From positions 62,001 through 126,000 of the forward strand of contig DULG01000047.1 in the NCBI GenBank assembly GCA_012840485.1: 64,000 bases of DNA. Direction: 5' to 3'. The position numbers were made by a program, and so were the translations under genes. Position 1 is the stretch's first letter, and each line of letters begins with the position of its first letter. The notes below the pieces were generated by a model. The model was not told the origin of the DNA. It made no database searches and saw only the letters and a list, made by a program, of their open reading frames with translations. Below, one piece after another: positions 1-64,000 of this stretch. Origin of the DNA: Clostridia bacterium (GTDB taxonomy: Bacteria > Bacillota > Thermoanaerobacteria > Thermoanaerobacterales > Thermoanaerobacteraceae).

Positions 1-389
1 AAAGAAGTAAGAGCAGCTACTGCCATAGCAATATAGTTTCTTGCTTCAAAAATTTTAGCTATATTTTCTATATACGCTGCTCCTCTTGGAATTAATTCTG
101 TTGCTTCCATTTTTTCTAAGCTTGCTCTCTCTATTTCCCTTACTCCTTTAAATTGTTGTGCTGCCAAAGCTAAAAAGGTGACAGCAGTGTACTGTTTTTC
201 AATTAATGCAGGTACAGAAAAAGCTCCTAAAGCTGCTGAAATAACCCCTAAAGTCAGATGCGTCATATAACCTTGAGGATAAGTAGGATACTGCCTGTAA
301 TCCACTCGCAAATATATAAAGCGGGCAATGGTCCCTAAAATAATCCCACAAGCCACAATATTGATATACAATTCATGACTTATGTTCAT
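1..389 (-). CDS. YIEGIA family membrane protein (partial)
   Basis: The 5' 129 codons of a gene that runs off the left edge. The reading frame opens with ATG at 389 and begins MNISHELYINIVACG, a hydrophobic first segment, then a second hydrophobic stretch around residues 40-60. Near residue 97 it carries YIENIAKIF, which matches the YIEGIA signature that names this family of clostridial and bacillar membrane proteins. The family is found in spore formers and its biochemical role is not known. The start codon overlaps the stop of the upstream SpoIIP-like gene by 4 bases (ATGA), so the two are translationally coupled. The C-terminus is outside the window. Confidence 0.8.
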   Translation of the reverse strand, partial: MNISHELYINIVACGIILGTIARFIYLRVDYRQYPTYPQGYMTHLTLGVISAALGAFSVPALIEKQYTAVTFLALAAQQFKGVREIERASLEKMEATELIPRGAAYIENIAKIFEARNYIAMAVAALTS

Positions 390-1531
390 GGCTCATCTCC
401 TTTTTTTCTCCTATACTTCCCCAAATAGCTTGCAAATTCTTTTCTCGTGGCTTTTGAAAACTTATGGTACATTTCTCTGCCACCCGTACTCAAAAACATG
501 AAAGCTACTGCTGACACTACAACCACTCCGATTAAAATCCATATTCCTGTTGTTGCCGCTTTATTTTGTCCTGGCAGTGGCTTTTGAGTTTTTGTCAGCG
601 TTCCTACTTGTTTTTGTTCATCTGTGCCATATAAAGCCTTTGTCAGAATATCTGCTATAAAAGATGCAGAAACTTCTGCCCTTCCTCTGGTATGAGAATA
701 GGTACCAAACTCTAGTAACAAAGAATTTGGTGTCAAATCTTGATTAAAATCTCCCTGTCCAAAGAATATGTCTTTAATTATATTTGGATAGGTTTTATCT
801 GCTATAGCCTTTATCCTGTATGCCAATTGTTGGTTTGCTTTTAAATTAGGATTATTTCGCCCTAAAACAATCCTAACTCCTGTAGCATTCTTACCTGCGA
901 TTTTTCTAATATATTCTTCTAATGGAACAGCATCTCTGTGAACATCTAAGAGCAAATCTGGTTTAAATTCTTTTACAAGTTTTACTGCACCTGATCTTGA
1001 ACGGCTGTATGCCATGGCATCGTGGGGTAAATACAATGTTCTATCCACTTTGACTGTAACACCTTTAGCTTCTAAGGTCCTTTGCAAGGCAGCATCTACT
1101 TTGTATATACCGCCATGTCCATTTATGCTTGCAGCTCCATCTGACGGAAGATAGGACTCATCACTGTGGGTAGAATAAATTCCTATCCTTTTTTCGCCAG
1201 TATTCTCTGCTACCGCCATTGCTTGGGAAATTTCTTCAATGTTAACTTCAGGTAATGTTTCTTTTCGCAGGTACTTTGCAAAAGCAATTTTTTCACTTTT
1301 ATCAACCCTGAAAATTTCATAAAGCTTATTATCTCCTGATAAATATTTATCTCCTTTGTAAACCTCCATGCCTGTTCTAAAAAGTACTTTATTTGTCTTG
1401 GAATCGTAGACTGTATAGTAGTCGGGTTTAAAATCCGCTAATTTCTCTGCATAACTACTAAAGGAAAAAGATAAAAAGGTAATAGTCAACAAAAAGAGCA
1501 CTCCAAATTTGATTATTTTATTCCTTATCAT
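386..1531 (-). CDS. spoIIP: SpoIIP-like stage II sporulation N-acetylmuramoyl-L-alanine amidase
   Basis: Protein of about 381 residues with an N-terminal signal anchor (roughly residues 5-28) and a second hydrophobic segment near the C-terminus (about residues 325-350), followed by a basic tail. The central domain has the SpoIIP pattern: THSDESYLP (His and Glu metal-ligand candidates), LLLDVHRDAVP and LLLEFGTYSH. SpoIIP cleaves stem peptides from peptidoglycan during engulfment, working with SpoIID and SpoIIM. The ATG at 1531 has GAGGG 8 bases upstream; a GTG at 1540 lies in frame but has no well-placed ribosome site. The gene is sandwiched between DUF1614 (14-base overlap with this start) and YIEGIA, not beside gpr where the usual spoIIP sits, so it may be a paralogue. 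Assignment to family is firm, exact role inferred. Confidence 0.8.
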   Translation of the reverse strand: MIRNKIIKFGVLFLLTITFLSFSFSSYAEKLADFKPDYYTVYDSKTNKVLFRTGMEVYKGDKYLSGDNKLYEIFRVDKSEKIAFAKYLRKETLPEVNIEEISQAMAVAENTGEKRIGIYSTHSDESYLPSDGAASINGHGGIYKVDAALQRTLEAKGVTVKVDRTLYLPHDAMAYSRSRSGAVKLVKEFKPDLLLDVHRDAVPLEEYIRKIAGKNATGVRIVLGRNNPNLKANQQLAYRIKAIADKTYPNIIKDIFFGQGDFNQDLTPNSLLLEFGTYSHTRGRAEVSASFIADILTKALYGTDEQKQVGTLTKTQKPLPGQNKAATTGIWILIGVVVVSAVAFMFLSTGGREMYHKFSKATRKEFASYLGKYRRKKGDEP

Positions 1532-2210
1532 CTTTATCACCCTCTTTTTTATTTGTATCTATAAGGCTGCTTGCCATTCCTTCCTTAGGTTCAAGATACT
1601 TCTTCGAAGTACCACCTTGTATTTTTTCCCTTGTCTCTCCAATTATTTCGGACAAAAATACAGCAATTATCATTGATATGACTACTGAGTCAAAGAAACC
1701 AGCTCCCCCTATTGTAATAGCTCCCCTTGTACCTGTCAAATAATTAGAAATTGCTTGTATCACATTTGCCAATATTATCCCCATCACTCCTGCAATAAAA
1801 GCACTCCTTCTGGAACGGGAAAAAAGATAGGCAATTAAACCTCCAACAATTCCATAGATATAATTAGGCTCAATAATCATAGCTTCAGGTTCTGCAGGAA
1901 GTATCCTACCTGCTATAAAAACGGCAATCCCTGCTACGATCGATACTACAATTGAATTTATCCTTTCCCTCCCACTTTCTGCTCGCAAAAAAAGATACAA
2001 ACATACTGCCATGGGGATTATAGCTCCCCCTATGTTTATGGTGACAGACTTTGTGATAGGAAGGTTAGGCAATAAAGTCCCAATTATCATGCCTATAATT
2101 ACCAAAAAAGCCCATGTGTCTGTCATCTTCATCCTATCTAATACTCTATGAGCAAAACCAAACAAAACTACCAATGCTGTAATAGAAAGCAAAATATAAC
2201 TAAGTGGCAT
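1518..2210 (-). CDS. DUF1614 family membrane protein
   Basis: A 230-residue integral membrane protein with about six or seven hydrophobic helices and a charged C-terminal tail rich in Lys, Asp and Glu. The spacing of helices and the motif GGAGFFDSVVISMIIAVFLS in the last helix pair match the DUF1614 family of Firmicutes, for which no function is established. GGAGGG sits 6 bases before the ATG. It is the first gene of the operon with the SpoIIP-like amidase and YIEGIA, so a role in the spore or mother-cell envelope is a reasonable guess, no more. Confidence 0.75.
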   Translation of the reverse strand: MPLSYILLSITALVVLFGFAHRVLDRMKMTDTWAFLVIIGMIIGTLLPNLPITKSVTINIGGAIIPMAVCLYLFLRAESGRERINSIVVSIVAGIAVFIAGRILPAEPEAMIIEPNYIYGIVGGLIAYLFSRSRRSAFIAGVMGIILANVIQAISNYLTGTRGAITIGGAGFFDSVVISMIIAVFLSEIIGETREKIQGGTSKKYLEPKEGMASSLIDTNKKEGDKDDKE

Positions 2211-2270
2211 TTAAATCCCTCCATAAAGTCTTTTCTTAAACTTATGTTTTCACATTAGAAAAAAAATATA

Positions 2271-2301
2271 CAAAAAAGCGCCTACACTTAATAGTAGGCG
2301 C
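2271..2301 (-). terminator. rho-independent terminator of the phosphate operon
   Basis: Perfect 8-bp stem GCGCCTAC/GTAGGCGC (2278-2285 with 2294-2301) and an 8-base loop. On the minus strand it is followed by six T residues. It lies just after the phoU stop and closes the pst-phoU transcript. Confidence 0.85.
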
Positions 2302-2319
2302 AGATAAATTATTTTAAAA

Positions 2320-3009
2320 TTATTTTTCAGAAGGGTTTCTTTTTTGTATATTTTCAAACTTAAAATCTATCCTTTCACCTGTCTCTAAATAAATTACCCA
2401 TTCACATATATTAGTAGCATGGTCAGCAATTCTTTCTAAAAAACGGGCTACAAATAAAAATTGCGCAGCTTGATCATTATTTCTTGGATCTTCTATCATA
2501 TAAGTTAAAAGCTCTCTAAAGACTTGCCCATATAAAGCATCCACAATTTCATCCTTTTCTCCTATTGTCCTCGCCAACTCTAAATCTTGCCGTACATAAG
2601 AGTCTAGAGACATTTTAACCATTTCTCTTACAATTTCACTCATCCGGGGAATATCAATTAAAGGTTTTATATATTTTTGGTGAGCAATTCTTAAGGTAGT
2701 TCTGGCTATATTTACTGCATGGTCTCCCATTCTCTCTAAATCAGTGACAATTTTAAGCCCTGTCAAAATTATTCTCAAATCTTTTGCAATTGGATGCTGT
2801 GTAACCATGATTTTTGCACATTTGTTATCTATATCAATTTCCATTTTGTTAATTCTTTCATCGTCCTCAATAGTTTTTTGCGCTAAATCTGTATCATGGT
2901 TTACTAAAGAAGCAATAGCGTTGCCTATAGCCTCTTCCACAAGGCTTCCCATTTTTAGAATGTCATAATGAAGTTCCTCCAATTCCTTTTCAAAACGGCT
3001 GCGATTCAT
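2320..3009 (-). CDS. phoU: phosphate signalling complex protein PhoU
   Basis: A 229-residue all-helical protein with two PhoU repeats; the metal-binding style signatures DLERMGDHAVNIAR (about residue 90) and FLERIADHATNICEWV (about residue 190) are both present. PhoU is the cytoplasmic negative regulator that links the Pst transporter to the PhoR kinase and restrains phosphate uptake. ATG at 3009 is preceded by AGGAGG; the in-frame GTG 9 bases earlier overlaps that ribosome site and is unlikely. Last gene of the pstC-pstA-pstB-phoU operon. Confidence 0.95.
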   Translation of the reverse strand: MNRSRFEKELEELHYDILKMGSLVEEAIGNAIASLVNHDTDLAQKTIEDDERINKMEIDIDNKCAKIMVTQHPIAKDLRIILTGLKIVTDLERMGDHAVNIARTTLRIAHQKYIKPLIDIPRMSEIVREMVKMSLDSYVRQDLELARTIGEKDEIVDALYGQVFRELLTYMIEDPRNNDQAAQFLFVARFLERIADHATNICEWVIYLETGERIDFKFENIQKRNPSEK

Positions 3010-3023
3010 AATTGTCACCTCCT

Positions 3024-3773
3024 TTAGCCGAATCTACCAGTGATGTAGTCCTCTGTTCTTTTATCTTTAGGGTTATAAAATACTTGATCTGTAGGGCCAC
3101 ATTCGATTACTTCGCCATTTAAAAAGAAAGCAGTGTAATCAGATACTCTTCCTGCCTGTTGCATGTTGTGAGTCACTACTATTATTGTATATTTATTTTT
3201 AAGCTCCTCGATTAATTCCTCTATTTTCATTGTAGAAATAGGGTCTAATGCAGAAGTAGGCTCGTCCATCAAAATTACTTCTGGCTCTACAGCCAATGTC
3301 CTAGCAATGCAAAGCCTCTGCTGCTGGCCACCTGACAAACTAAGAGCAGACTTATGAAGCCTATCTTTTACTTCATCCCATAAAGCTGCTGCTTTTAAAC
3401 TTTTTTCTACCATCTCATTCAATTTTTTTTTATCTTTAATGCCATGTATCCTGGGTCCATATGCAACATTATCGTACACAGTCATAGGAAAAGGGTTTGG
3501 TTTTTGGAATACCATTCCTACTCTCTTTCTCAGTTCAATAACATCCACTTCTTTGTATACATCTTGTCCATCCAATAAAACAGTCCCATTTATTTTTACT
3601 CCTTCAATGAGGTCATTCATCCTGTTCAAAGTTCGTATAAAAGTTGACTTACCACATCCAGAGGGTCCTATAAGGGCTAAAACACTATTTGCTTCCACAG
3701 ACAAATTCACATTTTTTAGAGCTTGAACATCACCATAAAATAAATCCAGGTCTTTCACTTCTATTTTTTTCAT
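3024..3773 (-). CDS. pstB: phosphate ABC transporter ATP-binding protein PstB
   Basis: A 249-residue ABC ATPase. Walker A is GPSGCGKS near residue 37, the signature is LSGGQQQR, Walker B is [13 protein letters not shown], and the switch histidine lies in VVTHNMQQA. The run [19 protein letters not shown] after the Q-loop is characteristic of PstB. It powers high-affinity phosphate import together with PstA and PstC. Full length for the family, 41 bases after pstA and 14 bases before phoU. Confidence 0.97.
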
Positions 3774-3814
3774 TTGCCAGTCATTCCCCTTCCTATAGGC
3801 AATATTATATCATT

Positions 3815-4702
3815 TTATCTTTCTCCTGTCATTCTCTTGTATAAACTAGATCCTAACCACCTTGCAAGAAGATTAAAAATTAATACCATTAACAGTAAAA
3901 CTGCCGATGCACCATCCGCTATTTGCCTTGCGTCAGGTGCTAACCCCTCACTATTTACCTTCCAAATATATACAGCTAACGTTTCTGCTGGTCTAAATAG
4001 ATTCAAAGGAGAAGTCGGACTTGCGGGATTAAAGTTTGAAAAATTCAATGCAGGGCTGCTCATACCTGCAGTGTACAATAAAGCAGCTGCTTCACCAAAA
4101 ATTCTTCCTGCAGTTAAAATTATCCCCGTTATAATACCTGGCATTGCTGCAGGAACTACAACTTTTACAATAGTTTGCCATTTAGTTGCTCCTAAAGCAT
4201 AACTTGCTTCTCTTAAGCTATTTGGCACGCTGTTAATTGAATCTTCACTTACTCTTGTCATCACAGGAAGATTCAAAACGGTAAGCGTTAAAGCTCCTGC
4301 AATCAGAGAATAACCCCATCCTGTCATTGTCACGAACACCAAAAGTCCAAAAAGTCCCACTACAATGGAAGGCATGGAAGAGAGGGTTTCTACTGACAAG
4401 CGTATAATTTCTGTTAACAATCCTGGTTTTGCATATTCTGCCATATATATACCTGCACCCAATCCTATTGGAACAGAAATAATCAATGTTATGATTAACA
4501 GTTCAATTGAATTAAAGAGCTGAGGTCCGATACCTCCTCCTACTTCCATAAACTTGGGAGGGGAAGTTAAAAAATCTATATTGAGCCTTGTTCTTCCTTG
4601 ATACAGAATATAGCTTATCAATGAAATCAAAAATACAATTAAAAGGGTTGCAACAACGTAAAAATAAATGGTAGCTATTTTATCGTACAATTTAGACTTC
4701 AT
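3815..4702 (-). CDS. pstA: phosphate ABC transporter permease PstA
   Basis: A 295-residue permease with six predicted transmembrane helices. The EAA loop that docks on PstB is visible as EASYALGATKWQTIVKVVVPAA around residues 165-185 (given here as two halves: EASYALGATKWQ and TIVKVVVPAA). It is the second permease subunit of the phosphate importer. Its ATG overlaps the pstC stop in an ATGA, which indicates translational coupling. Confidence 0.95.
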   Translation of the reverse strand: MKSKLYDKIATIYFYVVATLLIVFLISLISYILYQGRTRLNIDFLTSPPKFMEVGGGIGPQLFNSIELLIITLIISVPIGLGAGIYMAEYAKPGLLTEIIRLSVETLSSMPSIVVGLFGLLVFVTMTGWGYSLIAGALTLTVLNLPVMTRVSEDSINSVPNSLREASYALGATKWQTIVKVVVPAAMPGIITGIILTAGRIFGEAAALLYTAGMSSPALNFSNFNPASPTSPLNLFRPAETLAVYIWKVNSEGLAPDARQIADGASAVLLLMVLIFNLLARWLGSSLYKRMTGER

Positions 4703-5598
4703 TTATACATTCCCCTCCTCCCTACCAATCTAATTATAATAATAAAGGTGAAAGATATAAGGAGAAGAAGTAACGCCAGTGACCAAAGAGCGTCATTCCA
4801 CACTGAACCCATCACCGTATTCCCCATATCCATTGTAATGATAGAAGTTATAGTGCTCATTGGTTCCAAAAAAGACTTCGGAATAACAGGGCGATTACCG
4901 ATAACCATCTGAACTGCCAAAGCTTCCCCAAAAGCCCTTGCTAATCCTAAAACAATGGCCGTTAAAATTCCCGATTTTGCAGCAGGAATAATTACATGTC
5001 TTATTGTCTGCCATCTTGTGGCTCCTAAAGCATAACTAGCTTCTCTAATTTCAATAGGCAATGACCTTATAGCATCAGCACTAACACTAGTAATAGTTGG
5101 AAGAGTCATAATGGTAAGAACCAATATTCCAGCTAACAAACTAAAACCTAATCCTCCAAAATGTTTACCAATAAAAGGAACTAACACGCTAAGACCCAAC
5201 CATCCATATACAACCGAAGGAATACCCACGAAAATTTCTATAGCTGGCTGTAAAATTTTTTGGCCTAATTTTTTGCTTATCTCTACCATAAAAATTGCAG
5301 AAGAAACCCCCAAAGGACCGCTTATCATTATTGCAAAAACAGAAACAAAAATAGAACCTAAAATAAACGGCAAAGCTCCTACAGCAGGTATATCCCTGTC
5401 AGGACTCCAAACGGTAGAAAGCAGAAATTCTTTTAGAGATATTCTATCTTTTACAAAAGTAGAAAGTCCTTTTGAAGCTACAAAATAAAAAAGAGAAATT
5501 ACAAGGATTATTAACAATATTGCCGATGTGAAAACGATAACCTTTCCGGCCATATCCTGACGCTTTCTCGCCATTTCGTACTTTCTGTCAATAGTCAT
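4699..5598 (-). CDS. pstC: phosphate ABC transporter permease PstC
   Basis: A 299-residue permease with six hydrophobic helices and the EAA loop EASYALGATRWQTIRHVIIP. It pairs with PstA to form the membrane channel of the phosphate importer. I take ATG at 5598 as the start because GGGGGA stands 6 bases upstream; an in-frame TTG at 5616 would place that purine run inside the coding sequence. Three PhoP boxes lie about 75-115 bases upstream, and a terminator separates it from pstS, so it can be expressed both from its own promoter and by read-through. Confidence 0.95.
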   Translation of the reverse strand: MTIDRKYEMARKRQDMAGKVIVFTSAILLIILVISLFYFVASKGLSTFVKDRISLKEFLLSTVWSPDRDIPAVGALPFILGSIFVSVFAIMISGPLGVSSAIFMVEISKKLGQKILQPAIEIFVGIPSVVYGWLGLSVLVPFIGKHFGGLGFSLLAGILVLTIMTLPTITSVSADAIRSLPIEIREASYALGATRWQTIRHVIIPAAKSGILTAIVLGLARAFGEALAVQMVIGNRPVIPKSFLEPMSTITSIITMDMGNTVMGSVWNDALWSLALLLLLISFTFIIIIRLVGRRGMYK

Positions 5599-5672
5599 AT
5601 TACATCCCCCGTTCAAATAATACCGTTAACAGTATGCACTTATTTCATGATAGCAAGTTAAAAAAGAATATT

Positions 5673-5711
5673 CATTAAATTTATGTTAAATCTATGTTAA
5701 ATCTATGTTAA
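5673..5711 (-). promoter_or_regulatory. PhoP box array upstream of pstC
   Basis: On the minus strand TTAACA occurs at 5706-5711, 5695-5700 and 5684-5689, each exactly 11 bases apart, with TTAATG in the next phase at 5673-5678. This is the direct-repeat form (6-bp hexamer, 5-bp spacer) bound by phosphorylated PhoP in Bacillus. It sits upstream of pstC, in the pstS-pstC intergenic region. A weak -10 candidate TATCAT follows toward the gene. Confidence 0.8.
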
Positions 5712-5801
5712 ATTATTTGTTATGACTTCTCGAATTTTCATTTGAGCAGTTAACATAAATCAAAAAAAATTCTTTTATATTTTTTTCACCCGCTTATCCT
5801 T

Positions 5802-5835
5802 CTAAAAAAGGAGCTGGCATCTTTACCAGCTCCTT
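5802..5835 (-). terminator. terminator between pstS and pstC
   Basis: Ten-bp perfect stem AAGGAGCTGG/CCAGCTCCTT (5808-5817 with 5826-5835), 8-base loop, followed on the minus strand by a short T run. It lies 39 bases after the pstS stop and would leave pstS mRNA in excess over the downstream permease genes. Confidence 0.8.
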
Positions 5836-5874
5836 CTCCTAATTTTTGTTCCACTACTTCTAGTCGACAGTAAT

Positions 5875-6756
5875 TTATTTTATTGGTATAAATCCCAATT
5901 TAGGTATGAGATTTTTTTGTACTTCATCAGACATCATGAAGTCTAAGAAAGCTTTAACTACTCCTGTCGGTTCCCCCTTTGTGTACATATGCTCATATGA
6001 CCAAATAGGATATTTGCCATCTATTATGTTTTGAGCCGTTGGCTCCACACCCTCGTATTTTAAAGCTTTAACAGTATTATCTACATAAGATAAAGCAAGA
6101 TAACTTATTGCCCCCTTTGTGTCAGCTACAGCCTTTTTAACTGCTCCTGAGGAATCTTCTGTCAGTGCAAGACCTGCCGCTTCTTCTTGCCCTTTTAATA
6201 CGACTTTTTTAAATGTCGCACGGGTTCCTGAACTTGCAGGCCTGTTGATTATGACTATCTTCGTGTCTGGACCCCCGACATCTTTCCAATTTGTAATTTT
6301 GCCTGTAAAAATATCTACTAATTGCTGCTGTGTCAAATTATCTACTGTAATATCTTTATTTACAACTACTGCGAAACCTACTTTTGCAACTTGGTGATCT
6401 ACTAAACTTTTCGCCGTATTAGCATCTAATTTTTCTTCAGCAAAAATATCAGAATTACCTATATCAATGGCGCCTTGAGCTACTTGAGTTAATCCTGTAC
6501 CGCTACCTCCACCTTGCACTGTAATTGAAACATTAGAATATTTTTCCATAAATAATTTTGCAGCTTGTTCCACTAAAGGCTGTAAAGCAGTAGAACCTGC
6601 TATTGTTACATTACCTGAGAGAGTTCCGGAAGTGTTACTTGAACTACTAGAGGGATTTTGACTTTGAGGTTGTTTTGAGCCACAGGCAGCAAAGGTAAAA
6701 AAGCTAGCAAGTAACAATACCACAATAATAATTTTCGCAAGCCTATTATTTAACAT
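5875..6756 (-). CDS. pstS: phosphate-binding lipoprotein PstS
   Basis: A 293-residue solute-binding protein. The signal peptide ends in a lipobox (FTFAAC, Cys near residue 25), followed by a Ser/Gln/Asn-rich linker, so the mature protein is lipid-anchored outside the cell. Phosphate-binding motifs are visible: AGSTALQPL, GGGSGTGLTQV, DIGNSD and NRPASSGTRATF. GGAGGTGCTTTA precedes the ATG. It is separated from pstC by 276 bases containing its terminator and a second PhoP box array, and it has its own PhoP boxes upstream. Confidence 0.96.
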   Translation of the reverse strand: MLNNRLAKIIIVVLLLASFFTFAACGSKQPQSQNPSSSSSNTSGTLSGNVTIAGSTALQPLVEQAAKLFMEKYSNVSITVQGGGSGTGLTQVAQGAIDIGNSDIFAEEKLDANTAKSLVDHQVAKVGFAVVVNKDITVDNLTQQQLVDIFTGKITNWKDVGGPDTKIVIINRPASSGTRATFKKVVLKGQEEAAGLALTEDSSGAVKKAVADTKGAISYLALSYVDNTVKALKYEGVEPTAQNIIDGKYPIWSYEHMYTKGEPTGVVKAFLDFMMSDEVQKNLIPKLGFIPIK

Positions 6757-6798
6757 TAAAGCACCTCCAAAATTTCCTTAAATTTTTTGTCCAAGTTA

Positions 6799-6852
6799 AT
6801 TGTAACAGTCTATTGTAAAGTCTGTATTAAGATATTGTTAAGTCTTTGTTAA
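6799..6852 (-). promoter_or_regulatory. PhoP box array and -10 element of pstS
   Basis: Minus-strand hexamers TTAACA (6847-6852), TTAACA (6836-6841), TTAATA (6825-6830) and TTTACA (6814-6819) are spaced exactly 11 bases apart. A TACAAT -10 candidate follows at 6799-6804. The upstream boxes overlap the last codons and stop of phoR, so the pstS promoter is embedded in the 3' end of the kinase gene. Confidence 0.8.
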
Positions 6853-8211
6853 ATCGCTTTTTTTAAATTTGATTATAAATTTTGTCCCTTTGCCAACTTC
6901 ACTTTCTACAAAAATTTCTCCCTTCATCGACTCTACAATGTGTTTTACAATAGCAAGTCCCAATCCTGTTCCTCCTAATTTTCTAGATCGACTTTTATCT
7001 ACACGATAAAATCTCTCAAAAAGTCTTGGAATTTTCTCTTTAGGAATCCCAATGCCATTGTCTTCTACTTCAATTGTTATTTTGTCTCTTTCTTCTACGG
7101 TTTTTACCTTAACAAATCCTCCTTCTGGAGTATATTTTATACCATTGTCTATCAAATTAATCATCATCTGATGAAATCTATCCTTATTCGTATTTATAAC
7201 TAAACTCCTACAATTTAACTCCTTTTTTAAGGTTATATTTTTATCCTTTGCAACCTTCTCCATTATATACAAGATATCTTCTATTTCTTTCTCCAGCTCT
7301 ATTTTTTCTACTGGATATCCTTCTTTGACATTTTCTATCTCAGAAAGGGTTAGAATATCGTTTATAAGTCTTGTCAACCTTTCTGACTCAAAATCTATAA
7401 TATTTAGAAACTTATCCCTTGCCTCGGGATTTTCTATAGCTCCATTCCTTAAAGTTTCCACAAAACCTCTGATTGAAGTCAAGGGAGTTCTTAATTCATG
7501 GGATACGTTCGCGACAAATTCGCTCCTTATTTTTTCTAATTTTCTCATTTCCGTAATATCATCGATTATTAAAACGAAACCTAAATTTTGATGAGAAACG
7601 GGATGGAGGATTGGGCTTGTATACACTTTGAGATATTTGTTGAAAATATTTAATTCGAGACTTTCAGTAAGGGAATTTTTATCTCTTTTGATATCCTCAA
7701 AAAAATCATACAGTTTACTATTCCTTATAACTTCCAAAATATGTCTTCCAATCAAATCTTTTTCTTTTATATTTAGGATTCTCTTTGCCGCATCATTTAT
7801 AAGCAATATTTTTTCATTAGTATCAAAAGCAATAACCCCATTTGCTATGCTTTTTAAAATAGCTTCTAATTTTGCATTTCTATCGTTTAGTTCCTCAATG
7901 GTCTCTTTTAATTTATAAGACATAGAATTAATTGCAAAAGATAGCTCTTTTATTTCATCAATAGAATTGCCTTCAAGACCATGATTGTAATACATTCCAT
8001 TTGCAATATCTCTTGTAACTTCAGTTATTTCTTCTATTGGATCTATTATATTTCGAATAAATTTGTAACTTAAAAAACTCGACAGCAAAATTCCCAACGC
8101 AACTCCAAAAATAAATTTACCTATAGAGGTACAACCTAAAAAAAATATAGAGACTGTCAAAATACCTATTAAATTTATCAGTAGCAGCTTATAATAAGAT
8201 TTTTTTAACAT
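6838..8211 (-). CDS. phoR: sensor histidine kinase PhoR
   Basis: A 457-residue kinase. Two transmembrane helices lie close together within the first 50 residues with almost no extracytoplasmic loop, followed by a HAMP-like segment, a PAS domain (about 110-220), the phosphoacceptor helix ANVSHELRTPLTSIRGF (His near 240) and a HATPase domain with an N-box (LIDNGIKYTPEGG), VEDNGIGIP and GGTGLGLAIVKHIVE. It phosphorylates PhoP when phosphate is scarce. Start is ATG at 8211, overlapping the phoP stop as TGATG. The lack of an external sensor domain suggests it listens to the Pst/PhoU complex or the PAS domain. Confidence 0.92.
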   Translation of the reverse strand: MLKKSYYKLLLINLIGILTVSIFFLGCTSIGKFIFGVALGILLSSFLSYKFIRNIIDPIEEITEVTRDIANGMYYNHGLEGNSIDEIKELSFAINSMSYKLKETIEELNDRNAKLEAILKSIANGVIAFDTNEKILLINDAAKRILNIKEKDLIGRHILEVIRNSKLYDFFEDIKRDKNSLTESLELNIFNKYLKVYTSPILHPVSHQNLGFVLIIDDITEMRKLEKIRSEFVANVSHELRTPLTSIRGFVETLRNGAIENPEARDKFLNIIDFESERLTRLINDILTLSEIENVKEGYPVEKIELEKEIEDILYIMEKVAKDKNITLKKELNCRSLVINTNKDRFHQMMINLIDNGIKYTPEGGFVKVKTVEERDKITIEVEDNGIGIPKEKIPRLFERFYRVDKSRSRKLGGTGLGLAIVKHIVESMKGEIFVESEVGKGTKFIIKFKKSDLTKT

Positions 8212-8915
8212 CAATCTTCACCTTTATCCCTTAACTTATAACCAATTCCTCTCACAGTTTCAATATATACAGGAGATTTATCATCATCTTCTATTTTTTT
8301 TCTCAAGTGCCTTATGTGAACATCAACTGTTCGAGTTTCTCCTGCATACTCATATCCCCACACTTTGTCCAATAAATAGTCCCTCGTCAACACTTTCCCC
8401 ATATTTTGGGATAAGAGCTTTAAAAGTTCAAACTCCTTTAAAGTTAATTCTAAAGCTTTACCCTTCTTATAAACCAAATGCTTTCCTGTGTCTATAACTA
8501 TATCTCCAAACTTTATTATCTCTTCTTTTTCTTCTTCTGGCTGCTGGTTACGCCGAAGGACTACCTTAATACGGGCCAATAACTCTCTAACACTAAAAGG
8601 CTTGGTTATATAATCATCTGCTCCTAATTCTAATCCTAAAACTTTGTCAAACTCTTCACTTTTAGCTGTTAGCATGATCACTGGTATATCTTTTGTCTCC
8701 TCATTCTTTTTCAAAATCTTGCATACCTCTAAACCGTCTACATCTGGCAACATTAAGTCCAAAATAACCAAGTCAGGCTTTTCTTCCATGGCCTTATCCA
8801 AGCCTTCTTTTCCATTCTCTGATGCTATAACTTTATACCCTGCAGCTTCTAGATTATATCTTAAAAGTTCTAATATGTGAATCTCGTCCTCTATAACTAA
8901 GACGGTATAAGGCAT
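8211..8915 (-). CDS. phoP: phosphate regulon response regulator PhoP
   Basis: A 234-residue OmpR-type regulator. The receiver domain has the acidic pocket (IEDE), phosphoacceptor Asp in VILDLMLPDVDG, Thr in MLTAKS and Lys in DYITKPF. The C-terminal winged helix carries the expected LTLKEFELLKLLSQNMGKVL and RTVDVHIRHLRKKIE. It binds the TTAACA repeats seen upstream of pstS and pstC (inference from family and site pattern). First gene of the phoP-phoR pair; directly upstream lies the relic of an insertion sequence. Confidence 0.93.
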   Translation of the reverse strand: MPYTVLVIEDEIHILELLRYNLEAAGYKVIASENGKEGLDKAMEEKPDLVILDLMLPDVDGLEVCKILKKNEETKDIPVIMLTAKSEEFDKVLGLELGADDYITKPFSVRELLARIKVVLRRNQQPEEEKEEIIKFGDIVIDTGKHLVYKKGKALELTLKEFELLKLLSQNMGKVLTRDYLLDKVWGYEYAGETRTVDVHIRHLRKKIEDDDKSPVYIETVRGIGYKLRDKGED

Positions 8916-8939
8916 TTCTCCACCTGGTCATCTAAACTG

Positions 8940-9035
8940 TGACAAACGCTCCAGTTCAGACGGCTGGGGTATTTGTAGTCCGCCCTTCAGGTTATCCCAG
9001 CCCCAGCAGGCGGTATTTGGGAAACCTGCGCCCCT
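8940..9035 (-). ncRNA. possible remnant of a TnpB omega (re)RNA scaffold
   Basis: A markedly GC-rich stretch at the 3' end of the tnpB relic and just beyond it, where TnpB guide RNAs are encoded. A 7-bp stem pairs 8962-8968 with 8996-9002, and 8980-8984 can pair with 9009-9013 across it, giving a pseudoknot topology; a further 5-bp stem joins 9006-9010 and 9025-9029. The fold and position are suggestive only; no expression evidence exists in the sequence. Confidence 0.35.
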
Positions 9036-9551
9036 GCCCCAAGAAGCAGGAACTTACACCAATAGTCGGTCTCCCACTTGCCCTGATCTAACAATCCCTT
9101 CAGGGCAGAGAAGTCTCTTCGCACCTTCTCAGGGGAGAGTGGTGTTACCACCGCTACCTTGAGAACTTGCCAGAAATCATAGGTACTAAAACTTGTTCCC
9201 ACTCTTCTTCTTGCTATTACATAGGCTGCTGCTACGTCTTTTGTTACCATAAACTGTGGTGCATATTTCAGCACGCCTATTATTGATGTGTATTTTGGGT
9301 CAATTTCTACAACTTCTATATACGTGCTTTCTTTCACCTATACTTATTCTTAAGAAGGTGCCATTTTTATTTATCTCTCTCCTCATGTTGAGATTTCTTT
9401 TTTTGCTTTTGTCTTCTCTTGAGTAGAAATTTCCTTTTCTTTTTTCTTGCCATTTGATTTTTAGTTTTTTATATTCTTTTCCATTTATATGACGTTTTTT
9501 TAGCTTTTGATATAAGTATCTTCCTCCAAAAATGATTTTCTTTGGATTATT
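8987..9551 (-). pseudogene. tnpB (IS605/IS607 OrfB) remnant
   Basis: Two reading frames carry non-contiguous parts of a TnpB. The first, from 9551 down to about 9340, encodes NNPKKIIFGGRYLYQKLKK and further on FYSREDKSKKRNLN and LRISIGERK, typical of the N-terminal/middle region. After a frame change near 9337 the second frame encodes VEIDPKYTSIIGVLKYA and DVAAAYVIARR, typical of the region after the nuclease core. The RuvC catalytic segments between are missing, so the junction is a deletion with frameshift. A GTG at 9337 opens a 116-codon frame that might be annotated as a protein, but it is a fragment. Confidence 0.8.
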
Positions 9552-9775
9552 TCAATAATCCTCTCTTGTTTTCATTTACTCCACTTGCTATCTCAGATAT
9601 CACTTCATACTGCCATCCTTGAGAATTAGCGTATTCTTTAAGTCTTCTAAGTTGGTTTTTAAGATACTCTTCTTGCTTTTTTGTGGACACTCTTGCATAT
9701 AAAACTACCCGCGGTTTCGGCTCTTTTTCTATCATACCTAATTGTTGCTACCACCAAACAATAAGGCTTGTACAT
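9547..9775 (-). pseudogene. tnpA serine recombinase (IS607 family) remnant
   Basis: A start MYKP at 9775 is typical of IS607 transposases, but the MerR-type helix-turn-helix that should follow is deleted. In another frame, 9735-9547 encodes VVLYARVSTKKQEEYLKNQL and SEIASGVNENKRGLLK, the catalytic-serine N-terminus of the resolvase domain (Ser in YARVST). It stops directly after, where the rest of the domain should continue, and the sequence joins tnpB remnants. Confidence 0.82.
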
Positions 9776-9796
9776 ATTTTAGCCAAAAATAAAATA

Positions 9797-10273
9797 TCAG
9801 ACTTTTTCTTCTTTAGTTTCATTTTCTTTCAGAAGTTTTTTTAGCTCATCCATAAAAGTGTTAATATCCTTAAATTGCCTATAAACAGAGGCAAATCTTA
9901 CATAGGCCACTTCATCCACATTTTTGAGTTTTTCCATTACCATTTCTCCAATTTCAACTGAAGTTATTTCCCTTTCCATCGAATTTACTATTTTTCTATC
10001 AATTTCATCAGTAATTTCTTCTAAAACCTTCATAGGAACTGGCCTTTTTTCGCAAGCCTTTATCATACCTTTTAATATTTTATCTCTGTCGTAGACTTCA
10101 CGCCGATTATCTTTTTTTATTACAAGTATTGGCAACTGTTCTACCTTTTCATAAGTAGTAAATCGCTTTCCACATTTTAAGCATTCTCTTCTCCGTCTTA
10201 TAGAAGTATTATCCTCCGTAGGTCGTGAATCAATAACTTTTGAATCTGGATACCCACAATAAGGGCATTTCAT
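9797..10273 (-). CDS. nrdR: transcriptional repressor NrdR
   Basis: A 158-residue regulator of ribonucleotide reductase genes. The N-terminal zinc ribbon has Cys3/Cys6 (CPYC) and Cys31/Cys34 (CLKC), followed by RFTTYEKVE and an ATP-cone domain (about residues 49-139) that senses ATP/dATP. The start has GGAGGTAATAAA upstream. Full length for the family. It has its own sigma-A type promoter and stands alone between the IS relic and ylmC. Confidence 0.95.
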
Positions 10274-10309
10274 TTTATTACCTCCAACAATTCTTACTTG
10301 TTTAATAAA

Positions 10310-10338
10310 ATTATAATAAACTTATGTCTATTAGTCAA
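10310..10338 (-). promoter_or_regulatory. sigma-A type promoter of nrdR
   Basis: Minus-strand TTGACT (10333-10338), 17-base spacer, TATAAT (10310-10315). It lies between the ylmC stop and the nrdR start, 37 bases ahead of the ATG. Confidence 0.75.
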
Positions 10339-10340
10339 AC

Positions 10341-10592
10341 TCAAGCTTCTGTTCCCTTTAAATCCACTAATATGACATCTGCACCTATTTTTTTTATGGA
10401 TTCCCAAGGCAAATATAATTCTACATCTTTGTTGAAAATTCGAAAAAGGCCTGTCTCTTTTGGAAGTACAATTCCTTCCACTCTTCCTTCTTCTAAATTA
10501 ACTTCTATATCTATAATATTTCCTAATTTCCTTCCCGTATTTATATCTATTACATCTTTATCCCGCAATTCTGAAGCCTTAATCATCTTCAT
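10341..10592 (-). CDS. YlmC/YmxH family PRC-barrel sporulation protein
   Basis: An 83-residue single PRC-barrel domain: KASELRDKDVIDINTGRKLG at the N-terminus, then DIEVNLEEGRVEGIVLP and LPWESIKKIGADVILVDL. This matches the YlmC/YmxH family of spore formers, whose molecular role is unclear. It lies downstream of sigG, a position that is conserved in Clostridia, separated from it by a strong hairpin. Confidence 0.88.
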   Translation of the reverse strand: MKMIKASELRDKDVIDINTGRKLGNIIDIEVNLEEGRVEGIVLPKETGLFRIFNKDVELYLPWESIKKIGADVILVDLKGTEA

Positions 10593-10621
10593 TTCCCCCT
10601 ATTTGTTCTTTCATAAAATTA

Positions 10622-10660
10622 TATGAAAAAATCTAGCTTATCATTCCTGATAAGCTAGAT
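10622..10660 (-). terminator. terminator overlapping the end of sigG
   Basis: A 13-bp perfect inverted repeat (10631-10643 with 10648-10660), 4-base loop, followed on the minus strand by a run of T. The sigG stop codon is inside the stem. Confidence 0.85.
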
Positions 10661-11425
10661 ATACTTCTTCATGTGATTTAAAGCCGCTTTTTCTAATCTT
10701 GATACCTGAGCCTGCGATATTCCTATTTCCTTTGCAACTTCCATCTGTGTCTTTCCTTCAAAAAATCTCAGAGTCAATATCAATTTTTCTCTTTCGTTTA
10801 GCTTTTGTATGGCCTCTTTTAAGGCTATTTTCTCCAGCCATACTTCGTCCATATTTTTATCATCGCTTACTTGATCCATTACATAAATCGCATCTCCTCC
10901 GTCATGGTATATAGGTTCAAACAAAGAAACCGGTTCTTGAATAGCGTCAAGAGCCATTACAACTTCCTCTCTTGGTAATTCCAGCTCTTTAGCTATTTCT
11001 CCCACTGTCGGTTCTTTGGAATTTTCCGAAACTAATTTATCTCTCACTTGTAACGCCTTATAAGCTATATCTCTTAAAGAACGGCTTACTCTGATAGGGG
11101 TATTATCCCTTAAATATCTTCTTATCTCTCCAATTATCATCGGTACAGCATAAGTAGAAAATTTTACATTTTGATTTAAGTCAAAATTGTCAATTGCTTT
11201 TATAAGTCCTATACATCCTACTTGGAATAAATCATCTACCTGCTCACCGCGATTATTAAATCGCTGAATTACACTTAGCACCAACCTCAAATTCCCATTT
11301 ATGAATTCTTCTCTTGCTTTTTTATCTCCATTTTTCATACGTATCAATAATTCTCTTTGCTTAGAAGGTTTTAAAACGGGCAATTTAGAAGTATTAACGC
11401 CACAAATTTCAACTTTGTTATTCAT
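10655..11425 (-). CDS. sigG: RNA polymerase sporulation sigma factor SigG
   Basis: A 256-residue late forespore sigma factor. The N-terminus NKVEICGVNTSKLPVLK is the SigG signature and binding site for its control proteins. Region 2 (DDLFQVGCIGLIKAIDNFD, KFSTYAVPMIIGEIRRYL), region 3 and region 4 (EREKLILTLRFFEGKTQMEV, ISQAQVSRLEKAAL) are all intact. ATG at 11425 has AGGA 6 bases before it. It lies directly after sigE in the spoIIG-sigG arrangement and has a sigma-F promoter match upstream. Confidence 0.96.
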   Translation of the reverse strand: MNNKVEICGVNTSKLPVLKPSKQRELLIRMKNGDKKAREEFINGNLRLVLSVIQRFNNRGEQVDDLFQVGCIGLIKAIDNFDLNQNVKFSTYAVPMIIGEIRRYLRDNTPIRVSRSLRDIAYKALQVRDKLVSENSKEPTVGEIAKELELPREEVVMALDAIQEPVSLFEPIYHDGGDAIYVMDQVSDDKNMDEVWLEKIALKEAIQKLNEREKLILTLRFFEGKTQMEVAKEIGISQAQVSRLEKAALNHMKKYI

Positions 11426-11459
11426 AAAAATCCTGCCCCCATTATGCTTCACTTATTAA

Positions 11460-11489
11460 CAGTATTGCCGGCAGGATAAAAATTTATGC
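11460..11489 (-). promoter_or_regulatory. candidate sigma-F promoter of sigG
   Basis: Minus-strand GCATA (11485-11489), 15-base spacer, then GGCAATACTG (11460-11469). This satisfies the published Bacillus sigma-F pattern (GYWTA, 15 bases, GGnnAnAnT) at every defined position and stands 35 bases before the sigG ATG, in the sigE-sigG gap. Confidence 0.65.
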
Positions 11490-11497
11490 AGAAAAAA

Positions 11498-12223
11498 CTA
11501 TATTAGTTTGTTTATTTCTTTTTTTAGCCTTTTTAAAATCTTTTTCTCCAAGCGGGAAATATAGGACTGTGAAATCCCCAACATATCTGCAACTTCCTTT
11601 TGCGTCTTTTCTCTTCCACCCTCTAATCCAAATCTTAGACGTATTATCTTTTTTTCCCTATCAGGTAATTTTTTTAATGCAGAATCTAATAATTCTTTTT
11701 CTACTTCTTCCTCTAAATACTTATACACTGTTTCATTGTCAGTACCTAAAATATCGGAAAGCAAAAGTTCGTTTCCATCCCAATCTACATTCAAAGGTTC
11801 ATCAAACGAAACTTCTAATTTAGTCTTATTATTCCTTCTCAAATACATCAATATTTCATTTTCTATGCACCGCGAAGCATAAGTTGCCAATTTTATCTTT
11901 TTCTTGGGATTAAAAGTATTAATAGCTTTTATAAGTCCAATAGTACCTATAGATATGAGGTCTTCTATACCTACTCCTGTATTCTCAAATTTTTTTGCGA
12001 TATACACCACTAGCCTCAAATTTCTTTCTATCAAAATAGTTTTCGCCTCATTATCCCCTTTTTCCATCTTGGAAATTAAATATACTTCCTCTTCCCCTGA
12101 CAGAGGTGGCGGTAATGCTTCACTTCCTCCAATATAAAATATGGAATCGGACAAGTCTAAAAAATCAAGAATTTTTTTCCATAATAATAACATTTCTAAT
12201 TTTAATCTCGTTTTCAAATGCAT
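11498..12223 (-). CDS. sigE: RNA polymerase sporulation sigma factor SigE (pro-form)
   Basis: A 241-residue mother-cell sigma factor. The first ~30 residues ([15 protein letters not shown] onward) form the inhibitory, membrane-tethering prosequence; processing would fall near [13 protein letters not shown]. The sigma core has [15 protein letters not shown] and [20 protein letters not shown] (region 2) and [15 protein letters not shown] with [17 protein letters not shown] (region 4). Activated by SpoIIGA cleavage after septation. GGAGGTGTTAAG precedes the ATG, 13 bases after spoIIGA. Confidence 0.96.
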
Positions 12224-12236
12224 CTTAACACCTCCA

Positions 12237-13076
12237 TCATTCTAAAACTTCGGGTCCTATCAAAGCCTCATAGCTGCCATACTTATCTATGTTACTTTTG
12301 TACACTCCAATAATTACATCTTTTATTTCTTTACCCTCTATAAGCACTTTATCTGGTTTAAATCCTAACATCATGCCTCTTGATTGACCCACTGAAGTAT
12401 AAGGAATTAGCCTTATTTTAGATTTCCACTTTTCTTCTTTCAGAACTTCAAAAACTTTGTAAAGGTCTAAATTTTTTTCTTCTATCACAGATTCTAAGTT
12501 TTCTGGTATCAAATCTTTTATAGCTGAAACGTCTATTACAATTACAGGAGATTTAGACAAAGGATCGTATAGCCTATTACCTGTATCTAGCAATCCTTTA
12601 ATCTCTGCTTGCTTCTCAAAAAGCTCTACTTTTAAATTATAAGCTGTTTTCTCTTCTTTTGCTTTTTTGATTATATAATCCCAATTAGTGTAAAGGAGTA
12701 ATACTGCTATCAAAATTCCAATCCAAAAATTATAGAGATTGTATTTTGTCATGTACAAAATCGCTAAAATAGTACCCCCTAATGAAAAAGAAATTAAATA
12801 AAAAATAGCTAAAATTCTCAAAAATTCTTTTAATGTTTTTGGCATAAATGCCATATATATTATTAAGAAGGATAAAATAAGTTTTGTAAAAAGCTCATGA
12901 ATAATTTTATATGGCAATAAAAAAAATAATAGGACATAACTAGAACCCAATAAGGCACCTAAAAAAAGCCTGATAGATTTGCTATTTTTTTTAGAAAATT
13001 TTTTGGTGAGGGACAAAATAAGATAATTGATAAATAAATTTTCCAAAAAAATTACATCCAAATACACAGACATCAT
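12237..13076 (-). CDS. spoIIGA: sigma-E processing peptidase SpoIIGA
   Basis: A 279-residue membrane aspartic protease. The N-terminal half has about five transmembrane helices beginning [17 protein letters not shown]; the cytoplasmic C-terminal half carries the catalytic Asp in [15 protein letters not shown] near residue 180 and the conserved [19 protein letters not shown]. It converts pro-SigE to SigE after a signal from SpoIIR. Two adjacent ATGs and a nearby GTG (about residue 4) compete as start; the ribosome site is weak. Located directly before sigE, as in the Bacillus spoIIG operon. Confidence 0.95.
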
Positions 13077-13142
13077 CCCCGGGGTTGTTTTTAATTCTTA
13101 TACCATGTATATTCTCTTTGTAATGCTTTTATTCATATTCAT

Positions 13143-13209
13143 ATTATAAAACAAAAGCTTTAAATTTATTGTAATATTTTGGAATAAAAATAAAGCTGTT
13201 TTTGTAGAA
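13143..13209 (-). promoter_or_regulatory. candidate Spo0A-dependent spoIIG promoter
   Basis: Minus-strand TATAAT (13143-13148) with a -35-like TTACAA (13169-13174) 20 bases upstream, wider than normal, as in the Bacillus spoIIG promoter. A one-mismatch Spo0A box, TGTAGAA against TGTCGAA, lies further upstream at 13203-13209 on the plus strand. Confidence 0.4.
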
Positions 13210-13212
13210 TTT

Positions 13213-13252
13213 TTGAAATAAAATAAATCTGCAAAGATTCCTTTGCAGATTT
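13213..13252 (-). terminator. terminator of ftsZ
   Basis: Perfect 12-bp stem AAATCTGCAAAG/CTTTGCAGATTT (13225-13236 with 13241-13252), 4-base loop, followed on minus by TATTTTATTTC. It overlaps the ftsZ stop and ends the division cluster transcript before spoIIGA. Confidence 0.85.
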
Positions 13253-14324
13253 ATCGTTTCCCCCTTCTTAAAAAAGTCGGTATATCTAAGTCGTCCTCCC
13301 CAATGATATTTTCGAGTTTCACTTCTGGCTGTAAAATGTCCTTTTTCCTACCTGTTTCTTTAAGCTTTTCATTCTTTCCAAAACCTGTAGCTATGACAGT
13401 AATGCGTATTTGATCTTCTAATGCTTCATCTATGACTGCACCAAATATTATATTTGCATCAGGGTCAGCTGCTTCATAGATAAAATTAGCAGCTTCATTG
13501 ACTTCAAAAATCGTCAGATTTGGACCTCCTGCAATATTTAAAAGAATTCCTCTTGATCCCTCAATAGATGTCTCCAGTAAAGGACTATGTATCGCTTGTT
13601 TTGCTGCTTCTGTAGCCTTGTTTTCCCCAGAAGCCATACCTATTCCCATATGTGCTAGCCCTGTATTTACCATAATAGTCTTTACATCAGCAAAATCTAC
13701 ATTTACCAACCCAGGTACTGCAATAAGGTCAGATATACCCTGAACACCCTGTCTTAACACATCATCCGCTAATTTAAAAGCATCAATCATTGAGGTCTTT
13801 TTCTCCACAACCTGCAATAGTCTATCATTAGGGATAGTAATGAGAGCATCTACATGTTTTTTAAGTTCCTCAATTCCCATTTCTGCATGAGCCATTCTCT
13901 TTCTCCCTTCAAAAGTGAAAGGCTTAGTAACTACCCCTACTGTCAAAATTCCTAGTTCTTTTGCTATTTCTGCTACAACAGGAGCAGCCCCTGTCCCTGT
14001 GCCGCCACCCATTCCAGAAGTTATAAATATCATATCAGCACCTTTTATTACTTTTTCAATTTCTTCTCTCGATTCCTCAGCAGCTTTTTTGCCAATCTCT
14101 GGATTTGCCCCTGCTCCTAAACCTTTAGTCAACTTTTCACCAATTTGTATTTTTGTTTCAGCCTTTGACAAATAAAGCGCCTGTTTATCAGTATTAATTG
14201 CTATAAATTCAACACCACGAAGACCTGCTTCTATCATGTGATTTACTGCATTTCCTCCACCGCCGCCAACTCCTACAACTTTAATGACAGCAAATTGTTC
14301 CATTTCAGTTTCCATTCCTATCAC
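13251..14324 (-). CDS. ftsZ: cell division protein FtsZ
   Basis: A 357-residue tubulin-like GTPase that forms the division ring. The nucleotide-binding residues are visible in [15 protein letters not shown], the tubulin signature [10 protein letters not shown] and the T7 synergy loop [11 protein letters not shown]. The C-terminal partner-binding tail is [14 protein letters not shown] take GTG at 14324 as the start because AGGAGGG is 6 bases upstream; an ATG three codons later (14315) has no separate ribosome site. It follows ftsA by 14 bases and ends in a strong terminator. Confidence 0.96.
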
Positions 14325-14338
14325 ATAAAACCCTCCTC

Positions 14339-15565
14339 TTATGCCCAAAAATCACTAAAAATCTCTTTAAGTTTATTAACTAACTTAGAACTTTTTCTTT
14401 CTTTTTTGTCACTTCCTTGTAAGTTGTAGATAAACTTTTTATTTTTATATACATATTTTACCACTCCTACCCCTGCAGAGTAAATAGGAGTAGCAACACC
14501 TATATTTTGTGGAGCTCCAATGCGTACATTTCTATTAAATATTTTTTGTGCTAACTCTACATTCCCCTTTAAAAATGAAATACCTCCACCTGTTATCACC
14601 ACATTTGTAACAATATCCTCTAATACTTCAGCTTCTTCTAACTTATCATACACCAACATCAAAAGCTCAGAAACTCTTGCTTCTATTATGTCGGATATCT
14701 CATTTATGTCTGTAGTGGTTTTGCTTTTACCTGCCAAACTAGTAATTTTAATCGGTTCTAATTTTTCCGGCGCTACTTTTTCTAAGGTACCATATCTTTT
14801 CTTTATATTTTCGGCTTCTTCAAAGGAAACCTTTAATCCAACTGATAAATCATTAGTGATATGCCAGCCTCCTACTGCTATCATAGAGGAATAAATTAAG
14901 CTTCCATTTTTAAAAACAGAAATATCCGTCACTCCCGCACCCACATCAATTAAAGCAACCCCTAATTCTTTCTCGTCTCTTGAAAGAACCGCCTCAGAAG
15001 TAGCCAATGGTCCTACAACTATTCCTTCTATTTCTAAGCCCGCTTTCCTAACACACTTTCCCATGTTTTGAATGGCTGTAACACTGCCTGTAACTATTGC
15101 TGCATTTACTTCTAATCTTATCCCTGCCATACCTACCGGATCCTTAATTTCCCCATAGCCATCCACAGTATATTCTAATGGTATAACATCAATTATTTCT
15201 TTATCAGAAGGAATAGCAATGATCTTAGCAGCTTGTAAAACTCTATCCACATCCTGCTTCGTTATTTCCCTATCCTCTCTAGATACTGCCACTACCCCAT
15301 TATTTTTGTATATAGTGGTCAAACCGCCATATATTTTTAAATACACAGAGGATATTTTCTGGTTAGCCATCCTCTCAGCTTGTTCTATCGATTTTGTTAT
15401 AGAATAGGCTGTTTCATCTATATCTACAACAACTCCCTTTTTTACACCATTGCAAGGATAATAACCAATACCAATTATATGCAGTTCTCCGCTTTTATCC
15501 CCTTCTCCAATAATTGTACATACTTTGGAAGTACCAATATCTAAACCAACTATTAAATCGCCCAT
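14339..15565 (-). CDS. ftsA: cell division protein FtsA
   Basis: A 408-residue actin-like ATPase. Motifs include [18 protein letters not shown] (phosphate 1), [16 protein letters not shown] (phosphate 2) and [14 protein letters not shown] (adenosine). FtsA anchors FtsZ filaments to the membrane through a C-terminal amphipathic helix, here [14 protein letters not shown]. Full length. Sits between sbp and ftsZ. Confidence 0.95.
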
Positions 15566-15589
15566 TCCAAATCCTCCTTCAGGAGACTG

Positions 15590-15934
15590 CTACTTTCTTC
15601 GCATCTTGTCTATCATATATCTCCTTATGTATGCAAAATTAGAAAACAATCTGCTGCCAAATACAAAAACTGCTGCGAGATAGATGGGAACTCCTAATAC
15701 GTCCCCAATATAAGCAAGTCCTCCCGCTAATATGATATTGCCAAAAAAACCACTTAGAAAAATAAGATTGTCAAATTTCTCTTCAAAACTGGCTCTAATT
15801 CCCCCAAAAACCGAATCTAAGGCTGCTAAAATAGCAACAGATAAATATGACACATAAGTGCTGGGAATATTAATCGGTAAAAGAAAGCCGATGATTATGC
15901 CTATCAACAAACTAATAGTAATAATGTAAGCCAT
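15590..15934 (-). CDS. sbp: small basic protein Sbp (DUF1290)
   Basis: A 114-residue membrane protein with three hydrophobic helices; AILAALDSVFGGIRA and GSRLFSNFAYIRR are the family's conserved motifs. Found in dcw clusters of Firmicutes with unknown role. The start is taken as ATG at 15934, overlapping the stop of the DUF881 gene as TGATG; an in-frame GTG is directly before it. Confidence 0.9.
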   Translation of the reverse strand: MAYIITISLLIGIIIGFLLPINIPSTYVSYLSVAILAALDSVFGGIRASFEEKFDNLIFLSGFFGNIILAGGLAYIGDVLGVPIYLAAVFVFGSRLFSNFAYIRRYMIDKMRRK

Positions 15935-16653
15935 CACTTGTTCTCTCCTTCAATCAAAGGTTTTGCATATCTAAACTTTATCACTCCGTCATATTTTTTT
16001 ATTATTATCTTGTCTGATTTTTTGATATTTACTTCTATTCCCCAAGTTGCCAAGGTATCTACTACTCCACCCTTGAGTTTAAGAGCTGCTTCTAAGGTGT
16101 CAGGATCACCAATTGCTTTTATGACATAAGGGGCTGCAAATCGCACAGAATTTACATTAACCGTAGGACCTACACACCTGATTTCCGAAGTCGCAATAAG
16201 CCTTTGGTCGTTTAAAGAAATAGCCTCTGCTCCTGCTGCCCTCAGCTCATTCACTACTCGCAATAGGTCTTCATCGTGAACTAAAAATAAGTTAGGATCT
16301 TGTCCCGGTGGAACAGCTTGTTTGCTGTCATTTATAGTCACAATTACACCTGGGCCTTGGACATCAGTAAGGCCAGCTAATTGTTTGTATTTTTCTACAT
16401 CGCTTTTTAAAGCTTGAGTAATCACACTGCTTTTAGAGGCAGCTTCTTCATAAGTATTTATTTTCGTTTCTAACTCATTAATTTGTTTTAAAAGGGCATC
16501 TTTCTCATTCTGCAATTGTTTTAATTGGGCTGCTAATTCTTCTGCCCTCTGGACCGTCACTCCACTTTTTTTAACTATTTTAAATTGAGTAGAAAGCATT
16601 ATTCCTAACACAAGAGAGACTAAAATCATAGATATATATATATTTTTCTTCAT
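15934..16653 (-). CDS. DUF881 (YlxW-type) division-cluster protein
   Basis: A 239-residue protein with one N-terminal membrane helix, a coiled coil (about residues 30-80) and the DUF881 domain, recognisable by QGPGVIVTINDS and RVVNELRAAGAEAISLNDQR. Members sit between ftsQ and ftsA in many Firmicutes; they are probably envelope-facing and their role is not defined. GGGGG stands 5 bases ahead of the ATG at 16653. It is coupled to sbp downstream. Confidence 0.88.
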   Translation of the reverse strand: MKKNIYISMILVSLVLGIMLSTQFKIVKKSGVTVQRAEELAAQLKQLQNEKDALLKQINELETKINTYEEAASKSSVITQALKSDVEKYKQLAGLTDVQGPGVIVTINDSKQAVPPGQDPNLFLVHDEDLLRVVNELRAAGAEAISLNDQRLIATSEIRCVGPTVNVNSVRFAAPYVIKAIGDPDTLEAALKLKGGVVDTLATWGIEVNIKKSDKIIIKKYDGVIKFRYAKPLIEGENK

Positions 16654-16668
16654 AAGTACCCCCATCCT

Positions 16669-17382
16669 CTAAGGTATAAATACTGGATTACCATCTCCCA
16701 CAATCTGAATAGTACCTTTATGATAACCTTTTTCTGATAAATCCTTTAATATTAATTCGGCAAATTTAAAAGAATACTTAATGTCAGAAGGGTTGATAAA
16801 AGCAATATTTATTCCCTTTTTCGTTTGCACAAAAATTTGATTCTCATTTATGTAGTTTATTGTAGTACAAAAATCAGTTTCTTCTACTACCAGTAAAAGT
16901 TCCCCTAAAGAAGTTTTTTCAAAAATATCACTCAGTCTTTTCCCTATCTCATATTTTTCAATTTTTAAACCTTCTATAAGAGGAAGTTGAGGATTGTAGC
17001 TATCTTTTTTAATTACAACTCCTTCACTATCTATCACCAAATAATCCTTTTGATACTTAATTTGAGCCACTGCATGTCTTTCCTTTATTAAAATTTCCAC
17101 AGTAGAAGGGTATTGAATTTTTACTTTGCAATCTTTTATATAGGGGCTTGTAAGTAAATTTCTCTCTATTTTTTGGGGATTTACCTTAAAAATATTTGTT
17201 CCCAACTCTAACATTGCTAAGCCTTTAATATCATTATAAGATAAAATTTGATTCCCTACAACTTTTATAGCCTTAATTTGAAAATAATTTGATTGAAACA
17301 TAAAAAAGTAACTTAAAATTACTACAAATAGTAACATAACTATGAATATTAAAACCCTTTTTCTGGAAATGGCCTTTGCCAT
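16669..17382 (-). CDS. ftsQ: cell division protein FtsQ/DivIB
   Basis: A 237-residue bitopic protein. A basic cytoplasmic head (MAKAISRKR) precedes one transmembrane helix, a POTRA domain (FQIKAIKVVGNQILSYNDIK...) and the FtsQ beta domain. It scaffolds the FtsL-DivIC septal complex outside the membrane. I take ATG at 17382 with GGGGA upstream; an in-frame start at 17430 would give a 16-residue extension without matching sequence. Confidence 0.85.
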   Translation of the reverse strand: MAKAISRKRVLIFIVMLLFVVILSYFFMFQSNYFQIKAIKVVGNQILSYNDIKGLAMLELGTNIFKVNPQKIERNLLTSPYIKDCKVKIQYPSTVEILIKERHAVAQIKYQKDYLVIDSEGVVIKKDSYNPQLPLIEGLKIEKYEIGKRLSDIFEKTSLGELLLVVEETDFCTTINYINENQIFVQTKKGINIAFINPSDIKYSFKFAELILKDLSEKGYHKGTIQIVGDGNPVFIP

Positions 17383-17439
17383 TGCATCATCCCCTGCTTG
17401 TACTGTTATTTTGCATATGTAAAACAGCATGACGCTGTT

Positions 17440-18693
17440 TTACATTATCCTCACAATATCCCCTCCAACGTTTTTTAAAGCCTTCTCAATTGATTCATAT
17501 CCCCTATCAATATGTTCGGCTTCTTCCACGATAGTAGTGCCTTTTGCTCCCAATCCAGCAATAACTAAAGCAGCCCCTCCTCTTAAATCTCTTGCCACTA
17601 CTTTTGCTCCCATGAGACCCTCGATTCCTCGTATAACTGCAACTCTGCCATCTACTTTTATATCTGCTCCCATTCTTACAAGTTCTTCTGTGTATTTGAA
17701 CCTGTTATCAAATATGGTCTCTGTAACAATAGAGGTTCCTTCTGCTACAGATAAGACTGAAACCATCTGGGGTTGCAAATCGGTAGGAAAACCAGGGTAT
17801 GGCAATGTCACGATCATATCTACCGCTTTGGGCCGCTTATCACACTTAATTTTTATATAATCCTTACCTGCCTGTATCTCACATCCAGTCTCTTTTAATT
17901 TTGCTAGCAATGGCTCTAAATGTTCCTTTAAGACATTTATCACTGTTAATTCCCCTTGAGTCATAGCTGCAGCACAAAGATAAGTACCTGCCACAATTCT
18001 ATCTGGAATTATAGTATATTCTGTATCGTGTAATTTTTTTACTCCTTCGATAACAATTGTATTTGTTCCAGCGCCTGATATTTTAGCTCCCATAGAATTC
18101 AAAAAGTTTTGTAAATCTTCTATTTCTGGCTCTTTAGCGGCGTTTCTGATTATAGTAACCCCTTCTGCCATTACTGCTGCCAACATTATATTTTCTGTAG
18201 CTCCAACACTTGGCAGATCTAAATGTATTTCACTGCCTCTAACCCTTCCACCTTCACATCTGATGTACCCATAAGACTCTTCAATTTTGATCCCTAACCT
18301 TCTTAAACCTTTAAGGTGTAGATCGATAGGCCTGTGTCCTATATCACATCCCCCTGGGAAACTCATCAAAGCTTTTTTGTTTCTTGATATTAAGGCCCCC
18401 ATCAAGAATATAGATGACCTCATCGTTCTCATCAAATTATCAGGTATTTCACTGTCCTTTACATCTGTTGCATCTACAATAATATCTCTACCTTTAAAAG
18501 TGACGTTACATTCTAAATGTTCTAAAATTTCTATCATTGAGTAGACATCTTTTAATTTTGGACAAGCATGTATTACAGAAATCCCTTCATTTAAAATTGA
18601 TGCTGCAAGGATGGGTAAAACAGAATTTTTAGCGCCATTTACCTCTAACTCACCATGCAATCTGTTCCCTCCATTAATTTTAAATTTCCCCAT
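17440..18693 (-). CDS. murA: UDP-N-acetylglucosamine 1-carboxyvinyltransferase MurA
   Basis: A 417-residue enzyme that adds enolpyruvate from PEP to UDP-GlcNAc, the first committed step of peptidoglycan synthesis. NGGNRLHGELEVNGAKNS contains the substrate-binding Lys-Asn pair; the catalytic loop is MSFPGGCDIGHRPIDLHLKG, where the Cys in GGCDIG is the fosfomycin target. GGGGTGATAAG precedes ATG at 18693; an earlier in-frame codon at 18729 is unlikely. It sits between murG and ftsQ. Confidence 0.95.
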   Translation of the reverse strand: MGKFKINGGNRLHGELEVNGAKNSVLPILAASILNEGISVIHACPKLKDVYSMIEILEHLECNVTFKGRDIIVDATDVKDSEIPDNLMRTMRSSIFLMGALISRNKKALMSFPGGCDIGHRPIDLHLKGLRRLGIKIEESYGYIRCEGGRVRGSEIHLDLPSVGATENIMLAAVMAEGVTIIRNAAKEPEIEDLQNFLNSMGAKISGAGTNTIVIEGVKKLHDTEYTIIPDRIVAGTYLCAAAMTQGELTVINVLKEHLEPLLAKLKETGCEIQAGKDYIKIKCDKRPKAVDMIVTLPYPGFPTDLQPQMVSVLSVAEGTSIVTETIFDNRFKYTEELVRMGADIKVDGRVAVIRGIEGLMGAKVVARDLRGGAALVIAGLGAKGTTIVEEAEHIDRGYESIEKALKNVGGDIVRIM

Positions 18694-18767
18694 CTTATCA
18701 CCCCTAAATTTGATACGGCTTATATCCATATACTATGCATAAATAAGATGGGGTGTTACATACTATA

Positions 18768-19862
18768 TTAGGTTATGCTCTTTATAAGCTTGTATATCCT
18801 CTCTGCAGCATCAACCTTAGCAATTTTTCGGGCATTATCTCTCATTCTTGAGATCACTTGCGGATTATCAAAAAGATATTTAATTTTACTATGTAATTCT
18901 TCTGCTGTTAAATCCTTCTCTAAAATCACATAAGAAGCCACTGCTTTTTCTAACACCCGAGCATTATACTCTTGATGATTGTTAGCCACATAAGGAGATG
19001 GAATTAATATAGATGCAACACCTCTTGCAGTAATTTCTGATAAAGTAATAGCACCAGCTCTACAAATTATAACATCTGCAGCAGCATACACATCTTGCAT
19101 GTTGTGACAATAAGGAATTATTTTAACCGTTTCATCCACCTCTATAGCTTCTGCTTTTAATTTTTCTAATACTTTTTCATATTGATTTGCACCAGTAATT
19201 ATCAAAACCTGCAAGTTTTTATTTTTGAATTTTAAAAATTCTATCATCGTAAAATTAATTTTTTCTGCTCCTCTGCTCCCTCCTACTGAAACAATCAAAG
19301 GCTTATCAAGAGAAAAACCCAAATTTTTTCTCCCATCTTCCCTTTTAGTTTCTAACAGTTCTTTTCTAACTGGATTTCCTGTCACAACTATTTTATTTTT
19401 ATATTTAAAATATTTCACAGATTCCTCAAAACTTACTGCCACTATTTTTACATATCGGGATAATATTTTATTTGTAAGCCCTGGAAAAGCATTCTGCTCA
19501 TGAATTAATGTGGGTATTCCCTTCAAAGCAGCCATCATAACAATCGGACCACAGACATATCCTCCTGTTCCAATTACCACATCCGGATTAAAGTCCCTTA
19601 AAATTTTATTTGCCTCGTAGAGCCCAACTGCAGCTTTATAAAAAGTCTTAAAAGTATCAAAAGACAATTTTCTCTTAAATCCTTGAACAGAAATTGTTCG
19701 CAATTCAAAACCTTCTTTTGGCACTATCTCATTTTCTAGACCTTTTTTAGTCCCTACGAATAATATTTGTGCATCTTTTTCATTTTTTAATATTTCCTTT
19801 GCAATAGCGATAGCGGGGTATATATGACCTCCTGTACCGCCGCCAGCAAACAAATATCTCAA
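18768..19862 (-). CDS. murG: UDP-GlcNAc:lipid I transferase MurG
   Basis: A 364-residue GT-B glycosyltransferase that makes lipid II at the inner membrane face. FAGGGTGGHIYPAIAIA is the family's first glycine loop; GTGGYVCGPIVM, IHEQNAFPGLTN and ICRAGAITLSEITARG complete the donor and acceptor sites. The start is TTG at 19862, with TAGGAG about ten bases upstream; no ATG gives a complete glycine loop. Adjoins ftsW by 6 bases. Confidence 0.95.
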   Translation of the reverse strand: MRYLFAGGGTGGHIYPAIAIAKEILKNEKDAQILFVGTKKGLENEIVPKEGFELRTISVQGFKRKLSFDTFKTFYKAAVGLYEANKILRDFNPDVVIGTGGYVCGPIVMMAALKGIPTLIHEQNAFPGLTNKILSRYVKIVAVSFEESVKYFKYKNKIVVTGNPVRKELLETKREDGRKNLGFSLDKPLIVSVGGSRGAEKINFTMIEFLKFKNKNLQVLIITGANQYEKVLEKLKAEAIEVDETVKIIPYCHNMQDVYAAADVIICRAGAITLSEITARGVASILIPSPYVANNHQEYNARVLEKAVASYVILEKDLTAEELHSKIKYLFDNPQVISRMRDNARKIAKVDAAERIYKLIKSIT

Positions 19863-19868
19863 TCTCCA

Positions 19869-20975
19869 TCAGCTCCTATCTAAGTTGGCATATCTTGAAA
19901 TATTTAGAAGTATTCCAACACCTGCCATCATTATCACTGTAGAAGTACCTCCATAACTTATAAAAGGAAGTGATACTCCTGTTGCCGGCATAGAAGAAGT
20001 AACAACTGCCACATTTATGATAGTTTGAATGCCTATAAGGCTTGTAATACCTGTAGCGACAAGAGATCCAAAAATATCAGGTGCCTTTGCCGCTACTCTT
20101 AAACCTCTTAAGATTAGATACAGAAATAACAAAAGAATAGTCACTGTCCCAATAAGCCCCAATTCTTCCCCAATTATAGAAAAAATAAAGTCATTGTGAG
20201 GCATAGGTAAATACATGAGCTTTTGCCTACTCCCTCCAAGGCCAACTCCGAATAAACCTCCTGAACCCAATGCATAAAGAGATTGAACAATCTGATAGCC
20301 AGATTTTTGAACATCCTGCCAGGGATTTAAAAAAGTAAAAACCCTTTCCCGTATATACTTAAAAGAAGAAAAAACTACAATGGCTGCTCCCAATCCTGCA
20401 CTCACCAAAGCCCCCATAAAAGACAATTTAGCCCCTGCTACAAAGAGGATTATCATTGCTACTAAAAAAATAATACCAGCTGTACTAAAATTAGGCTGTA
20501 ACATTATAAGCACAAAAAACAACCCTGCTAATCCTAAAACAGGAACAACGCCTTTTTTAAAGCTTTTTGCATAATCGGGATGTTTATCAAAATATTTAGC
20601 TAAATAAATAATAAGTGCATATTTTGCTACTTCAGAAGGTTGTATTGTCAAGCTTCCAACCCCAATCCATCGTGTAGCATTATATCTTTCCACCCCTACA
20701 CCAGGAATTAATACTGCAACTAATAAAACGATGGATATTATGAGAAAAGGACCAGCTAATTTTTTCAAAATAAGGTAATTAAAGTTCATCATTAAAATCA
20801 TAGTAAAAAAGCCTATTATTACCCAAAGCAATTGCCTTTTTAGAAAATAATAAGTGTCATTATACATGTATTCAGCACTGGCAGAACTAGCACTAAAAAC
20901 CATATCAACACCTATAGAAGCAAGTATTAAAACCGTTAATAAAATACCATAATCCACAGGATACTTCTTTTTCAT
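19869..20975 (-). CDS. ftsW: SEDS peptidoglycan polymerase FtsW/SpoVE
   Basis: A 368-residue protein with about ten membrane helices. SEDS motifs are NATRWIGVGSLTIQPSEVAK, GLGGSRQKLMYLPMPHNDF, FSIIGEELGLIG and PATGVSLPFISYGGTS. It polymerises glycan strands from lipid II together with the class B PBP encoded in the same cluster. FtsW and SpoVE cannot be told apart by sequence here; with a single copy in the cluster it may serve division, sporulation or both. Confidence 0.92.
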   Translation of the reverse strand: MKKKYPVDYGILLTVLILASIGVDMVFSASSASAEYMYNDTYYFLKRQLLWVIIGFFTMILMMNFNYLILKKLAGPFLIISIVLLVAVLIPGVGVERYNATRWIGVGSLTIQPSEVAKYALIIYLAKYFDKHPDYAKSFKKGVVPVLGLAGLFFVLIMLQPNFSTAGIIFLVAMIILFVAGAKLSFMGALVSAGLGAAIVVFSSFKYIRERVFTFLNPWQDVQKSGYQIVQSLYALGSGGLFGVGLGGSRQKLMYLPMPHNDFIFSIIGEELGLIGTVTILLLFLYLILRGLRVAAKAPDIFGSLVATGITSLIGIQTIINVAVVTSSMPATGVSLPFISYGGTSTVIMMAGVGILLNISRYANLDRS

Positions 20976-20979
20976 CTTT

Positions 20980-22344
20980 TTACCTCCTCAACTCTGCCAC
21001 TGCCTTTTTAAAAATTCTTCCTCTCTCTTCAAAATTTTGAAACATATCCCAACTTGCACAAGCAGGAGACAAAAGCACACTATCTCCTTTTTTTGCAACC
21101 TCATAAGCTTTTTTCACAGCTTCCTCTAAGGTACCTGCAAAAAGTATGTCCTTTTCAGGATAAGAATGTCTTCTCGCAGCATCTTCTATTTTCTTAGCAG
21201 TTTGCCCTATCAAAATCAATTTCTTTACTTTCCCATTAAAGGCTTTTACAAACTCATCAAATTCACTACCTTTATCATAACCACCAGCAATTAAAACTAT
21301 AGGGGTTTTTAAGGCCTGTATCGCTTTAATTGAGGCGTCTGGGTTAGTCCCTTTAGAATCGTTATAAAATTTTATACCATTTATTTCATCAAGAAACTCA
21401 ATCCTATGTTCTACACCTTTAAAAGTTTTTAAAGTATTTGCAATAACATCTGCACTAATTCCTGAAAGATATGCTACTGAAGAAGCGGCCAATGCATTCT
21501 CTAAATTGTGTTCTCCGGGAATATAAATTTCCTCTATGTCAATAATTTTTTCAGCATTTCCATTAACACTTATATAAATACTTCCATCTTTTACATATGC
21601 CCCATTTTCTAATAAACTTTTTCTACTAAAAGGAAAAACTCTGCATTTAGCCTTATTTTTTAGACTCCAAGTAACAGGGTCATCGTAATTGAGAACAGTA
21701 TATTCATCTTCTTGTTGATTTTCAAAAATTCTTCCTTTTATATCCCTATAATTTTCAAAGGTTTTATGTCTGTCTAAATGATCAGGAGTAATATTTATTA
21801 TACAGCTTATTTTAGGTTTAAACTCTTTTATAGTCTCTAATTGAAAGCTACTAATCTCTGCTACTATGAAATCCCCTTCTGCCGCTTCCATGACAGCATA
21901 AATAAGTGGATAACCAATATTCCCAGCAACATATACTTTTCTCCCCGTATTTTTAAACATTTCTCCTAATAAAGAAGTAGTAGTTGTCTTGCCATTTGTA
22001 CCTGTAATTGCATAAATAGGAGCTTTAGAAAACCTATATGCAAACTCCACTTCTCCCAATAATTCAATTTTCTTTTCTTGTGCTGTTTTTACTATATCCG
22101 AATCAGTAGGAACACCTGGACTTAAAACAACCAAATCCACACCTTCTAAAAATTCCTTTTTGAATCTACCAAACCTAAAATCTATAGGCAAACTTTTAAT
22201 TTCTTCTAAATTTTCTTTTAATACATCATATTCTTTTTCATCATAAGCTATTACTTTCGCCTTCAAGCTGTCCAACACTTTACACAAAGCTATTCCACTA
22301 ACTCCTAAACCTGCCACAAGAACTTTTTTACCCTTTAGTTCCAT
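20980..22344 (-). CDS. murD: UDP-N-acetylmuramoyl-L-alanine:D-glutamate ligase MurD
   Basis: A 454-residue Mur ligase. ATP site AITGTNGKTTTTSLLGEM, then NITPDHLDRH and FYNDSKGTNPDA. It adds D-Glu to UDP-MurNAc-L-Ala in the cytoplasm. AAGGAG stands 8 bases before ATG at 22344; a GTG 9 bases earlier lies inside the ribosome site. Adjoins mraY and ftsW. Confidence 0.95.
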   Translation of the reverse strand: MELKGKKVLVAGLGVSGIALCKVLDSLKAKVIAYDEKEYDVLKENLEEIKSLPIDFRFGRFKKEFLEGVDLVVLSPGVPTDSDIVKTAQEKKIELLGEVEFAYRFSKAPIYAITGTNGKTTTTSLLGEMFKNTGRKVYVAGNIGYPLIYAVMEAAEGDFIVAEISSFQLETIKEFKPKISCIINITPDHLDRHKTFENYRDIKGRIFENQQEDEYTVLNYDDPVTWSLKNKAKCRVFPFSRKSLLENGAYVKDGSIYISVNGNAEKIIDIEEIYIPGEHNLENALAASSVAYLSGISADVIANTLKTFKGVEHRIEFLDEINGIKFYNDSKGTNPDASIKAIQALKTPIVLIAGGYDKGSEFDEFVKAFNGKVKKLILIGQTAKKIEDAARRHSYPEKDILFAGTLEEAVKKAYEVAKKGDSVLLSPACASWDMFQNFEERGRIFKKAVAELRR

Positions 22345-22356
22345 AATTTGCACTCC

Positions 22357-23307
22357 TTAGCTTAAACTATAAAAAGATATAAACATAGCAATTAGAGTAA
22401 CAATCCAAAAAGCGTAGACTACATTTTGTTCTTGCCATCCTGACAGTTCAAAATGATGGTGTAAAGGACTCATTTTAAAAACTCTTTTACCAAACAATTT
22501 AAAAGACAATACCTGAATAATCACTGAAAAAGCTTCAACCACATAAATAATACCTATCAAGGGCAAAATCAAAGGCAATTTAGTCAAAACCGCGGCAGTA
22601 GCTATAGCTCCTCCAATAGCTAAGGAACCAGTATCTCCCATAAAAATTTCCGCAGGATGACGGTTATACCTCAAAAATCCTAGCAATCCTCCTGTCAAAG
22701 CAGCGCTAAAAGCTCCATAAGTTATATTATTTAAAAATAAAGCTGTCATAGTGAAAAAAGCCATAACAATAAAAGATACACCTGCTGCTAATCCATCAAG
22801 CCCATCTGTCAAGTTTACACTGTTTACTGTTCCTACAATCACAAAAACTATAAAAGGAATATAAAAATTGCCAAGGTCAATAGTAGTTTTTAAAAAAGGA
22901 AAAATCACTTCTGTTCCCACATATTCTTGAGCAAAATATGAAATGATTATCGCAAGTAAAAACTGTCCAATAAGTTTTTCTCTCGCTTTTAAACCTAAAG
23001 GCCTTTTAAAATAAACCTTTAGAAAATCATCTGCAAATCCTATTAAACCATATCCCAAAAAACCTAATAACAAAATAGCCAAATATTTATTCCAATGAGA
23101 AAAAATTAAAGTAGAAATAACTGTGGCTGTAATAAACATTATTCCCCCCATTGTAGGGGTTCCAGATTTTTTTAAATGGCTTTTAGGCCCATCTTCCCTT
23201 ACTTTTTGCCCAAATTTTAATTTTCTAAGATAAGGTATAAAAAGAGGACCAGAGGCCAAGCTTAGCACAAAAGCAACAACTGTAGCCAAAATTATCTTTT
23301 GTAACAT
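22357..23307 (-). CDS. mraY: phospho-N-acetylmuramoyl-pentapeptide transferase MraY
   Basis: A 316-residue enzyme with ten membrane helices that makes lipid I from UDP-MurNAc-pentapeptide. Conserved catalytic and substrate residues are in FADDFLKV, VNLTDGLDGLAAG, FMGDTGSLAIGG and MSPLHHHFELSGW. Length is typical. Fits between murF and murD with gaps of 1 and 12 bases. Confidence 0.97.
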   Translation of the reverse strand: MLQKIILATVVAFVLSLASGPLFIPYLRKLKFGQKVREDGPKSHLKKSGTPTMGGIMFITATVISTLIFSHWNKYLAILLLGFLGYGLIGFADDFLKVYFKRPLGLKAREKLIGQFLLAIIISYFAQEYVGTEVIFPFLKTTIDLGNFYIPFIVFVIVGTVNSVNLTDGLDGLAAGVSFIVMAFFTMTALFLNNITYGAFSAALTGGLLGFLRYNRHPAEIFMGDTGSLAIGGAIATAAVLTKLPLILPLIGIIYVVEAFSVIIQVLSFKLFGKRVFKMSPLHHHFELSGWQEQNVVYAFWIVTLIAMFISFYSLS

Positions 23308-23308
23308 T

Positions 23309-24694
23309 TTACTTTACCCTCTCCTGTAAAAATTGTACTATTTGTTCCATTTTCATACCTCTTGAACCTTTTACTAAAATTGAATCCCCTTCTTTGATAA
23401 TATCTTTCAAAATTTCATTAACCTCTTTATTAGTGTTACAAACAAAAATATTATTCTCTTTCATCCCACAAACCTTGGATTCTTCTGCAATATATTTCGA
23501 CATATTACCAGAGGTTATCAAAATATCTATACGGCTATTTGCCACCAATTTTCCTATTTCTTTGTGGGCTTCTACTGCATACTCACCTAATTCCAGCATA
23601 TCTCCTAAAACTGCTATTTTTCTCTTAGCAGGTAAATCCCTTAATACGCTTAAAGCTGCTTTCATAGAATCCGGATTAGCATTATATACATCGTCAATAA
23701 TTTTTATATCACCTATTTTTATTATATTAAGTCTCATTTTGCCTGGTTGAAAATCTTTTAAAGCCTCTGCCATGTCCTCTACATTAATACCAAACTCTAA
23801 TCCAACACAAATTGCAGCAAGAGAATTGTACACATTGTGAATACCAGGAACCGAAAGCTTTATTTCTTTCGCCAAATTTTTATATTTTAAAGTATATTTT
23901 ATATCTTTTTCTTCTTTTTCTATATCGAAAGCTTTAATTTCTCCACTTTTTATACCATATCTGTAATACTTACTTGAATACTTCAGAGGAATTTTTGATA
24001 GCATATCATCATCTGCATTTAATACAATCACATTTTCCTCTTTAAAATTTTCAATTAACTCAAGTTTAGCTTTTAATATATTTTCCCTTGAGCCTAATTT
24101 TTCGATATGAGCAACTCCTATATTTGTAAAAACCGCTACTTGAGGCTCTGCAATATTCTTTAGCCTCCTAATTTCTCCAAAACCACTCATTCCCATTTCC
24201 ACTACCGCAATCTGATGAGTATCCTCCAAATTAAAAATTGTCAATGGCAAGCCAATTTCATTATTAAAATTCCCCTCTGTTTTCAAAACTTTATATTTTT
24301 TAGACAATATTTGTGCAATCATATCTTTTGTAGTAGTTTTTCCACTGCTACCCGTTACAGCAACAAATGGGATATTGAATTTTTTTCTGTAATAAGAAGC
24401 GATCTTATGCAAAGCTTCTAAAGTCTCATTAACGTAAATGACATTAACTGAAAAATCTTTCAAACATTCTACATTATCCAACCTCGCAGTAATAACTGCA
24501 CTAGCACCTTTGTCTATTGCATCTTTTACGAAATCTTCTCCATCGTATTTTTCCCCTTTCAAAGGGATAAATAATTCATCTTTTTTGACTTTTCTCGAAT
24601 CAGTCGAAATTCCCATTACTTTGTCCTTTAAATTTCCTTTTATCAATTTTCCCTCAGTAGCCCTTACAATTTCATCTATTAAAAGTTCCATCAT
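23309..24694 (-). CDS. murF: UDP-N-acetylmuramoyl-tripeptide:D-Ala-D-Ala ligase MurF
   Basis: A 461-residue Mur ligase that adds D-Ala-D-Ala to the nucleotide tripeptide. VTGSSGKTTTKDMIAQIL is the ATP loop; EGNFNNEIGLPLTIF and VYNANPDSMKAAL are MurF-specific. Start codon overlaps the murE stop (ATGA). Confidence 0.95.
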   Translation of the reverse strand: MMELLIDEIVRATEGKLIKGNLKDKVMGISTDSRKVKKDELFIPLKGEKYDGEDFVKDAIDKGASAVITARLDNVECLKDFSVNVIYVNETLEALHKIASYYRKKFNIPFVAVTGSSGKTTTKDMIAQILSKKYKVLKTEGNFNNEIGLPLTIFNLEDTHQIAVVEMGMSGFGEIRRLKNIAEPQVAVFTNIGVAHIEKLGSRENILKAKLELIENFKEENVIVLNADDDMLSKIPLKYSSKYYRYGIKSGEIKAFDIEKEEKDIKYTLKYKNLAKEIKLSVPGIHNVYNSLAAICVGLEFGINVEDMAEALKDFQPGKMRLNIIKIGDIKIIDDVYNANPDSMKAALSVLRDLPAKRKIAVLGDMLELGEYAVEAHKEIGKLVANSRIDILITSGNMSKYIAEESKVCGMKENNIFVCNTNKEVNEILKDIIKEGDSILVKGSRGMKMEQIVQFLQERVK

Positions 24695-26142
24695 TTATTA
24701 CCACCTTCAGACAAAATTTCTTTAACTATTTCTCTCTCATCAAAGGGAATAACCTTATCTCCTATAATTTGATAAGTTTCGTGTCCTTTACCTGCCAATA
24801 TTATTACATCGTCTTTTTGAGCATTAATCAGAGCGTATCTTATCGCTTCTTTTCTATTTTCTATTACAACATAAGGGCAATTAGTCTTTTTTATTCCTTC
24901 CTCAATTTGTAAAATTATTTCTCTTGGATTTTCTGAACGAGGATTGTCAGAGGTTAAAATGCAAAAATCTGCGTATTTCCCTGCAACTTCTCCCATCAAA
25001 GGCCTTTTAGTTTTATCCCTATCTCCTCCAGCTCCAAAAAGAAGTATTTTCCTTCCTGTCTTGTATTCTTTTAAAGCTTCCATGATATTCTGTATTCCGT
25101 CAGGGGTATGGGCATAGTCTATAAACACATAAAAATCTCTTCCTGTCTCTACAGGTTCAAATCTTCCCTTAACTGTAACGTGACTCAGAGCTTCTCTTAC
25201 GCTTCTTAAGGGAATTCCAAGAAAATCAGCCACTGTGACAGCAGCCAAAGCATTGTAGACATTAAACAAACCAGGAATTTTCAAAGAAATGTCTTCCTTT
25301 TTATCTTCTATTTGAACCTTAAACCTTACACCGTTTAAACTATTTTTAATATCTTTCGCCATTACATAAGCAAAATCTTTAACTCCATAAGTCAAAACTT
25401 TTGCTTTAGAACTTTCAATCATCATGCAAGCGTACTTATCGTCTATATTAATTACAGATGCTCTTTTCGCCATCTTAAACAGCTTACTCTTTGTTTTGGC
25501 ATATTCTTCCATATTTTGGTGGAAATCCAAATGGTCTTGTGATAAATTTGTAAAAACTGCTATATCAAATTCGCATTCATCTACTCTGTGTAATGCTAAA
25601 GAATGAGATGATACCTCCATAACCACATACTTAACACCTTCACTAACCATCATACCAAAAAGTTCTTGTAAATCTACCGATTCAGGTGTTGTATGTATAG
25701 AAGGTATCACTTTATCTCCAATCATATTTTGTATAGTACCTACCAACCCCACCTTATTATTCTGCCTCTCCAAAATCGCCTTTAACATGTAAGTAACAGA
25801 AGTTTTTCCATTTGTGCCAGTTATACCAATTAATGTAAGTTTACTGGTAGGATTATTATAAAAATTAGAAGCTATTTTAGCCATTGCAACTCTAGCATCT
25901 TCTACTAATACAACTGTGACTCCTGGATATTCTCCTATTTCTCTATCTGTTACAATAGCAATTGCTCCATTTTTAATAGCATCCTCTACATACAAAATAC
26001 CATCCGTTTTAAAACCCTTCATAGCTATAAATAAATATTTGTTTTTCGCTTTACGCGAATCATAACATACCCCATTAATGTCTATATTAGGGTTGCCTTT
26101 TATTTCACACTTAATACCCTTTAACACATCTTCAAGTTTCAT
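24691..26142 (-). CDS. murE: UDP-MurNAc-tripeptide synthetase MurE (meso-DAP type)
   Basis: A 483-residue Mur ligase. GITGTNGKTSVTYML is the ATP loop; the substrate loop reads TSDNPRSENP, and the DNPR motif marks meso-diaminopimelate specificity rather than lysine. It makes the tripeptide that defines the cell-wall chemistry type. Followed directly by murF; preceded by a 90-base gap after the PASTA PBP. Confidence 0.95.
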   Translation of the reverse strand: MKLEDVLKGIKCEIKGNPNIDINGVCYDSRKAKNKYLFIAMKGFKTDGILYVEDAIKNGAIAIVTDREIGEYPGVTVVLVEDARVAMAKIASNFYNNPTSKLTLIGITGTNGKTSVTYMLKAILERQNNKVGLVGTIQNMIGDKVIPSIHTTPESVDLQELFGMMVSEGVKYVVMEVSSHSLALHRVDECEFDIAVFTNLSQDHLDFHQNMEEYAKTKSKLFKMAKRASVINIDDKYACMMIESSKAKVLTYGVKDFAYVMAKDIKNSLNGVRFKVQIEDKKEDISLKIPGLFNVYNALAAVTVADFLGIPLRSVREALSHVTVKGRFEPVETGRDFYVFIDYAHTPDGIQNIMEALKEYKTGRKILLFGAGGDRDKTKRPLMGEVAGKYADFCILTSDNPRSENPREIILQIEEGIKKTNCPYVVIENRKEAIRYALINAQKDDVIILAGKGHETYQIIGDKVIPFDEREIVKEILSEGGNK

Positions 26143-26233
26143 GTTAGGCCTCCTTAATTATTATTTATAAAGTTATATAAAATTTATCACATTAAATAGT
26201 ATAACACAATTATGACTTTTGCATAGATAGGTT

Positions 26234-28309
26234 TTAATTTTCTTTAGGCCTAAACTCAACTTCTACAATTTCTCCTTTTTTCAAAATTGTACCTTCTTTT
26301 GGAGTTTGATTAACTGCAAAACCACTACCTTTTATTTTTATTTTAAGTCCTAGAGAATTTAAAATCTCTGCAGCTTCTTTTACGTTCTTACCACTTAAAT
26401 CAGGAACTACTACTTCTTGTATCTTTTCAGGATTTAAATACAAAATTACCTTGGTATTTTCTTCTACAATAGCTCCTGGCTTAGGTATTTGGTCAAAAAC
26501 AGTGTCTCCACCGCCTTCTATCATAAAATCAAGTTTACTTGACAAAATGACTCTCTCCGCTTCATACAATTTCATATTCCTCACATCAGGCACTACAACT
26601 GAGGCGGGTTTTTGTATTCCTTTTGGCTGTACTTCTAAATATCTCAAAGTATCATCTAAAATACTCTTTACTACAGGTGCAGCCAATTGGCTGCCAAAAT
26701 GGGTCTCCGGGTTGTTAGGTTCGTCTATTACTACCAGCACAATAACTTTAGGGTCATCGGCTGGCGCAAAACCTACAAAAGAAGCCACATATTTGCCTGG
26801 CATATACTTTTCTGTAGTTCCAGTTTTGCCAGCTACATCAAATCCTTCAATATATCCTGCTTTACCAGTCCCCTCTGAGACAACACTTTTTAGTATTTCT
26901 CTCATTGTAGAAGAGGTCTCTTCTGATATAACTTGTCTTACTATCTTCGGCTTAAATTCTTTTACTATTTTGCCATTTGAATCCACAATTGATTTTACAA
27001 TTAGAGGTTGCATCAATTTTCCTCCATTGGCTATTGCAGAAACAGCAGTGATCATCTGTAAAGGGGTAACAGCAATGCCTTGCCCAAAAGAATTAGTAGC
27101 CAGTTCAACAGGTCCCACACTCTCCTCCGGCATTACAAGTCCAGGAGCTTCTCCAGGGAGGAGTATCCCTGTTCTTTGGCCAAATCCAAAATCATGTATG
27201 TATTTATAAAGCTTTTCTACCCCTAACCTTTGCCCTAATGTTACAAAAACTACATTACAAGAATTTTGAACTCCTTTTACAAAATCTTCACTTCCATGGG
27301 TGGCCCAGCAATTTATCCTGTGACCAGCAACTGTAGTATAACCCGGGCAATAGAACTGTTCGTGCAGACTCACTAATTTTTCTTCTAAAGCAGCAGAGGC
27401 AGTTATTGTCTTAAAAACGGAACCAGGCTCATAAGCATCTGAAATTGCTTTGTTTCTCCATAATTTATACCATTCCTCTTGAGGTCCTTCAAAAGGGTTA
27501 TTGGGATTAAAATTAGGCCTACTTGCCAAAGCCAATATTTCACCTGTTTTAGGAACCATAACAATGGCTACTGCCCCTTTAGAAGGCTTAGAATGTACCA
27601 TCGCTTGATTTAAAGCCTTTTCTGTAAAGTGCTGAATAGTTTCATCTATTGTAAGTACAACGTTATAACCTGGAAGAGGTTCAAAATACTCTTCTTCGCC
27701 CACATCCATTTTCCTACCTATAGCATCCATTGGTGTAGAAACTTTTCCTGGAATACCTCGTAAAAAGCTGTCAAATACAAGTTCGATACCATCCAATCCC
27801 TGATTATCAATGCCAGTAAAACCCAGTATGTGGCAGCCAAGACTATCTTCCGGATAAAATCTTTTCATATCTTCAGAAATTATTATACCATCTATGTTAA
27901 GCTTTCTTATTGCAGTTGCTTTTTCATCATCAACCTGTTTAGCAATCAAGGCTTCCTGCATGTTTTTATTAAAGATTTTTTGTAAAATTTTTTCTTTATC
28001 TAATCCTAATATTTGAGCTAATACTTCCGCTACTGACTGCCTCTGAGAATCTGGTATTTCTTTAGGTATAACAGTTATTTTATTGACACTAACATTTTCT
28101 GCTAATACTTTTCCATTTCTATCAAATATATTTCCCCTTTTACCGCTGACAGATACATCCAACGTCCATTGAGGAAGTGCCATCTTTTGATATTCTTCAC
28201 TCTTTACAACCTGTATCCAAACAAGCCGAAGTATAAGAGCAAAAACTGCTATAGAAGATAAAAAAAGTAAAAATAGAATTCTCCTCTTTATAGATATAGT
28301 CGGATGTAT
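26234..28309 (-). CDS. class B penicillin-binding protein, FtsI/SpoVD type, with PASTA domains
   Basis: Septal or spore transpeptidase of about 691 residues. The frame opens just after a TAG at 28310; an N-terminal basic stretch (IKRR) and a transmembrane helix lie in the first 35 codons, then a pedestal domain (RGNIFDRNGKVLAEN). The transpeptidase has PGSVFK (catalytic Ser, SxxK), NSCN (SxN) and KTGTTE. Two PASTA repeats end the protein (VVVPDVRN... and VVVPDLSG...). No ATG, GTG or TTG occurs before Met-43, which lies after the membrane anchor, while GGGGG stands 6 bases before ATA at 28309. I therefore place the start at ATA. SpoVD and FtsI cannot be separated on sequence alone. Confidence 0.85.
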   Translation of the reverse strand: MHPTISIKRRILFLLFLSSIAVFALILRLVWIQVVKSEEYQKMALPQWTLDVSVSGKRGNIFDRNGKVLAENVSVNKITVIPKEIPDSQRQSVAEVLAQILGLDKEKILQKIFNKNMQEALIAKQVDDEKATAIRKLNIDGIIISEDMKRFYPEDSLGCHILGFTGIDNQGLDGIELVFDSFLRGIPGKVSTPMDAIGRKMDVGEEEYFEPLPGYNVVLTIDETIQHFTEKALNQAMVHSKPSKGAVAIVMVPKTGEILALASRPNFNPNNPFEGPQEEWYKLWRNKAISDAYEPGSVFKTITASAALEEKLVSLHEQFYCPGYTTVAGHRINCWATHGSEDFVKGVQNSCNVVFVTLGQRLGVEKLYKYIHDFGFGQRTGILLPGEAPGLVMPEESVGPVELATNSFGQGIAVTPLQMITAVSAIANGGKLMQPLIVKSIVDSNGKIVKEFKPKIVRQVISEETSSTMREILKSVVSEGTGKAGYIEGFDVAGKTGTTEKYMPGKYVASFVGFAPADDPKVIVLVVIDEPNNPETHFGSQLAAPVVKSILDDTLRYLEVQPKGIQKPASVVVPDVRNMKLYEAERVILSSKLDFMIEGGGDTVFDQIPKPGAIVEENTKVILYLNPEKIQEVVVPDLSGKNVKEAAEILNSLGLKIKIKGSGFAVNQTPKEGTILKKGEIVEVEFRPKEN

Positions 28310-28320
28310 CTAAATCCCCC

Positions 28321-28764
28321 CTATCTATTAAACACCCCCAATAACCTCATAAAAAAGTTGCTTTTTTCCTGTGATTTTTCTTCAACTTTTTTATCTTCAG
28401 CTATTTTATGTGTTTCACCAACATTTATGTAAACTATTTGGTCTTTCTCTGCCAATTGCATTCCCAATTTTACTTTTGCAATTTCTTCAATTCGCGCAGG
28501 ATTTGTCAAAGAAGCTATTTGAGCTTTTAATTGCTGATTTAAATTATCAGTATATTGAATCTGTCTTTCCATTTTATCTAAAGCAATTGACCTTTGATAA
28601 ATAACAGCATACCTATAAACAACTAAAATACTCAAAGAGCTTATAAAGACTACTAGAATCAAATTTTTTAATTTGGTATTTTTTTTCGCTTTTTTAACTG
28701 GTTCTCTTCTCTCTGAGGTATATGGGGGATATTCGTAATTATACTCTCTTTGTGCTACTATCAA
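28321..28764 (-). CDS. ftsL: cell division protein FtsL
   Basis: A 147-residue bitopic protein: basic cytoplasmic head of about 35 residues, a transmembrane helix (LILVVFISSLSILVVYRYAV), then a coiled-coil/leucine-zipper segment (about 60-95) and a short extracytoplasmic tail with IARIEEIAK-like features. FtsL links FtsQ and the septal synthase. Identity rests on position between rsmH and the PBP and on this topology rather than on conserved residues. The start appears to be TTG with GGAGGTAG upstream. Confidence 0.8.
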   Translation of the reverse strand: MIVAQREYNYEYPPYTSERREPVKKAKKNTKLKNLILVVFISSLSILVVYRYAVIYQRSIALDKMERQIQYTDNLNQQLKAQIASLTNPARIEEIAKVKLGMQLAEKDQIVYINVGETHKIAEDKKVEEKSQEKSNFFMRLLGVFNR

Positions 28765-28792
28765 TTTATTCTACCTCCATTTCTTTTAGAAC

Positions 28793-29719
28793 TTATAGTT
28801 TTTCAGCCACTCTGAGCTTTGCGCTTCTAGACCTTGGGTTAGCCTGTAATTCCTCTTTGGAAGGAAGTATTGGTTTTTTTGTGATAATCTTTATAATTGG
28901 TTCTTTTCTACAAGTACAGGGTAAGCCAGGTGGACATGTACAAGGATTTTCTAATCGTTTAAAAGTATTTTTCACAATTCTATCTTCCAAAGAGTGAAAA
29001 GTGATTATTGCAATGCGCCCTTTCCCCCGTAATACCTCTGCCATATCATCAATAGCTTTATCTAAACCCTTAAGCTCTTCATTAACTTCTATCCTTATAG
29101 CTTGAAATGTTCTTTTTGCTGGATGTGGCCCTTCTCGCCTGGCAGAGACAGGAATAGCACTTTTTATAATATCCACTAACTGAAAAGTGGTTTTTATTTC
29201 CCCTTTTTTTCTCTCTTTTACAATAAACTTAGCAATGCGGGACGCCCACTTCTCTTCTCCATATTCCTTTATCACTCTCTCTAACTCTTTATCAGAATAC
29301 TTATTTACCACATCGTAAGCAGAAAAAGGAGAACTTTTATCCATTCTCATATCTAACGGTGCATCCTTTATATAAGAAAAGCCCCGATCAACTTCCTCTA
29401 ATTGGTAAGATGAAACCCCCAAATCCAAAAGTATCCCATCCACTTTGTAGATTCTTAGTTTTTTTAGTATTTCCTTTATGTTTTTAAAATTATCATTTAT
29501 GTACTCTATATTTTTATAATTTTTAAGCCTTTCTTTAGCAGCAGCTATTGCTTCCCGATCCCTGTCTATAGCAATTAATTTTCCTGCAGTTAACCTTTTT
29601 ACTATCTCCTCTGAATGACCTCCTCCACCTAAAGTACCATCTACATATATTCCCTCAGGCTTTATATTTAGATATTCAATTGTCTCTTTAAGTAAAACGC
29701 TCTTATGAATATATTCCAT
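28793..29719 (-). CDS. rsmH: 16S rRNA (cytosine1402-N4)-methyltransferase RsmH
   Basis: A 308-residue SAM-dependent methyltransferase acting on the P-site region of 16S rRNA. Family motifs are [58 protein letters not shown] and [12 protein letters not shown]. Also called MraW. Located between mraZ and ftsL, the usual start of a dcw cluster. Confidence 0.97.
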
Positions 29720-29731
29720 TTTTTATCACAC

Positions 29732-30163
29732 CTATATGTTTAAGTCCTCTAAATGCTCAGCGATTTCTTCAAAAGAAACATCTCTACTGCTGGAGTACTC
29801 TTCCCAAACCTCTTTGCTCCAAATTTCAACTCTTGTAGAAACCCCAATAAATATTACATCTTTTTCTATTTGGGCATGCTCTCTTAAATTAGCGGGTATA
29901 AGTATTCTTCCCTGTTTGTCAATCTCACATTCCACAGCTCCAGCTAAGAAAAATCTAGTAAACGCTCTTGCATCTTTTTTGGTAAGTGGCAAAGTTTTAA
30001 GTTTGGCTTCAATATTTTTCCACTCTTCCATTGAATATACAAACAAGCAGTTGTCTAAGCCTTTAGTCAATACAAACCTATCTCCCAGCTCTTCTCTAAA
30101 TTTAGCAGGGATTATAACTCTTCCTTTTGCATCAATTGTGTGTTCGTATTGACCCATCAACAT
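29732..30163 (-). CDS. mraZ: transcriptional regulator MraZ
   Basis: A 143-residue protein of two AbrB-like SpoVT/MraZ half domains: [23 protein letters not shown] and [19 protein letters not shown], each with the DxKGR-type motif (given here only in part). MraZ forms a ring and represses the dcw operon through tandem repeats in front of its own gene, which are present here. I take ATG at 30163 (MLMGQYEH) because it matches family N-termini; a GTG at 30172 has the better-spaced ribosome site. Confidence 0.93.
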
Positions 30164-30184
30164 ACAAAACACCAAACTTTCCCT

Positions 30185-30218
30185 TCACATTTTCCCACTT
30201 ACCACCACATTGCACCAC
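30185..30218 (-). promoter_or_regulatory. MraZ operator (10-bp tandem repeats)
   Basis: On the minus strand GTGG occurs at 30215-30218, 30205-30208 and 30195-30198, with GTGA at 30185-30188, all in exact 10-base steps. Known MraZ operators are TGGG or GTGG repeats with the same period directly ahead of mraZ. It is 22 to 55 bases upstream of the ATG at 30163. Confidence 0.75.
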
Positions 30219-30274
30219 TTAATATGTTATTCTATATAAAATTAAAAAATCCTGCTAAATTTTTATAAAAAAAT

Positions 30275-30298
30275 AAAAAAAAGCAGGCATTTAGCCTG
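30275..30298 (-). terminator. terminator after the M16 peptidase pair
   Basis: Stem CAGGC/GCCTG (30284-30288 with 30294-30298), 5-base loop, followed on minus by C then eight T residues. It closes the M16 operon before the dcw promoter region. Confidence 0.75.
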
Positions 30299-30337
30299 AA
30301 AAATCAATAATTATACAATTTTTCAAAATAATTATAA

Positions 30338-31615
30338 TTATTTTTTTATAGGGTTTACTATTGAAATCACACTGTTTTCTTCTTTTAAATGATTTTGCAG
30401 CCTATTTGTTACATCTTCAAAGCTTATATTATATAGTACATCCAAATAATCCAATAAATCTATATCTTTCATATAAAAATTTATAAAGCTATAAGCTATG
30501 CTGTCTACTGAATTAAAAGTCCGCAAAAACTTCCCTATATATTTCTTTTTTATTCTTTCAAAATCTTCGCTCTTTAAAAATTCTCTATTTTTTAAAGAAG
30601 TCAAAATTATATCTCTAACTTTGAAAGGGTCTTTTGACTGCCCTCCTATTATTGAATACCCACAATCTATCTCTCCACTGTAATCAAAGCCAAAAGTGCT
30701 GTCAATAAGCCCTTCACTGTACAATTTCTCGTACAAGTCAGAACTTCTGCCGACTGCCATCTCTAAGCTTATCTGTATCTCCAAGCTTTTTTTCAATAAA
30801 TTTTTGCCACCAACTCCCACATCTGTATCTTTAAAGGCCAGATTAAAAAGAGGGAGGGACACCTGCATATCTTGCACTACTTCTTTTTTATAAACTGAAG
30901 AAGGTTCCTCAGGATATATTCTTTTTATTTCTCCTTGCTTTTTTTCTCGTCTCATATTTTCCCTTATAACATTAAGAGTCTTATCTAAATCAATATCCCC
31001 CACAGCAAATAACACCATGTTTTCTGGGTGATAAAAGGTGTAATAGCACTTGTACAAAATCTCCTTGTTGATCTGTGAAATTGATTCAATAGTGCCAGCT
31101 ATGTCTTTTCTCACAGGATGTACATGATAGAGAGCTTCCAAAGCATTAAAGTAAACTCTCCAATTGGGGTCATCTTGGTACATCCTTATTTCTTGAGCTA
31201 TTATTCCCTTTTCCTTCTCCACATTTTCATCTGTAAAATAAGGATTTTGTACAAATTTAACTAAAAGCTTAAGGTTATCGTAAAAATTGTCTGTACTAGC
31301 AAATAGATAGGCAGTTGTAGTAAAATTAGTATAAGCATTAGCAGAAGCACCTAATCTTGAAAACTCTTCAAAGATACTGCCTTCTTCTTCCTCAAACATT
31401 TTATGCTCCAAAAAATGTGCAACTCCATCAGGTACCTCAGTTACTTCTGTATCTCCTGGAACAACAAATTTGCTGTCATTTGAGCCAAAATGGGTAGCAA
31501 ATATTGCAAATTGTTTTGTATAACCTTTTTTAAGCATTATATATACTTTCAAACCATTGTCTAATTCTTGAAAGAAAATCCTTTCATTTATCCTTTCATT
31601 GTATATTTGCTGCAT
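30338..31615 (-). CDS. M16 family metallopeptidase, catalytic member (YmfH-like)
   Basis: A 425-residue inverzincin. The inverted zinc motif is intact: VAHFLEHKMFEEE (HxxEH) about residue 85, with a downstream Glu in the EKEGIIAQEIRMYQDDP segment. Such proteins degrade or process peptides in the cytoplasm. It is preceded, with 3 bases between, by a second M16 protein lacking the zinc motif, so the two probably form a heterodimer like bacterial alpha/beta processing peptidases. Substrate unknown. Ends at a clear terminator. Confidence 0.9.
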   Translation of the reverse strand: MQQIYNERINERIFFQELDNGLKVYIMLKKGYTKQFAIFATHFGSNDSKFVVPGDTEVTEVPDGVAHFLEHKMFEEEEGSIFEEFSRLGASANAYTNFTTTAYLFASTDNFYDNLKLLVKFVQNPYFTDENVEKEKGIIAQEIRMYQDDPNWRVYFNALEALYHVHPVRKDIAGTIESISQINKEILYKCYYTFYHPENMVLFAVGDIDLDKTLNVIRENMRREKKQGEIKRIYPEEPSSVYKKEVVQDMQVSLPLFNLAFKDTDVGVGGKNLLKKSLEIQISLEMAVGRSSDLYEKLYSEGLIDSTFGFDYSGEIDCGYSIIGGQSKDPFKVRDIILTSLKNREFLKSEDFERIKKKYIGKFLRTFNSVDSIAYSFINFYMKDIDLLDYLDVLYNISFEDVTNRLQNHLKEENSVISIVNPIKK

Positions 31616-31618
31616 ATT

Positions 31619-32884
31619 CTATTCCTCCTTTTTACCTGTCATAAAGTACACTGTGTCAAGCTTGATTTTCTTTGAAACCTCCACCACATCCTCTTTTGTC
31701 ACCTTGGCAATTTCTTTAATAAACTCATCTATATCTAAACTTGTCCCTGCTATCTTTTGTGACAAGTAATAGTCAGATTTTGAAGTAGCATTGTCTTTCA
31801 TAGAATTTAAAGAAGTGTACAAAGCTTTTTTAGTAGAATCCAATTCGTAATCTTTGATATTTCCCTCCTCAATTTCTTTTAATTGCTTAAGTATTATGTC
31901 AAGAGCTTTATTGTAATTCTCTATCTCTATCCCACAACTTACTACCATCAAACCTTTAAACCTTTCTAACCTAGAATAAGCATAATAAGCAAGGCTTGCC
32001 TTTTCCCTCACATTCATAAAAAGCTTTGAAAAAGGTCCTCCTCCTAAGACACCGCTATATACCAAAAGTGCATAGTATTCCTCGCTATTAGGCAATACAT
32101 TTGTTCTAAATCCAAGAGTAAGTTTCCCCTGTGTCACTTCCAAATTTTCTCTCACATATTTTACTTCTTTTACTTCTTTGTATATGTTGGGAGAAGAAAT
32201 ATTTAATATATCCTCTCTTTGAAATGCAAAATATTTTCTAAAAATTTCCTCTATATAATCTGGATTTACATTTCCTACCACATATATGTCTATTGGCAAA
32301 GTATTAATACATTTTTGATAATACTCATAGAGATTTTTCTCATCAATAAACTGCAAATCCTCACTTTTTCCCAGTTCAAATATGGCAAAAGGTTCTCCTT
32401 TGCACATCTCTTCATAGCACCGGTCCACCGCATACTTTGTCTTGTCATTTATTCTCGAATCTATCAAATTCTTGTGGACTTCCTTCTCCTGCAAAACATA
32501 TTCCTTGTGAAAAGCATCTCCCTCAGTAAGAGGATTAAAGACAAGTTCTTTTAAAAACTTCACTCCTCCTTCTAAAACATTTTCTTTTATGTACTCCTCT
32601 TGAGGTAATTCTAACCTGTATTGCTGAAGGTGCCTTTCACCTTTTTTATACACAGACACCGTCATCGTAGTTCCATATAAATTTTCTAAATACTTTACCA
32701 TATCCTTATAAGTCTTAATTTTTAAAGAGCCTCTTTTTAAGACAGAGGGTATAAGCGCATATTTAGTAGCTTCTTCTGCCAGTTGATTGTGAACATAAAG
32801 ATTAACTGTCACAGTTTTAAATTTATCAGTGGTATCTATGTACAAATTTATACCATTGCCCAAAGGTTTTTTTATCAATTGCAT
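31619..32884 (-). CDS. M16 family peptidase-like protein without zinc motif (YmfF-like)
   Basis: A 421-residue M16 fold protein. No HxxEH is present where it should be (the N-terminal part reads VNLYVHNQLAEEATKYALIP), so it is probably the non-catalytic partner. The C-terminal half has the peptidase M16_C features VTQGKLTLGFRTN and GGGPFSKLFMNVREKASLAYY. AGGAG is 9 bases before ATG at 32884; an in-frame codon at 32941 would add 19 unmatched residues. Likely cotranscribed with the catalytic member. Confidence 0.85.
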   Translation of the reverse strand: MQLIKKPLGNGINLYIDTTDKFKTVTVNLYVHNQLAEEATKYALIPSVLKRGSLKIKTYKDMVKYLENLYGTTMTVSVYKKGERHLQQYRLELPQEEYIKENVLEGGVKFLKELVFNPLTEGDAFHKEYVLQEKEVHKNLIDSRINDKTKYAVDRCYEEMCKGEPFAIFELGKSEDLQFIDEKNLYEYYQKCINTLPIDIYVVGNVNPDYIEEIFRKYFAFQREDILNISSPNIYKEVKEVKYVRENLEVTQGKLTLGFRTNVLPNSEEYYALLVYSGVLGGGPFSKLFMNVREKASLAYYAYSRLERFKGLMVVSCGIEIENYNKALDIILKQLKEIEEGNIKDYELDSTKKALYTSLNSMKDNATSKSDYYLSQKIAGTSLDIDEFIKEIAKVTKEDVVEVSKKIKLDTVYFMTGKKEE

Positions 32885-32952
32885 GAAATCAACTCCTTCT
32901 AGAATAATCCAGTTATTTTGATTATATGATAATTGTATCACAAATTCAACAA

Positions 32953-32984
32953 TACATAAACCCGGGGAAAAACCCCAGGTTTTA
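32953..32984 (-). terminator. probable terminator of the YhcN/YlaJ gene
   Basis: Imperfect stem AAACC-GGGG paired with CCCC-GGTTT (32958-32967 with 32973-32982, one mismatch), directly after the gene. The T tract on the minus strand is weak, so confidence is moderate. Confidence 0.45.
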
Positions 32985-33545
32985 TTACATGCCAGGTGTG
33001 ATGCGCTTTATTATTTCTGATATCTGTTTTGCAAACTCTGAAACTGGCCTTCCCTCAGAAATACTTCTAGCGATATTGTCTATTCTCTTGTACAAATCTG
33101 GGTCAGCAGTCACATAAACTCTTGTAATAGACTTATCAGTATCTTTCACTGCTTTTTCTATCTTCTTTTTAACATCCTTTTCATGGGTGCCTTGTACTTT
33201 TGCCTTCATGTCTACACCTACAAGAGCAGTAGTTCCAGATATTACAACTGTCGCCTTGTTCACTTCCGGAATTCTAGCAACACTTGTCGCCACTCTTGAA
33301 GCCCTTGTACTCTCAGTAGTAGGCTTTCTCACAGGTGCCGGTGTAGGCACTGTAGGTGCTGTCGGTGCAGGCGTAGTGTATCCCGGAGTTGGAGTTGCTT
33401 TTGAAGGCGCAGGTGCTGGCTTTGTAGGTGCTGGAGTATAGCGGGCTGGAGTAGGCTTTTTCGTCGCTGTTTTACACCCTGTAACAGAAGTCAATATCAT
33501 CAGCCCAATTAACAATACTGTGATTATATTTTTTAATTTTTTCAA
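32985..33545 (-). CDS. YhcN/YlaJ family sporulation lipoprotein
   Basis: A 186-residue spore lipoprotein. The signal peptide ends in LTSVTGC (lipobox Cys near 24), followed by a long Pro/Thr/Ala linker with repeated TPAPT-like units, then the YhcN/YlaJ domain (VARIPEVNKATVVISGTTAL ... RVYVTADPDLYKRI). Members are spore-associated and affect germination in Bacillus. I take TTG at 33545 as start, because AGGAGG stands 8 bases ahead and the first residues are then a classical signal peptide. A CATAATA sits upstream where a -10 for a sporulation sigma factor might be, but a matching -35 was not found. Divergent from ychF. Confidence 0.85.
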   Translation of the reverse strand: MKKLKNIITVLLIGLMILTSVTGCKTATKKPTPARYTPAPTKPAPAPSKATPTPGYTTPAPTAPTVPTPAPVRKPTTESTRASRVATSVARIPEVNKATVVISGTTALVGVDMKAKVQGTHEKDVKKKIEKAVKDTDKSITRVYVTADPDLYKRIDNIARSISEGRPVSEFAKQISEIIKRITPGM

Positions 33546-33628
33546 AGCTATGCACCTCCTCAAGATATATTTTTGCACATTTATTAAAAAGTATTATGCT
33601 AAATTATGGAATATTTTGTGAAAAACAT

Positions 33629-33657
33629 TTGAAAAATTTTTTTCAGTAATATATAAT
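33629..33657 (+). promoter_or_regulatory. sigma-A type promoter of ychF
   Basis: TTGAAA (33629-33634), 17-base spacer, TATAAT (33652-33657). The gene's ribosome site GGAGGT (33675-33680) is 8 bases before the ATG at 33689. Confidence 0.8.
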
Positions 33658-33688
33658 GCATATGTAAAACTGATGGAGGTAAGATAAG

Positions 33689-34780
33689 ATGGAAATAGGA
33701 ATTGTTGGGTTACCTAATGTAGGAAAAAGCACTCTATTCAATGCCATAACAAAGGCTGGAGCAGAATGCGCAAATTACCCTTTTTGCACTATTGAGCCGA
33801 ACGTGGGAATTGTATCTGTACCTGACAAAAGATTGGATTTTTTAGCAAAAATTGAAAAACCTCAAAAAGTCATACCTGCAACAATAAAATTTGTCGATAT
33901 AGCAGGCCTTGTAAAAGGAGCAAGCAAAGGAGAAGGTCTGGGAAATAAATTTTTATCTCATATCAGAGAAGTAGATGCTATCTTGAATGTAGTAAGATGT
34001 TTTGAGAATAACAACATCGTTCATGTGGAAGGAAGTATTGACCCTGTAAGAGATGTAGAGATAATAAACTTAGAACTTATACTGGCAGACATGGAGGTAA
34101 TTGATAGGCGCCTTCAAAAAACCTCAAAGCTTGCACGAAATGAGAAAAAAGCAGCTTTTGAATTGAAAGTATTGGAAAAAATAAAGGCAGGGTTAGATGA
34201 AAGCAAACCTGTAAGGTCCCTTCAATTTACTGAAGAAGAAAAAGCTATAGTAAATCAACTTATGCTGCTTACTTCAAAACCAGTTATGTATGTAGCAAAT
34301 ACATCAGAAGGAGATTTACTCTCTAAAGAAGAAAATCAATATGTAAAAAAGTTAAAAGAATACGCCCAAAAAGAAAATTCTCAAGTTCTAGTCATAAGTG
34401 CAAAAATTGAAGAGGAATTAGCCTCCTTAAGCGATGAAGAAAGGGATGAGCTTTTAAAAGAATACGGTCTTGAAGAGCCAGGCCTTAACAACATAATAAG
34501 GCATGGTTATTCTCTACTTGGGCTTATCACCTTCTTTACAGCCGGACCAAAAGAAGTCCACGCTTGGACAATAAAAAAAGGTACAAAGGCCCCACAAGCG
34601 GCAGGGAAAATTCACTCCGATTTTGAAAAAGGATTTATAAGAGCAGAAGTTATATCTTATGAAGATTTAGTAAAAGCTGGGTCACAATCTGCAGCAAGAG
34701 AAATGGGTCTTATGAGGCTGGAAGGAAAAGACTATGTAATGCAAGATGGAGATGTGGTAGTGTTTAGATTTAATGTATAA
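33689..34780 (+). CDS. ychF: redox-regulated ATPase YchF (Obg family)
   Basis: A 363-residue P-loop NTPase. G1 is GLPNVGKSTLFNA, switch/G3 DIAGLVKGAS; the position of the G4 motif is NTSE rather than NKxD, consistent with ATP rather than GTP preference in YchF. A TGS domain forms the C-terminus (LITFFTAGPKEVHAWTIKKG, given in part; DYVMQDGDVVVFRFNV). Cytosolic, ribosome-associated, implicated in stress and translation control. It has its own promoter and a terminator and is one of the few plus-strand genes. Confidence 0.96.
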   Translation: MEIGIVGLPNVGKSTLFNAITKAGAECANYPFCTIEPNVGIVSVPDKRLDFLAKIEKPQKVIPATIKFVDIAGLVKGASKGEGLGNKFLSHIREVDAILNVVRCFENNNIVHVEGSIDPVRDVEIINLELILADMEVIDRRLQKTSKLARNEKKAAFELKVLEKIKAGLDESKPVRSLQFTEEEKAIVNQLMLLTSKPVMYVANTSEGDLLSKEENQYVKKLKEYAQKENSQVLVISAKIEEELASLSDEERDELLKEYGLEEPGLNNIIRHGYSLLGLITFFTAGPKEVHAWTIKKGTKAPQAAGKIHSDFEKGFIRAEVISYEDLVKAGSQSAAREMGLMRLEGKDYVMQDGDVVVFRFNV

Positions 34781-34806
34781 AAATCGCCTAAAAGGCGATT
34801 TTTATA
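34779..34806 (+). terminator. bidirectional terminator between ychF and the SHOCT gene
   Basis: AAAATCGCC/GGCGATTTT stem with a 4-base loop right after the ychF stop, A-rich before and T-rich after, so it can serve both converging genes. Confidence 0.8.
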
Positions 34807-34808
34807 CA

Positions 34809-35183
34809 TCACTCTAGAGTTATCTCTACATGTTCTCCATCTTCTTCATCATATACATCTACAATTTTTCCTGTCTCTCCACTTTCTAAAGCTTTGAATA
34901 TTTCTTCCAAATTAATACCTTGATTTGCAATTTCAGAAGGCATAAATTTCCCTCCTATCTTTAAACCCAAAGCTACAAGACTATAAGGAATAGATAAATT
35001 TACTTTTAATCTATTGTTAACTGTATCATAGACCTTTATCTTCATCCACCTAAATCTTTTTGTAGGTGTATTAAGTGTAACCTCTTTTTCATTTTCTTCC
35101 ATTGCCTTTAAAAGTTCTGCCGCTTCCTCTGCCGTTATCTTTCCTTCCTCCAACATCTTTAAAATTCTCATCCTTTCCTCCAT
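34809..35183 (-). CDS. SHOCT-like domain protein
   Basis: A 124-residue protein. Residues 1-28 are a SHOCT-like helical hairpin (LKMLEEGKITAEEAAELL), then a beta-rich region WMKIKVYDTVNNRLKVNLSIP and an acidic end. The same hairpin opens the upstream DUF4097 protein and ends the DUF2089 protein, which points to a shared oligomerisation or docking role. Function unknown. Last gene of the three-gene group. Confidence 0.7.
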   Translation of the reverse strand: MEERMRILKMLEEGKITAEEAAELLKAMEENEKEVTLNTPTKRFRWMKIKVYDTVNNRLKVNLSIPYSLVALGLKIGGKFMPSEIANQGINLEEIFKALESGETGKIVDVYDEEDGEHVEITLE

Positions 35184-35196
35184 AAAAAAGCCCCCC

Positions 35197-36387
35197 TTAC
35201 TCTAAATTAACATTGCCATTGATAGTGTGAGCTATTATACTTATATTTTTTTCAGTTTTTTCATAATCTTTAGTATTTCCTCTAATATAGCTTCCTCCTT
35301 TGACTTCATACAACAAATTCGGCAACTCTACATGACAAGTTCCGTTTATTGTTTTTAAATCAAAAGAAACTCCAATTTTCTTTTCCGCAAGTTTCATTTC
35401 TATGTTGCCATTAGTCGTACTTGCCTTAAGAGAAGAATTAGAAGAATTTACTCTAAAGCTTTCCACAATGACTTTACCATTTATTGTAGAAAGTTGTGCT
35501 TTATTAAAGGAGATATCCTCTACTGCTATAGTGCCATTTGTAGTGCGTGAAACTAACTTTTCACACAAAGCTTTTTCTATCTCTATCCTCGCATTTGTAG
35601 TATAGTTTTCGATTTGGGGAAATCTTACATTTTCTAAATAAATGGTTCCATTAGTAGTATGGGTATAAAGTGCATCTCCTTCAAGACCTTGTATAGAAAT
35701 TTTCCCATTTGTAGTGGAGAGATTTATATCTTTATATTTAACCTTTGGAAGATACACTTTGACACTTAAAGCCTTTATTTTAGGAGTTCTCTTTATTTCT
35801 AACAATCCTTTTTGGCAGTTTAATATAATTTCTTCTTCTCCATTTCTAGAAACGACATATCGCGCAATGATAGAAGCGTAATCTTTCCCCCATGTTTCAA
35901 TGTAAATTTTCCCATTTTTTCCTTCAATCTTTACAGTTGTATTATCTTCTATTCCTTCACACTTAAATTCCTTTTCAACCGTCTTACCCAAAGAAATTCC
36001 TAAAAAATTATCCAACAAGCGGTCAATTGTCCTCTCAAAAGTGGAAATATCCTTTTCCTTTTCTTTTATAGTAGAAACAGCTTCATTAATTTCTTTTTCT
36101 ATCGTATGAGGAAGTTCTTCCAATTTACTAATTTCTCCAATGGAAGAAGCTGCTTCTGTTACTTTCTCCTGTATCTTAGAAGGTAATTCCTGTAATTTTT
36201 TAATTTTTGAAAAAGTTTCTTCTTTTTGTTTTTTCCCCTCATTTTCTAATTTACTTTCTTCTTCGTAATATTCTTCCTCATAATAAAATTCTTCTCCTTC
36301 TATAGCCTCCAGCAACTGAGCCGCTTCTTCTGCCGTTATCTTCCCTTCCTCTAGCATTTTCAATATTAATTCCCTTTCTTCATTCAT
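35197..36387 (-). CDS. DUF4097 beta-helix protein with SHOCT-like N-terminus (YvlB type)
   Basis: A 396-residue protein. Residues 1-30 form the hairpin ILKMLEEGKITAEEAAQLL, followed by an acidic Glu/Tyr stretch, a coiled-coil region (about 50-120) and then repeated short beta rungs with the recurring TTNG/TING motif (STTNGKISIQG, TTNGTIYLEN, TTNGTIAVED, STINGKVIVES, TTNGNIEMKL, TINGTCHVEL, TINGNVNLE), the right-handed helix of DUF4097. Resembles the YvlB/adhesin-like proteins that sit with PspC-type membrane stress genes. No signal peptide. Confidence 0.8.
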   Translation of the reverse strand: MNEERELILKMLEEGKITAEEAAQLLEAIEGEEFYYEEEYYEEESKLENEGKKQKEETFSKIKKLQELPSKIQEKVTEAASSIGEISKLEELPHTIEKEINEAVSTIKEKEKDISTFERTIDRLLDNFLGISLGKTVEKEFKCEGIEDNTTVKIEGKNGKIYIETWGKDYASIIARYVVSRNGEEEIILNCQKGLLEIKRTPKIKALSVKVYLPKVKYKDINLSTTNGKISIQGLEGDALYTHTTNGTIYLENVRFPQIENYTTNARIEIEKALCEKLVSRTTNGTIAVEDISFNKAQLSTINGKVIVESFRVNSSNSSLKASTTNGNIEMKLAEKKIGVSFDLKTINGTCHVELPNLLYEVKGGSYIRGNTKDYEKTEKNISIIAHTINGNVNLE

Positions 36388-36410
36388 ACAGCCTTCCCCC
36401 TTACTTCTCC

Positions 36411-36770
36411 CTAGTCTTTCAAAAGCTTTAAAGCCTCTTGAACTGATATTTCTCCACTTTCTAGTTTCTGTAAAATTTCTTTCTTGTCAACAGTGGGCCT
36501 TCTCTCTACTTCATACCCTAATGCTGCAATTAAATTGTCCAACTTATTTCTGATAGTGGGATAAGACAAATTCAACTCTTTTTCCATTTCTCTAATATTC
36601 CCTCTGGTTTTTATAAAAACTTCTAAAAGCTCTCTCTGTTCCTTAGACAAATAACAGAATTTGCAAAGTTCAAATTTCCCTTCAATTGCTGTGCCACACT
36701 GAGGACATTCCATCCTTGTAACTACCATTTTTTCGCCACATACAGGGCATCTACCTATTACTTCCTTCAT
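36411..36770 (-). CDS. DUF2089 zinc-ribbon regulator
   Basis: A 119-residue protein. Two CxxC pairs (CPVCGEK and CPQCGTA) plus a CKFC make a zinc ribbon; the middle has a helix-turn-helix-like NIREMEKELNLSYPTIRNKLDNLI (given as its start and end), and the C-terminus KEILQKLESGEISVQEALKLL is the SHOCT-like hairpin. DUF2089 proteins are likely transcription regulators. GAGGTG is 7 bases before the ATG at 36770. It opens the operon with the DUF4097 and SHOCT-like genes and probably controls them. Confidence 0.8.
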   Translation of the reverse strand: MKEVIGRCPVCGEKMVVTRMECPQCGTAIEGKFELCKFCYLSKEQRELLEVFIKTRGNIREMEKELNLSYPTIRNKLDNLIAALGYEVERRPTVDKKEILQKLESGEISVQEALKLLKD

Positions 36771-36773
36771 CAA

Positions 36774-36922
36774 ATATCACCTCTAAAAGGCAAGTTTCCC
36801 CTCTTTTCTTCATTATAACACCTTCCTCAAAAATGTCAATATCAATTTTAAATTATTTCAAATTATATTTTCATAAAATTAAATTTTTAAAACACGAATT
36901 TAAGCCAGGCAAAATTGCCTGG
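36774..36922 (-). terminator. intergenic region with the thiI terminator
   Basis: Within this gap the only clear element is a 10-bp stem, AGCCAGGCAA/TTGCCTGGCT (36903-36912 with 36915-36924), overlapping the thiI stop. The T-rich run on the minus strand follows after a few bases. The rest is AT-rich and holds the upstream region of the DUF2089 gene. Confidence 0.65.
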
Positions 36923-38065
36923 CTAAACCTCTATGACCTCTTCTTCAAAATTGTCAATAAATTTTTGGTATTCAATATTTTCTTCAGCTTCTATGACTTT
37001 TTCTAATTTTGGCTTTGTAGCAGGGTGTTTTGGCACAAATATGGTACAGCAGTCTTCATAAGGCCTTATTGAAATTTCGAAAGTACCAATCTTTTGTGCT
37101 AATTCTATTATTTCTTTTTTGTCCATGCCAATTAGGGGTCTGAATATTGGCATAAAAGCAGAAGCGTTGGTGACATATAAGCTTTCAATTGTCTGGCTTG
37201 CAACCTGACCTAAACTTTCGCCTGTAATTAGAGCCATAGAACCATTCTTTTGTGCAATTTTCTCCGCTATTTTCATCATCATTCTTCTCATAATTATTGT
37301 GGTAAATTTAGCAGGACATTTTTCATAAATTTCTAATTGCAAATCAGTAAAGTGAACTACGTGCAATTTTATCTTCTGACCGTATTGGGAAAGGACTTTA
37401 CACAAATCAACAACTTTCTCTTTTGCTCTCTCAGATGTGTAGGGAGGACTGTGGAAGTAAACTGCTTCTATCTCTACTCCCCTCTTCATCATCATCCAAC
37501 CAGCTACTGGACTGTCAATTCCTCCTGACAAAAGTACAGTAGCTTTTCCATTTGTGCCAAGTGGGAGTCCTCCTATTCCCTCTATCACTCCTGCATATAA
37601 AAAGGCCATCTCTCTTATTTCCACATTTAAAAGTACTTGAGGATTATGGACGTCCACTTTTAGATTTTTGACATTTTTTAATACTGTTGCTCCTACTCTC
37701 TGACTTACTTCCATGCTGTTATAAGGAAAAGACTTATTTGGCCTCTTAGTTTCTACTTTAAAAGTCTTTCCTTCGTGTTCTTTCATAAGTTCTATCGCCG
37801 CTTGAAAAATGTCTTTTAAATCCAAATTAGCTTTTTTAGCTCTTGTTATTCCTACAATGCCAAAAACTTTTTTTAATTTTTCTATTACCTCTTCAATATC
37901 TTCATCACATTCTACATAAATTCTACCATGAGTTTTTTCAACTTTAACTTCCTTAAAGTCTTTAAGAGCATGTTTTATATTTTTTATCAGCTTATTTTCA
38001 AAAAAAGACCTATTATCTCCTTTTAAAGCTAATTCTCCATATTTAATCAATAATATATCCTGCAT
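36923..38065 (-). CDS. thiI: tRNA 4-thiouridine synthase ThiI
   Basis: A 380-residue enzyme: an N-terminal ferredoxin-like and THUMP domain (about 1-165) and a C-terminal PP-loop adenylase (LLSGGIDSPVAGWMMMKRG). It adenylates uridine-8 in tRNA and transfers sulphur. The E. coli type rhodanese domain is absent, normal for Firmicutes. It is next to the cysteine desulfurase gene (3-base gap), its probable sulphur donor. Confidence 0.95.
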   Translation of the reverse strand: MQDILLIKYGELALKGDNRSFFENKLIKNIKHALKDFKEVKVEKTHGRIYVECDEDIEEVIEKLKKVFGIVGITRAKKANLDLKDIFQAAIELMKEHEGKTFKVETKRPNKSFPYNSMEVSQRVGATVLKNVKNLKVDVHNPQVLLNVEIREMAFLYAGVIEGIGGLPLGTNGKATVLLSGGIDSPVAGWMMMKRGVEIEAVYFHSPPYTSERAKEKVVDLCKVLSQYGQKIKLHVVHFTDLQLEIYEKCPAKFTTIIMRRMMMKIAEKIAQKNGSMALITGESLGQVASQTIESLYVTNASAFMPIFRPLIGMDKKEIIELAQKIGTFEISIRPYEDCCTIFVPKHPATKPKLEKVIEAEENIEYQKFIDNFEEEVIEV

Positions 38066-38068
38066 ATT

Positions 38069-39220
38069 CTACCTCCGTTTATACTTTCTCAAAAAATTCA
38101 CTTTTTCTTTTAAGACCGCTACAGTATAGTTAATTTCTTCTTCTGTATTAAAAATTCCAAGAGAAAATCGGATAGCACCTTCAATCAAATCTCCTCTAAG
38201 GCCTATTGCCTTTAAAACATGACTTTGCCCCTTCTTTTTAGAAGAGCAAGCAGAACCTGTAGAGACGTATATCCCTTCCCCTTCAAGGGCATGTAAAAGC
38301 ACTTCTCCCCTTACACCAGCAAAAGAAATATTGAGTATGTGAGGTGCCCCTTCTTCAATTGCAGGACCATTTAAATGGATATCTTTTATTTCGGAAATTA
38401 TTCCTTCATAAAGCTTTTTTTTCAAAGACACTAGTTTTGAAGAGGTTTCTTCTAAATTTTCTTTGGCAAGTTTGCTGGCAACTCCAAAACCTACAATTCC
38501 AGGCATATTTTCTGTGCCAGACCTTAAATTTTTTTCTTGTCCTCCTCCAAAAATTATTGGCCTAATTTTAACTGAATTATTGATATATAGGGCGCCTATT
38601 CCTTTAGGTCCGTGTATTTTGTGGCTGCTCAAAGAAACCATATCTAACTTTTGTTTTTTTACATATATGTTTATTTTACCTACAGCTTGTACAGCATCTA
38701 CATGAAAAACTATCTCTTTTTCTCTTGCAATTTCACCTATCTTTTCAATAGGTTCTATAGTTCCTATTTCATTATTGACAGCCATAATTGAAATAAGAAT
38801 TGTCTTATCCTTTATCACTCTTTTTAAATCCTCTATATCAATTTTCCCTGTTTTATCTACATCCAAGTATGTAACTTCAAAACCATTTTCTTCTAAAAAC
38901 TTTAATACATTTAAAATAGAAGGATGTTCAATCTTTGAAGAAATTATGTGATTTCCCCTCTTTTTTAGGCTTTCTGCAACTCCTATTAAAGCAAGGTTAT
39001 TTGATTCTGTTCCTCCTGAAGTAAAAACAATCCCTTCAGTTTCTCCATTCACCAGTTTAGATACATTTTCTCTCGCTTCTTTTAGCAGTTTTTCAGCTTG
39101 ATACCCTTTTTTATGTAAAGAAGAGGGATTGCCATATTCTATATCTAAAACCTCTACCATTTTATCTATGACTTCTTTCCTCACTCTTGTAGTAGCGCTG
39201 TTGTCTAGATATACTTCCAT
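38069..39220 (-). CDS. cysteine desulfurase (NifS/IscS family)
   Basis: A 383-residue PLP enzyme. The start MEVYLDNSATT, the TESNNLA region, the Schiff-base lysine in SLSSHKIHGPKG and the catalytic Cys in STGSACSSKKK are visible. It removes sulphur from cysteine for tRNA thiolation (ThiI next door) or iron-sulphur clusters. ATG at 39220 with AAAGGG upstream. The csoR stop lies inside the region just before this start. Confidence 0.93.
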   Translation of the reverse strand: MEVYLDNSATTRVRKEVIDKMVEVLDIEYGNPSSLHKKGYQAEKLLKEARENVSKLVNGETEGIVFTSGGTESNNLALIGVAESLKKRGNHIISSKIEHPSILNVLKFLEENGFEVTYLDVDKTGKIDIEDLKRVIKDKTILISIMAVNNEIGTIEPIEKIGEIAREKEIVFHVDAVQAVGKINIYVKKQKLDMVSLSSHKIHGPKGIGALYINNSVKIRPIIFGGGQEKNLRSGTENMPGIVGFGVASKLAKENLEETSSKLVSLKKKLYEGIISEIKDIHLNGPAIEEGAPHILNISFAGVRGEVLLHALEGEGIYVSTGSACSSKKKGQSHVLKAIGLRGDLIEGAIRFSLGIFNTEEEINYTVAVLKEKVNFLRKYKRR

Positions 39221-39236
39221 AGTAATCATCCCTTTT

Positions 39237-39503
39237 TTATTTAGCAAATTTAATTAATAGATTAATAATCCTTTGAACATCTTCGTAAGTAGCCTTTCCA
39301 TCTTCACTTGCCAGTATGCATTCTTTTGCGTGTTCCTGTATTATTGACATTCCAACTTTTTCTAAAGAAGCTTTTACAGCTGCAATTTGCAATAAAACCT
39401 CCTCACAGCTTTTAGCCTCTTCTACCATCTTTTCTATTCCAGCTATATGCCCTTTTATAGTCTTTAATCGCATTAATATGTCATTTCTCAGATTATCGCT
39501 CAC
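39237..39503 (-). CDS. CsoR/RcnR family metal-sensitive repressor
   Basis: An 88-residue helical protein of the DUF156 family: LKTIKGHIAGIEKMVEE, then CEEVLLQIAAVKASLEKVG and EHAKEC. The Cys/His/Cys arrangement matches copper-sensing CsoR, though a persulfide-sensing CstR-like role would fit its sulphur-gene neighbour. It opens the operon with the desulfurase. It starts at GTG with AAGGTG upstream. Confidence 0.85.
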   Translation of the reverse strand: MSDNLRNDILMRLKTIKGHIAGIEKMVEEAKSCEEVLLQIAAVKASLEKVGMSIIQEHAKECILASEDGKATYEDVQRIINLLIKFAK

Positions 39504-39579
39504 TTACAACACACCTTTCATCAATTTATTTCCCTATATTAACTTTGCCACAAAATTTGCAAACAGTCAATTCCTATGT

Positions 39580-39604
39580 AAAAAAGCCAGCTTAATAGCT
39601 GGCT
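39580..39604 (-). terminator. terminator of the 222-residue gene
   Basis: Stem AGCCAGC/GCTGGCT (39585-39591 with 39598-39604), 6-base loop, followed on minus by six T residues, immediately after the stop. Confidence 0.85.
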
Positions 39605-39605
39605 C

Positions 39606-40274
39606 TTAAGGATTTTGGTACATTTGTGGCGGCTCAAAAGTTGGGAAGGGTTTTTTGTAGAAAATATCACATACATCAGTTGCAAACTCTTCGCAAGCTG
39701 CTGGAGTAGGACAGAATCCATAAGAAGGTACTAACAATTGCACATCTACAGCTGATTTTATCACAATCCATACTCCAATTATGACTTCTACTGTGGTAGT
39801 TACTCCTACAGTTACTTTTCCATACAATCCTTCTGCCATTGCTTCGTATTTCAAAATTGCTACATTTGGATCTGGCACATAAAGTACAATATCTTTATTG
39901 AAAGTAGTAGTATTTCCTGGCAATGTCTGTGTTGTTCCATCAGGATAATTAATAACAATATCATAAGTTACTTGAAAGGTTGCTTCTACTCTCGCAAAGC
40001 CAGGTCTCTCAGAAATAGGCGTTATTACAAAGCCAGGCGGTGTTACAAGCGATACTTTGATATTAGTTATTTCCCCAAATGTAGGAGTTAGAGTAGTTAT
40101 TGATGGAACAAAGGTAATTGGCGGTATATTATCTAAACACAATCTCTGTGAACAAGCGTCATATATTTTAGTCACTTCTATACATGCAATCTCTGTAGGC
40201 TCTGGAAGTTGTCCCGGCTGGACAGGACCAGGGACAATCTCTTGTTGCCCCACCATTTTTCTAGAAAATGCCAT
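39606..40274 (-). CDS. hypothetical protein, 222 aa, possible spore-surface protein
   Basis: Not recognised with certainty. The protein has no signal peptide, begins MAFSRKMVGQQEI, has a Pro/Gln-rich lead (PGPVQPGQLPEP), then CIEVTKIYDACSQRLCLDN, several beta-rich segments and a C-terminal Cys/Pro-rich part (FCPTPAACEEFATDVCDIFY). The cysteines and lack of signal resemble spore coat or exosporium-like clostridial proteins, but no family can be named. A 12-bp perfect inverted repeat lies in its upstream region and GGGGG is just ahead of the start. Ends at a strong terminator; monocistronic. Confidence 0.6.
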   Translation of the reverse strand: MAFSRKMVGQQEIVPGPVQPGQLPEPTEIACIEVTKIYDACSQRLCLDNIPPITFVPSITTLTPTFGEITNIKVSLVTPPGFVITPISERPGFARVEATFQVTYDIVINYPDGTTQTLPGNTTTFNKDIVLYVPDPNVAILKYEAMAEGLYGKVTVGVTTTVEVIIGVWIVIKSAVDVQLLVPSYGFCPTPAACEEFATDVCDIFYKKPFPTFEPPQMYQNP

Positions 40275-40282
40275 AATCTTTT

Positions 40283-40344
40283 CCCCCTTTATTTTTGAAA
40301 GCTTTAGCCTCTTTTTCTACTACAATATACGCAAATAAAGGGGG
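40283..40344. repeat. 12-bp inverted repeat upstream of the 222-residue gene
   Basis: CCCCCTTTATTT (40283-40294) and its exact reverse complement (40333-40344) flank a 38-base spacer. The near arm contains the gene's ribosome site. A TATATT -10 candidate (minus 40324-40329) lies in the spacer. Operator or RNA hairpin are both possible. Confidence 0.6.
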
Positions 40345-40359
40345 ATGTGTTACAAAAAA

Positions 40360-40395
40360 TATGAAAAAGCCTTCTCTTTAAAAAGAGCTTTTGTA
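40360..40395 (-). terminator. probable terminator of the ferritin-like gene
   Basis: Stem of CTCTTTTT/AAAGAGnn type with flanking AGC/GCT pairs at 40364-40391, followed on minus by TTTTTC. Imperfect. Confidence 0.5.
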
Positions 40396-40398
40396 TAT

Positions 40399-40704
40399 TT
40401 ACTTATTCAGTTTTTCTATCATTTCTTCCACTTCTCTATATCCTTCCTCATAAAACTTCTCTTCATCGGGTGCCAACTCTTTTAAAAGCCTTAAAAATTC
40501 TCCCGCATGCACTTTTTCTTCATTTGCAATGTCTAATAATACCGCTTTTGCCAATTCATTGTCTGTAGCCTCTGCTAATTGAGTATACAGTTGAATTGCT
40601 TCATACTCTGCTGCTACCATAAAGCGTATAGCTCTTACTAACTCTTCATGAGTCACTTTTTTCTTTTCAGTAAGTCCCGAAAAAGGATTACCAAATTCAG
40701 GCAT
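40399..40704 (-). CDS. ferritin-like / rubrerythrin-type diiron protein
   Basis: A 101-residue four-helix protein. ELVRAIRFMVAAEYEAIQLY and LLDIANEEKVHAGEFLRLL give the ExxH-style carboxylate/His iron ligands of short ferritin-like proteins. The short length and the MPEFGNPFSGL start are like encapsulin-associated ferritin-like proteins, but no encapsulin gene is in this window. It may store iron or detoxify peroxide. ATG at 40704 with GGAG upstream. Confidence 0.75.
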   Translation of the reverse strand: MPEFGNPFSGLTEKKKVTHEELVRAIRFMVAAEYEAIQLYTQLAEATDNELAKAVLLDIANEEKVHAGEFLRLLKELAPDEEKFYEEGYREVEEMIEKLNK

Positions 40705-40769
40705 AATAACAACTCCTTTCATTGTGATTAAGAAAATTATAACAGACATTTGTAAAAAATTAAAACTCT

Positions 40770-41618
40770 CTAAGCCCGTGCCAAACTCAAGCCCTCATCA
40801 GCATGGTAAGAGCTTCTTACCAAAGGTCCTGAAGCTATGTATTTAAACCCTAATTCATAACCTATCTCTTCATATTTTTTAAATTGTTGAGGAGTGACAT
40901 ATTCTGCTACTTCTATATGCTTGGCTGAGGGCCTCAAGTACTGTCCTATAGTCATCATATCACAATCAACACTTCTTAAATCCTTCATAACCTGTATGAC
41001 TTCTTCTTCCGTCTCCCCCAGCCCTACCATAATCCCTGACTTAGTGAGAATAGAAGGATCCAATTCTTTAGATTCTTTTAAAAGGTTTAAAGACCTTAAA
41101 TAATCAGCTTTTAGCCTCACTTTTGAATAAAGCCTAGGCACTGTCTCCACATTGTGATTTATCACATCTGGCTTTGCCTCCACAACTGTGCGAATTGAAT
41201 CTGCATTTCCCATAAAATCTGACACAAGTACTTCAATCGTAACTCCCGGTAACTTTTTTAGTTCATATATTGTCTTCGCAAAATGGAAAGCTCCACCATC
41301 TGGCAAATCATCTCTTGTAACGCATGTCACTACTACATGTTTTAATCCTAATTTTTGAGCAGCCTCTGCCACCCTTCTCGGCTCATCCTCATCAAGTGGT
41401 TGAGGATGTCCTTTTTCTACGGCACAAAACCTACAATTTCTAGTACATATATTACCCATTATCATAAAAGTTGCTGTCTTTCTTCCAAAACATTCTCCCA
41501 TATTAGGGCAATTAGCACTCTGACAAACCGTATTCAAAGACATATTTTTTAAAAAAGCTTCCATCCTGTTTAAATTTTCGTTTAATATCCTCACTTTGAG
41601 CCATTCAGGCTTTTGCAT
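40770..41618 (-). CDS. lipA: lipoyl synthase LipA
   Basis: A 282-residue radical SAM enzyme that inserts sulphur into octanoyl groups. The auxiliary cluster ligands are in [12 protein letters not shown], the radical SAM triad is CTRNCRFC, and the RSSYHADE end matches family. Start overlaps the last codons of lipB by 14 bases. It completes a two-gene lipoate biosynthesis unit. Confidence 0.96.
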
Positions 41619-42291
41619 TCTCTTCCACCGCCAATCTATCTAAAGTTATCTCATTAAAGTGTATATCAAATACTTCGCTAAATTTATCAACCATTTTTTC
41701 TTTTACTTTTTCTATGTCTTCATTTATTCCAAGCTTTTGCATAGAAGTAACTCCAAACTCGGTAATGCCACAAGCATTTATTAAGCCAAAATATGAAAGG
41801 TCTGTCTTTACATTAAAAGCTATTCCGTGCCACGTAATCCATCTTTTTACCGCAATGCCTATAGCACATATCTTCTCATCTCCTACCCATACTCCAGTAT
41901 ATTTAGGCTTTCTTCCCGCTTCTATGCCATAATCTTTTAAAAGTCTTATAATCGCCTCTTCTAGATTATAGACAAAAAGGTGGAGATCTTTTTGCCACTT
42001 AGCCAGGTTGAATATAGGATATGCAACTATTTGACCGGGGCCGTGAAAAGTTATTTTCCCTCCCCTTTCTACTTTATACAGATCTGCTTTTTCTTTAAGA
42101 TATTCTAAAGGTACAAGTATATTTTCGTCATAATCTCCCGAAACACCTATAGTGTAAACTGGCGTGTGTTGAAGCAATATCAAAATCCCATCTGCTTCTC
42201 CTTTTTTAATTCTTTCAAAAGCTTTAAGCTGTATTTCTTTCCCCTCCATATAAGGCACAATTCCTAGTTTTAAAACTTCTCCTCTTCTCAA
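41605..42291 (-). CDS. lipB: octanoyltransferase LipB
   Basis: A 228-residue transferase moving octanoyl from ACP to lipoyl domains. [20 protein letters not shown], the conserved Lys, and [20 protein letters not shown] with the catalytic Cys are present. It appears to start with TTG, GGGAG upstream. It immediately follows a wrecked dihydrolipoamide dehydrogenase gene. Confidence 0.95.
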
Positions 42292-42321
42292 AATAATCTC
42301 TCCCTATATAAAATTTATCCT

Positions 42322-42830
42322 TTATTTATAGGCATTCCCAAAGCATCTTCTTGCTGCCTCTTTTATGCACTCTGGAAGGGTAGGATGAGCGTGAATTGCA
42401 TCTGCCAATTCCTCTAGAGTAAAATTCTTCCTTTATAGCAAGCACCCCTTCGTGGATAATCTCTCTAACACCAGCTCCTATTATTTCCATGCCTACTACT
42501 CTTCCATACTTTCCTTCAGCAATTATTTTGACAAATCCATCATTTTGTCCTATTGTCATAACTCTTCTTAAACCAGTATAGGGAAAAGTACCTACTTTTA
42601 CATCTCCAAATTTTTCTCTTACTTGAGTCTCATTCAAACCTACCCATGCAATTTCTGTATTCGTATAAATTCCACTTGGAAATGCGCTTAAATCCACTTC
42701 TTTTTCTTCACCCGCTATATTGTGAGCAGCCACAATACCTTGGTAAGAAGCTACATGAGCTAATTTTATACCTCCTCTTTCATTCTATTTTTGCACTGCT
42801 TTACCTTTTATTATTTCTACACTTTTATTA
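42322..42830 (-). pseudogene. dihydrolipoamide dehydrogenase (lpd) remnant
   Basis: Only the C-terminal third is recognisable: LAHVASYQGIVAAHNIAGE, PSGIYTNTEIAWVGL and GRVVGMEIIGAGVREIIHEG. An extra base in a T run near 42420 shifts the frame; the correct end, LEELADAIHAHPTLPECIKE to FGNAY then TAA at 42322, lies in the other frame. Upstream, a short SVEIIKGKAV scrap in the same frame is cut by a TAG and the FAD and NAD domains are missing. A frame 42326-42733 may look like an intact 135-residue gene but is not. The neighbouring lipB and lipA are intact. Confidence 0.85.
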
Positions 42831-42917
42831 AAAATCCTCCTTTTCTCTCTTGTTAATAGCTTGTCAATTCTATATGGCAATTACTCTGCATATACTGTAG
42901 CAAAGGGAGGGAACTCT

Positions 42918-44297
42918 ATGGACAAGATTATGGTTAAAAAAGAGGAGGAAATTTTACAATATGTTTCTTTAGAAAATAAAAAAATTATACTTAATACAAT
43001 TGAAAAAAACAAAAAAACGAAAGAAATCTTAGCACCTGACTGTGCCAGTGACTTCGACCTCTGCTACGACAAAGAAGGAAGAATAAATTTAATATATTAC
43101 AACTTAGAAGGAGAATTAATTTTTTTAATTCAAGCAGAAAAAGGCTGGACAAAAAAGGCCTTATACACTTACAAAGATAAAAACACCTATTTAAGCAATT
43201 TTAACCTTTTGATAAAAGACAAAGTTTTGCACATATTTTTTACACTCAGCAATGCAAATAATCCCAGAGAAGTCGTGTTAATACATCAAAAATGGGATAA
43301 AAGTTGGAGCGGAAAAAACATAGCTTCAATTAAAGCTCCCTTTTTTACACCCTTTTACGACGTATTTTTAGATAATGAAGGAAATCTCCACTTAATTTAC
43401 ACTGCAAGTGAAAAAAACAAATCTCAACTTTATTATTTGTTTTATGTAAAAGATAGTTGGTCTCCAAAATTTTTAATTTCAGAATCAGAAAAAATTTTTT
43501 ACCCTACCCTTATTGTGGACAATCAAAAAAATGTCCACGCTTCATGGGTAGAAGAAGATATAATTCAAGAAATAAAGTACAGGAAAAAAACTCCCGGAAG
43601 TTGGCCCAAAGGCAGTTGGAACAATGTCACTACTTTAGCATACTCCACTGACAATAAAAATTGCTGTATTTCCTTGCTAGAAAATAACCTGTGGTGCAGT
43701 TACGTACAAAAAGATAGTATCTTTGCTACCCTATCCTCAGATGGAGGAAATAGCTGGTGCAAACCCTTTAAATTGCCCTTTTCACTTGAAGAGATAGAAT
43801 TTTTTAAAATAAAAATCCCTATCAATGGATTTTGTGGAAATTACATTTTTATAAGTAAAAAAGGGGAAATAGTCCCATTGGAATATAAGTCAAGAAGACA
43901 AATAGAGGAGAAAAACACTTATTTCACCTTTTATATAAAGGAAGTACAGGAATATTTAAATCTTTTAATCAAAAAACTTCAAGCCTTAAAAGAAGGTAAA
44001 GATATATTAGAAGAAGAATTAAATAGAAAAAATACGGAAATTGCAATGAAAAATAAAAACATTGCAGAATTACAAGAACTTTTAAAGCAAGCAAATGATG
44101 AGAAAATGAAAATTGCTCTTAAAGCAGATAATTACAATATTATGGTAAATAGTTTAATGAGAGAGAATGAAAATCTCAAAAAGCAAATAAAAGATTTACA
44201 AAATCAAATAATAATTTTAAATTCCAAACTCGAAAATACACAAAATACCAGTACCTTCCAAAAAATAAAAAGCCTCTTCATAAAAGAAGAGGATTAA
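42918..44297 (+). CDS. hypothetical protein: beta-propeller-like N-terminus and coiled-coil C-terminus
   Basis: A 459-residue protein. ATG at 42918 has GGGAGGG upstream; an in-frame codon at 42861 would add 19 residues of unlikely sequence. Residues 1-330 show repeated beta-propeller-like blades with Asp/Asn and Trp at repeat spacing (CYDKEGRINLIYYN, LDNEGNLHLIYT, VDNQKNVHASWVEED, LSSDGGNSWCKP), like sialidase-type Asp-box propellers. Residues 340-450 are a Lys/Glu-rich coiled coil (LEEELNRKNTEIAMKNKNIAE and on). No signal peptide or membrane segment. Function unknown. Confidence 0.65.
   Translation: MDKIMVKKEEEILQYVSLENKKIILNTIEKNKKTKEILAPDCASDFDLCYDKEGRINLIYYNLEGELIFLIQAEKGWTKKALYTYKDKNTYLSNFNLLIKDKVLHIFFTLSNANNPREVVLIHQKWDKSWSGKNIASIKAPFFTPFYDVFLDNEGNLHLIYTASEKNKSQLYYLFYVKDSWSPKFLISESEKIFYPTLIVDNQKNVHASWVEEDIIQEIKYRKKTPGSWPKGSWNNVTTLAYSTDNKNCCISLLENNLWCSYVQKDSIFATLSSDGGNSWCKPFKLPFSLEEIEFFKIKIPINGFCGNYIFISKKGEIVPLEYKSRRQIEEKNTYFTFYIKEVQEYLNLLIKKLQALKEGKDILEEELNRKNTEIAMKNKNIAELQELLKQANDEKMKIALKADNYNIMVNSLMRENENLKKQIKDLQNQIIILNSKLENTQNTSTFQKIKSLFIKEED
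44262..44291 (-). terminator. terminator of the DUF3343 gene (end of the propeller gene)
   Basis: CCTCTTC/GAAGAGG stem (44272-44278 with 44285-44291) inside the 3' end of the plus-strand gene; on minus it is followed by CTTTTTATTTTTT, so it terminates the converging minus gene. Confidence 0.7.
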
Positions 44298-44551
44298 ACA
44301 ACTTTAACTATTTTATACCCTGCAGGTATCTTTTCTACTTCGTATATTCCCTTATAAGGAACATTAATTCTCTGCAAAAGATTTTGTACCACTTTTAAAG
44401 ACTCTAAGCCAAACTTGAGAGAATGGCTACAGCCATCAGCAATGCTTCTAGGTGTCGGAACAAATTCTATAGGGATATTATTTTTCTTTAATACTCTTTC
44501 TGCCATTAACCCATGCTGATAGGAATAGAAGACAATCAAACCGTATTTCAC
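44294..44551 (-). CDS. DUF3343 protein, putative Se/S carrier-like
   Basis: An 85-residue protein: LIVFYSYQHGLMAERVLKKN, FVPTPRSIADGCSHSLKFG and PYKGIYEVE. This is the DUF3343 fold with a conserved Cys following a GC/SLKF pattern, proposed as a sulphur or selenium carrier. Starts at GTG with GAGGTGG upstream. The gene is divergent from a CAP-domain gene and shares an inverted-repeat upstream region with it. Confidence 0.75.
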   Translation of the reverse strand: MKYGLIVFYSYQHGLMAERVLKKNNIPIEFVPTPRSIADGCSHSLKFGLESLKVVQNLLQRINVPYKGIYEVEKIPAGYKIVKVV

Positions 44552-44554
44552 TTA

Positions 44555-44673
44555 TACCACCTCAAAATCAGTATATTCTACATATCCAAAAGTTGATACA
44601 ATGTTCCTCCCTCACCATAAATTACTTGAAGGAATTTACAGTTGTTTGTAGAATATATGATTTTGAGGTGGTA
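44555..44673. repeat. 26-27 bp inverted repeat in the divergent DUF3343/CAP region
   Basis: The arms 44555-44581 and 44648-44673 are reverse complements except for a one-base indel, with 66 bases between them. Each arm contains the ribosome-binding site (GAGGTGG) of the gene it faces and an AT-rich GTAGAATATA block, so both divergent genes have the same immediate upstream sequence. Confidence 0.8.
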
Positions 44674-44679
44674 ACCAAA

Positions 44680-45345
44680 ATGAAAATAAAATCAATAATA
44701 GTAATCCTAATAACAACAGCTATAATTTTTTCTTTTAATCCTGCCAATGCTTCAATTTTTTATTCTTACGGATATTTCACAAAAAACACTGTGGTAAAAT
44801 TTCCCACTAATTTAATAACTTTAAAACAACCTGTATCTTATAATGTTGTAAATAAACAAAAAAGTACAAATACGCTATTTACTTCTAATCCTAATTCTAC
44901 AAATAGTAATTCTATATCGCAAAATAAAGATACATCAACTCAAATAGTAAATACTTCTCTTTCACAAGAAGAAAAAACTTTAGTGGAATTAGTAAACCAA
45001 GAAAGGTCAAAGTATAACCTAAGACCTTTACAAGTGGATGAAAATCTCTGCAAGGTTGCTAGGCTTAAAGCGGAAGATATGAGGGACAATAATTATTTTT
45101 CTCATACTTCTCCAACTTATATGTCACCTTTTGACATGATGAAAAAATTTGGAATAAATTATTATTTGGCAGGAGAAAATATAGCCTTAAACTCTAATGT
45201 AATAAAAGCTCACTATTCACTGATGAATTCAGAGGGGCACAGGGCAAATATTTTAAATCCCTATTACAATAAAATTGGTGTTGGAATAGTCAAAAATAAA
45301 GAAGGAAACGGCATAATAGTTGTAGAGATGTTTATAAAAGATTAA
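44680..45345 (+). CDS. CAP-domain (SCP/YkwD-like) exported protein
   Basis: A 221-residue protein with a signal peptide (MKIKSIIVILITTAIIFSF), a Ser/Asn/Thr-rich linker (about 55-105) and a C-terminal CAP domain: ELVNQERSKYNLRPL, NYFSHTSPT, GENIALNS and HRANILNPYYNKIGVG. CAP proteins of this YkwD type are extracellular and often spore-associated; activity is unknown. ATG at 44680 with GAGGTGG upstream; an in-frame upstream codon at 44593 would disrupt the signal peptide. Confidence 0.85.
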   Translation: MKIKSIIVILITTAIIFSFNPANASIFYSYGYFTKNTVVKFPTNLITLKQPVSYNVVNKQKSTNTLFTSNPNSTNSNSISQNKDTSTQIVNTSLSQEEKTLVELVNQERSKYNLRPLQVDENLCKVARLKAEDMRDNNYFSHTSPTYMSPFDMMKKFGINYYLAGENIALNSNVIKAHYSLMNSEGHRANILNPYYNKIGVGIVKNKEGNGIIVVEMFIKD

Positions 45346-45373
45346 TCCGGGTAAAGACCCGGATTAATCTTTT
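45343..45373 (+). terminator. terminator of the CAP gene
   Basis: Perfect 10-bp stem TAATCCGGGT/ACCCGGATTA (45343-45352 with 45357-45366), 4-base loop, followed by ATCTTTTTCC on plus. It overlaps the end of the converging aminopeptidase gene and can act on both strands. Confidence 0.75.
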
Positions 45374-46767
45374 TCCATAAATACTTTATAAGCTTTATAA
45401 GCCATATACACATCTACTTTGGAAGACAACTCATAAGGCGCATGCATGCTTAAAAGTGCTACACCACAATCTAATACTTCCATTCCATAATTAGCAGCAT
45501 ATTGAGCGACTGTGCCACCACCACCCATGTCAACTTTTCCTAATTCCCCTGTTTGCCACACTACTCCGTTTTCGTTAAAAAGCTTTCTCACTTTGCCTAC
45601 AAACTCAGCATTTGCATCATTTGACCCTGCTTTTCCTCTCGCACCAGTGTATTTTGTGATGCATACCCCTTTTCCTAAGTAAGCAGTGTTTTGTTTTTCA
45701 CTGACTTCAGAATATGTAGGGTCAAATGCGGCATTTACATCAGCAGAGAGCATTTCAGAATTAGCTAAAGCTCTTCTCAATTTAATATCAGTACTTCCTT
45801 CATATTTTTCTAATATCTCTGCAATGGCATTTTCAAAAAATCTAGATTGTAAACCAGTATTGCCCATGCTTCCAATTTCTTCCTTATCAGCAAATATTGC
45901 AACAGCAGTCCTCTCTGGAACATCAATTTCAAGTATAGCCCTTAGAGAAGTATAGGCACAAACTCTGTCATCTTGTCCATAAGCTCCAATCATACTTCTA
46001 TCAAAGCCTATATCTCTCGGCTTATAGGCAGGCACCAATTCTAACTCAGCGCTTAAAAAATCTTCTTCAACTATTCCGTATTTTCCATTTAAATACTTCA
46101 AAATATTTGGCTTTACACTGACTTCTTCAGAAAGAGGAATACTTCCTACAACGGCATTTAAGGCTTCTCCTGTTACCACTTCTGAGGCTTTTTTCTCCAT
46201 CTGGTCTTTACCTAGATGAGGCAATAAATCTGTTATGTAAAGCACAGGATCATTTTCATCTTCTCCAACAACAATGTTTATCTTCTCCCCATTAGCTTTG
46301 ACAATCACTCCATGCAAAGCCAAAGGAATTGTAACCCATTGATATTTTTTAACACCCCCGTAGTAATGGGTCTTGAATAAAGCCAATCCTCCATCCTCAT
46401 ACATTGGATTAGGCTTCAAATCAATTCTCGGAGAATCAATGTGGGAGGCTACAGCTTTAATTCCCTTTTGCATCGACTCTTTGCCAATTACAGCCAAAAC
46501 TACTGATTTGCCTTTGTTGTTATAATACACTTTGCTGCCCGGCTTTAAATTTGTCGCTTTTTCAATATTGATAAAACCTTTCTTCTCAACAATTTCTATT
46601 ATCTTTTCTGCTGTTTCCCTTTCTGTCTTACACTCTGTCATAAAAGCCTTGTAGTCTTCTGCAAATTCATAGACCTTTTCTTTCTCTTCTTCGGAAATAT
46701 TTATCCAAGCATCTACATTCTTGTAACCTAGGCGCTTTTCAATTTCTTTTAAATCTTTTTCTTCCAA
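45364..46767 (-). CDS. M18 family aspartyl-type aminopeptidase
   Basis: A 467-residue metallo-aminopeptidase. Metal and catalytic motifs: AVASHIDSPRIDLKPNP, FADKEEIGSMGN, SADVNAAFDP and a late His in ALLSMHAPYELSSK. M18 enzymes remove N-terminal acidic residues from peptides in the cytoplasm. Length matches the clostridial M18 subgroup. Stands alone, converging with the CAP gene. Confidence 0.93.
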   Translation of the reverse strand: MEEKDLKEIEKRLGYKNVDAWINISEEEKEKVYEFAEDYKAFMTECKTERETAEKIIEIVEKKGFINIEKATNLKPGSKVYYNNKGKSVVLAVIGKESMQKGIKAVASHIDSPRIDLKPNPMYEDGGLALFKTHYYGGVKKYQWVTIPLALHGVIVKANGEKINIVVGEDENDPVLYITDLLPHLGKDQMEKKASEVVTGEALNAVVGSIPLSEEVSVKPNILKYLNGKYGIVEEDFLSAELELVPAYKPRDIGFDRSMIGAYGQDDRVCAYTSLRAILEIDVPERTAVAIFADKEEIGSMGNTGLQSRFFENAIAEILEKYEGSTDIKLRRALANSEMLSADVNAAFDPTYSEVSEKQNTAYLGKGVCITKYTGARGKAGSNDANAEFVGKVRKLFNENGVVWQTGELGKVDMGGGGTVAQYAANYGMEVLDCGVALLSMHAPYELSSKVDVYMAYKAYKVFMEKD

Positions 46768-46857
46768 TGAAATTACCCCCCCCTTTAATTTTATCTAATG
46801 TGCTTAACAATATGATATTTCTTTTTTTCACAAAAGTCAAATTCCTTTTGTAAAGGA

Positions 46858-47484
46858 TTAATTTTGTAAAATCGTCTCATTTTTAAGCATATAAATAGCA
46901 GCTTGTGTTCTATCCTTTACATCTAGTTTCTTAAAAATATTGTAAACATGGTTTTTGACAGTCTTTTCACTTAAAAATAATTTTTGAGCAATTTCCTTAT
47001 TGCTATATCCTTTAGAAATAAGTTCAAGAATTTCTATCTCTCTTGGAGTAAGGTCTTTCTTTAGGCATTCATGATCCACCTCATCTATTTCTTCCATCAA
47101 AGAGGAATGAATATAAACTCCTCCATTGTAAATAACACGTATAGCTTTTATTAAATCATCATACTCTGCATCTTTTAATATGTACCCTTCTACTCCTAAT
47201 TTTAAGGCTTCTAAAAGATACTCTCTGTCGTTATAAATCGTTAAAAATAGAATCTTACTTGGATGTCTTTCCTCTTTTAATCTTTTTGCAGCCTTTATGC
47301 CATTCATGACTGGCATGTTCACATCCATGAGTATTAAATCGGGTACTAATTCCTTCGCAAGTTTATACGCTTCTTCTCCATTTGAAGCCTGTGAGATAAC
47401 TTTTATATCTTTTTCCATTTCTATTAACTGAACAAGGCCTTTTCTAATTAAAGCGTGGTCATCAGCCACCAACAACTTGATCAT
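46858..47484 (-). CDS. DegU/NarL-family response regulator
   Basis: A 208-residue regulator: receiver domain with DD pocket, phosphoacceptor in LILMDVNMPVMNG and Lys in YILKDAEY, then a LuxR-type helix-turn-helix (LTPREIEILELISKGYSNKE, SEKTVKNHVYNIFKKLDVKD). ATG at 47484 has GGGGTG upstream and lies 20 bases within the kinase gene's 3' end. Partner of the adjacent DegS-like kinase; similar to DegU, target genes unknown. Confidence 0.9.
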   Translation of the reverse strand: MIKLLVADDHALIRKGLVQLIEMEKDIKVISQASNGEEAYKLAKELVPDLILMDVNMPVMNGIKAAKRLKEERHPSKILFLTIYNDREYLLEALKLGVEGYILKDAEYDDLIKAIRVIYNGGVYIHSSLMEEIDEVDHECLKKDLTPREIEILELISKGYSNKEIAQKLFLSEKTVKNHVYNIFKKLDVKDRTQAAIYMLKNETILQN

Positions 47485-48628
47485 TTTCAACACCCCTTTT
47501 AGGAATAGAAATATAAATTTGAGTCCCTTTATTTTTAAAACTGCTTATTTCAAATTTGCCGTTTAAAATTTCCACTCTTTCCCTCATCCCCATTAAGCCA
47601 TATCCCTGACCTATATTCTCTTTATCAAAACCAACACCATCATCTTTAATGATGATACTTACAAATCGCATCCCAAATTCCAATTTAATAGAGGCATTTT
47701 GGGCTTTGGAGTGTTTTTTAATGTTTGTAAGAGCTTCTTGTACTACTCTAAAGCAAGTAACTTCAATTTCCGGTGTAAGCCTTTGATAATCAGATAAAAC
47801 AGTAAAATCCACATATATCCCTGTTTCTTCTATAAAATTTTTTATGTACCTAGATAAAGCAGGTATAAGGCCTAAATCGTCAAGGGCTGAAGGCCTTAAA
47901 TCGTATATTATTTTCCTTACTTCTTTTAAAGACTGTTGAACTATGTCTTTTAAATTTTTTAACTCTACTTTAGCTTGCTCTACGTCTTTTGATATTAGCC
48001 TCTCACAGAGTTCAGACTTTAAAAGAACATTAGCCATTGCCTGTGCAGGGCCATCATGGATTTCTCTTGCAATTCTCTTTCTTTCTTCCTCTTGGGCTTC
48101 AATAATCTTTACACTTAAAGCCTGTTTGTCTTTTAATTGTTCTAATCGCATATTCATTTCTTTTAAGTCACTATTTAAATAACTCAAAGCTAAAGTAATT
48201 TGGGAAGCAAGTTTTTCAGCTTTTTCTATAATAGCTTTATTATCTAGAAGTTTTCTCTCTAGTTCATTCCTCTTTTCAATCAATTCTTTTTCTTCTCTTC
48301 TTTTTAATGCTAATTCTATTTGAGCCTCTTTTGCTTCTTCATAAGCTTCTTTTATAGCCTGTTCAGAAAGGTATCCAAATTGCTTGCTGACAAATGCCAA
48401 CTTTAATCTGCACTTTTTTTCCTTCCTCTCACACATTTCTACTTCTTTTATTACATTTACAACTTGTATTTTTAGTTCCTCTAATTGACCTTCCAGTTTT
48501 CTCGCTTCTTCTTTCGCTTTTTCTAAAATATCAAATATTTGTTCTTTGCTGTTTTCAATGACTTCAATAGTTTTTTCTACAATATTGTCCAAACGTTTTT
48601 TATAGGAGGTTTCTAAATTTACATTCAT
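47462..48628 (-). CDS. DegS-like sensor histidine kinase
   Basis: A 388-residue soluble kinase with no transmembrane segment. Residues 1-185 are a long coiled coil of the DegS sensor type (KKRLDNIVEKTIEVIENSKE onward). HisKA_3 has RIAREIHDGPAQAMANVLL (His near 200) and the HATPase domain ends with GQGYGLMGMRERVEIL. GAGGTG is 6 bases before ATG at 48628. It overlaps its response regulator gene. Confidence 0.9.
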   Translation of the reverse strand: MNVNLETSYKKRLDNIVEKTIEVIENSKEQIFDILEKAKEEARKLEGQLEELKIQVVNVIKEVEMCERKEKKCRLKLAFVSKQFGYLSEQAIKEAYEEAKEAQIELALKRREEKELIEKRNELERKLLDNKAIIEKAEKLASQITLALSYLNSDLKEMNMRLEQLKDKQALSVKIIEAQEEERKRIAREIHDGPAQAMANVLLKSELCERLISKDVEQAKVELKNLKDIVQQSLKEVRKIIYDLRPSALDDLGLIPALSRYIKNFIEETGIYVDFTVLSDYQRLTPEIEVTCFRVVQEALTNIKKHSKAQNASIKLEFGMRFVSIIIKDDGVGFDKENIGQGYGLMGMRERVEILNGKFEISSFKNKGTQIYISIPKRGVENDQVVGG

Positions 48629-48706
48629 GCACTTCACCTCTTTAGTACCACCTTTTTATAATTCGACAAAAAATAAAAAAATCCTTCATTTTAAAGAAAA
48701 AATTGC

Positions 48707-48731
48707 TAAAAAAACACCCTTGATGGGTGTC
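48707..48731 (-). terminator. terminator of the yunB gene
   Basis: ACACCC/GGGTGT (48714-48719 with 48725-48730), short loop, followed on minus by seven T residues. Confidence 0.75.
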
Positions 48732-48733
48732 TT

Positions 48734-49429
48734 TCATTTTTGTATGTTCACTTTTGAATTTGGAGACTGAGGCACAGGAACAGTAAACTTTTCTCCATTT
48801 ACATCGACATAACTTGCTGGCACATCTCCTACTATTATGCTTTCCGCTATTGGCATATGTAGAGTAACCATCACTTTGTCTGAAGCTAAAGGAGCAATTA
48901 TGCGTATTGTAGTTTGTATATCCAAGTAAATCCTATGCCTTGTCTGATTTATGCCAGCAGGCTCAAATTGAGACATAAAGTCTACATCCACTGATCCTAC
49001 AGGTAAAAGACCAACTTTTATCCTAGGTCCTACATTTGCAAATAAATCGCTAGAAAATACAGACCCTAAAGGAATTTTAGCATAGAGAGGACCTATGTTG
49101 TTTAAATTTTCTTTAACCTCTTTTGTAATCTTAGCAGCCAAAAGATTCATCTCAATAGTATTTGCTTGAAGCATTGATACTTTTCCATTGTTATCTGTTC
49201 TGACATAAATTAAATCCTTATATTCGATTCCTTTTAACACCTTTTCATTTATCGCATCATTTATAGTATTTACAGCTGTTTCTTTAGCCAAAGTTTCACT
49301 TACCGCTATAATAGCTGGTTTTAACCTATATTCCGTAAAATAATAGAAGAAAAGCAACAAAAGAAGCATATAAACTAAATATATGTAAAAGCTATTTATA
49401 CGCTTAGCGCCCCATTTCCTCCTTCTCAA
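48734..49429 (-). CDS. yunB: sporulation protein YunB
   Basis: A 231-residue protein: basic N-terminus, one membrane helix (about 14-34), then the YunB domain with RLKPAIIAVSETLAKETAVNTINDAI, IGPLYAKIPLGSVFSSDLFANVGPRI (only ends quoted) and QTRHRIYLDIQTTIRIIAPL. YunB is a mother-cell expressed spore-formation protein of unknown mechanism. Full length. Confidence 0.85.
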   Translation of the reverse strand: MRRRKWGAKRINSFYIYLVYMLLLLLFFYYFTEYRLKPAIIAVSETLAKETAVNTINDAINEKVLKGIEYKDLIYVRTDNNGKVSMLQANTIEMNLLAAKITKEVKENLNNIGPLYAKIPLGSVFSSDLFANVGPRIKVGLLPVGSVDVDFMSQFEPAGINQTRHRIYLDIQTTIRIIAPLASDKVMVTLHMPIAESIIVGDVPASYVDVNGEKFTVPVPQSPNSKVNIQK

Positions 49430-49435
49430 GGAAAA

Positions 49436-49466
49436 ACACCTCCCCTACATTTTATGTTAGAGGAGA
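49436..49466 (-). terminator. possible terminator between DUF523 and yunB
   Basis: CTCCTCTAACA/TGTAGGGGAG-type imperfect stem with a short loop (49439-49465), followed by GTGTTTTTCC on minus. Low certainty. Confidence 0.4.
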
Positions 49467-49474
49467 CGTTTTGG

Positions 49475-49909
49475 TTACTCTTTTTTTATCTTTTCATAAA
49501 AATCCTGTTCTGTCATCACAGTTATGCCATTTTTCTTTAAAATTCTCGTTGTTATTCCATCTCCTTCTACCAATTTCCCAGAAAATGTCCCATCATAAAT
49601 CTTGCCACAGCCACAGGAAGGGCTTTTGGCTTTAAAAATCGCTTCCCTTATCCCATACATTTTTGCAATTTTTAAAGTCTCATAAGCTCCTCTATAGAAA
49701 TTTTCTGTAACCTCTTTTCCTTTGATGTCAAAAACTCTATCTCCTCTTATTTCAGAGGGAAGGCGTGGAGTAGGAAGCCCTCCTAACTGTTCAGGACATA
49801 CTAAAATAGCCTTTCCCTCTTCTATTAACTTTTTTATCTCTTCTTTTCCATTATTTCCTCCATCGTATTTGCAGTTAACCCCTGCAAGACAAGCGCTTAC
49901 TAAATACAT
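49475..49909 (-). CDS. DUF523 family protein
   Basis: A 144-residue protein: SACLAGVNCKYDGGNN, CPEQLGGLPTPR, and AKSPSCGCGKIYDGTFSGKL. The cysteines suggest a metal or sulphur-linked role. DUF523 is widespread in Firmicutes without assigned function. Downstream of mutS2. Confidence 0.9.
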   Translation of the reverse strand: MYLVSACLAGVNCKYDGGNNGKEEIKKLIEEGKAILVCPEQLGGLPTPRLPSEIRGDRVFDIKGKEVTENFYRGAYETLKIAKMYGIREAIFKAKSPSCGCGKIYDGTFSGKLVEGDGITTRILKKNGITVMTEQDFYEKIKKE

Positions 49910-49920
49910 CTTATCATCTC

Positions 49921-52290
49921 CTATTTACTCACTAACTCTACAATAGTGACACCATCTCCCCCTTCTCCATATTTCCCTAATCTAAAGGACTTAACATGTT
50001 TGTTGTTTCTCAAAAACTGTGCTATTCCTGACCTCAAAACCCCTGTACCACGTCCATGAATTATTGTCACTTGATTAAGCCCCGCAAGATAGGCATCGTC
50101 TATATATTTTCCCACTTCTAACAAAGCATCATCCAAAGTCATTCCCCTTACATCTATAGAATTACTTATAGATTGTGCCTTTTCATTTATAAATCTGCTG
50201 TAGCCTTTTTTTATTTCCTCTTCTTTTTCTTCTGCAATTCTTAAATTGCTTATGTGAACTGTCATCTTTAAAATTCCCGCCTGTACTTCTACATTTCCTG
50301 ATTTATCGGGAAGAGAAAGCACAATTCCATTTTGATCTAAAGGTACTATATAAACTGTCTGCCCTTCTTTTAAATTTTCAGGAATTTTGCTATAGGAAAC
50401 CTCTTTAGGCTTTAAAACTTCCTCTTCTAATTCATCTAGATTTTTCTTTATTTTTTCTCTTACTTCTTGTATTATCCTGTCTTTATTTTGTGCCCGTTCT
50501 TCTGCTTCCTTTATTTTTTTGATTATCTCCTCTGCAGTAAATTTGGCCTCCTGTATTATTTTTCGCGCCTTTTCCTTCGCTTCTTTGAGTATTTTATCCT
50601 TTTGTGTCTTTAATTTTTCCCTTTCTTTCTCCAACTCCCCTTTTAAAGCTTCTACACTCTTCTTTAAAATTTCTATTTCTTGATGAGCTTTTTCTAATTC
50701 TCTTCTTTTTTGCTCCAAATCCGCTATTATATCTTCAAATTTTAAAGCTTCTCCTGAGATATACCTCCTCGCATTTTCAATTATTTCTTCAGAAAGACCA
50801 AGCCTTTTTGATATCTCAAAGGCATTACTTTTACCTGGAAGACCGATTATAAGCCTATAAGTGGGCCTTAGAGTCTCAACATCAAATTCCACACTAGCAT
50901 TTTCTACTCCCTTTGTCTTTAAAGCATACTGCTTTAACTCGCTGTAATGGGTAGTAGCTATTGTCTTTGCACCAATCCTATGAAGAGCATCTAAAATGCT
51001 CATAGCCAAAGCAGCACCTTCTACAGGATCTGTCCCAGCTCCCAATTCATCCAGCAACACAAGGCAATTTTTATTAACCCTTTGGAGTATACTTACAATA
51101 TTTGTCATATGGGCTGAGAAGGTGCTCAAGCTCTGTTCAATGCTTTGCTCATCCCCTATGTCGACAAACACCTCTTCAAATATTGAAACCTGAGACTTTT
51201 CCTCTGCAGGAATGTTAAGGCCCGCCATTGCCATTAAAGTCAAAAGCCCAACAGTTTTTAAAGTAACAGTTTTACCTCCAGTATTGGGCCCTGTGATGAC
51301 TAATGTGTTAAACTGGTCTCCTATGTGTATATCTATTGGTACAACTATTTCGGGATTTATAAGGGGATGTCTCGCTTTTTTTAGATTGATATATCCTAAA
51401 GTGTTTATTTCAGGTCTGGTAGCTTTTATTTTTATAGAATATTTCGCTTTTGCAAATATAAAGTCTAACTCTGAAATTACCTCAATATTTTTAAACAAAC
51501 TTTCTGTGTTTTTCTTGACATCTTGAGAAAGTTCAAAAAGTATCCTCTGTATCTCTTCTTGTTCCTTTAATTCTATCTGCCTCAGTTCATTGTTTAAATC
51601 TACAACCTGCATTGGCTCAATAAAAAGAGTTGCTCCGCTGGAAGACTGATCATGTATGATCCCTTTAAAAGTGCCTCTATACTCTTGTTTGACAGGTACC
51701 ACATATCTTCCCTGTCTTACAGTTATAATTGGCTCTTGCAATTCTTTTTGACGGGTAGAAATTATAAAATTTAATGTGGATTTTATTTTTTCATTTATAG
51801 AAATTTTTTGCCTTCTCAAAACTTTAAGGGTTGGGGATGCCTCATCTGAAATTTCATCTTCTGAAATTATTATATTTTCAATCTTTTTTTCCAAATCTTT
51901 TATAGGTAAAACTCTTCTGTCATATTCTTTAAGCTTTACAAACCTATCTGTTTCTTGGAGATTGTTAAAATAGCCTTTTATCTGACTTACCAAGTTTAAA
52001 AATCTCTTAATCTTTAAAAGCTCACTGTTGTGAAGGGTATAATCTATCTGCGCTTTTTTTACATAATCTCTTATATCCTCAAAAGCAAAGGAAATTCCCC
52101 CGTAAGAGGAAATAAAACTAATTGCCTCGTTTAATATATCTAGTTCCCTCTCTACTTCTTCTAAATCTTTCTTTATCTCAATATTTAAAGCTTTATCTTT
52201 ACCCAAATCTGAATCGCAATAGCTGACAATGAACTCTACTATCTTGTCAAATTCAAGGCTTTTTATTGATCTACTGTTGATTCCCTTCAT
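49921..52290 (-). CDS. mutS2: endonuclease MutS2
   Basis: A 789-residue MutS family protein: core and clamp helices, ATPase with GPNTGGKTVTLKT (Walker A) and VLLDELGAGTDP (Walker B), a long coiled coil (about 520-640) and a C-terminal Smr nuclease domain (SIDVRGMTLDDALL, HGRGTGVLR). It suppresses homologous recombination or rescues stalled ribosomes, depending on the species. Starts with ATG, 2 bases after the U32 gene's stop. Confidence 0.96.
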   Translation of the reverse strand: MKGINSRSIKSLEFDKIVEFIVSYCDSDLGKDKALNIEIKKDLEEVERELDILNEAISFISSYGGISFAFEDIRDYVKKAQIDYTLHNSELLKIKRFLNLVSQIKGYFNNLQETDRFVKLKEYDRRVLPIKDLEKKIENIIISEDEISDEASPTLKVLRRQKISINEKIKSTLNFIISTRQKELQEPIITVRQGRYVVPVKQEYRGTFKGIIHDQSSSGATLFIEPMQVVDLNNELRQIELKEQEEIQRILFELSQDVKKNTESLFKNIEVISELDFIFAKAKYSIKIKATRPEINTLGYINLKKARHPLINPEIVVPIDIHIGDQFNTLVITGPNTGGKTVTLKTVGLLTLMAMAGLNIPAEEKSQVSIFEEVFVDIGDEQSIEQSLSTFSAHMTNIVSILQRVNKNCLVLLDELGAGTDPVEGAALAMSILDALHRIGAKTIATTHYSELKQYALKTKGVENASVEFDVETLRPTYRLIIGLPGKSNAFEISKRLGLSEEIIENARRYISGEALKFEDIIADLEQKRRELEKAHQEIEILKKSVEALKGELEKEREKLKTQKDKILKEAKEKARKIIQEAKFTAEEIIKKIKEAEERAQNKDRIIQEVREKIKKNLDELEEEVLKPKEVSYSKIPENLKEGQTVYIVPLDQNGIVLSLPDKSGNVEVQAGILKMTVHISNLRIAEEKEEEIKKGYSRFINEKAQSISNSIDVRGMTLDDALLEVGKYIDDAYLAGLNQVTIIHGRGTGVLRSGIAQFLRNNKHVKSFRLGKYGEGGDGVTIVELVSK

Positions 52291-52292
52291 GA

Positions 52293-54647
52293 TTACAAAA
52301 CTCCTCTGTAAAAATGTCCCTTTGTATATTTCCCCTCTAAAATTTCAACTTCATTACCAATTAAGGCTTCAATGTGCATTTTTAAAATTTTTTCTATTTC
52401 CTTATCTTCTTCTATTGTATCATGTATCCTCAAAAAAGAAAGCCCAGCTTCTTTTAATTCCTTTAAATGATTTACCATTAAGAGCATATCTGGATTTAAA
52501 ATCTGCATCCTGCAAAAACCATTGCTTTTAAGGGGCATCAACTTCCCCTTTCTGTCCTTTAAAAAATAATATCCACTTTCGCATTTTGTCCTATCGCATC
52601 CTAATAGGTTTTTTAAAGGACAGTATTCTGTCGTCATAAGAGGGAGTCTGCCATATATTAAAGTTTCAAATTTTACTTCACTTCTTTTAGCAATATTTCT
52701 CATCTGGTCTAAGGTAAGTTCATAGGATAAGGTAACAGCATAAGGTTTAAAATATTCTACTGCTACGCCATTAAAAATATTTAAAGGATAGTCTATAAAA
52801 AGTTTAAAATTGTAATTCTTTGCAATATTATAAAGCCCTAAATTAGAAATTAGGATGTTTTCTACTCCTAAATCTTTAAGAAAATCTAAATGTCCCCTTA
52901 TTGTCTTCATCTCTTCTCTCAATATTGAAGGAAAGGAAGGAATTACTGTGGTATTTGTATTTGTTACTATTTCCAGTGCTTTTTTAAAGAGACTTTTATT
53001 TAGCTTGTAATCAAAATACACATACTCCATTCCCAAACCAGCCGCAATTTCTAGATGTTTCAATTTATCAGTATAAAAAGTCAATTTAACTTCCTCGTCC
53101 TTATCTCTATAAGTGGGTAACTCAAAATGGGTATTTCTTTTCTCCCTTTCGTAGTACTCTAATTTTTTTCTCTCTAACATCTCTATTGCCTTTCTTCTCG
53201 CCTCTTTTATGCCTTTTACAGACATAAAAAGCCCTTTTTCAACTGCTACCTGAATTTCTTCTGGATAAAAAGGAGTATCCCCCATTTGCGCCAGTTTGTC
53301 TTTTAAAAAGTCCTCATCGACAGAAATTTTTTGTGCCCATTGCGGCATCTCATCACTGTAGACTTCCACTGAATGAATCCCATTTTGAATCCTTATATAT
53401 AAAGGCTTATCACTTTTCAATTCTGCGTACATTTTTACAGGAATCTTTTTATTGGGAAGATCTTTAAGTTTTTCATTTAACAAAACATCGTAGGTTTTAT
53501 TTAAAATCTCCCCTTCTTTTAATGGAAATTTTAAAGGAAGTTTTATTATATCTCCCTCATAAGCTCTATCCACCTTTTTATCCTCTTTAAGTATAACTTC
53601 TATCCTTTGCCCTCTTTCTCCTTTTTGGTCAGAAATTCCATCCCCTTTTGCAATATCTTTTAAAAGCTTTAATTTTACATTTTTTGAGTCTGTTTTTAAC
53701 ACTTTCGCTACAGCAATTCCCACATTCTTAGGAGTTATATAACTCATCTTAGAAGGTTTCCTTTCAAAAAGGTACCCCGTAGAAAATCCTCTGTTAAAAA
53801 TCCTTGACATCTCTTCTATTGCTTTTTCTGCATCAAAGGGTTTGCCTTCATAAAAACTATCAATAGCCTCTCTATAGGCTTTTACCACAGAAGCCACATA
53901 TTCCGCATTTTTCATCCTGCCCTCTATCTTGAAAGAGGAAACTCCTGCCTCAATAAGTTCAGGAATATGTTCAATTGTACACAAATCCACCATACTCAAA
54001 AGGTGCAAATCTTTCTTTAAAATTTTCCCTTCTTTATCAACTAAAGAATACTTTAATCGGCAGGGCTGTGCACAACTTCCTCTATTGCCACTCCTTCCAC
54101 CTATTAAACTGCTCATAAAACACTGCCCTGAATAGCTAACACATAAAGCACCGTGTACAAATACTTCTATGTCTAAATTTGTATTTTGGGCTATATACCT
54201 TATTTCTTCTAATGTAAGTTCTCTTGATAAAATAACCCTTGATACGCATTTTTCAGTTAATTCTTGTACCCCTTCTAAATTGTGGACTGTCATCTGTGTG
54301 CTTGCGTGAATCTCAAAATCTGGATATTTTTCTCTTAAAAGTTTGAGTACTCCTATGTCCTGGACTATAACGGCATCAACACCTATGTAATACAAAAAAT
54401 CTAAATACTTTATTAATTCTCCTATTTCTTCATTTGATACCAGTGTATTTACTGTGATATAAACTTTTACATCTCTCAAATGGCAGTACTCTACTGCTGA
54501 TTTTAATTCTTCATAATCAAAATTAGGGGCATAAGCTCTCGCCCCAAAATTCTTTCCTCCTAAATATACTGCATCACACCCTGCCTTCACCGCACTTACT
54601 AATGCTTCGTAATCTCCTGCTGGAGCCAATAATTCAACTCTTCTCAT
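52293..54647 (-). CDS. U32 family peptidase / RlhA-like with DUF3656
   Basis: A 784-residue protein. The U32 signature is in VFVHGALCVSYSGQCFMSS with the Cys-rich GNRGSCAQPCRLKY that binds an iron-sulphur cluster; the last third is the collagenase-associated DUF3656 region, with extra Cys (CPLKNLLGCDRTKCESGYYF) near 720. Related enzymes modify 23S rRNA or tRNA by hydroxylation rather than acting as peptidases. ATG at 54647 has AAGGTGG upstream. Lies between zapA and mutS2. Confidence 0.9.
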   Translation of the reverse strand: MRRVELLAPAGDYEALVSAVKAGCDAVYLGGKNFGARAYAPNFDYEELKSAVEYCHLRDVKVYITVNTLVSNEEIGELIKYLDFLYYIGVDAVIVQDIGVLKLLREKYPDFEIHASTQMTVHNLEGVQELTEKCVSRVILSRELTLEEIRYIAQNTNLDIEVFVHGALCVSYSGQCFMSSLIGGRSGNRGSCAQPCRLKYSLVDKEGKILKKDLHLLSMVDLCTIEHIPELIEAGVSSFKIEGRMKNAEYVASVVKAYREAIDSFYEGKPFDAEKAIEEMSRIFNRGFSTGYLFERKPSKMSYITPKNVGIAVAKVLKTDSKNVKLKLLKDIAKGDGISDQKGERGQRIEVILKEDKKVDRAYEGDIIKLPLKFPLKEGEILNKTYDVLLNEKLKDLPNKKIPVKMYAELKSDKPLYIRIQNGIHSVEVYSDEMPQWAQKISVDEDFLKDKLAQMGDTPFYPEEIQVAVEKGLFMSVKGIKEARRKAIEMLERKKLEYYEREKRNTHFELPTYRDKDEEVKLTFYTDKLKHLEIAAGLGMEYVYFDYKLNKSLFKKALEIVTNTNTTVIPSFPSILREEMKTIRGHLDFLKDLGVENILISNLGLYNIAKNYNFKLFIDYPLNIFNGVAVEYFKPYAVTLSYELTLDQMRNIAKRSEVKFETLIYGRLPLMTTEYCPLKNLLGCDRTKCESGYYFLKDRKGKLMPLKSNGFCRMQILNPDMLLMVNHLKELKEAGLSFLRIHDTIEEDKEIEKILKMHIEALIGNEVEILEGKYTKGHFYRGVL

Positions 54648-54657
54648 CCAACCACCT

Positions 54658-55032
54658 TTACTTTTCTTCGCCAAAAGTCTCTAGAAATTGTCTAAACTCT
54701 TCTTCTGTCTCCAAAAGTTGCTGCCTTGTCTTTTCAAGTTCTTCTTCCAGTGATTTTATGTACCGATTCTTTTTTTCCAATTCAGCTTTTAAGGAAAGCA
54801 GTTCTTTTTTTATAGCGTTATTCTCTTCTCTTACCATAAAAAGCTCATCTGCGATATTTAAAGAGGACAGAAGAAGCAATTGCATTTGAGAAAGCTTGTC
54901 ATAGCTTTGTGATAACTCCTTAATTACATTGTCTACATAATTGGCAAGTTTTATTACATGTTCCTCTGAATAATCAGACTTTAAAATATACTCGTTCCCA
55001 TTGATAATTACGCTAACCTTATTCAACTCCAC
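54658..55032 (-). CDS. zapA: cell division protein ZapA
   Basis: A 124-residue FtsZ-ring associated protein: NKVSVIINGNEYILKSDYSE, then VIKLANYVDNVIKELS, followed by a long coiled coil (about 60-120). It cross-links FtsZ filaments. Its position between pheT and the U32 gene is conserved in Firmicutes. Confidence 0.9.
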   Translation of the reverse strand: MELNKVSVIINGNEYILKSDYSEEHVIKLANYVDNVIKELSQSYDKLSQMQLLLLSSLNIADELFMVREENNAIKKELLSLKAELEKKNRYIKSLEEELEKTRQQLLETEEEFRQFLETFGEEK

Positions 55033-55099
55033 AGAAACATCCCCTTAATCTTTTGTTATTTTATTTACTTCTACATAAAAACCAAATTTCCTCCTTATT

Positions 55100-55136
55100 A
55101 AGATAAAAAAGACCATAAAAGGCCTTTTTTATCTTA
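55100..55136 (-). terminator. probable terminator of pheST
   Basis: AAGATAAAAAAGgCC paired with GGtCTTTTTTATCTT around a short loop, 55100-55136; a long AT-rich bidirectional stem directly after pheT. Confidence 0.6.
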
Positions 55137-57513
55137 ATTTCGCTCCCAATCTTCTGTCAAGAGCTTCTACTATACTGTCGTGAATCTCATTCACTTCTTC
55201 GTCTGTCAAAGTCCTCTCACGAGACCTGTACCAGATAGAAAAAGCTACACTTTTCTTTCCCTCAGGGATGTTAGGTCCTCTGTATACATCAAACAGCTCA
55301 ATCTTTTCTATGAATTTACCGCCTGTTTCCCGTATCACTCTTTCTACTTCTTTTACAAATAAGTCTTCGTCTACCACAACAGCAATGTCTCTTTCCACTG
55401 CAGGATATTTAGGAAGTGAAGTATATTTCTTTTCAATATTGGCACATTCTATTATCTTGTCTAAGTTTATTTCTCCGCAGTAAACTCTCACAGGTATATC
55501 GTAATTTTCCAAAACATCTGGATGTATTTCACCAAATACCCCAAGTGCTTCCTCTCCTAAGAGAATTTTTGCAGACCGCCCTGGATGGTATGAAGGTTCT
55601 TGCGCTCTTACATATTCTACTCCTTCTATCCCCATCACTTCAAATAAGGTCTCAATCACTCCCTTGATAGTATAAAAATCTACATCTTTGCCGTACATTC
55701 CTATTGAAATAGTCTTTACCTCTTGTGGCAATTCTGTCAAAGGCAACTCCTTTGGCAAAAATACTCTTGACACTTCAAAAGCTTTAAACTCCTCTACTTT
55801 TCTGCTGTAATTGGTATATGCTACATTCAACATAAAGGGCAAAAGGGTGGTCCTCATGAGACTCTGGTCTTCTCCCAGAGGATTTATTATTCTAACTGCC
55901 TTTCTAAAAGGACTATCCTGTGGAATATTTATCTTATCCAAATCTTTTTCCCCCATAAAGGACATGGTGACAATTTCATTTAATCCACAGGCTAATAAGA
56001 CCTCTCTTGTCTTTTCTTCCAATTGCTGTGACTTTGTAAGTGACCCTAGGGTGGTCTGAGCATTTTTCATCAAGCTGTCTTCAATATTATTATATCCAAA
56101 TAGCCTTGCAATTTCCTCAACAATGTCCGCTTCCATTGTTACATCTTTTCTGAAATGAGGGACCATTATTTCAAGTTCTTCTCCTTTTTCTACAACTTCA
56201 AATTCCAAAGATTTTAGTATTTCAATCATTTCAGAGGTAGGAATATTTGCCCCCAAGAATCTATTAATTCTTTCAGGGTTTACAGTTAAAACAGTCTTCT
56301 CCATTGGTTTTGGATACTCATCCACAATTCCTTTTAAAACTGTACCTCCACAGTATTTATCCATCAGCTGTGCTGCCCTCTCACAGGCTAAAACTGTAAT
56401 CTCTGGGTCTAGCCCCTTTTCAAACCTTGAAGAGGCTTCACTTCTTAAGCCCAGCTTTTTAGAAGTATGCCGTATATTGCTTCGTTTAAAATTGGCACTT
56501 TCTATTAAAATATTTACAGTAGAATCTGTTATCTCTGTATTCTCTCCACCCATTACCCCACCTAAGCCAATCGCCTTTTCTTCATCCGCAATTACCAACA
56601 TTGAACTGTCTAAAACTCTCTCTTTTCCGTCTAAAGTTACCAGTCTTTCCCCCTCCTTTGCCCTTCTTACAATTATGTGTTTGTTCTTGACTTTGTCTAA
56701 GTCAAAAGCGTGTAAAGGCTGCCCTAATTCTAACATGACATAGTTTGTGACGTCTACTACGTTATTTATAGGCCTTATTCCCGCCTTTAAAAGTCGCATT
56801 TGCATCCACATAGGGGAAGGGCCAATTTTTACATTTTTTACAACCCTTGCAACGTACCTAAAGCACAAATCTGTAGCTTCTATAGTCACTTTGGCAGGAT
56901 TCTCTTCTTCGCCTTCCTTTACTTCAATCACTGGCATTTTAAAACTTTTTCTAAAAGTCGCAGCAGTTTCCCTTGCAATGCCTATTATAGACAAACAATC
57001 AGGTCTATTTGGCGTTATTTCAAACTCTAAAACATCATCTTTTAATTGAAGAGCCTCATTTATATCCATACCCAATGGAAAAGGTGGTAATATAAATATG
57101 CCATTCCTTTGATATTCAGGAAGCAAACTCTCATCAAGCCCTAACTCCTCAGCAGAGCACATCATGCCATTTGATTCTACCCCTCGCAATTTCCCTCTTT
57201 TTATTTTTACTCCTCCCGGCAAAGTCGCGCCATGTAAAGCTACAGGTATGTAATCTCCCGCTTTTATGTTTTGAGCACCTGTTACAATTTGTAATTTTTC
57301 ACTTCCAATATCTACAATTCCAACCCACAGTTTATTCGCATTCGGGTGTTTTTCTAGCAAAATGATTTTTCCTACCACTACATTAGAAATTTCTTTTCCA
57401 TAACTTTTTATGCCTTCTACTTTTGACCCTGACATTGTAAGTCCATCAGCAATAGTATTTGCATCTTTATTTATATCTACAAACTCTTTTAACCAAGAAA
57501 GAGATACTAACAT
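55129..57513 (-). CDS. pheT: phenylalanyl-tRNA synthetase beta subunit PheT
   Basis: A 794-residue subunit: tRNA-binding domain ([20 protein letters not shown]), B3/B4 editing domain, B5 domain, the catalytic-like domain and C-terminal FDX-ACB ([40 protein letters not shown]). Forms an alpha2beta2 enzyme with PheS. Full length, 11 bases after pheS. Confidence 0.97.
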
Positions 57514-57524
57514 AAACTCACCCC

Positions 57525-58544
57525 TTAAAATTGTTCTATGAATCTCATATCATTTTCAAATAAAAGCCTCAAATCCTCTATCCCGTATTTTAACATTGTA
57601 ATTCTATCTATACCCAGTCCAAAGGCAAAACCTGTGTACTTTTCAGGGTCAATTCCAGACATTTTCAAAACATTAGGATGTACCATACCTGCTCCTAAAA
57701 TCTCAATCCAACCGGTGTAACCGCAAACCCTACAGCCTTTTCCTCCGCAAGCAAAGCAGCTCACATCCATTTCGGCGCTGGGTTCTGTAAATGGGAAAAA
57801 GTGGGGTCTAAATTTTGTCCTAGTATCTTCGCCAAAAAATTTTTTAGCGAAGATATTTAAAACCCCTTTTAAATCTCCCATTGTTATCCCTTCATCTACG
57901 ACAAGTCCTTCCATCTGATGAAATACCGGAGAGTGAGTAGCGTCTATCTCGTCAGACCTATAAACTCTTCCAGGAGATATAACCCTTATAGGGGGTTTAG
58001 TTTTCTCCATCGTCCTGACTTGCACTGGAGAAGTCTGTGTCCTTAAAAGTATGTCAGAAGTAATATAGAAAGTGTCTTGCAAGTCTCTTGCTGGATGGTC
58101 TTCTGGGGTATTTAATGCCTCAAAATTGTAGTAGGTAAATTCTATTTCTGGTCCCTCTGCAATAGAAAATCCCAAACCTAAGAATATTTTTTTAATTTCA
58201 TCTAATACCTGTGTCATAGGATGTTTATGACCATATTTATAGAGTTTACCTGGCATAGTAATGTCTAAATACTCAATTTTCATCTTTTTTTCTTTTTCCA
58301 ATTGAGCAATTTTATTTTTTGTCTCTGTAAGTATGTTTTCTATTTTTTCTCTTACTTCATTGGCAATTTGACCAATAATTGGCCTTTCCTCTGGTTTTAA
58401 ACTGCCCATCCCTCTTAAAATTTGAGTAAGTTTCCCTTTTTTACCTAAGTATTTAACTCTTAAACTTTCAATCTGCTGCAAGCTATCTGCTTTTGAAATT
58501 TCTTTTTGTGCCTCTTCATAAAGCTTTTTCAATAACTCCTCCAT
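57525..58544 (-). CDS. pheS: phenylalanyl-tRNA synthetase alpha subunit PheS
   Basis: A 339-residue catalytic subunit: N-terminal coiled coil, then class II motifs ([49 protein letters not shown]) and a four-Cys zinc-like loop [13 protein letters not shown]. Controlled by the T-box leader upstream. Preceded by AGAGGGG. Confidence 0.97.
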
Positions 58545-58587
58545 CTTCTGATCAACCCCTCTTTTTACTTATTTGGCTAAAATAAAA

Positions 58588-58815
58588 AATCCTCCGTCAA
58601 TAGGACGAAGAATCCGTGGTACCACCTAACTTAGCATTTTATAAAAAATGCTCACTCATTTTGGATAACGGTAAAACCGGCAATGCCTACTATTGGTTCA
58701 GCACGCTGCTCCGGAGGGAACTTTCCATTATCTACCTACCGATAACACTCTCAGTCTATGGTGTTATCTCCCTGTGATTTTCGATAATGTACTTTACTCC
58801 TTCATAGCATTTGAC
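58588..58815 (-). promoter_or_regulatory. T-box riboswitch of pheST (Phe specifier UUC)
   Basis: The antiterminator box AGGTGGTACCACGG is at 58614-58627 (minus), followed by a 9-bp stem terminator hairpin and TTTTTT (58588-58613). Stem I is closed by a GGAG/CTCC base and a CATTATC/GATAATG helix enclosing AGTA (left) and AAAGTTCC (right). The codon TTC at 58718-58720 occupies the specifier position and codes Phe. Uncharged tRNA-Phe would allow read-through. Confidence 0.9.
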
Positions 58816-58829
58816 AATATTTTTTTAAA

Positions 58830-58858
58830 ATTATATCATCTTAATTATTTTTTATCAA
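58830..58858 (-). promoter_or_regulatory. sigma-A type promoter of the pheS T-box
   Basis: TTGATA (58853-58858), 17-base spacer, TATAAT (58830-58835) on minus, inside the end of the methyltransferase gene. Confidence 0.7.
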
Positions 58859-59605
58859 CCTTTGTCTTTGAGATTCATATAAAAATATGCTGGCAGCAAT
58901 TGAGACATTTAAAGATTCTGCCTCCCCTCTCATAGGTATTTTTACAAAGTCATCTACCAAGTCTACCACACTGACACCTTTCGATTCATTTCCTAGCACA
59001 AAGGCCACCTTATCTGCAATGTCAATCTCATGAACTAATTTATTTGCTTTTAAATGAGTAGCAAAAATTTTTATATTATTTTTTTTAAGCTTTGACAAAA
59101 TTTCTAGAGTGGTATCTAGGACAGGAATGTGAAAAATAGATCCCATGGAAGCTCTTAAAACCTTTGGATTGTAAATATCCACACAATTGTTTATAGTGAA
59201 AATAGTACTAACTCCAAAAGCATCACCAGTCCTTATTATGGTACCTAAATTCCCTGGATCTTGAATATTGTCTGCTACAAGGTATACACCTTTTTCATCT
59301 ATATAATCATTTTCTTCATATTTTGGCATTCTTATAACTGCCATAACCATTTGAGGAGTTACTGTATCACTTATTTTCTTAAAAATTTTATCAGTAGTAT
59401 GTATTATTTCAAAATCTCCTTTAGGAATATCTTTGTTTAAACTCTCTGTAATGACTATATACTCTATTTTAAATTCACTTTTTAAAGCTTCTAATACATT
59501 ATTTATACCTTCTACAAAAAAAAGCCCTTCTTCATATCTACCCTTTTTATCTTTTAGCTTTTTTATTTTTTTTATAATGTCATTATCTTCCCTAGTAATT
59601 AACAT
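58841..59605 (-). CDS. TrmH/SpoU family RNA methyltransferase
   Basis: A 254-residue SPOUT enzyme. An N-terminal L30-like substrate domain (GLFFVEGINNVLEAL) precedes the catalytic knot: YLVADNIQDPGNLGTIIRTG, FVLGNESKGVSVVD and VKIPMRGEAESLNVSIAASI. It 2'-O-methylates rRNA or tRNA; the exact target is unknown. ATG at 59605, GAGTGG upstream. Located between rplT and pheS as is common in Clostridia. Confidence 0.92.
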   Translation of the reverse strand: MLITREDNDIIKKIKKLKDKKGRYEEGLFFVEGINNVLEALKSEFKIEYIVITESLNKDIPKGDFEIIHTTDKIFKKISDTVTPQMVMAVIRMPKYEENDYIDEKGVYLVADNIQDPGNLGTIIRTGDAFGVSTIFTINNCVDIYNPKVLRASMGSIFHIPVLDTTLEILSKLKKNNIKIFATHLKANKLVHEIDIADKVAFVLGNESKGVSVVDLVDDFVKIPMRGEAESLNVSIAASIFLYESQRQRLIKNN

Positions 59606-59637
59606 TTTGACCACTCTTTTTCAAAATCAGTTAAAGC

Positions 59638-59662
59638 AAAAGGCCATAAAAACCGGCCTTAT
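59638..59662 (-). terminator. terminator after rplT
   Basis: AAGGCC/GGCCTT (59640-59645 with 59655-59660) at the rplT stop; followed by TTGCTTT on minus. Short tract, moderate confidence. Confidence 0.45.
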
Positions 59663-60018
59663 GCGTTTAACTGCTGTTTAGCTATATTAACTAATTCTGC
59701 AAAAGCTTTTTCGTCGTTTATTGCCATTTCTGAGAGCATCTTTCTGTTAATCTCTATCCCAGCCTTTTTAAGTCCATTTATGAATCTGCTATAGGAAATT
59801 CCATGAGCTCTCGCAGCAGCATTTATTCTTGTTATCCAAAGTCTTCTAAAATCCCTTTTTCTTAACTTTCTACCAATATAAGCATACATTAAAGACTTCA
59901 TTACTGCTTGATTGGCAACTCTAAAAAGCTTGCTCTTAGCTCCAAAATAACCTTTTGCGAGCTTTAATATTTTCTTGCGTCTTTTTCTTGTAACTTTTCC
60001 AAATTTTATTCTAGCCAT
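59659..60018 (-). CDS. rplT: 50S ribosomal protein L20
   Basis: A 119-residue very basic protein: [52 protein letters not shown] and [17 protein letters not shown]. Assembly protein of the large subunit and, in Firmicutes, a repressor of the infC operon through the leader in this window. Confidence 0.98.
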
Positions 60019-60036
60019 TTTTATAACCTCCTAATC

Positions 60037-60240
60037 TTATGAATAAGGTAATAATCTCTTAATATTTTTAGCATCTGCACCTATCAAGTAAGTAGCCCTT
60101 CTCAATCTTCTTTTTCTTTTCGCATCTTTATGGGTTAAAAGATGGCTTTTATAAGCTCTTGACCTTTTAACTTTCCCTGATTTTAAAACTTTGAACCTTT
60201 TTGCTGCTCCTCTATGAGTTTTCATTTTTATTTTAGCCAT
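60037..60240 (-). CDS. rpmI: 50S ribosomal protein L35
   Basis: A 67-residue basic protein: [40 protein letters not shown]. Small L35 family, full length, between infC and rplT. Confidence 0.97.
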
Positions 60241-60267
60241 AAATATATCCTCCTTTTGTAACTTTTA

Positions 60268-60777
60268 TTAATTTTTTGGTGTTAATACCATCATTAAATT
60301 TCGCCCTTCTATATCAGGCGCCTTTTCTACAACTCCATATTCGCTGACCTGCTCTGCAAACCTTTTTAAAAGGTCTTCTGCCAGTGAAGTATGGGCTGCT
60401 TCTCTCCCTCTAAACCTTATAGTAACTTTAACCTTATCTCCATCTTTTAAAAATTTAATAGCGCTTTTCAATTTTACACCAAAGTCGTGGTCTTCAATGG
60501 TAGGGGACATCCTTATTTCCTTTACATTTATAACCTTCTGTTTTTTCTTTGCTTCTTTTTCTCTTTTACTAAGCTCATACCTATATTTACCAAAGTCCAT
60601 CAATTTGCACACAGGGGGATTGGCTTGTGGAACAATCTTAACCAAATCAAGATGCCTCTCCTGGGCAATTTTATAAGCTTCCTTTGCTGACATTATACCT
60701 ATTTGCTTGCCATCTTGGTCAATCAGCCTTACCTCTTTGTCCCTTATTTCCTCATTGACCTGCAGATCTTTGTTAAT
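60268..60777 (-). CDS. infC: translation initiation factor IF-3
   Basis: A 169-residue protein: N-terminal domain from INKDLQVNEEIRDKEVRLID to the SAKEAYKIAQERHLD helix, a Lys-rich linker and a C-terminal domain with FRGREAAHTSLAEDLLKRF. The first in-frame ATG (60693) is inside the N-domain; the real start is ATT at 60777, 9 bases after AGGAGG. AUU is the classical infC start codon that lets IF-3 regulate its own translation. Confidence 0.95.
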   Translation of the reverse strand: MNKDLQVNEEIRDKEVRLIDQDGKQIGIMSAKEAYKIAQERHLDLVKIVPQANPPVCKLMDFGKYRYELSKREKEAKKKQKVINVKEIRMSPTIEDHDFGVKLKSAIKFLKDGDKVKVTIRFRGREAAHTSLAEDLLKRFAEQVSEYGVVEKAPDIEGRNLMMVLTPKN

Positions 60778-60789
60778 AAATACGCACCT

Positions 60790-60932
60790 CCTAAAAATTA
60801 TGAAAAAATAAAAGCGGATACAGAAATACCCGCTTCTCTCTACTAAAAAACAACATAAATTCCTTTGAAGAAACCTTTCTACCTTCTTTGGTGAAAGGTG
60901 AGAAGCGGGCGCTTCTACTTATTCGCTTTTTT
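60790..60932 (-). promoter_or_regulatory. L20-type leader / attenuator of the infC operon
   Basis: The leader begins near 60926. A terminator stem (AAGCGG/CCGCTT, 60812-60817 with 60830-60835, then TTTTATTTTTTC on minus) ends it. Upstream CCCGCTTCTC (60900-60909 on minus) is complementary to GAGAAGCGGG (60829-60838), so an antiterminator competes with the terminator. This is the layout of L20-controlled infC-rpmI-rplT leaders in Bacillus. Confidence 0.75.
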
Positions 60933-60961
60933 AGTTTATCATTATTTTATTTTTTTGTCAA
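60933..60961 (-). promoter_or_regulatory. sigma-A type promoter of infC
   Basis: TTGACA (60956-60961), 17-base spacer, TAAACT (60933-60938) on the minus strand. Confidence 0.8.
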
Positions 60962-61030
60962 TAATTATTTTTATGCCACCCTTTTTGCTCTCTTTAAATG
61001 ACATCTAGTTTATTCACTCGTTTGAAACTA

Positions 61031-61261
61031 TCACTTTAATAAATAAATAACAATATTAGCTAACCTCACTAAAGCAAATATTATCCCTCCAAAGCGTATT
61101 GACCAAATATATAATAAAGATGGTTCAGTTGCATCAGATGATTTCCAACTTTCTGATATCATCCCAATTAATTTAGGACTCAATATCATTGACAACCCTA
61201 TTAATATAAGAAAAATGACAATAGATATTATAATTCCCCTTAAATTACATTTATCCACCAA
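61031..61261 (-). CDS. small membrane protein, DUF6199-like
   Basis: A 76-residue protein with two hydrophobic helices (about 9-27 and 55-75) joined by ISESWKSSDATEPSLLYIWS and IRFGGIIFA. The sequence SWKSSDATEPSLLYIWSIR resembles the DUF6199 family of small membrane proteins; no function is known. Follows aroC with a 3-base gap. Confidence 0.65.
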   Translation of the reverse strand: MVDKCNLRGIIISIVIFLILIGLSMILSPKLIGMISESWKSSDATEPSLLYIWSIRFGGIIFALVRLANIVIYLLK

Positions 61262-61264
61262 ATT

Positions 61265-62317
61265 TTAAAATTTTTTTATATAATCCAAATATGAATAATA
61301 ATTTTTCTTTACCTCCTCCAAGGAATCTCCTCCAAATTTTTTTATCACCTCATCAGCAATAACCCATGCACAAACAGCTTCTAAGACACAGGCTGCCGCT
61401 TCTACAGCTGCAACATCTGAACGCTCATAAATTGCTTTTATTCCTTCTTTTGTGTTTATATCTACAGAATTAAGGGGTTTTAAAAGAGTAGGAATAGGTT
61501 TCATTGCAGCCCTTATTACTATAGGGTTTCCGTTAGACATTCCCCCTTCAATTCCACCTGCATTATTTGTCTTTCGGTAAAAACCTCTATCCTTCTCATA
61601 ATAAATTTCATCATGAACCAATGAACCGGGCAGTCTTGCAGCTTCAAACCCTAAACCAAACTCTACTCCTTTAATCGCTTGAACGCTCATTATGTGATAC
61701 GAAAGCAAAGCATCTAATTTCCTATCCCACTGAGCATGACTTCCAAGGCCTACTGGCACCCCCTCAATGACAACTTCTATTATTCCTCCTAATGTATCTC
61801 CATTCCTTTTTGCCTCTTCAATTAACTCAATCCACTTTTTTTCACTTTTTGCTCCTCCTATTTCTAACACTTTGCTTTTTACTGAAATATTCAGTTCATT
61901 TAAAAGCAATTTTGCTATACTCCCTACAGCCACCCTTATTGCAGTTTCACGGGCACTAGAACGTTCCAAAATATTTCTTATATCTCTTTGATCGTACTTA
62001 ATAACACCGGAAAGGTCTGCATGTCCAGGACGAGGTCTTGTAATAGGAGAAGTTTCCTTATCTTTCCAGTTTTCATAATCTTTATTTTTGATTTCTAAGG
62101 TAAGAGGAGAGCCAATTGTTTTTCCATGCCTTATCCCACTTATTATATGGACTTCATCCTTTTCAATAGCCATTCTTCCTCCTCTTCCATAACCTCCCTG
62201 CCTGCGTTGAAGTTCATTATTTATAAACTCAACCTCAATAGTAAGATTTGAAGGAAGACCTTCAATTATAGCTATTAACGCTTCCCCATGGGACTCTCCC
62301 GCTGTAAGGTACCTCAT
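61265..62317 (-). CDS. aroC: chorismate synthase AroC
   Basis: A 350-residue enzyme converting EPSP to chorismate with reduced FMN. Family signatures are [41 protein letters not shown] and [33 protein letters not shown] is also present. Somewhat short compared with 360-390 residue family members but no motif is lost. GGAGGTTAAAA precedes the ATG. Confidence 0.96.
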
Positions 62318-62327
62318 TTTTAACCTC

Positions 62328-63566
62328 CTAACCTTTCAATTCAGCTTCTTCTATTTTTTCCTCGTAAGATGCCACTACAAAGTACAACAAGCTAACTAAA
62401 ATTCTCAATATACCGGTTAATACCATAAAAGGCACATATCCCATTTTTGTATAAAGCCACATTCCTACCATAGGTGAAATAAAAGCAGCAATTTGAGTAA
62501 TTAGCGTAAATACTCCTAAATAAGACATTTTCTCTGAAGTAGGAGGCAAAAGCTCTAAAAGCCAATTGAGCAACAGCATATTATAACCGCCAACTGCTAT
62601 GCCCCCTAAAAAGTCAAAAACCGCACCTATATAAAGATTTTTAGCCATTGCCCACATAAGTGGTATAAAACCTATAAACAAAGCACTCAAAGCTACTGCA
62701 TAACCATTTCCTTTTTTATTAGATAAATCTGCCCATCTGTAAAAAGCCAATATTGAACCTATTGAAGATACAATAGTAAAAATACTCATCCAAGCATTGT
62801 TGGCATGAAGGTAATTTACTTTGTAGATTGTAAATATAGGCCATGCCATCATCCAGGCAAAATAAAAGAGAAAAGAGGTAGCATTGAAATATATAAATTT
62901 TTTTGTTTCAAACATGTTCTTGAAAACTTGTGAGAAATTACTCACTTCTTTTTGCTCTTTTACAATAACGTGAAATCTTGAAAAATAATAAGCCTCAATA
63001 AGTCCAAAAATAAAAGCTACAGTGAAAATAATTTGGTAATTCAATGGAAATTTTATTATATCCAAAAGCCATCCAGTAATTAAAACAACTGCTGTTCCTA
63101 CAATTGTGGTCCAGAAGTTCCTATCTGCAAATACTTTGCTTCTATATTCAGGAGGTATTAAATCACTCATAAATGACTGCCAACACATTCCAACTGTCAC
63201 AGAAGGAAGATTCATTAATCCTACCAATACAACCACAACCCAAGGTTGAAGCTTTTTACCAAAAAACGGCGCAAGGGCAAGTAGAAAATAAAAAGTTCGC
63301 GCAATATAAAGGACAATATAAGAAAACCTGTGGACATCTCTAAGTCTGTTAATCAAATAGGTCACTGGAATAACTGAAATAACAACCATAAGAGCAGACA
63401 ATGAATTTAAAAGGGACACCTGAAAATCATTTGCTCCTAATTTTATCGCATATATACCAATAAAAGGACTTACCATGTTAAAACCTATGACCCAAGCTAT
63501 GCCATTTATCATATTCATTTTTATGTTGTGCCTCAAATGTTCGTAAACTTCAATATCTTTTTTCAT
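62328..63566 (-). CDS. major facilitator superfamily transporter
   Basis: A 412-residue protein with about 12 membrane helices; a short cytoplasmic loop between TM2 and TM3 has the R-rich MFS A-like pattern ([11 protein letters not shown]), a second at the helix 8-9 loop ([13 protein letters not shown]). No close match to a characterised substrate class is visible. Upstream of aroC in the same orientation. Confidence 0.8.
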
Positions 63567-63632
63567 ACCTCTTCCCTCTATACTAATACTTTAATTCTAG
63601 ATTACCACGTTTTTTAAATTCTTTCAATAAAT

Positions 63633-63664
63633 CAAAATGCCCCTTTTTAAGGAGCATTTTGACT
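63633..63664 (-). terminator. terminator of thrS
   Basis: AAAATGC-CCTT paired with AAGG-GCATTTT (63638-63648 with 63652-63662), one mismatch, T-rich on minus, immediately after the thrS stop. Confidence 0.75.
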
Positions 63665-64000
63665 TTATAAAGCTTTTGTAGCAATTTCTTTGAGAATTTT
63701 TTCTATAAACTCATTTATAGAAGTAGCACCTAAATCTCCTTCTTTTCTTGACCTTAAAGACACTGTCCCTTGTTCTACTTCTTTATCCCCTACAATCAAC
63801 ATATAAGGAATCTTCTGAAGTTGCGCTTCTCTTATCCTGTACCCTATTTTTTCATTTCTATCATCCAATTCAACTCTTATATCGTGGTCTAAAAGGCGTT
63901 GATATACATTTTGCGCATATGCATAGTGTTTATCTGAAATAGGCAAAACTCTAACCTGGACAGGTGCCAACCAAGTAGGAAAAGCCCCTGCAAAATGTTC
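63665..64000 (-). CDS. thrS: threonyl-tRNA synthetase ThrS (C-terminal part)
   Basis: The last 111 residues of a gene that starts beyond the right edge. Motif 3 and the anticodon-binding domain are visible: EHFAGAFPTWLAPVQVRVLP, LDHDIRVELDDRNEKIGYRI, IPYMLIVGDKEVEQGTVSLR, and the final IKEIATKA-like helix. Class II enzyme charging tRNA-Thr. Ends at a terminator. Confidence 0.93.
   Translation of the reverse strand, partial: EHFAGAFPTWLAPVQVRVLPISDKHYAYAQNVYQRLLDHDIRVELDDRNEKIGYRIREAQLQKIPYMLIVGDKEVEQGTVSLRSRKEGDLGATSINEFIEKILKEIATKAL

Follow-up and report, generated by a model that had tools for sequence, protein, structure and literature searches.

A conserved AUA codon as the probable translation start of a SpoVD-type penicillin-binding protein gene following ftsL

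The window, that is, the whole stretch of 64,000 nucleotides analysed here, belongs to a genome of 2.65 Mb whose nearest named relatives are Thermoanaerobacter wiegelii, T. thermocopriae and Caldanaerobacter subterraneus; judged by these, its source belongs to Thermoanaerobacter or to a close neighbour of that genus. A run of minus-strand genes in the order mraZ-like, rsmH-like, ftsL, penicillin-binding protein (PBP), murE-like and murF-like is the dcw cluster; the members other than ftsL and the PBP gene were named from their translations alone. The PBP carries PBP_dimer and transpeptidase domains and two PASTA stretches (PF03717, PF00905, PF03793), and its score against TIGR02214 (735.8 bits) lies above the curated SpoVD cutoff of 688. 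The features of interest are the following.

28321..28764, minus strand: ftsL (TIGR02209, 59 bits for a cutoff of 42.45), with a TTG start.
28321..28323, minus strand: TAG stop codon of ftsL, embedded in the Shine-Dalgarno (SD) sequence of the PBP gene, 11 nt 5' of the ATA.
28313..28326, minus strand: extended SD sequence AGATAGGGGGGATT, with the core AGGGGGG at 28316-28322.
28310..28312, minus strand: in-frame TAG closing the PBP frame, directly 5' of the ATA.
28307..28309, minus strand: probable AUA start codon of the PBP gene, an ATA in 20/20 family genomes.
26234..28309, minus strand: gene for a SpoVD-type class B PBP, 691 codons counted from the ATA, plus the stop codon.
28211..28279, minus strand: hydrophobic membrane anchor, PBP codons 11-33, RRILFLLFLSSIAVFALILRLVWIQVV, read by eye from the translation.
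28181..28183, minus strand: first canonical in-frame codon, an ATG at codon 43, which both L007 and the second genus lack.
60775..60777, minus strand: ATT start codon of infC after AGGAGG, kept in the family members examined; an internal control, separate from the PBP gene.

On the minus strand, the 5' end of the PBP gene reads ...AAT AGA TAG GGGGG ATTTAG ATA CAT CCG ACT ATA... These letters agree with the initial annotation of the site, according to which the frame is closed by the TAG at 28310-28312, GGGGG (28316-28320) lies 6 bases 5' of the ATA, and no ATG, GTG or TTG occurs between the TAG and Met-43; the ATG at codon 43 is indeed the first canonical codon. The same annotation held that initiation at Met-43 would leave the transmembrane anchor out of the protein. 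This is correct, the anchor being formed by codons 11-33, and as judged by inspection the PBP retains its single N-terminal anchor only when initiated at the ATA or close to it.

The homologous codon is ATA in every one of the 20 genomes of the family, the window genome counted, which represent three genera and whose PBP proteins are approximately 70-90% identical (genome G007 is represented in this count by locus L036). Inspection of relatives for an ATG at this codon, suggested at the outset as a check, thus yielded none among the 20 family genomes, and ATG, GTG or TTG at or beside the homologous position in distant relatives. A codon alignment of the 18 full-length copies of the gene contains 22 columns in which all residues are isoleucine. 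Column 1 is the only one of these to use a single codon (ATA), the other 21 showing mixtures of ATA, ATT and ATC. Likewise, just 20 of the 335 columns with an invariant amino acid (Met and Trp left aside) have one codon throughout. Since the surrounding N-terminal residues vary, position 2 being H, Y, S or L, constraint on this part of the protein does not account for the invariance of the ATA. In the draft assembly of T. thermocopriae JCM 7501 (loci L036 and L021), the PBP gene falls, at around codon 250, into two overlapping pieces in different frames, which is probably a draft-assembly error.

The reading frame on either side of the ATA was compared in the same genomes. An in-frame stop codon directly precedes the ATA in 15 of the 20, and in the remaining five the open stretch 5' of the ATA is devoid of ATG, GTG and TTG. 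Downstream, pairwise differences within codons 3-13 number 276, 335 and 842 at codon positions 1, 2 and 3, respectively, a pattern from which we conclude that these codons are already under coding constraint. Codon 3 always specifies proline, as CCA or CCG. Coding constraint from codon 3 onward, combined with the constant proline, indicates that translation begins at codon 1 or 2. Codon 2 is TAT, CAT, TCA or TCG and, once, TTG; in this last case (genome L014), the TTG immediately after the ATA could serve as start. In another genome, L007 (a MAG), codon 43 is itself an ATA, so that the sole nearby canonical start is gone.

An SD sequence, AGGAGG or AGGGGGG, is present 6-8 nt 5' of the ATA in all 20 genomes. 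Complementarity extends on either side of the core, AGATAGGRGGGATT being typical, and the calculated duplex energies range from -12.8 to -15.9 kcal/mol with a generic anti-SD rather than one taken from the 16S rRNA of the window genome. The value for the site in the window, -14.7, is about the sixth strongest among 63 ORFs. Depending on the species, the ftsL stop codon lies either 11 or 12 nt from the ATA. The strong SD at 6-8 nt and the presence of ATA in 20/20 family genomes support the initial proposal of an ATA start, and on this comparative evidence we consider it very probable that, in Thermoanaerobacter and its sister genera, translation of the PBP starts at the conserved AUA codon. A conserved RNA structure across the start was also considered and discarded, as predicted folds were not alike between species. 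The adjacent ftsL gene has its TTG start (28762-28764, minus strand) behind a strong SD (-14.6); weak start codons are therefore found in both of these neighbouring division genes.

Scanning of the 63 ORFs of the window identified clear reliance on a non-canonical start in the PBP gene and infC only; in nearly all other genes, a canonical codon stands behind an acceptable SD. The ATT of infC is the classical example of such a start and is to be expected of the gene for IF3. One further ORF, probably lipB (41605-42303, minus strand), was set aside as a candidate for an unusual start because relatives carry TTG or GTG at the position, which makes it ordinary. The TTG of this ORF is preceded by a modest SD.

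Orthologues from outside the family (order, class and phylum levels) gave a different picture. All 70 that were scored have ATG, GTG or TTG, the best start being ATG in 38, TTG in 18 and GTG in 14. This best start falls at codon 0 in 35 of the 70 and at codon 1 in 24, where the ATA is codon 1. Locus L081, whose translation there is not the N-terminus, lies outside this count. A second, SpoVD-like paralogue in the same genomes starts with TTG, GTG or ATG. With ATA throughout the family and canonical starts at or beside the site elsewhere, initiation at AUA is the sole economical reading of the data. In the simplest history, the AUA start would have arisen once, before the split of the three genera, at the ancestral start position, and would have been kept thereafter.

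We envisaged that the true start could be a canonical codon farther downstream, yielding a shortened PBP. Met-43 is present in the PBP of the window and in many relatives, and a TTG occurs inside the anchor, at codon 12 or 14, in ten genomes other than L014. However, a protein initiated at Met-43 loses its membrane anchor, and the SD preceding this codon is weak (-4.7, compared to -14.7 at the ATA). Moreover, the first canonical codon is codon 120 in L007 and codon 85 in L019, and codons 3-42 evolve as coding sequence while the conserved SD and the ATA lie 5' of them, all of which makes a downstream start very unlikely. An ATT at codon 11 led by AGGAG, a candidate raised in the initial annotation, was rejected: the AGGAG is one base away from the ATT, and relatives read AGA AGA or AAG CGA at this place. 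The proximity of ftsL, which ends just 11-12 nt 5' of the ATA and in some species shares its frame with the PBP gene, might suggest that the PBP arises by readthrough of, or frameshifting from, ftsL without a separate initiation event. Yet the alternation between 11 and 12 nt causes the relative frame to vary by species, readthrough in the in-frame species must pass two or three stop codons, and the SD before the ATA is conserved; these observations effectively exclude such a mechanism. Equally negligible is the probability that the ATA stems from faulty sequencing or from decay of the start codon. While a single transition would convert ATG to ATA, the ATA is found in 20/20 independently assembled species, which rules out sequencing error, and the PBP frame is intact and full-length except in one draft and in one copy that is truncated where its contig ends.

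A less extreme possibility is that the AUA is a genuine start with no regulatory role, a frozen accident tolerated thanks to the strong SD. The genomes are AT-rich and the extended SD could compensate for the AUA. Against this, ATG is one mutation away and better for initiation, but is found in none of the 20 species, whereas the other isoleucine codons all drift. The consistent absence of ATG suggests selection for weak initiation, and we regard the frozen-accident explanation as rather improbable, though less so than the alternatives above.

In Escherichia coli, infC starts with AUU and is autoregulated by its own product. An AUU start has also been attributed to E. coli pcnB (Binns and Masters 2002, cited in PMC13009471). 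What these genes would have in common with the PBP gene is an expression-limiting, near-cognate AUN start subject to discrimination by IF3; they differ in having AUU rather than AUA, and in being other genes. A closer parallel is provided by Staphylococcus aureus, where ribosome profiling revealed AUA starts behind extended SD sequences in infC and ccpN (PMC13009471). The ccpN AUA start is conserved with Bacillus subtilis, and reporters with non-canonical starts have about 10% of the activity of AUG in S. aureus, ccpN reaching up to 30% in rich medium (PMC13009471). The conserved AUA, the extended start-proximal SD and the affiliation to Firmicutes are shared with the PBP gene. However, the S. 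aureus products are a translation factor and a metabolic repressor, while here the product is a septal/spore PBP specified in the dcw operon directly after ftsL; and the S. aureus sites were defined by ribosome profiling, plus reporters for ccpN, whereas the PBP site is supported by genome comparison. As for the protein itself, the dcw-encoded SpoVD of Clostridioides difficile, an interaction partner of FtsL with roles in asymmetric division and in building the spore cortex, belongs to the same family and has the same operon surroundings (ftsL, dcw); the start codon is not a topic of that study (PMC10693644). The PBP described here may serve division and/or sporulation.

These elements can be assembled into a model. 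The strong extended SD, lying over the ftsL stop codon, would place the ribosome at the AUA. Ribosomes ending translation of ftsL likely reinitiate there, a coupling by which ribosomes fresh from ftsL would probably be used for PBP initiation. The anticodon arm of the initiator tRNA, GGGCTNATAACCC, has one exact match in the genome, with anticodon CAU; no initiator with a UAU anticodon was found in the genome with this exact anticodon-arm pattern, which divergent forms would escape. As the lone exact match has CAU, the simplest view is that the ordinary initiator tRNA decodes the AUA, presumably through a third-position mismatch. Discrimination of IF3 against AUA would then most likely keep PBP synthesis low and tied to ftsL translation. 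By analogy with S. aureus, we find it likely that the AUA codon has a throttling role, keeping the PBP yield low. It is conceivable, albeit doubtful, that IF3 itself sets the level of the septal/spore peptidoglycan synthase, infC (AUU) and the PBP gene (AUA) both being on IF3-discriminated starts. Were this the case, PBP output would shift relative to the remaining dcw operon whenever IF3 activity changed with growth rate or as cells entered sporulation.

To our knowledge, conserved AUA initiation codons have very seldom been documented, and no prior report of the AUA start described here was found in a limited set of open literature. The kind of start is already known from the conserved AUA codons of S. 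aureus; what stands out here is which gene carries it, where in the dcw operon that gene lies, and the conservation throughout a family. Standard annotation normally accepts ATG, GTG and TTG alone, and would truncate the PBP, dropping its membrane anchor, throughout this bacterial family. If the AUA limits output, it would represent a simple control, held by selection, over an enzyme of cell division or sporulation.
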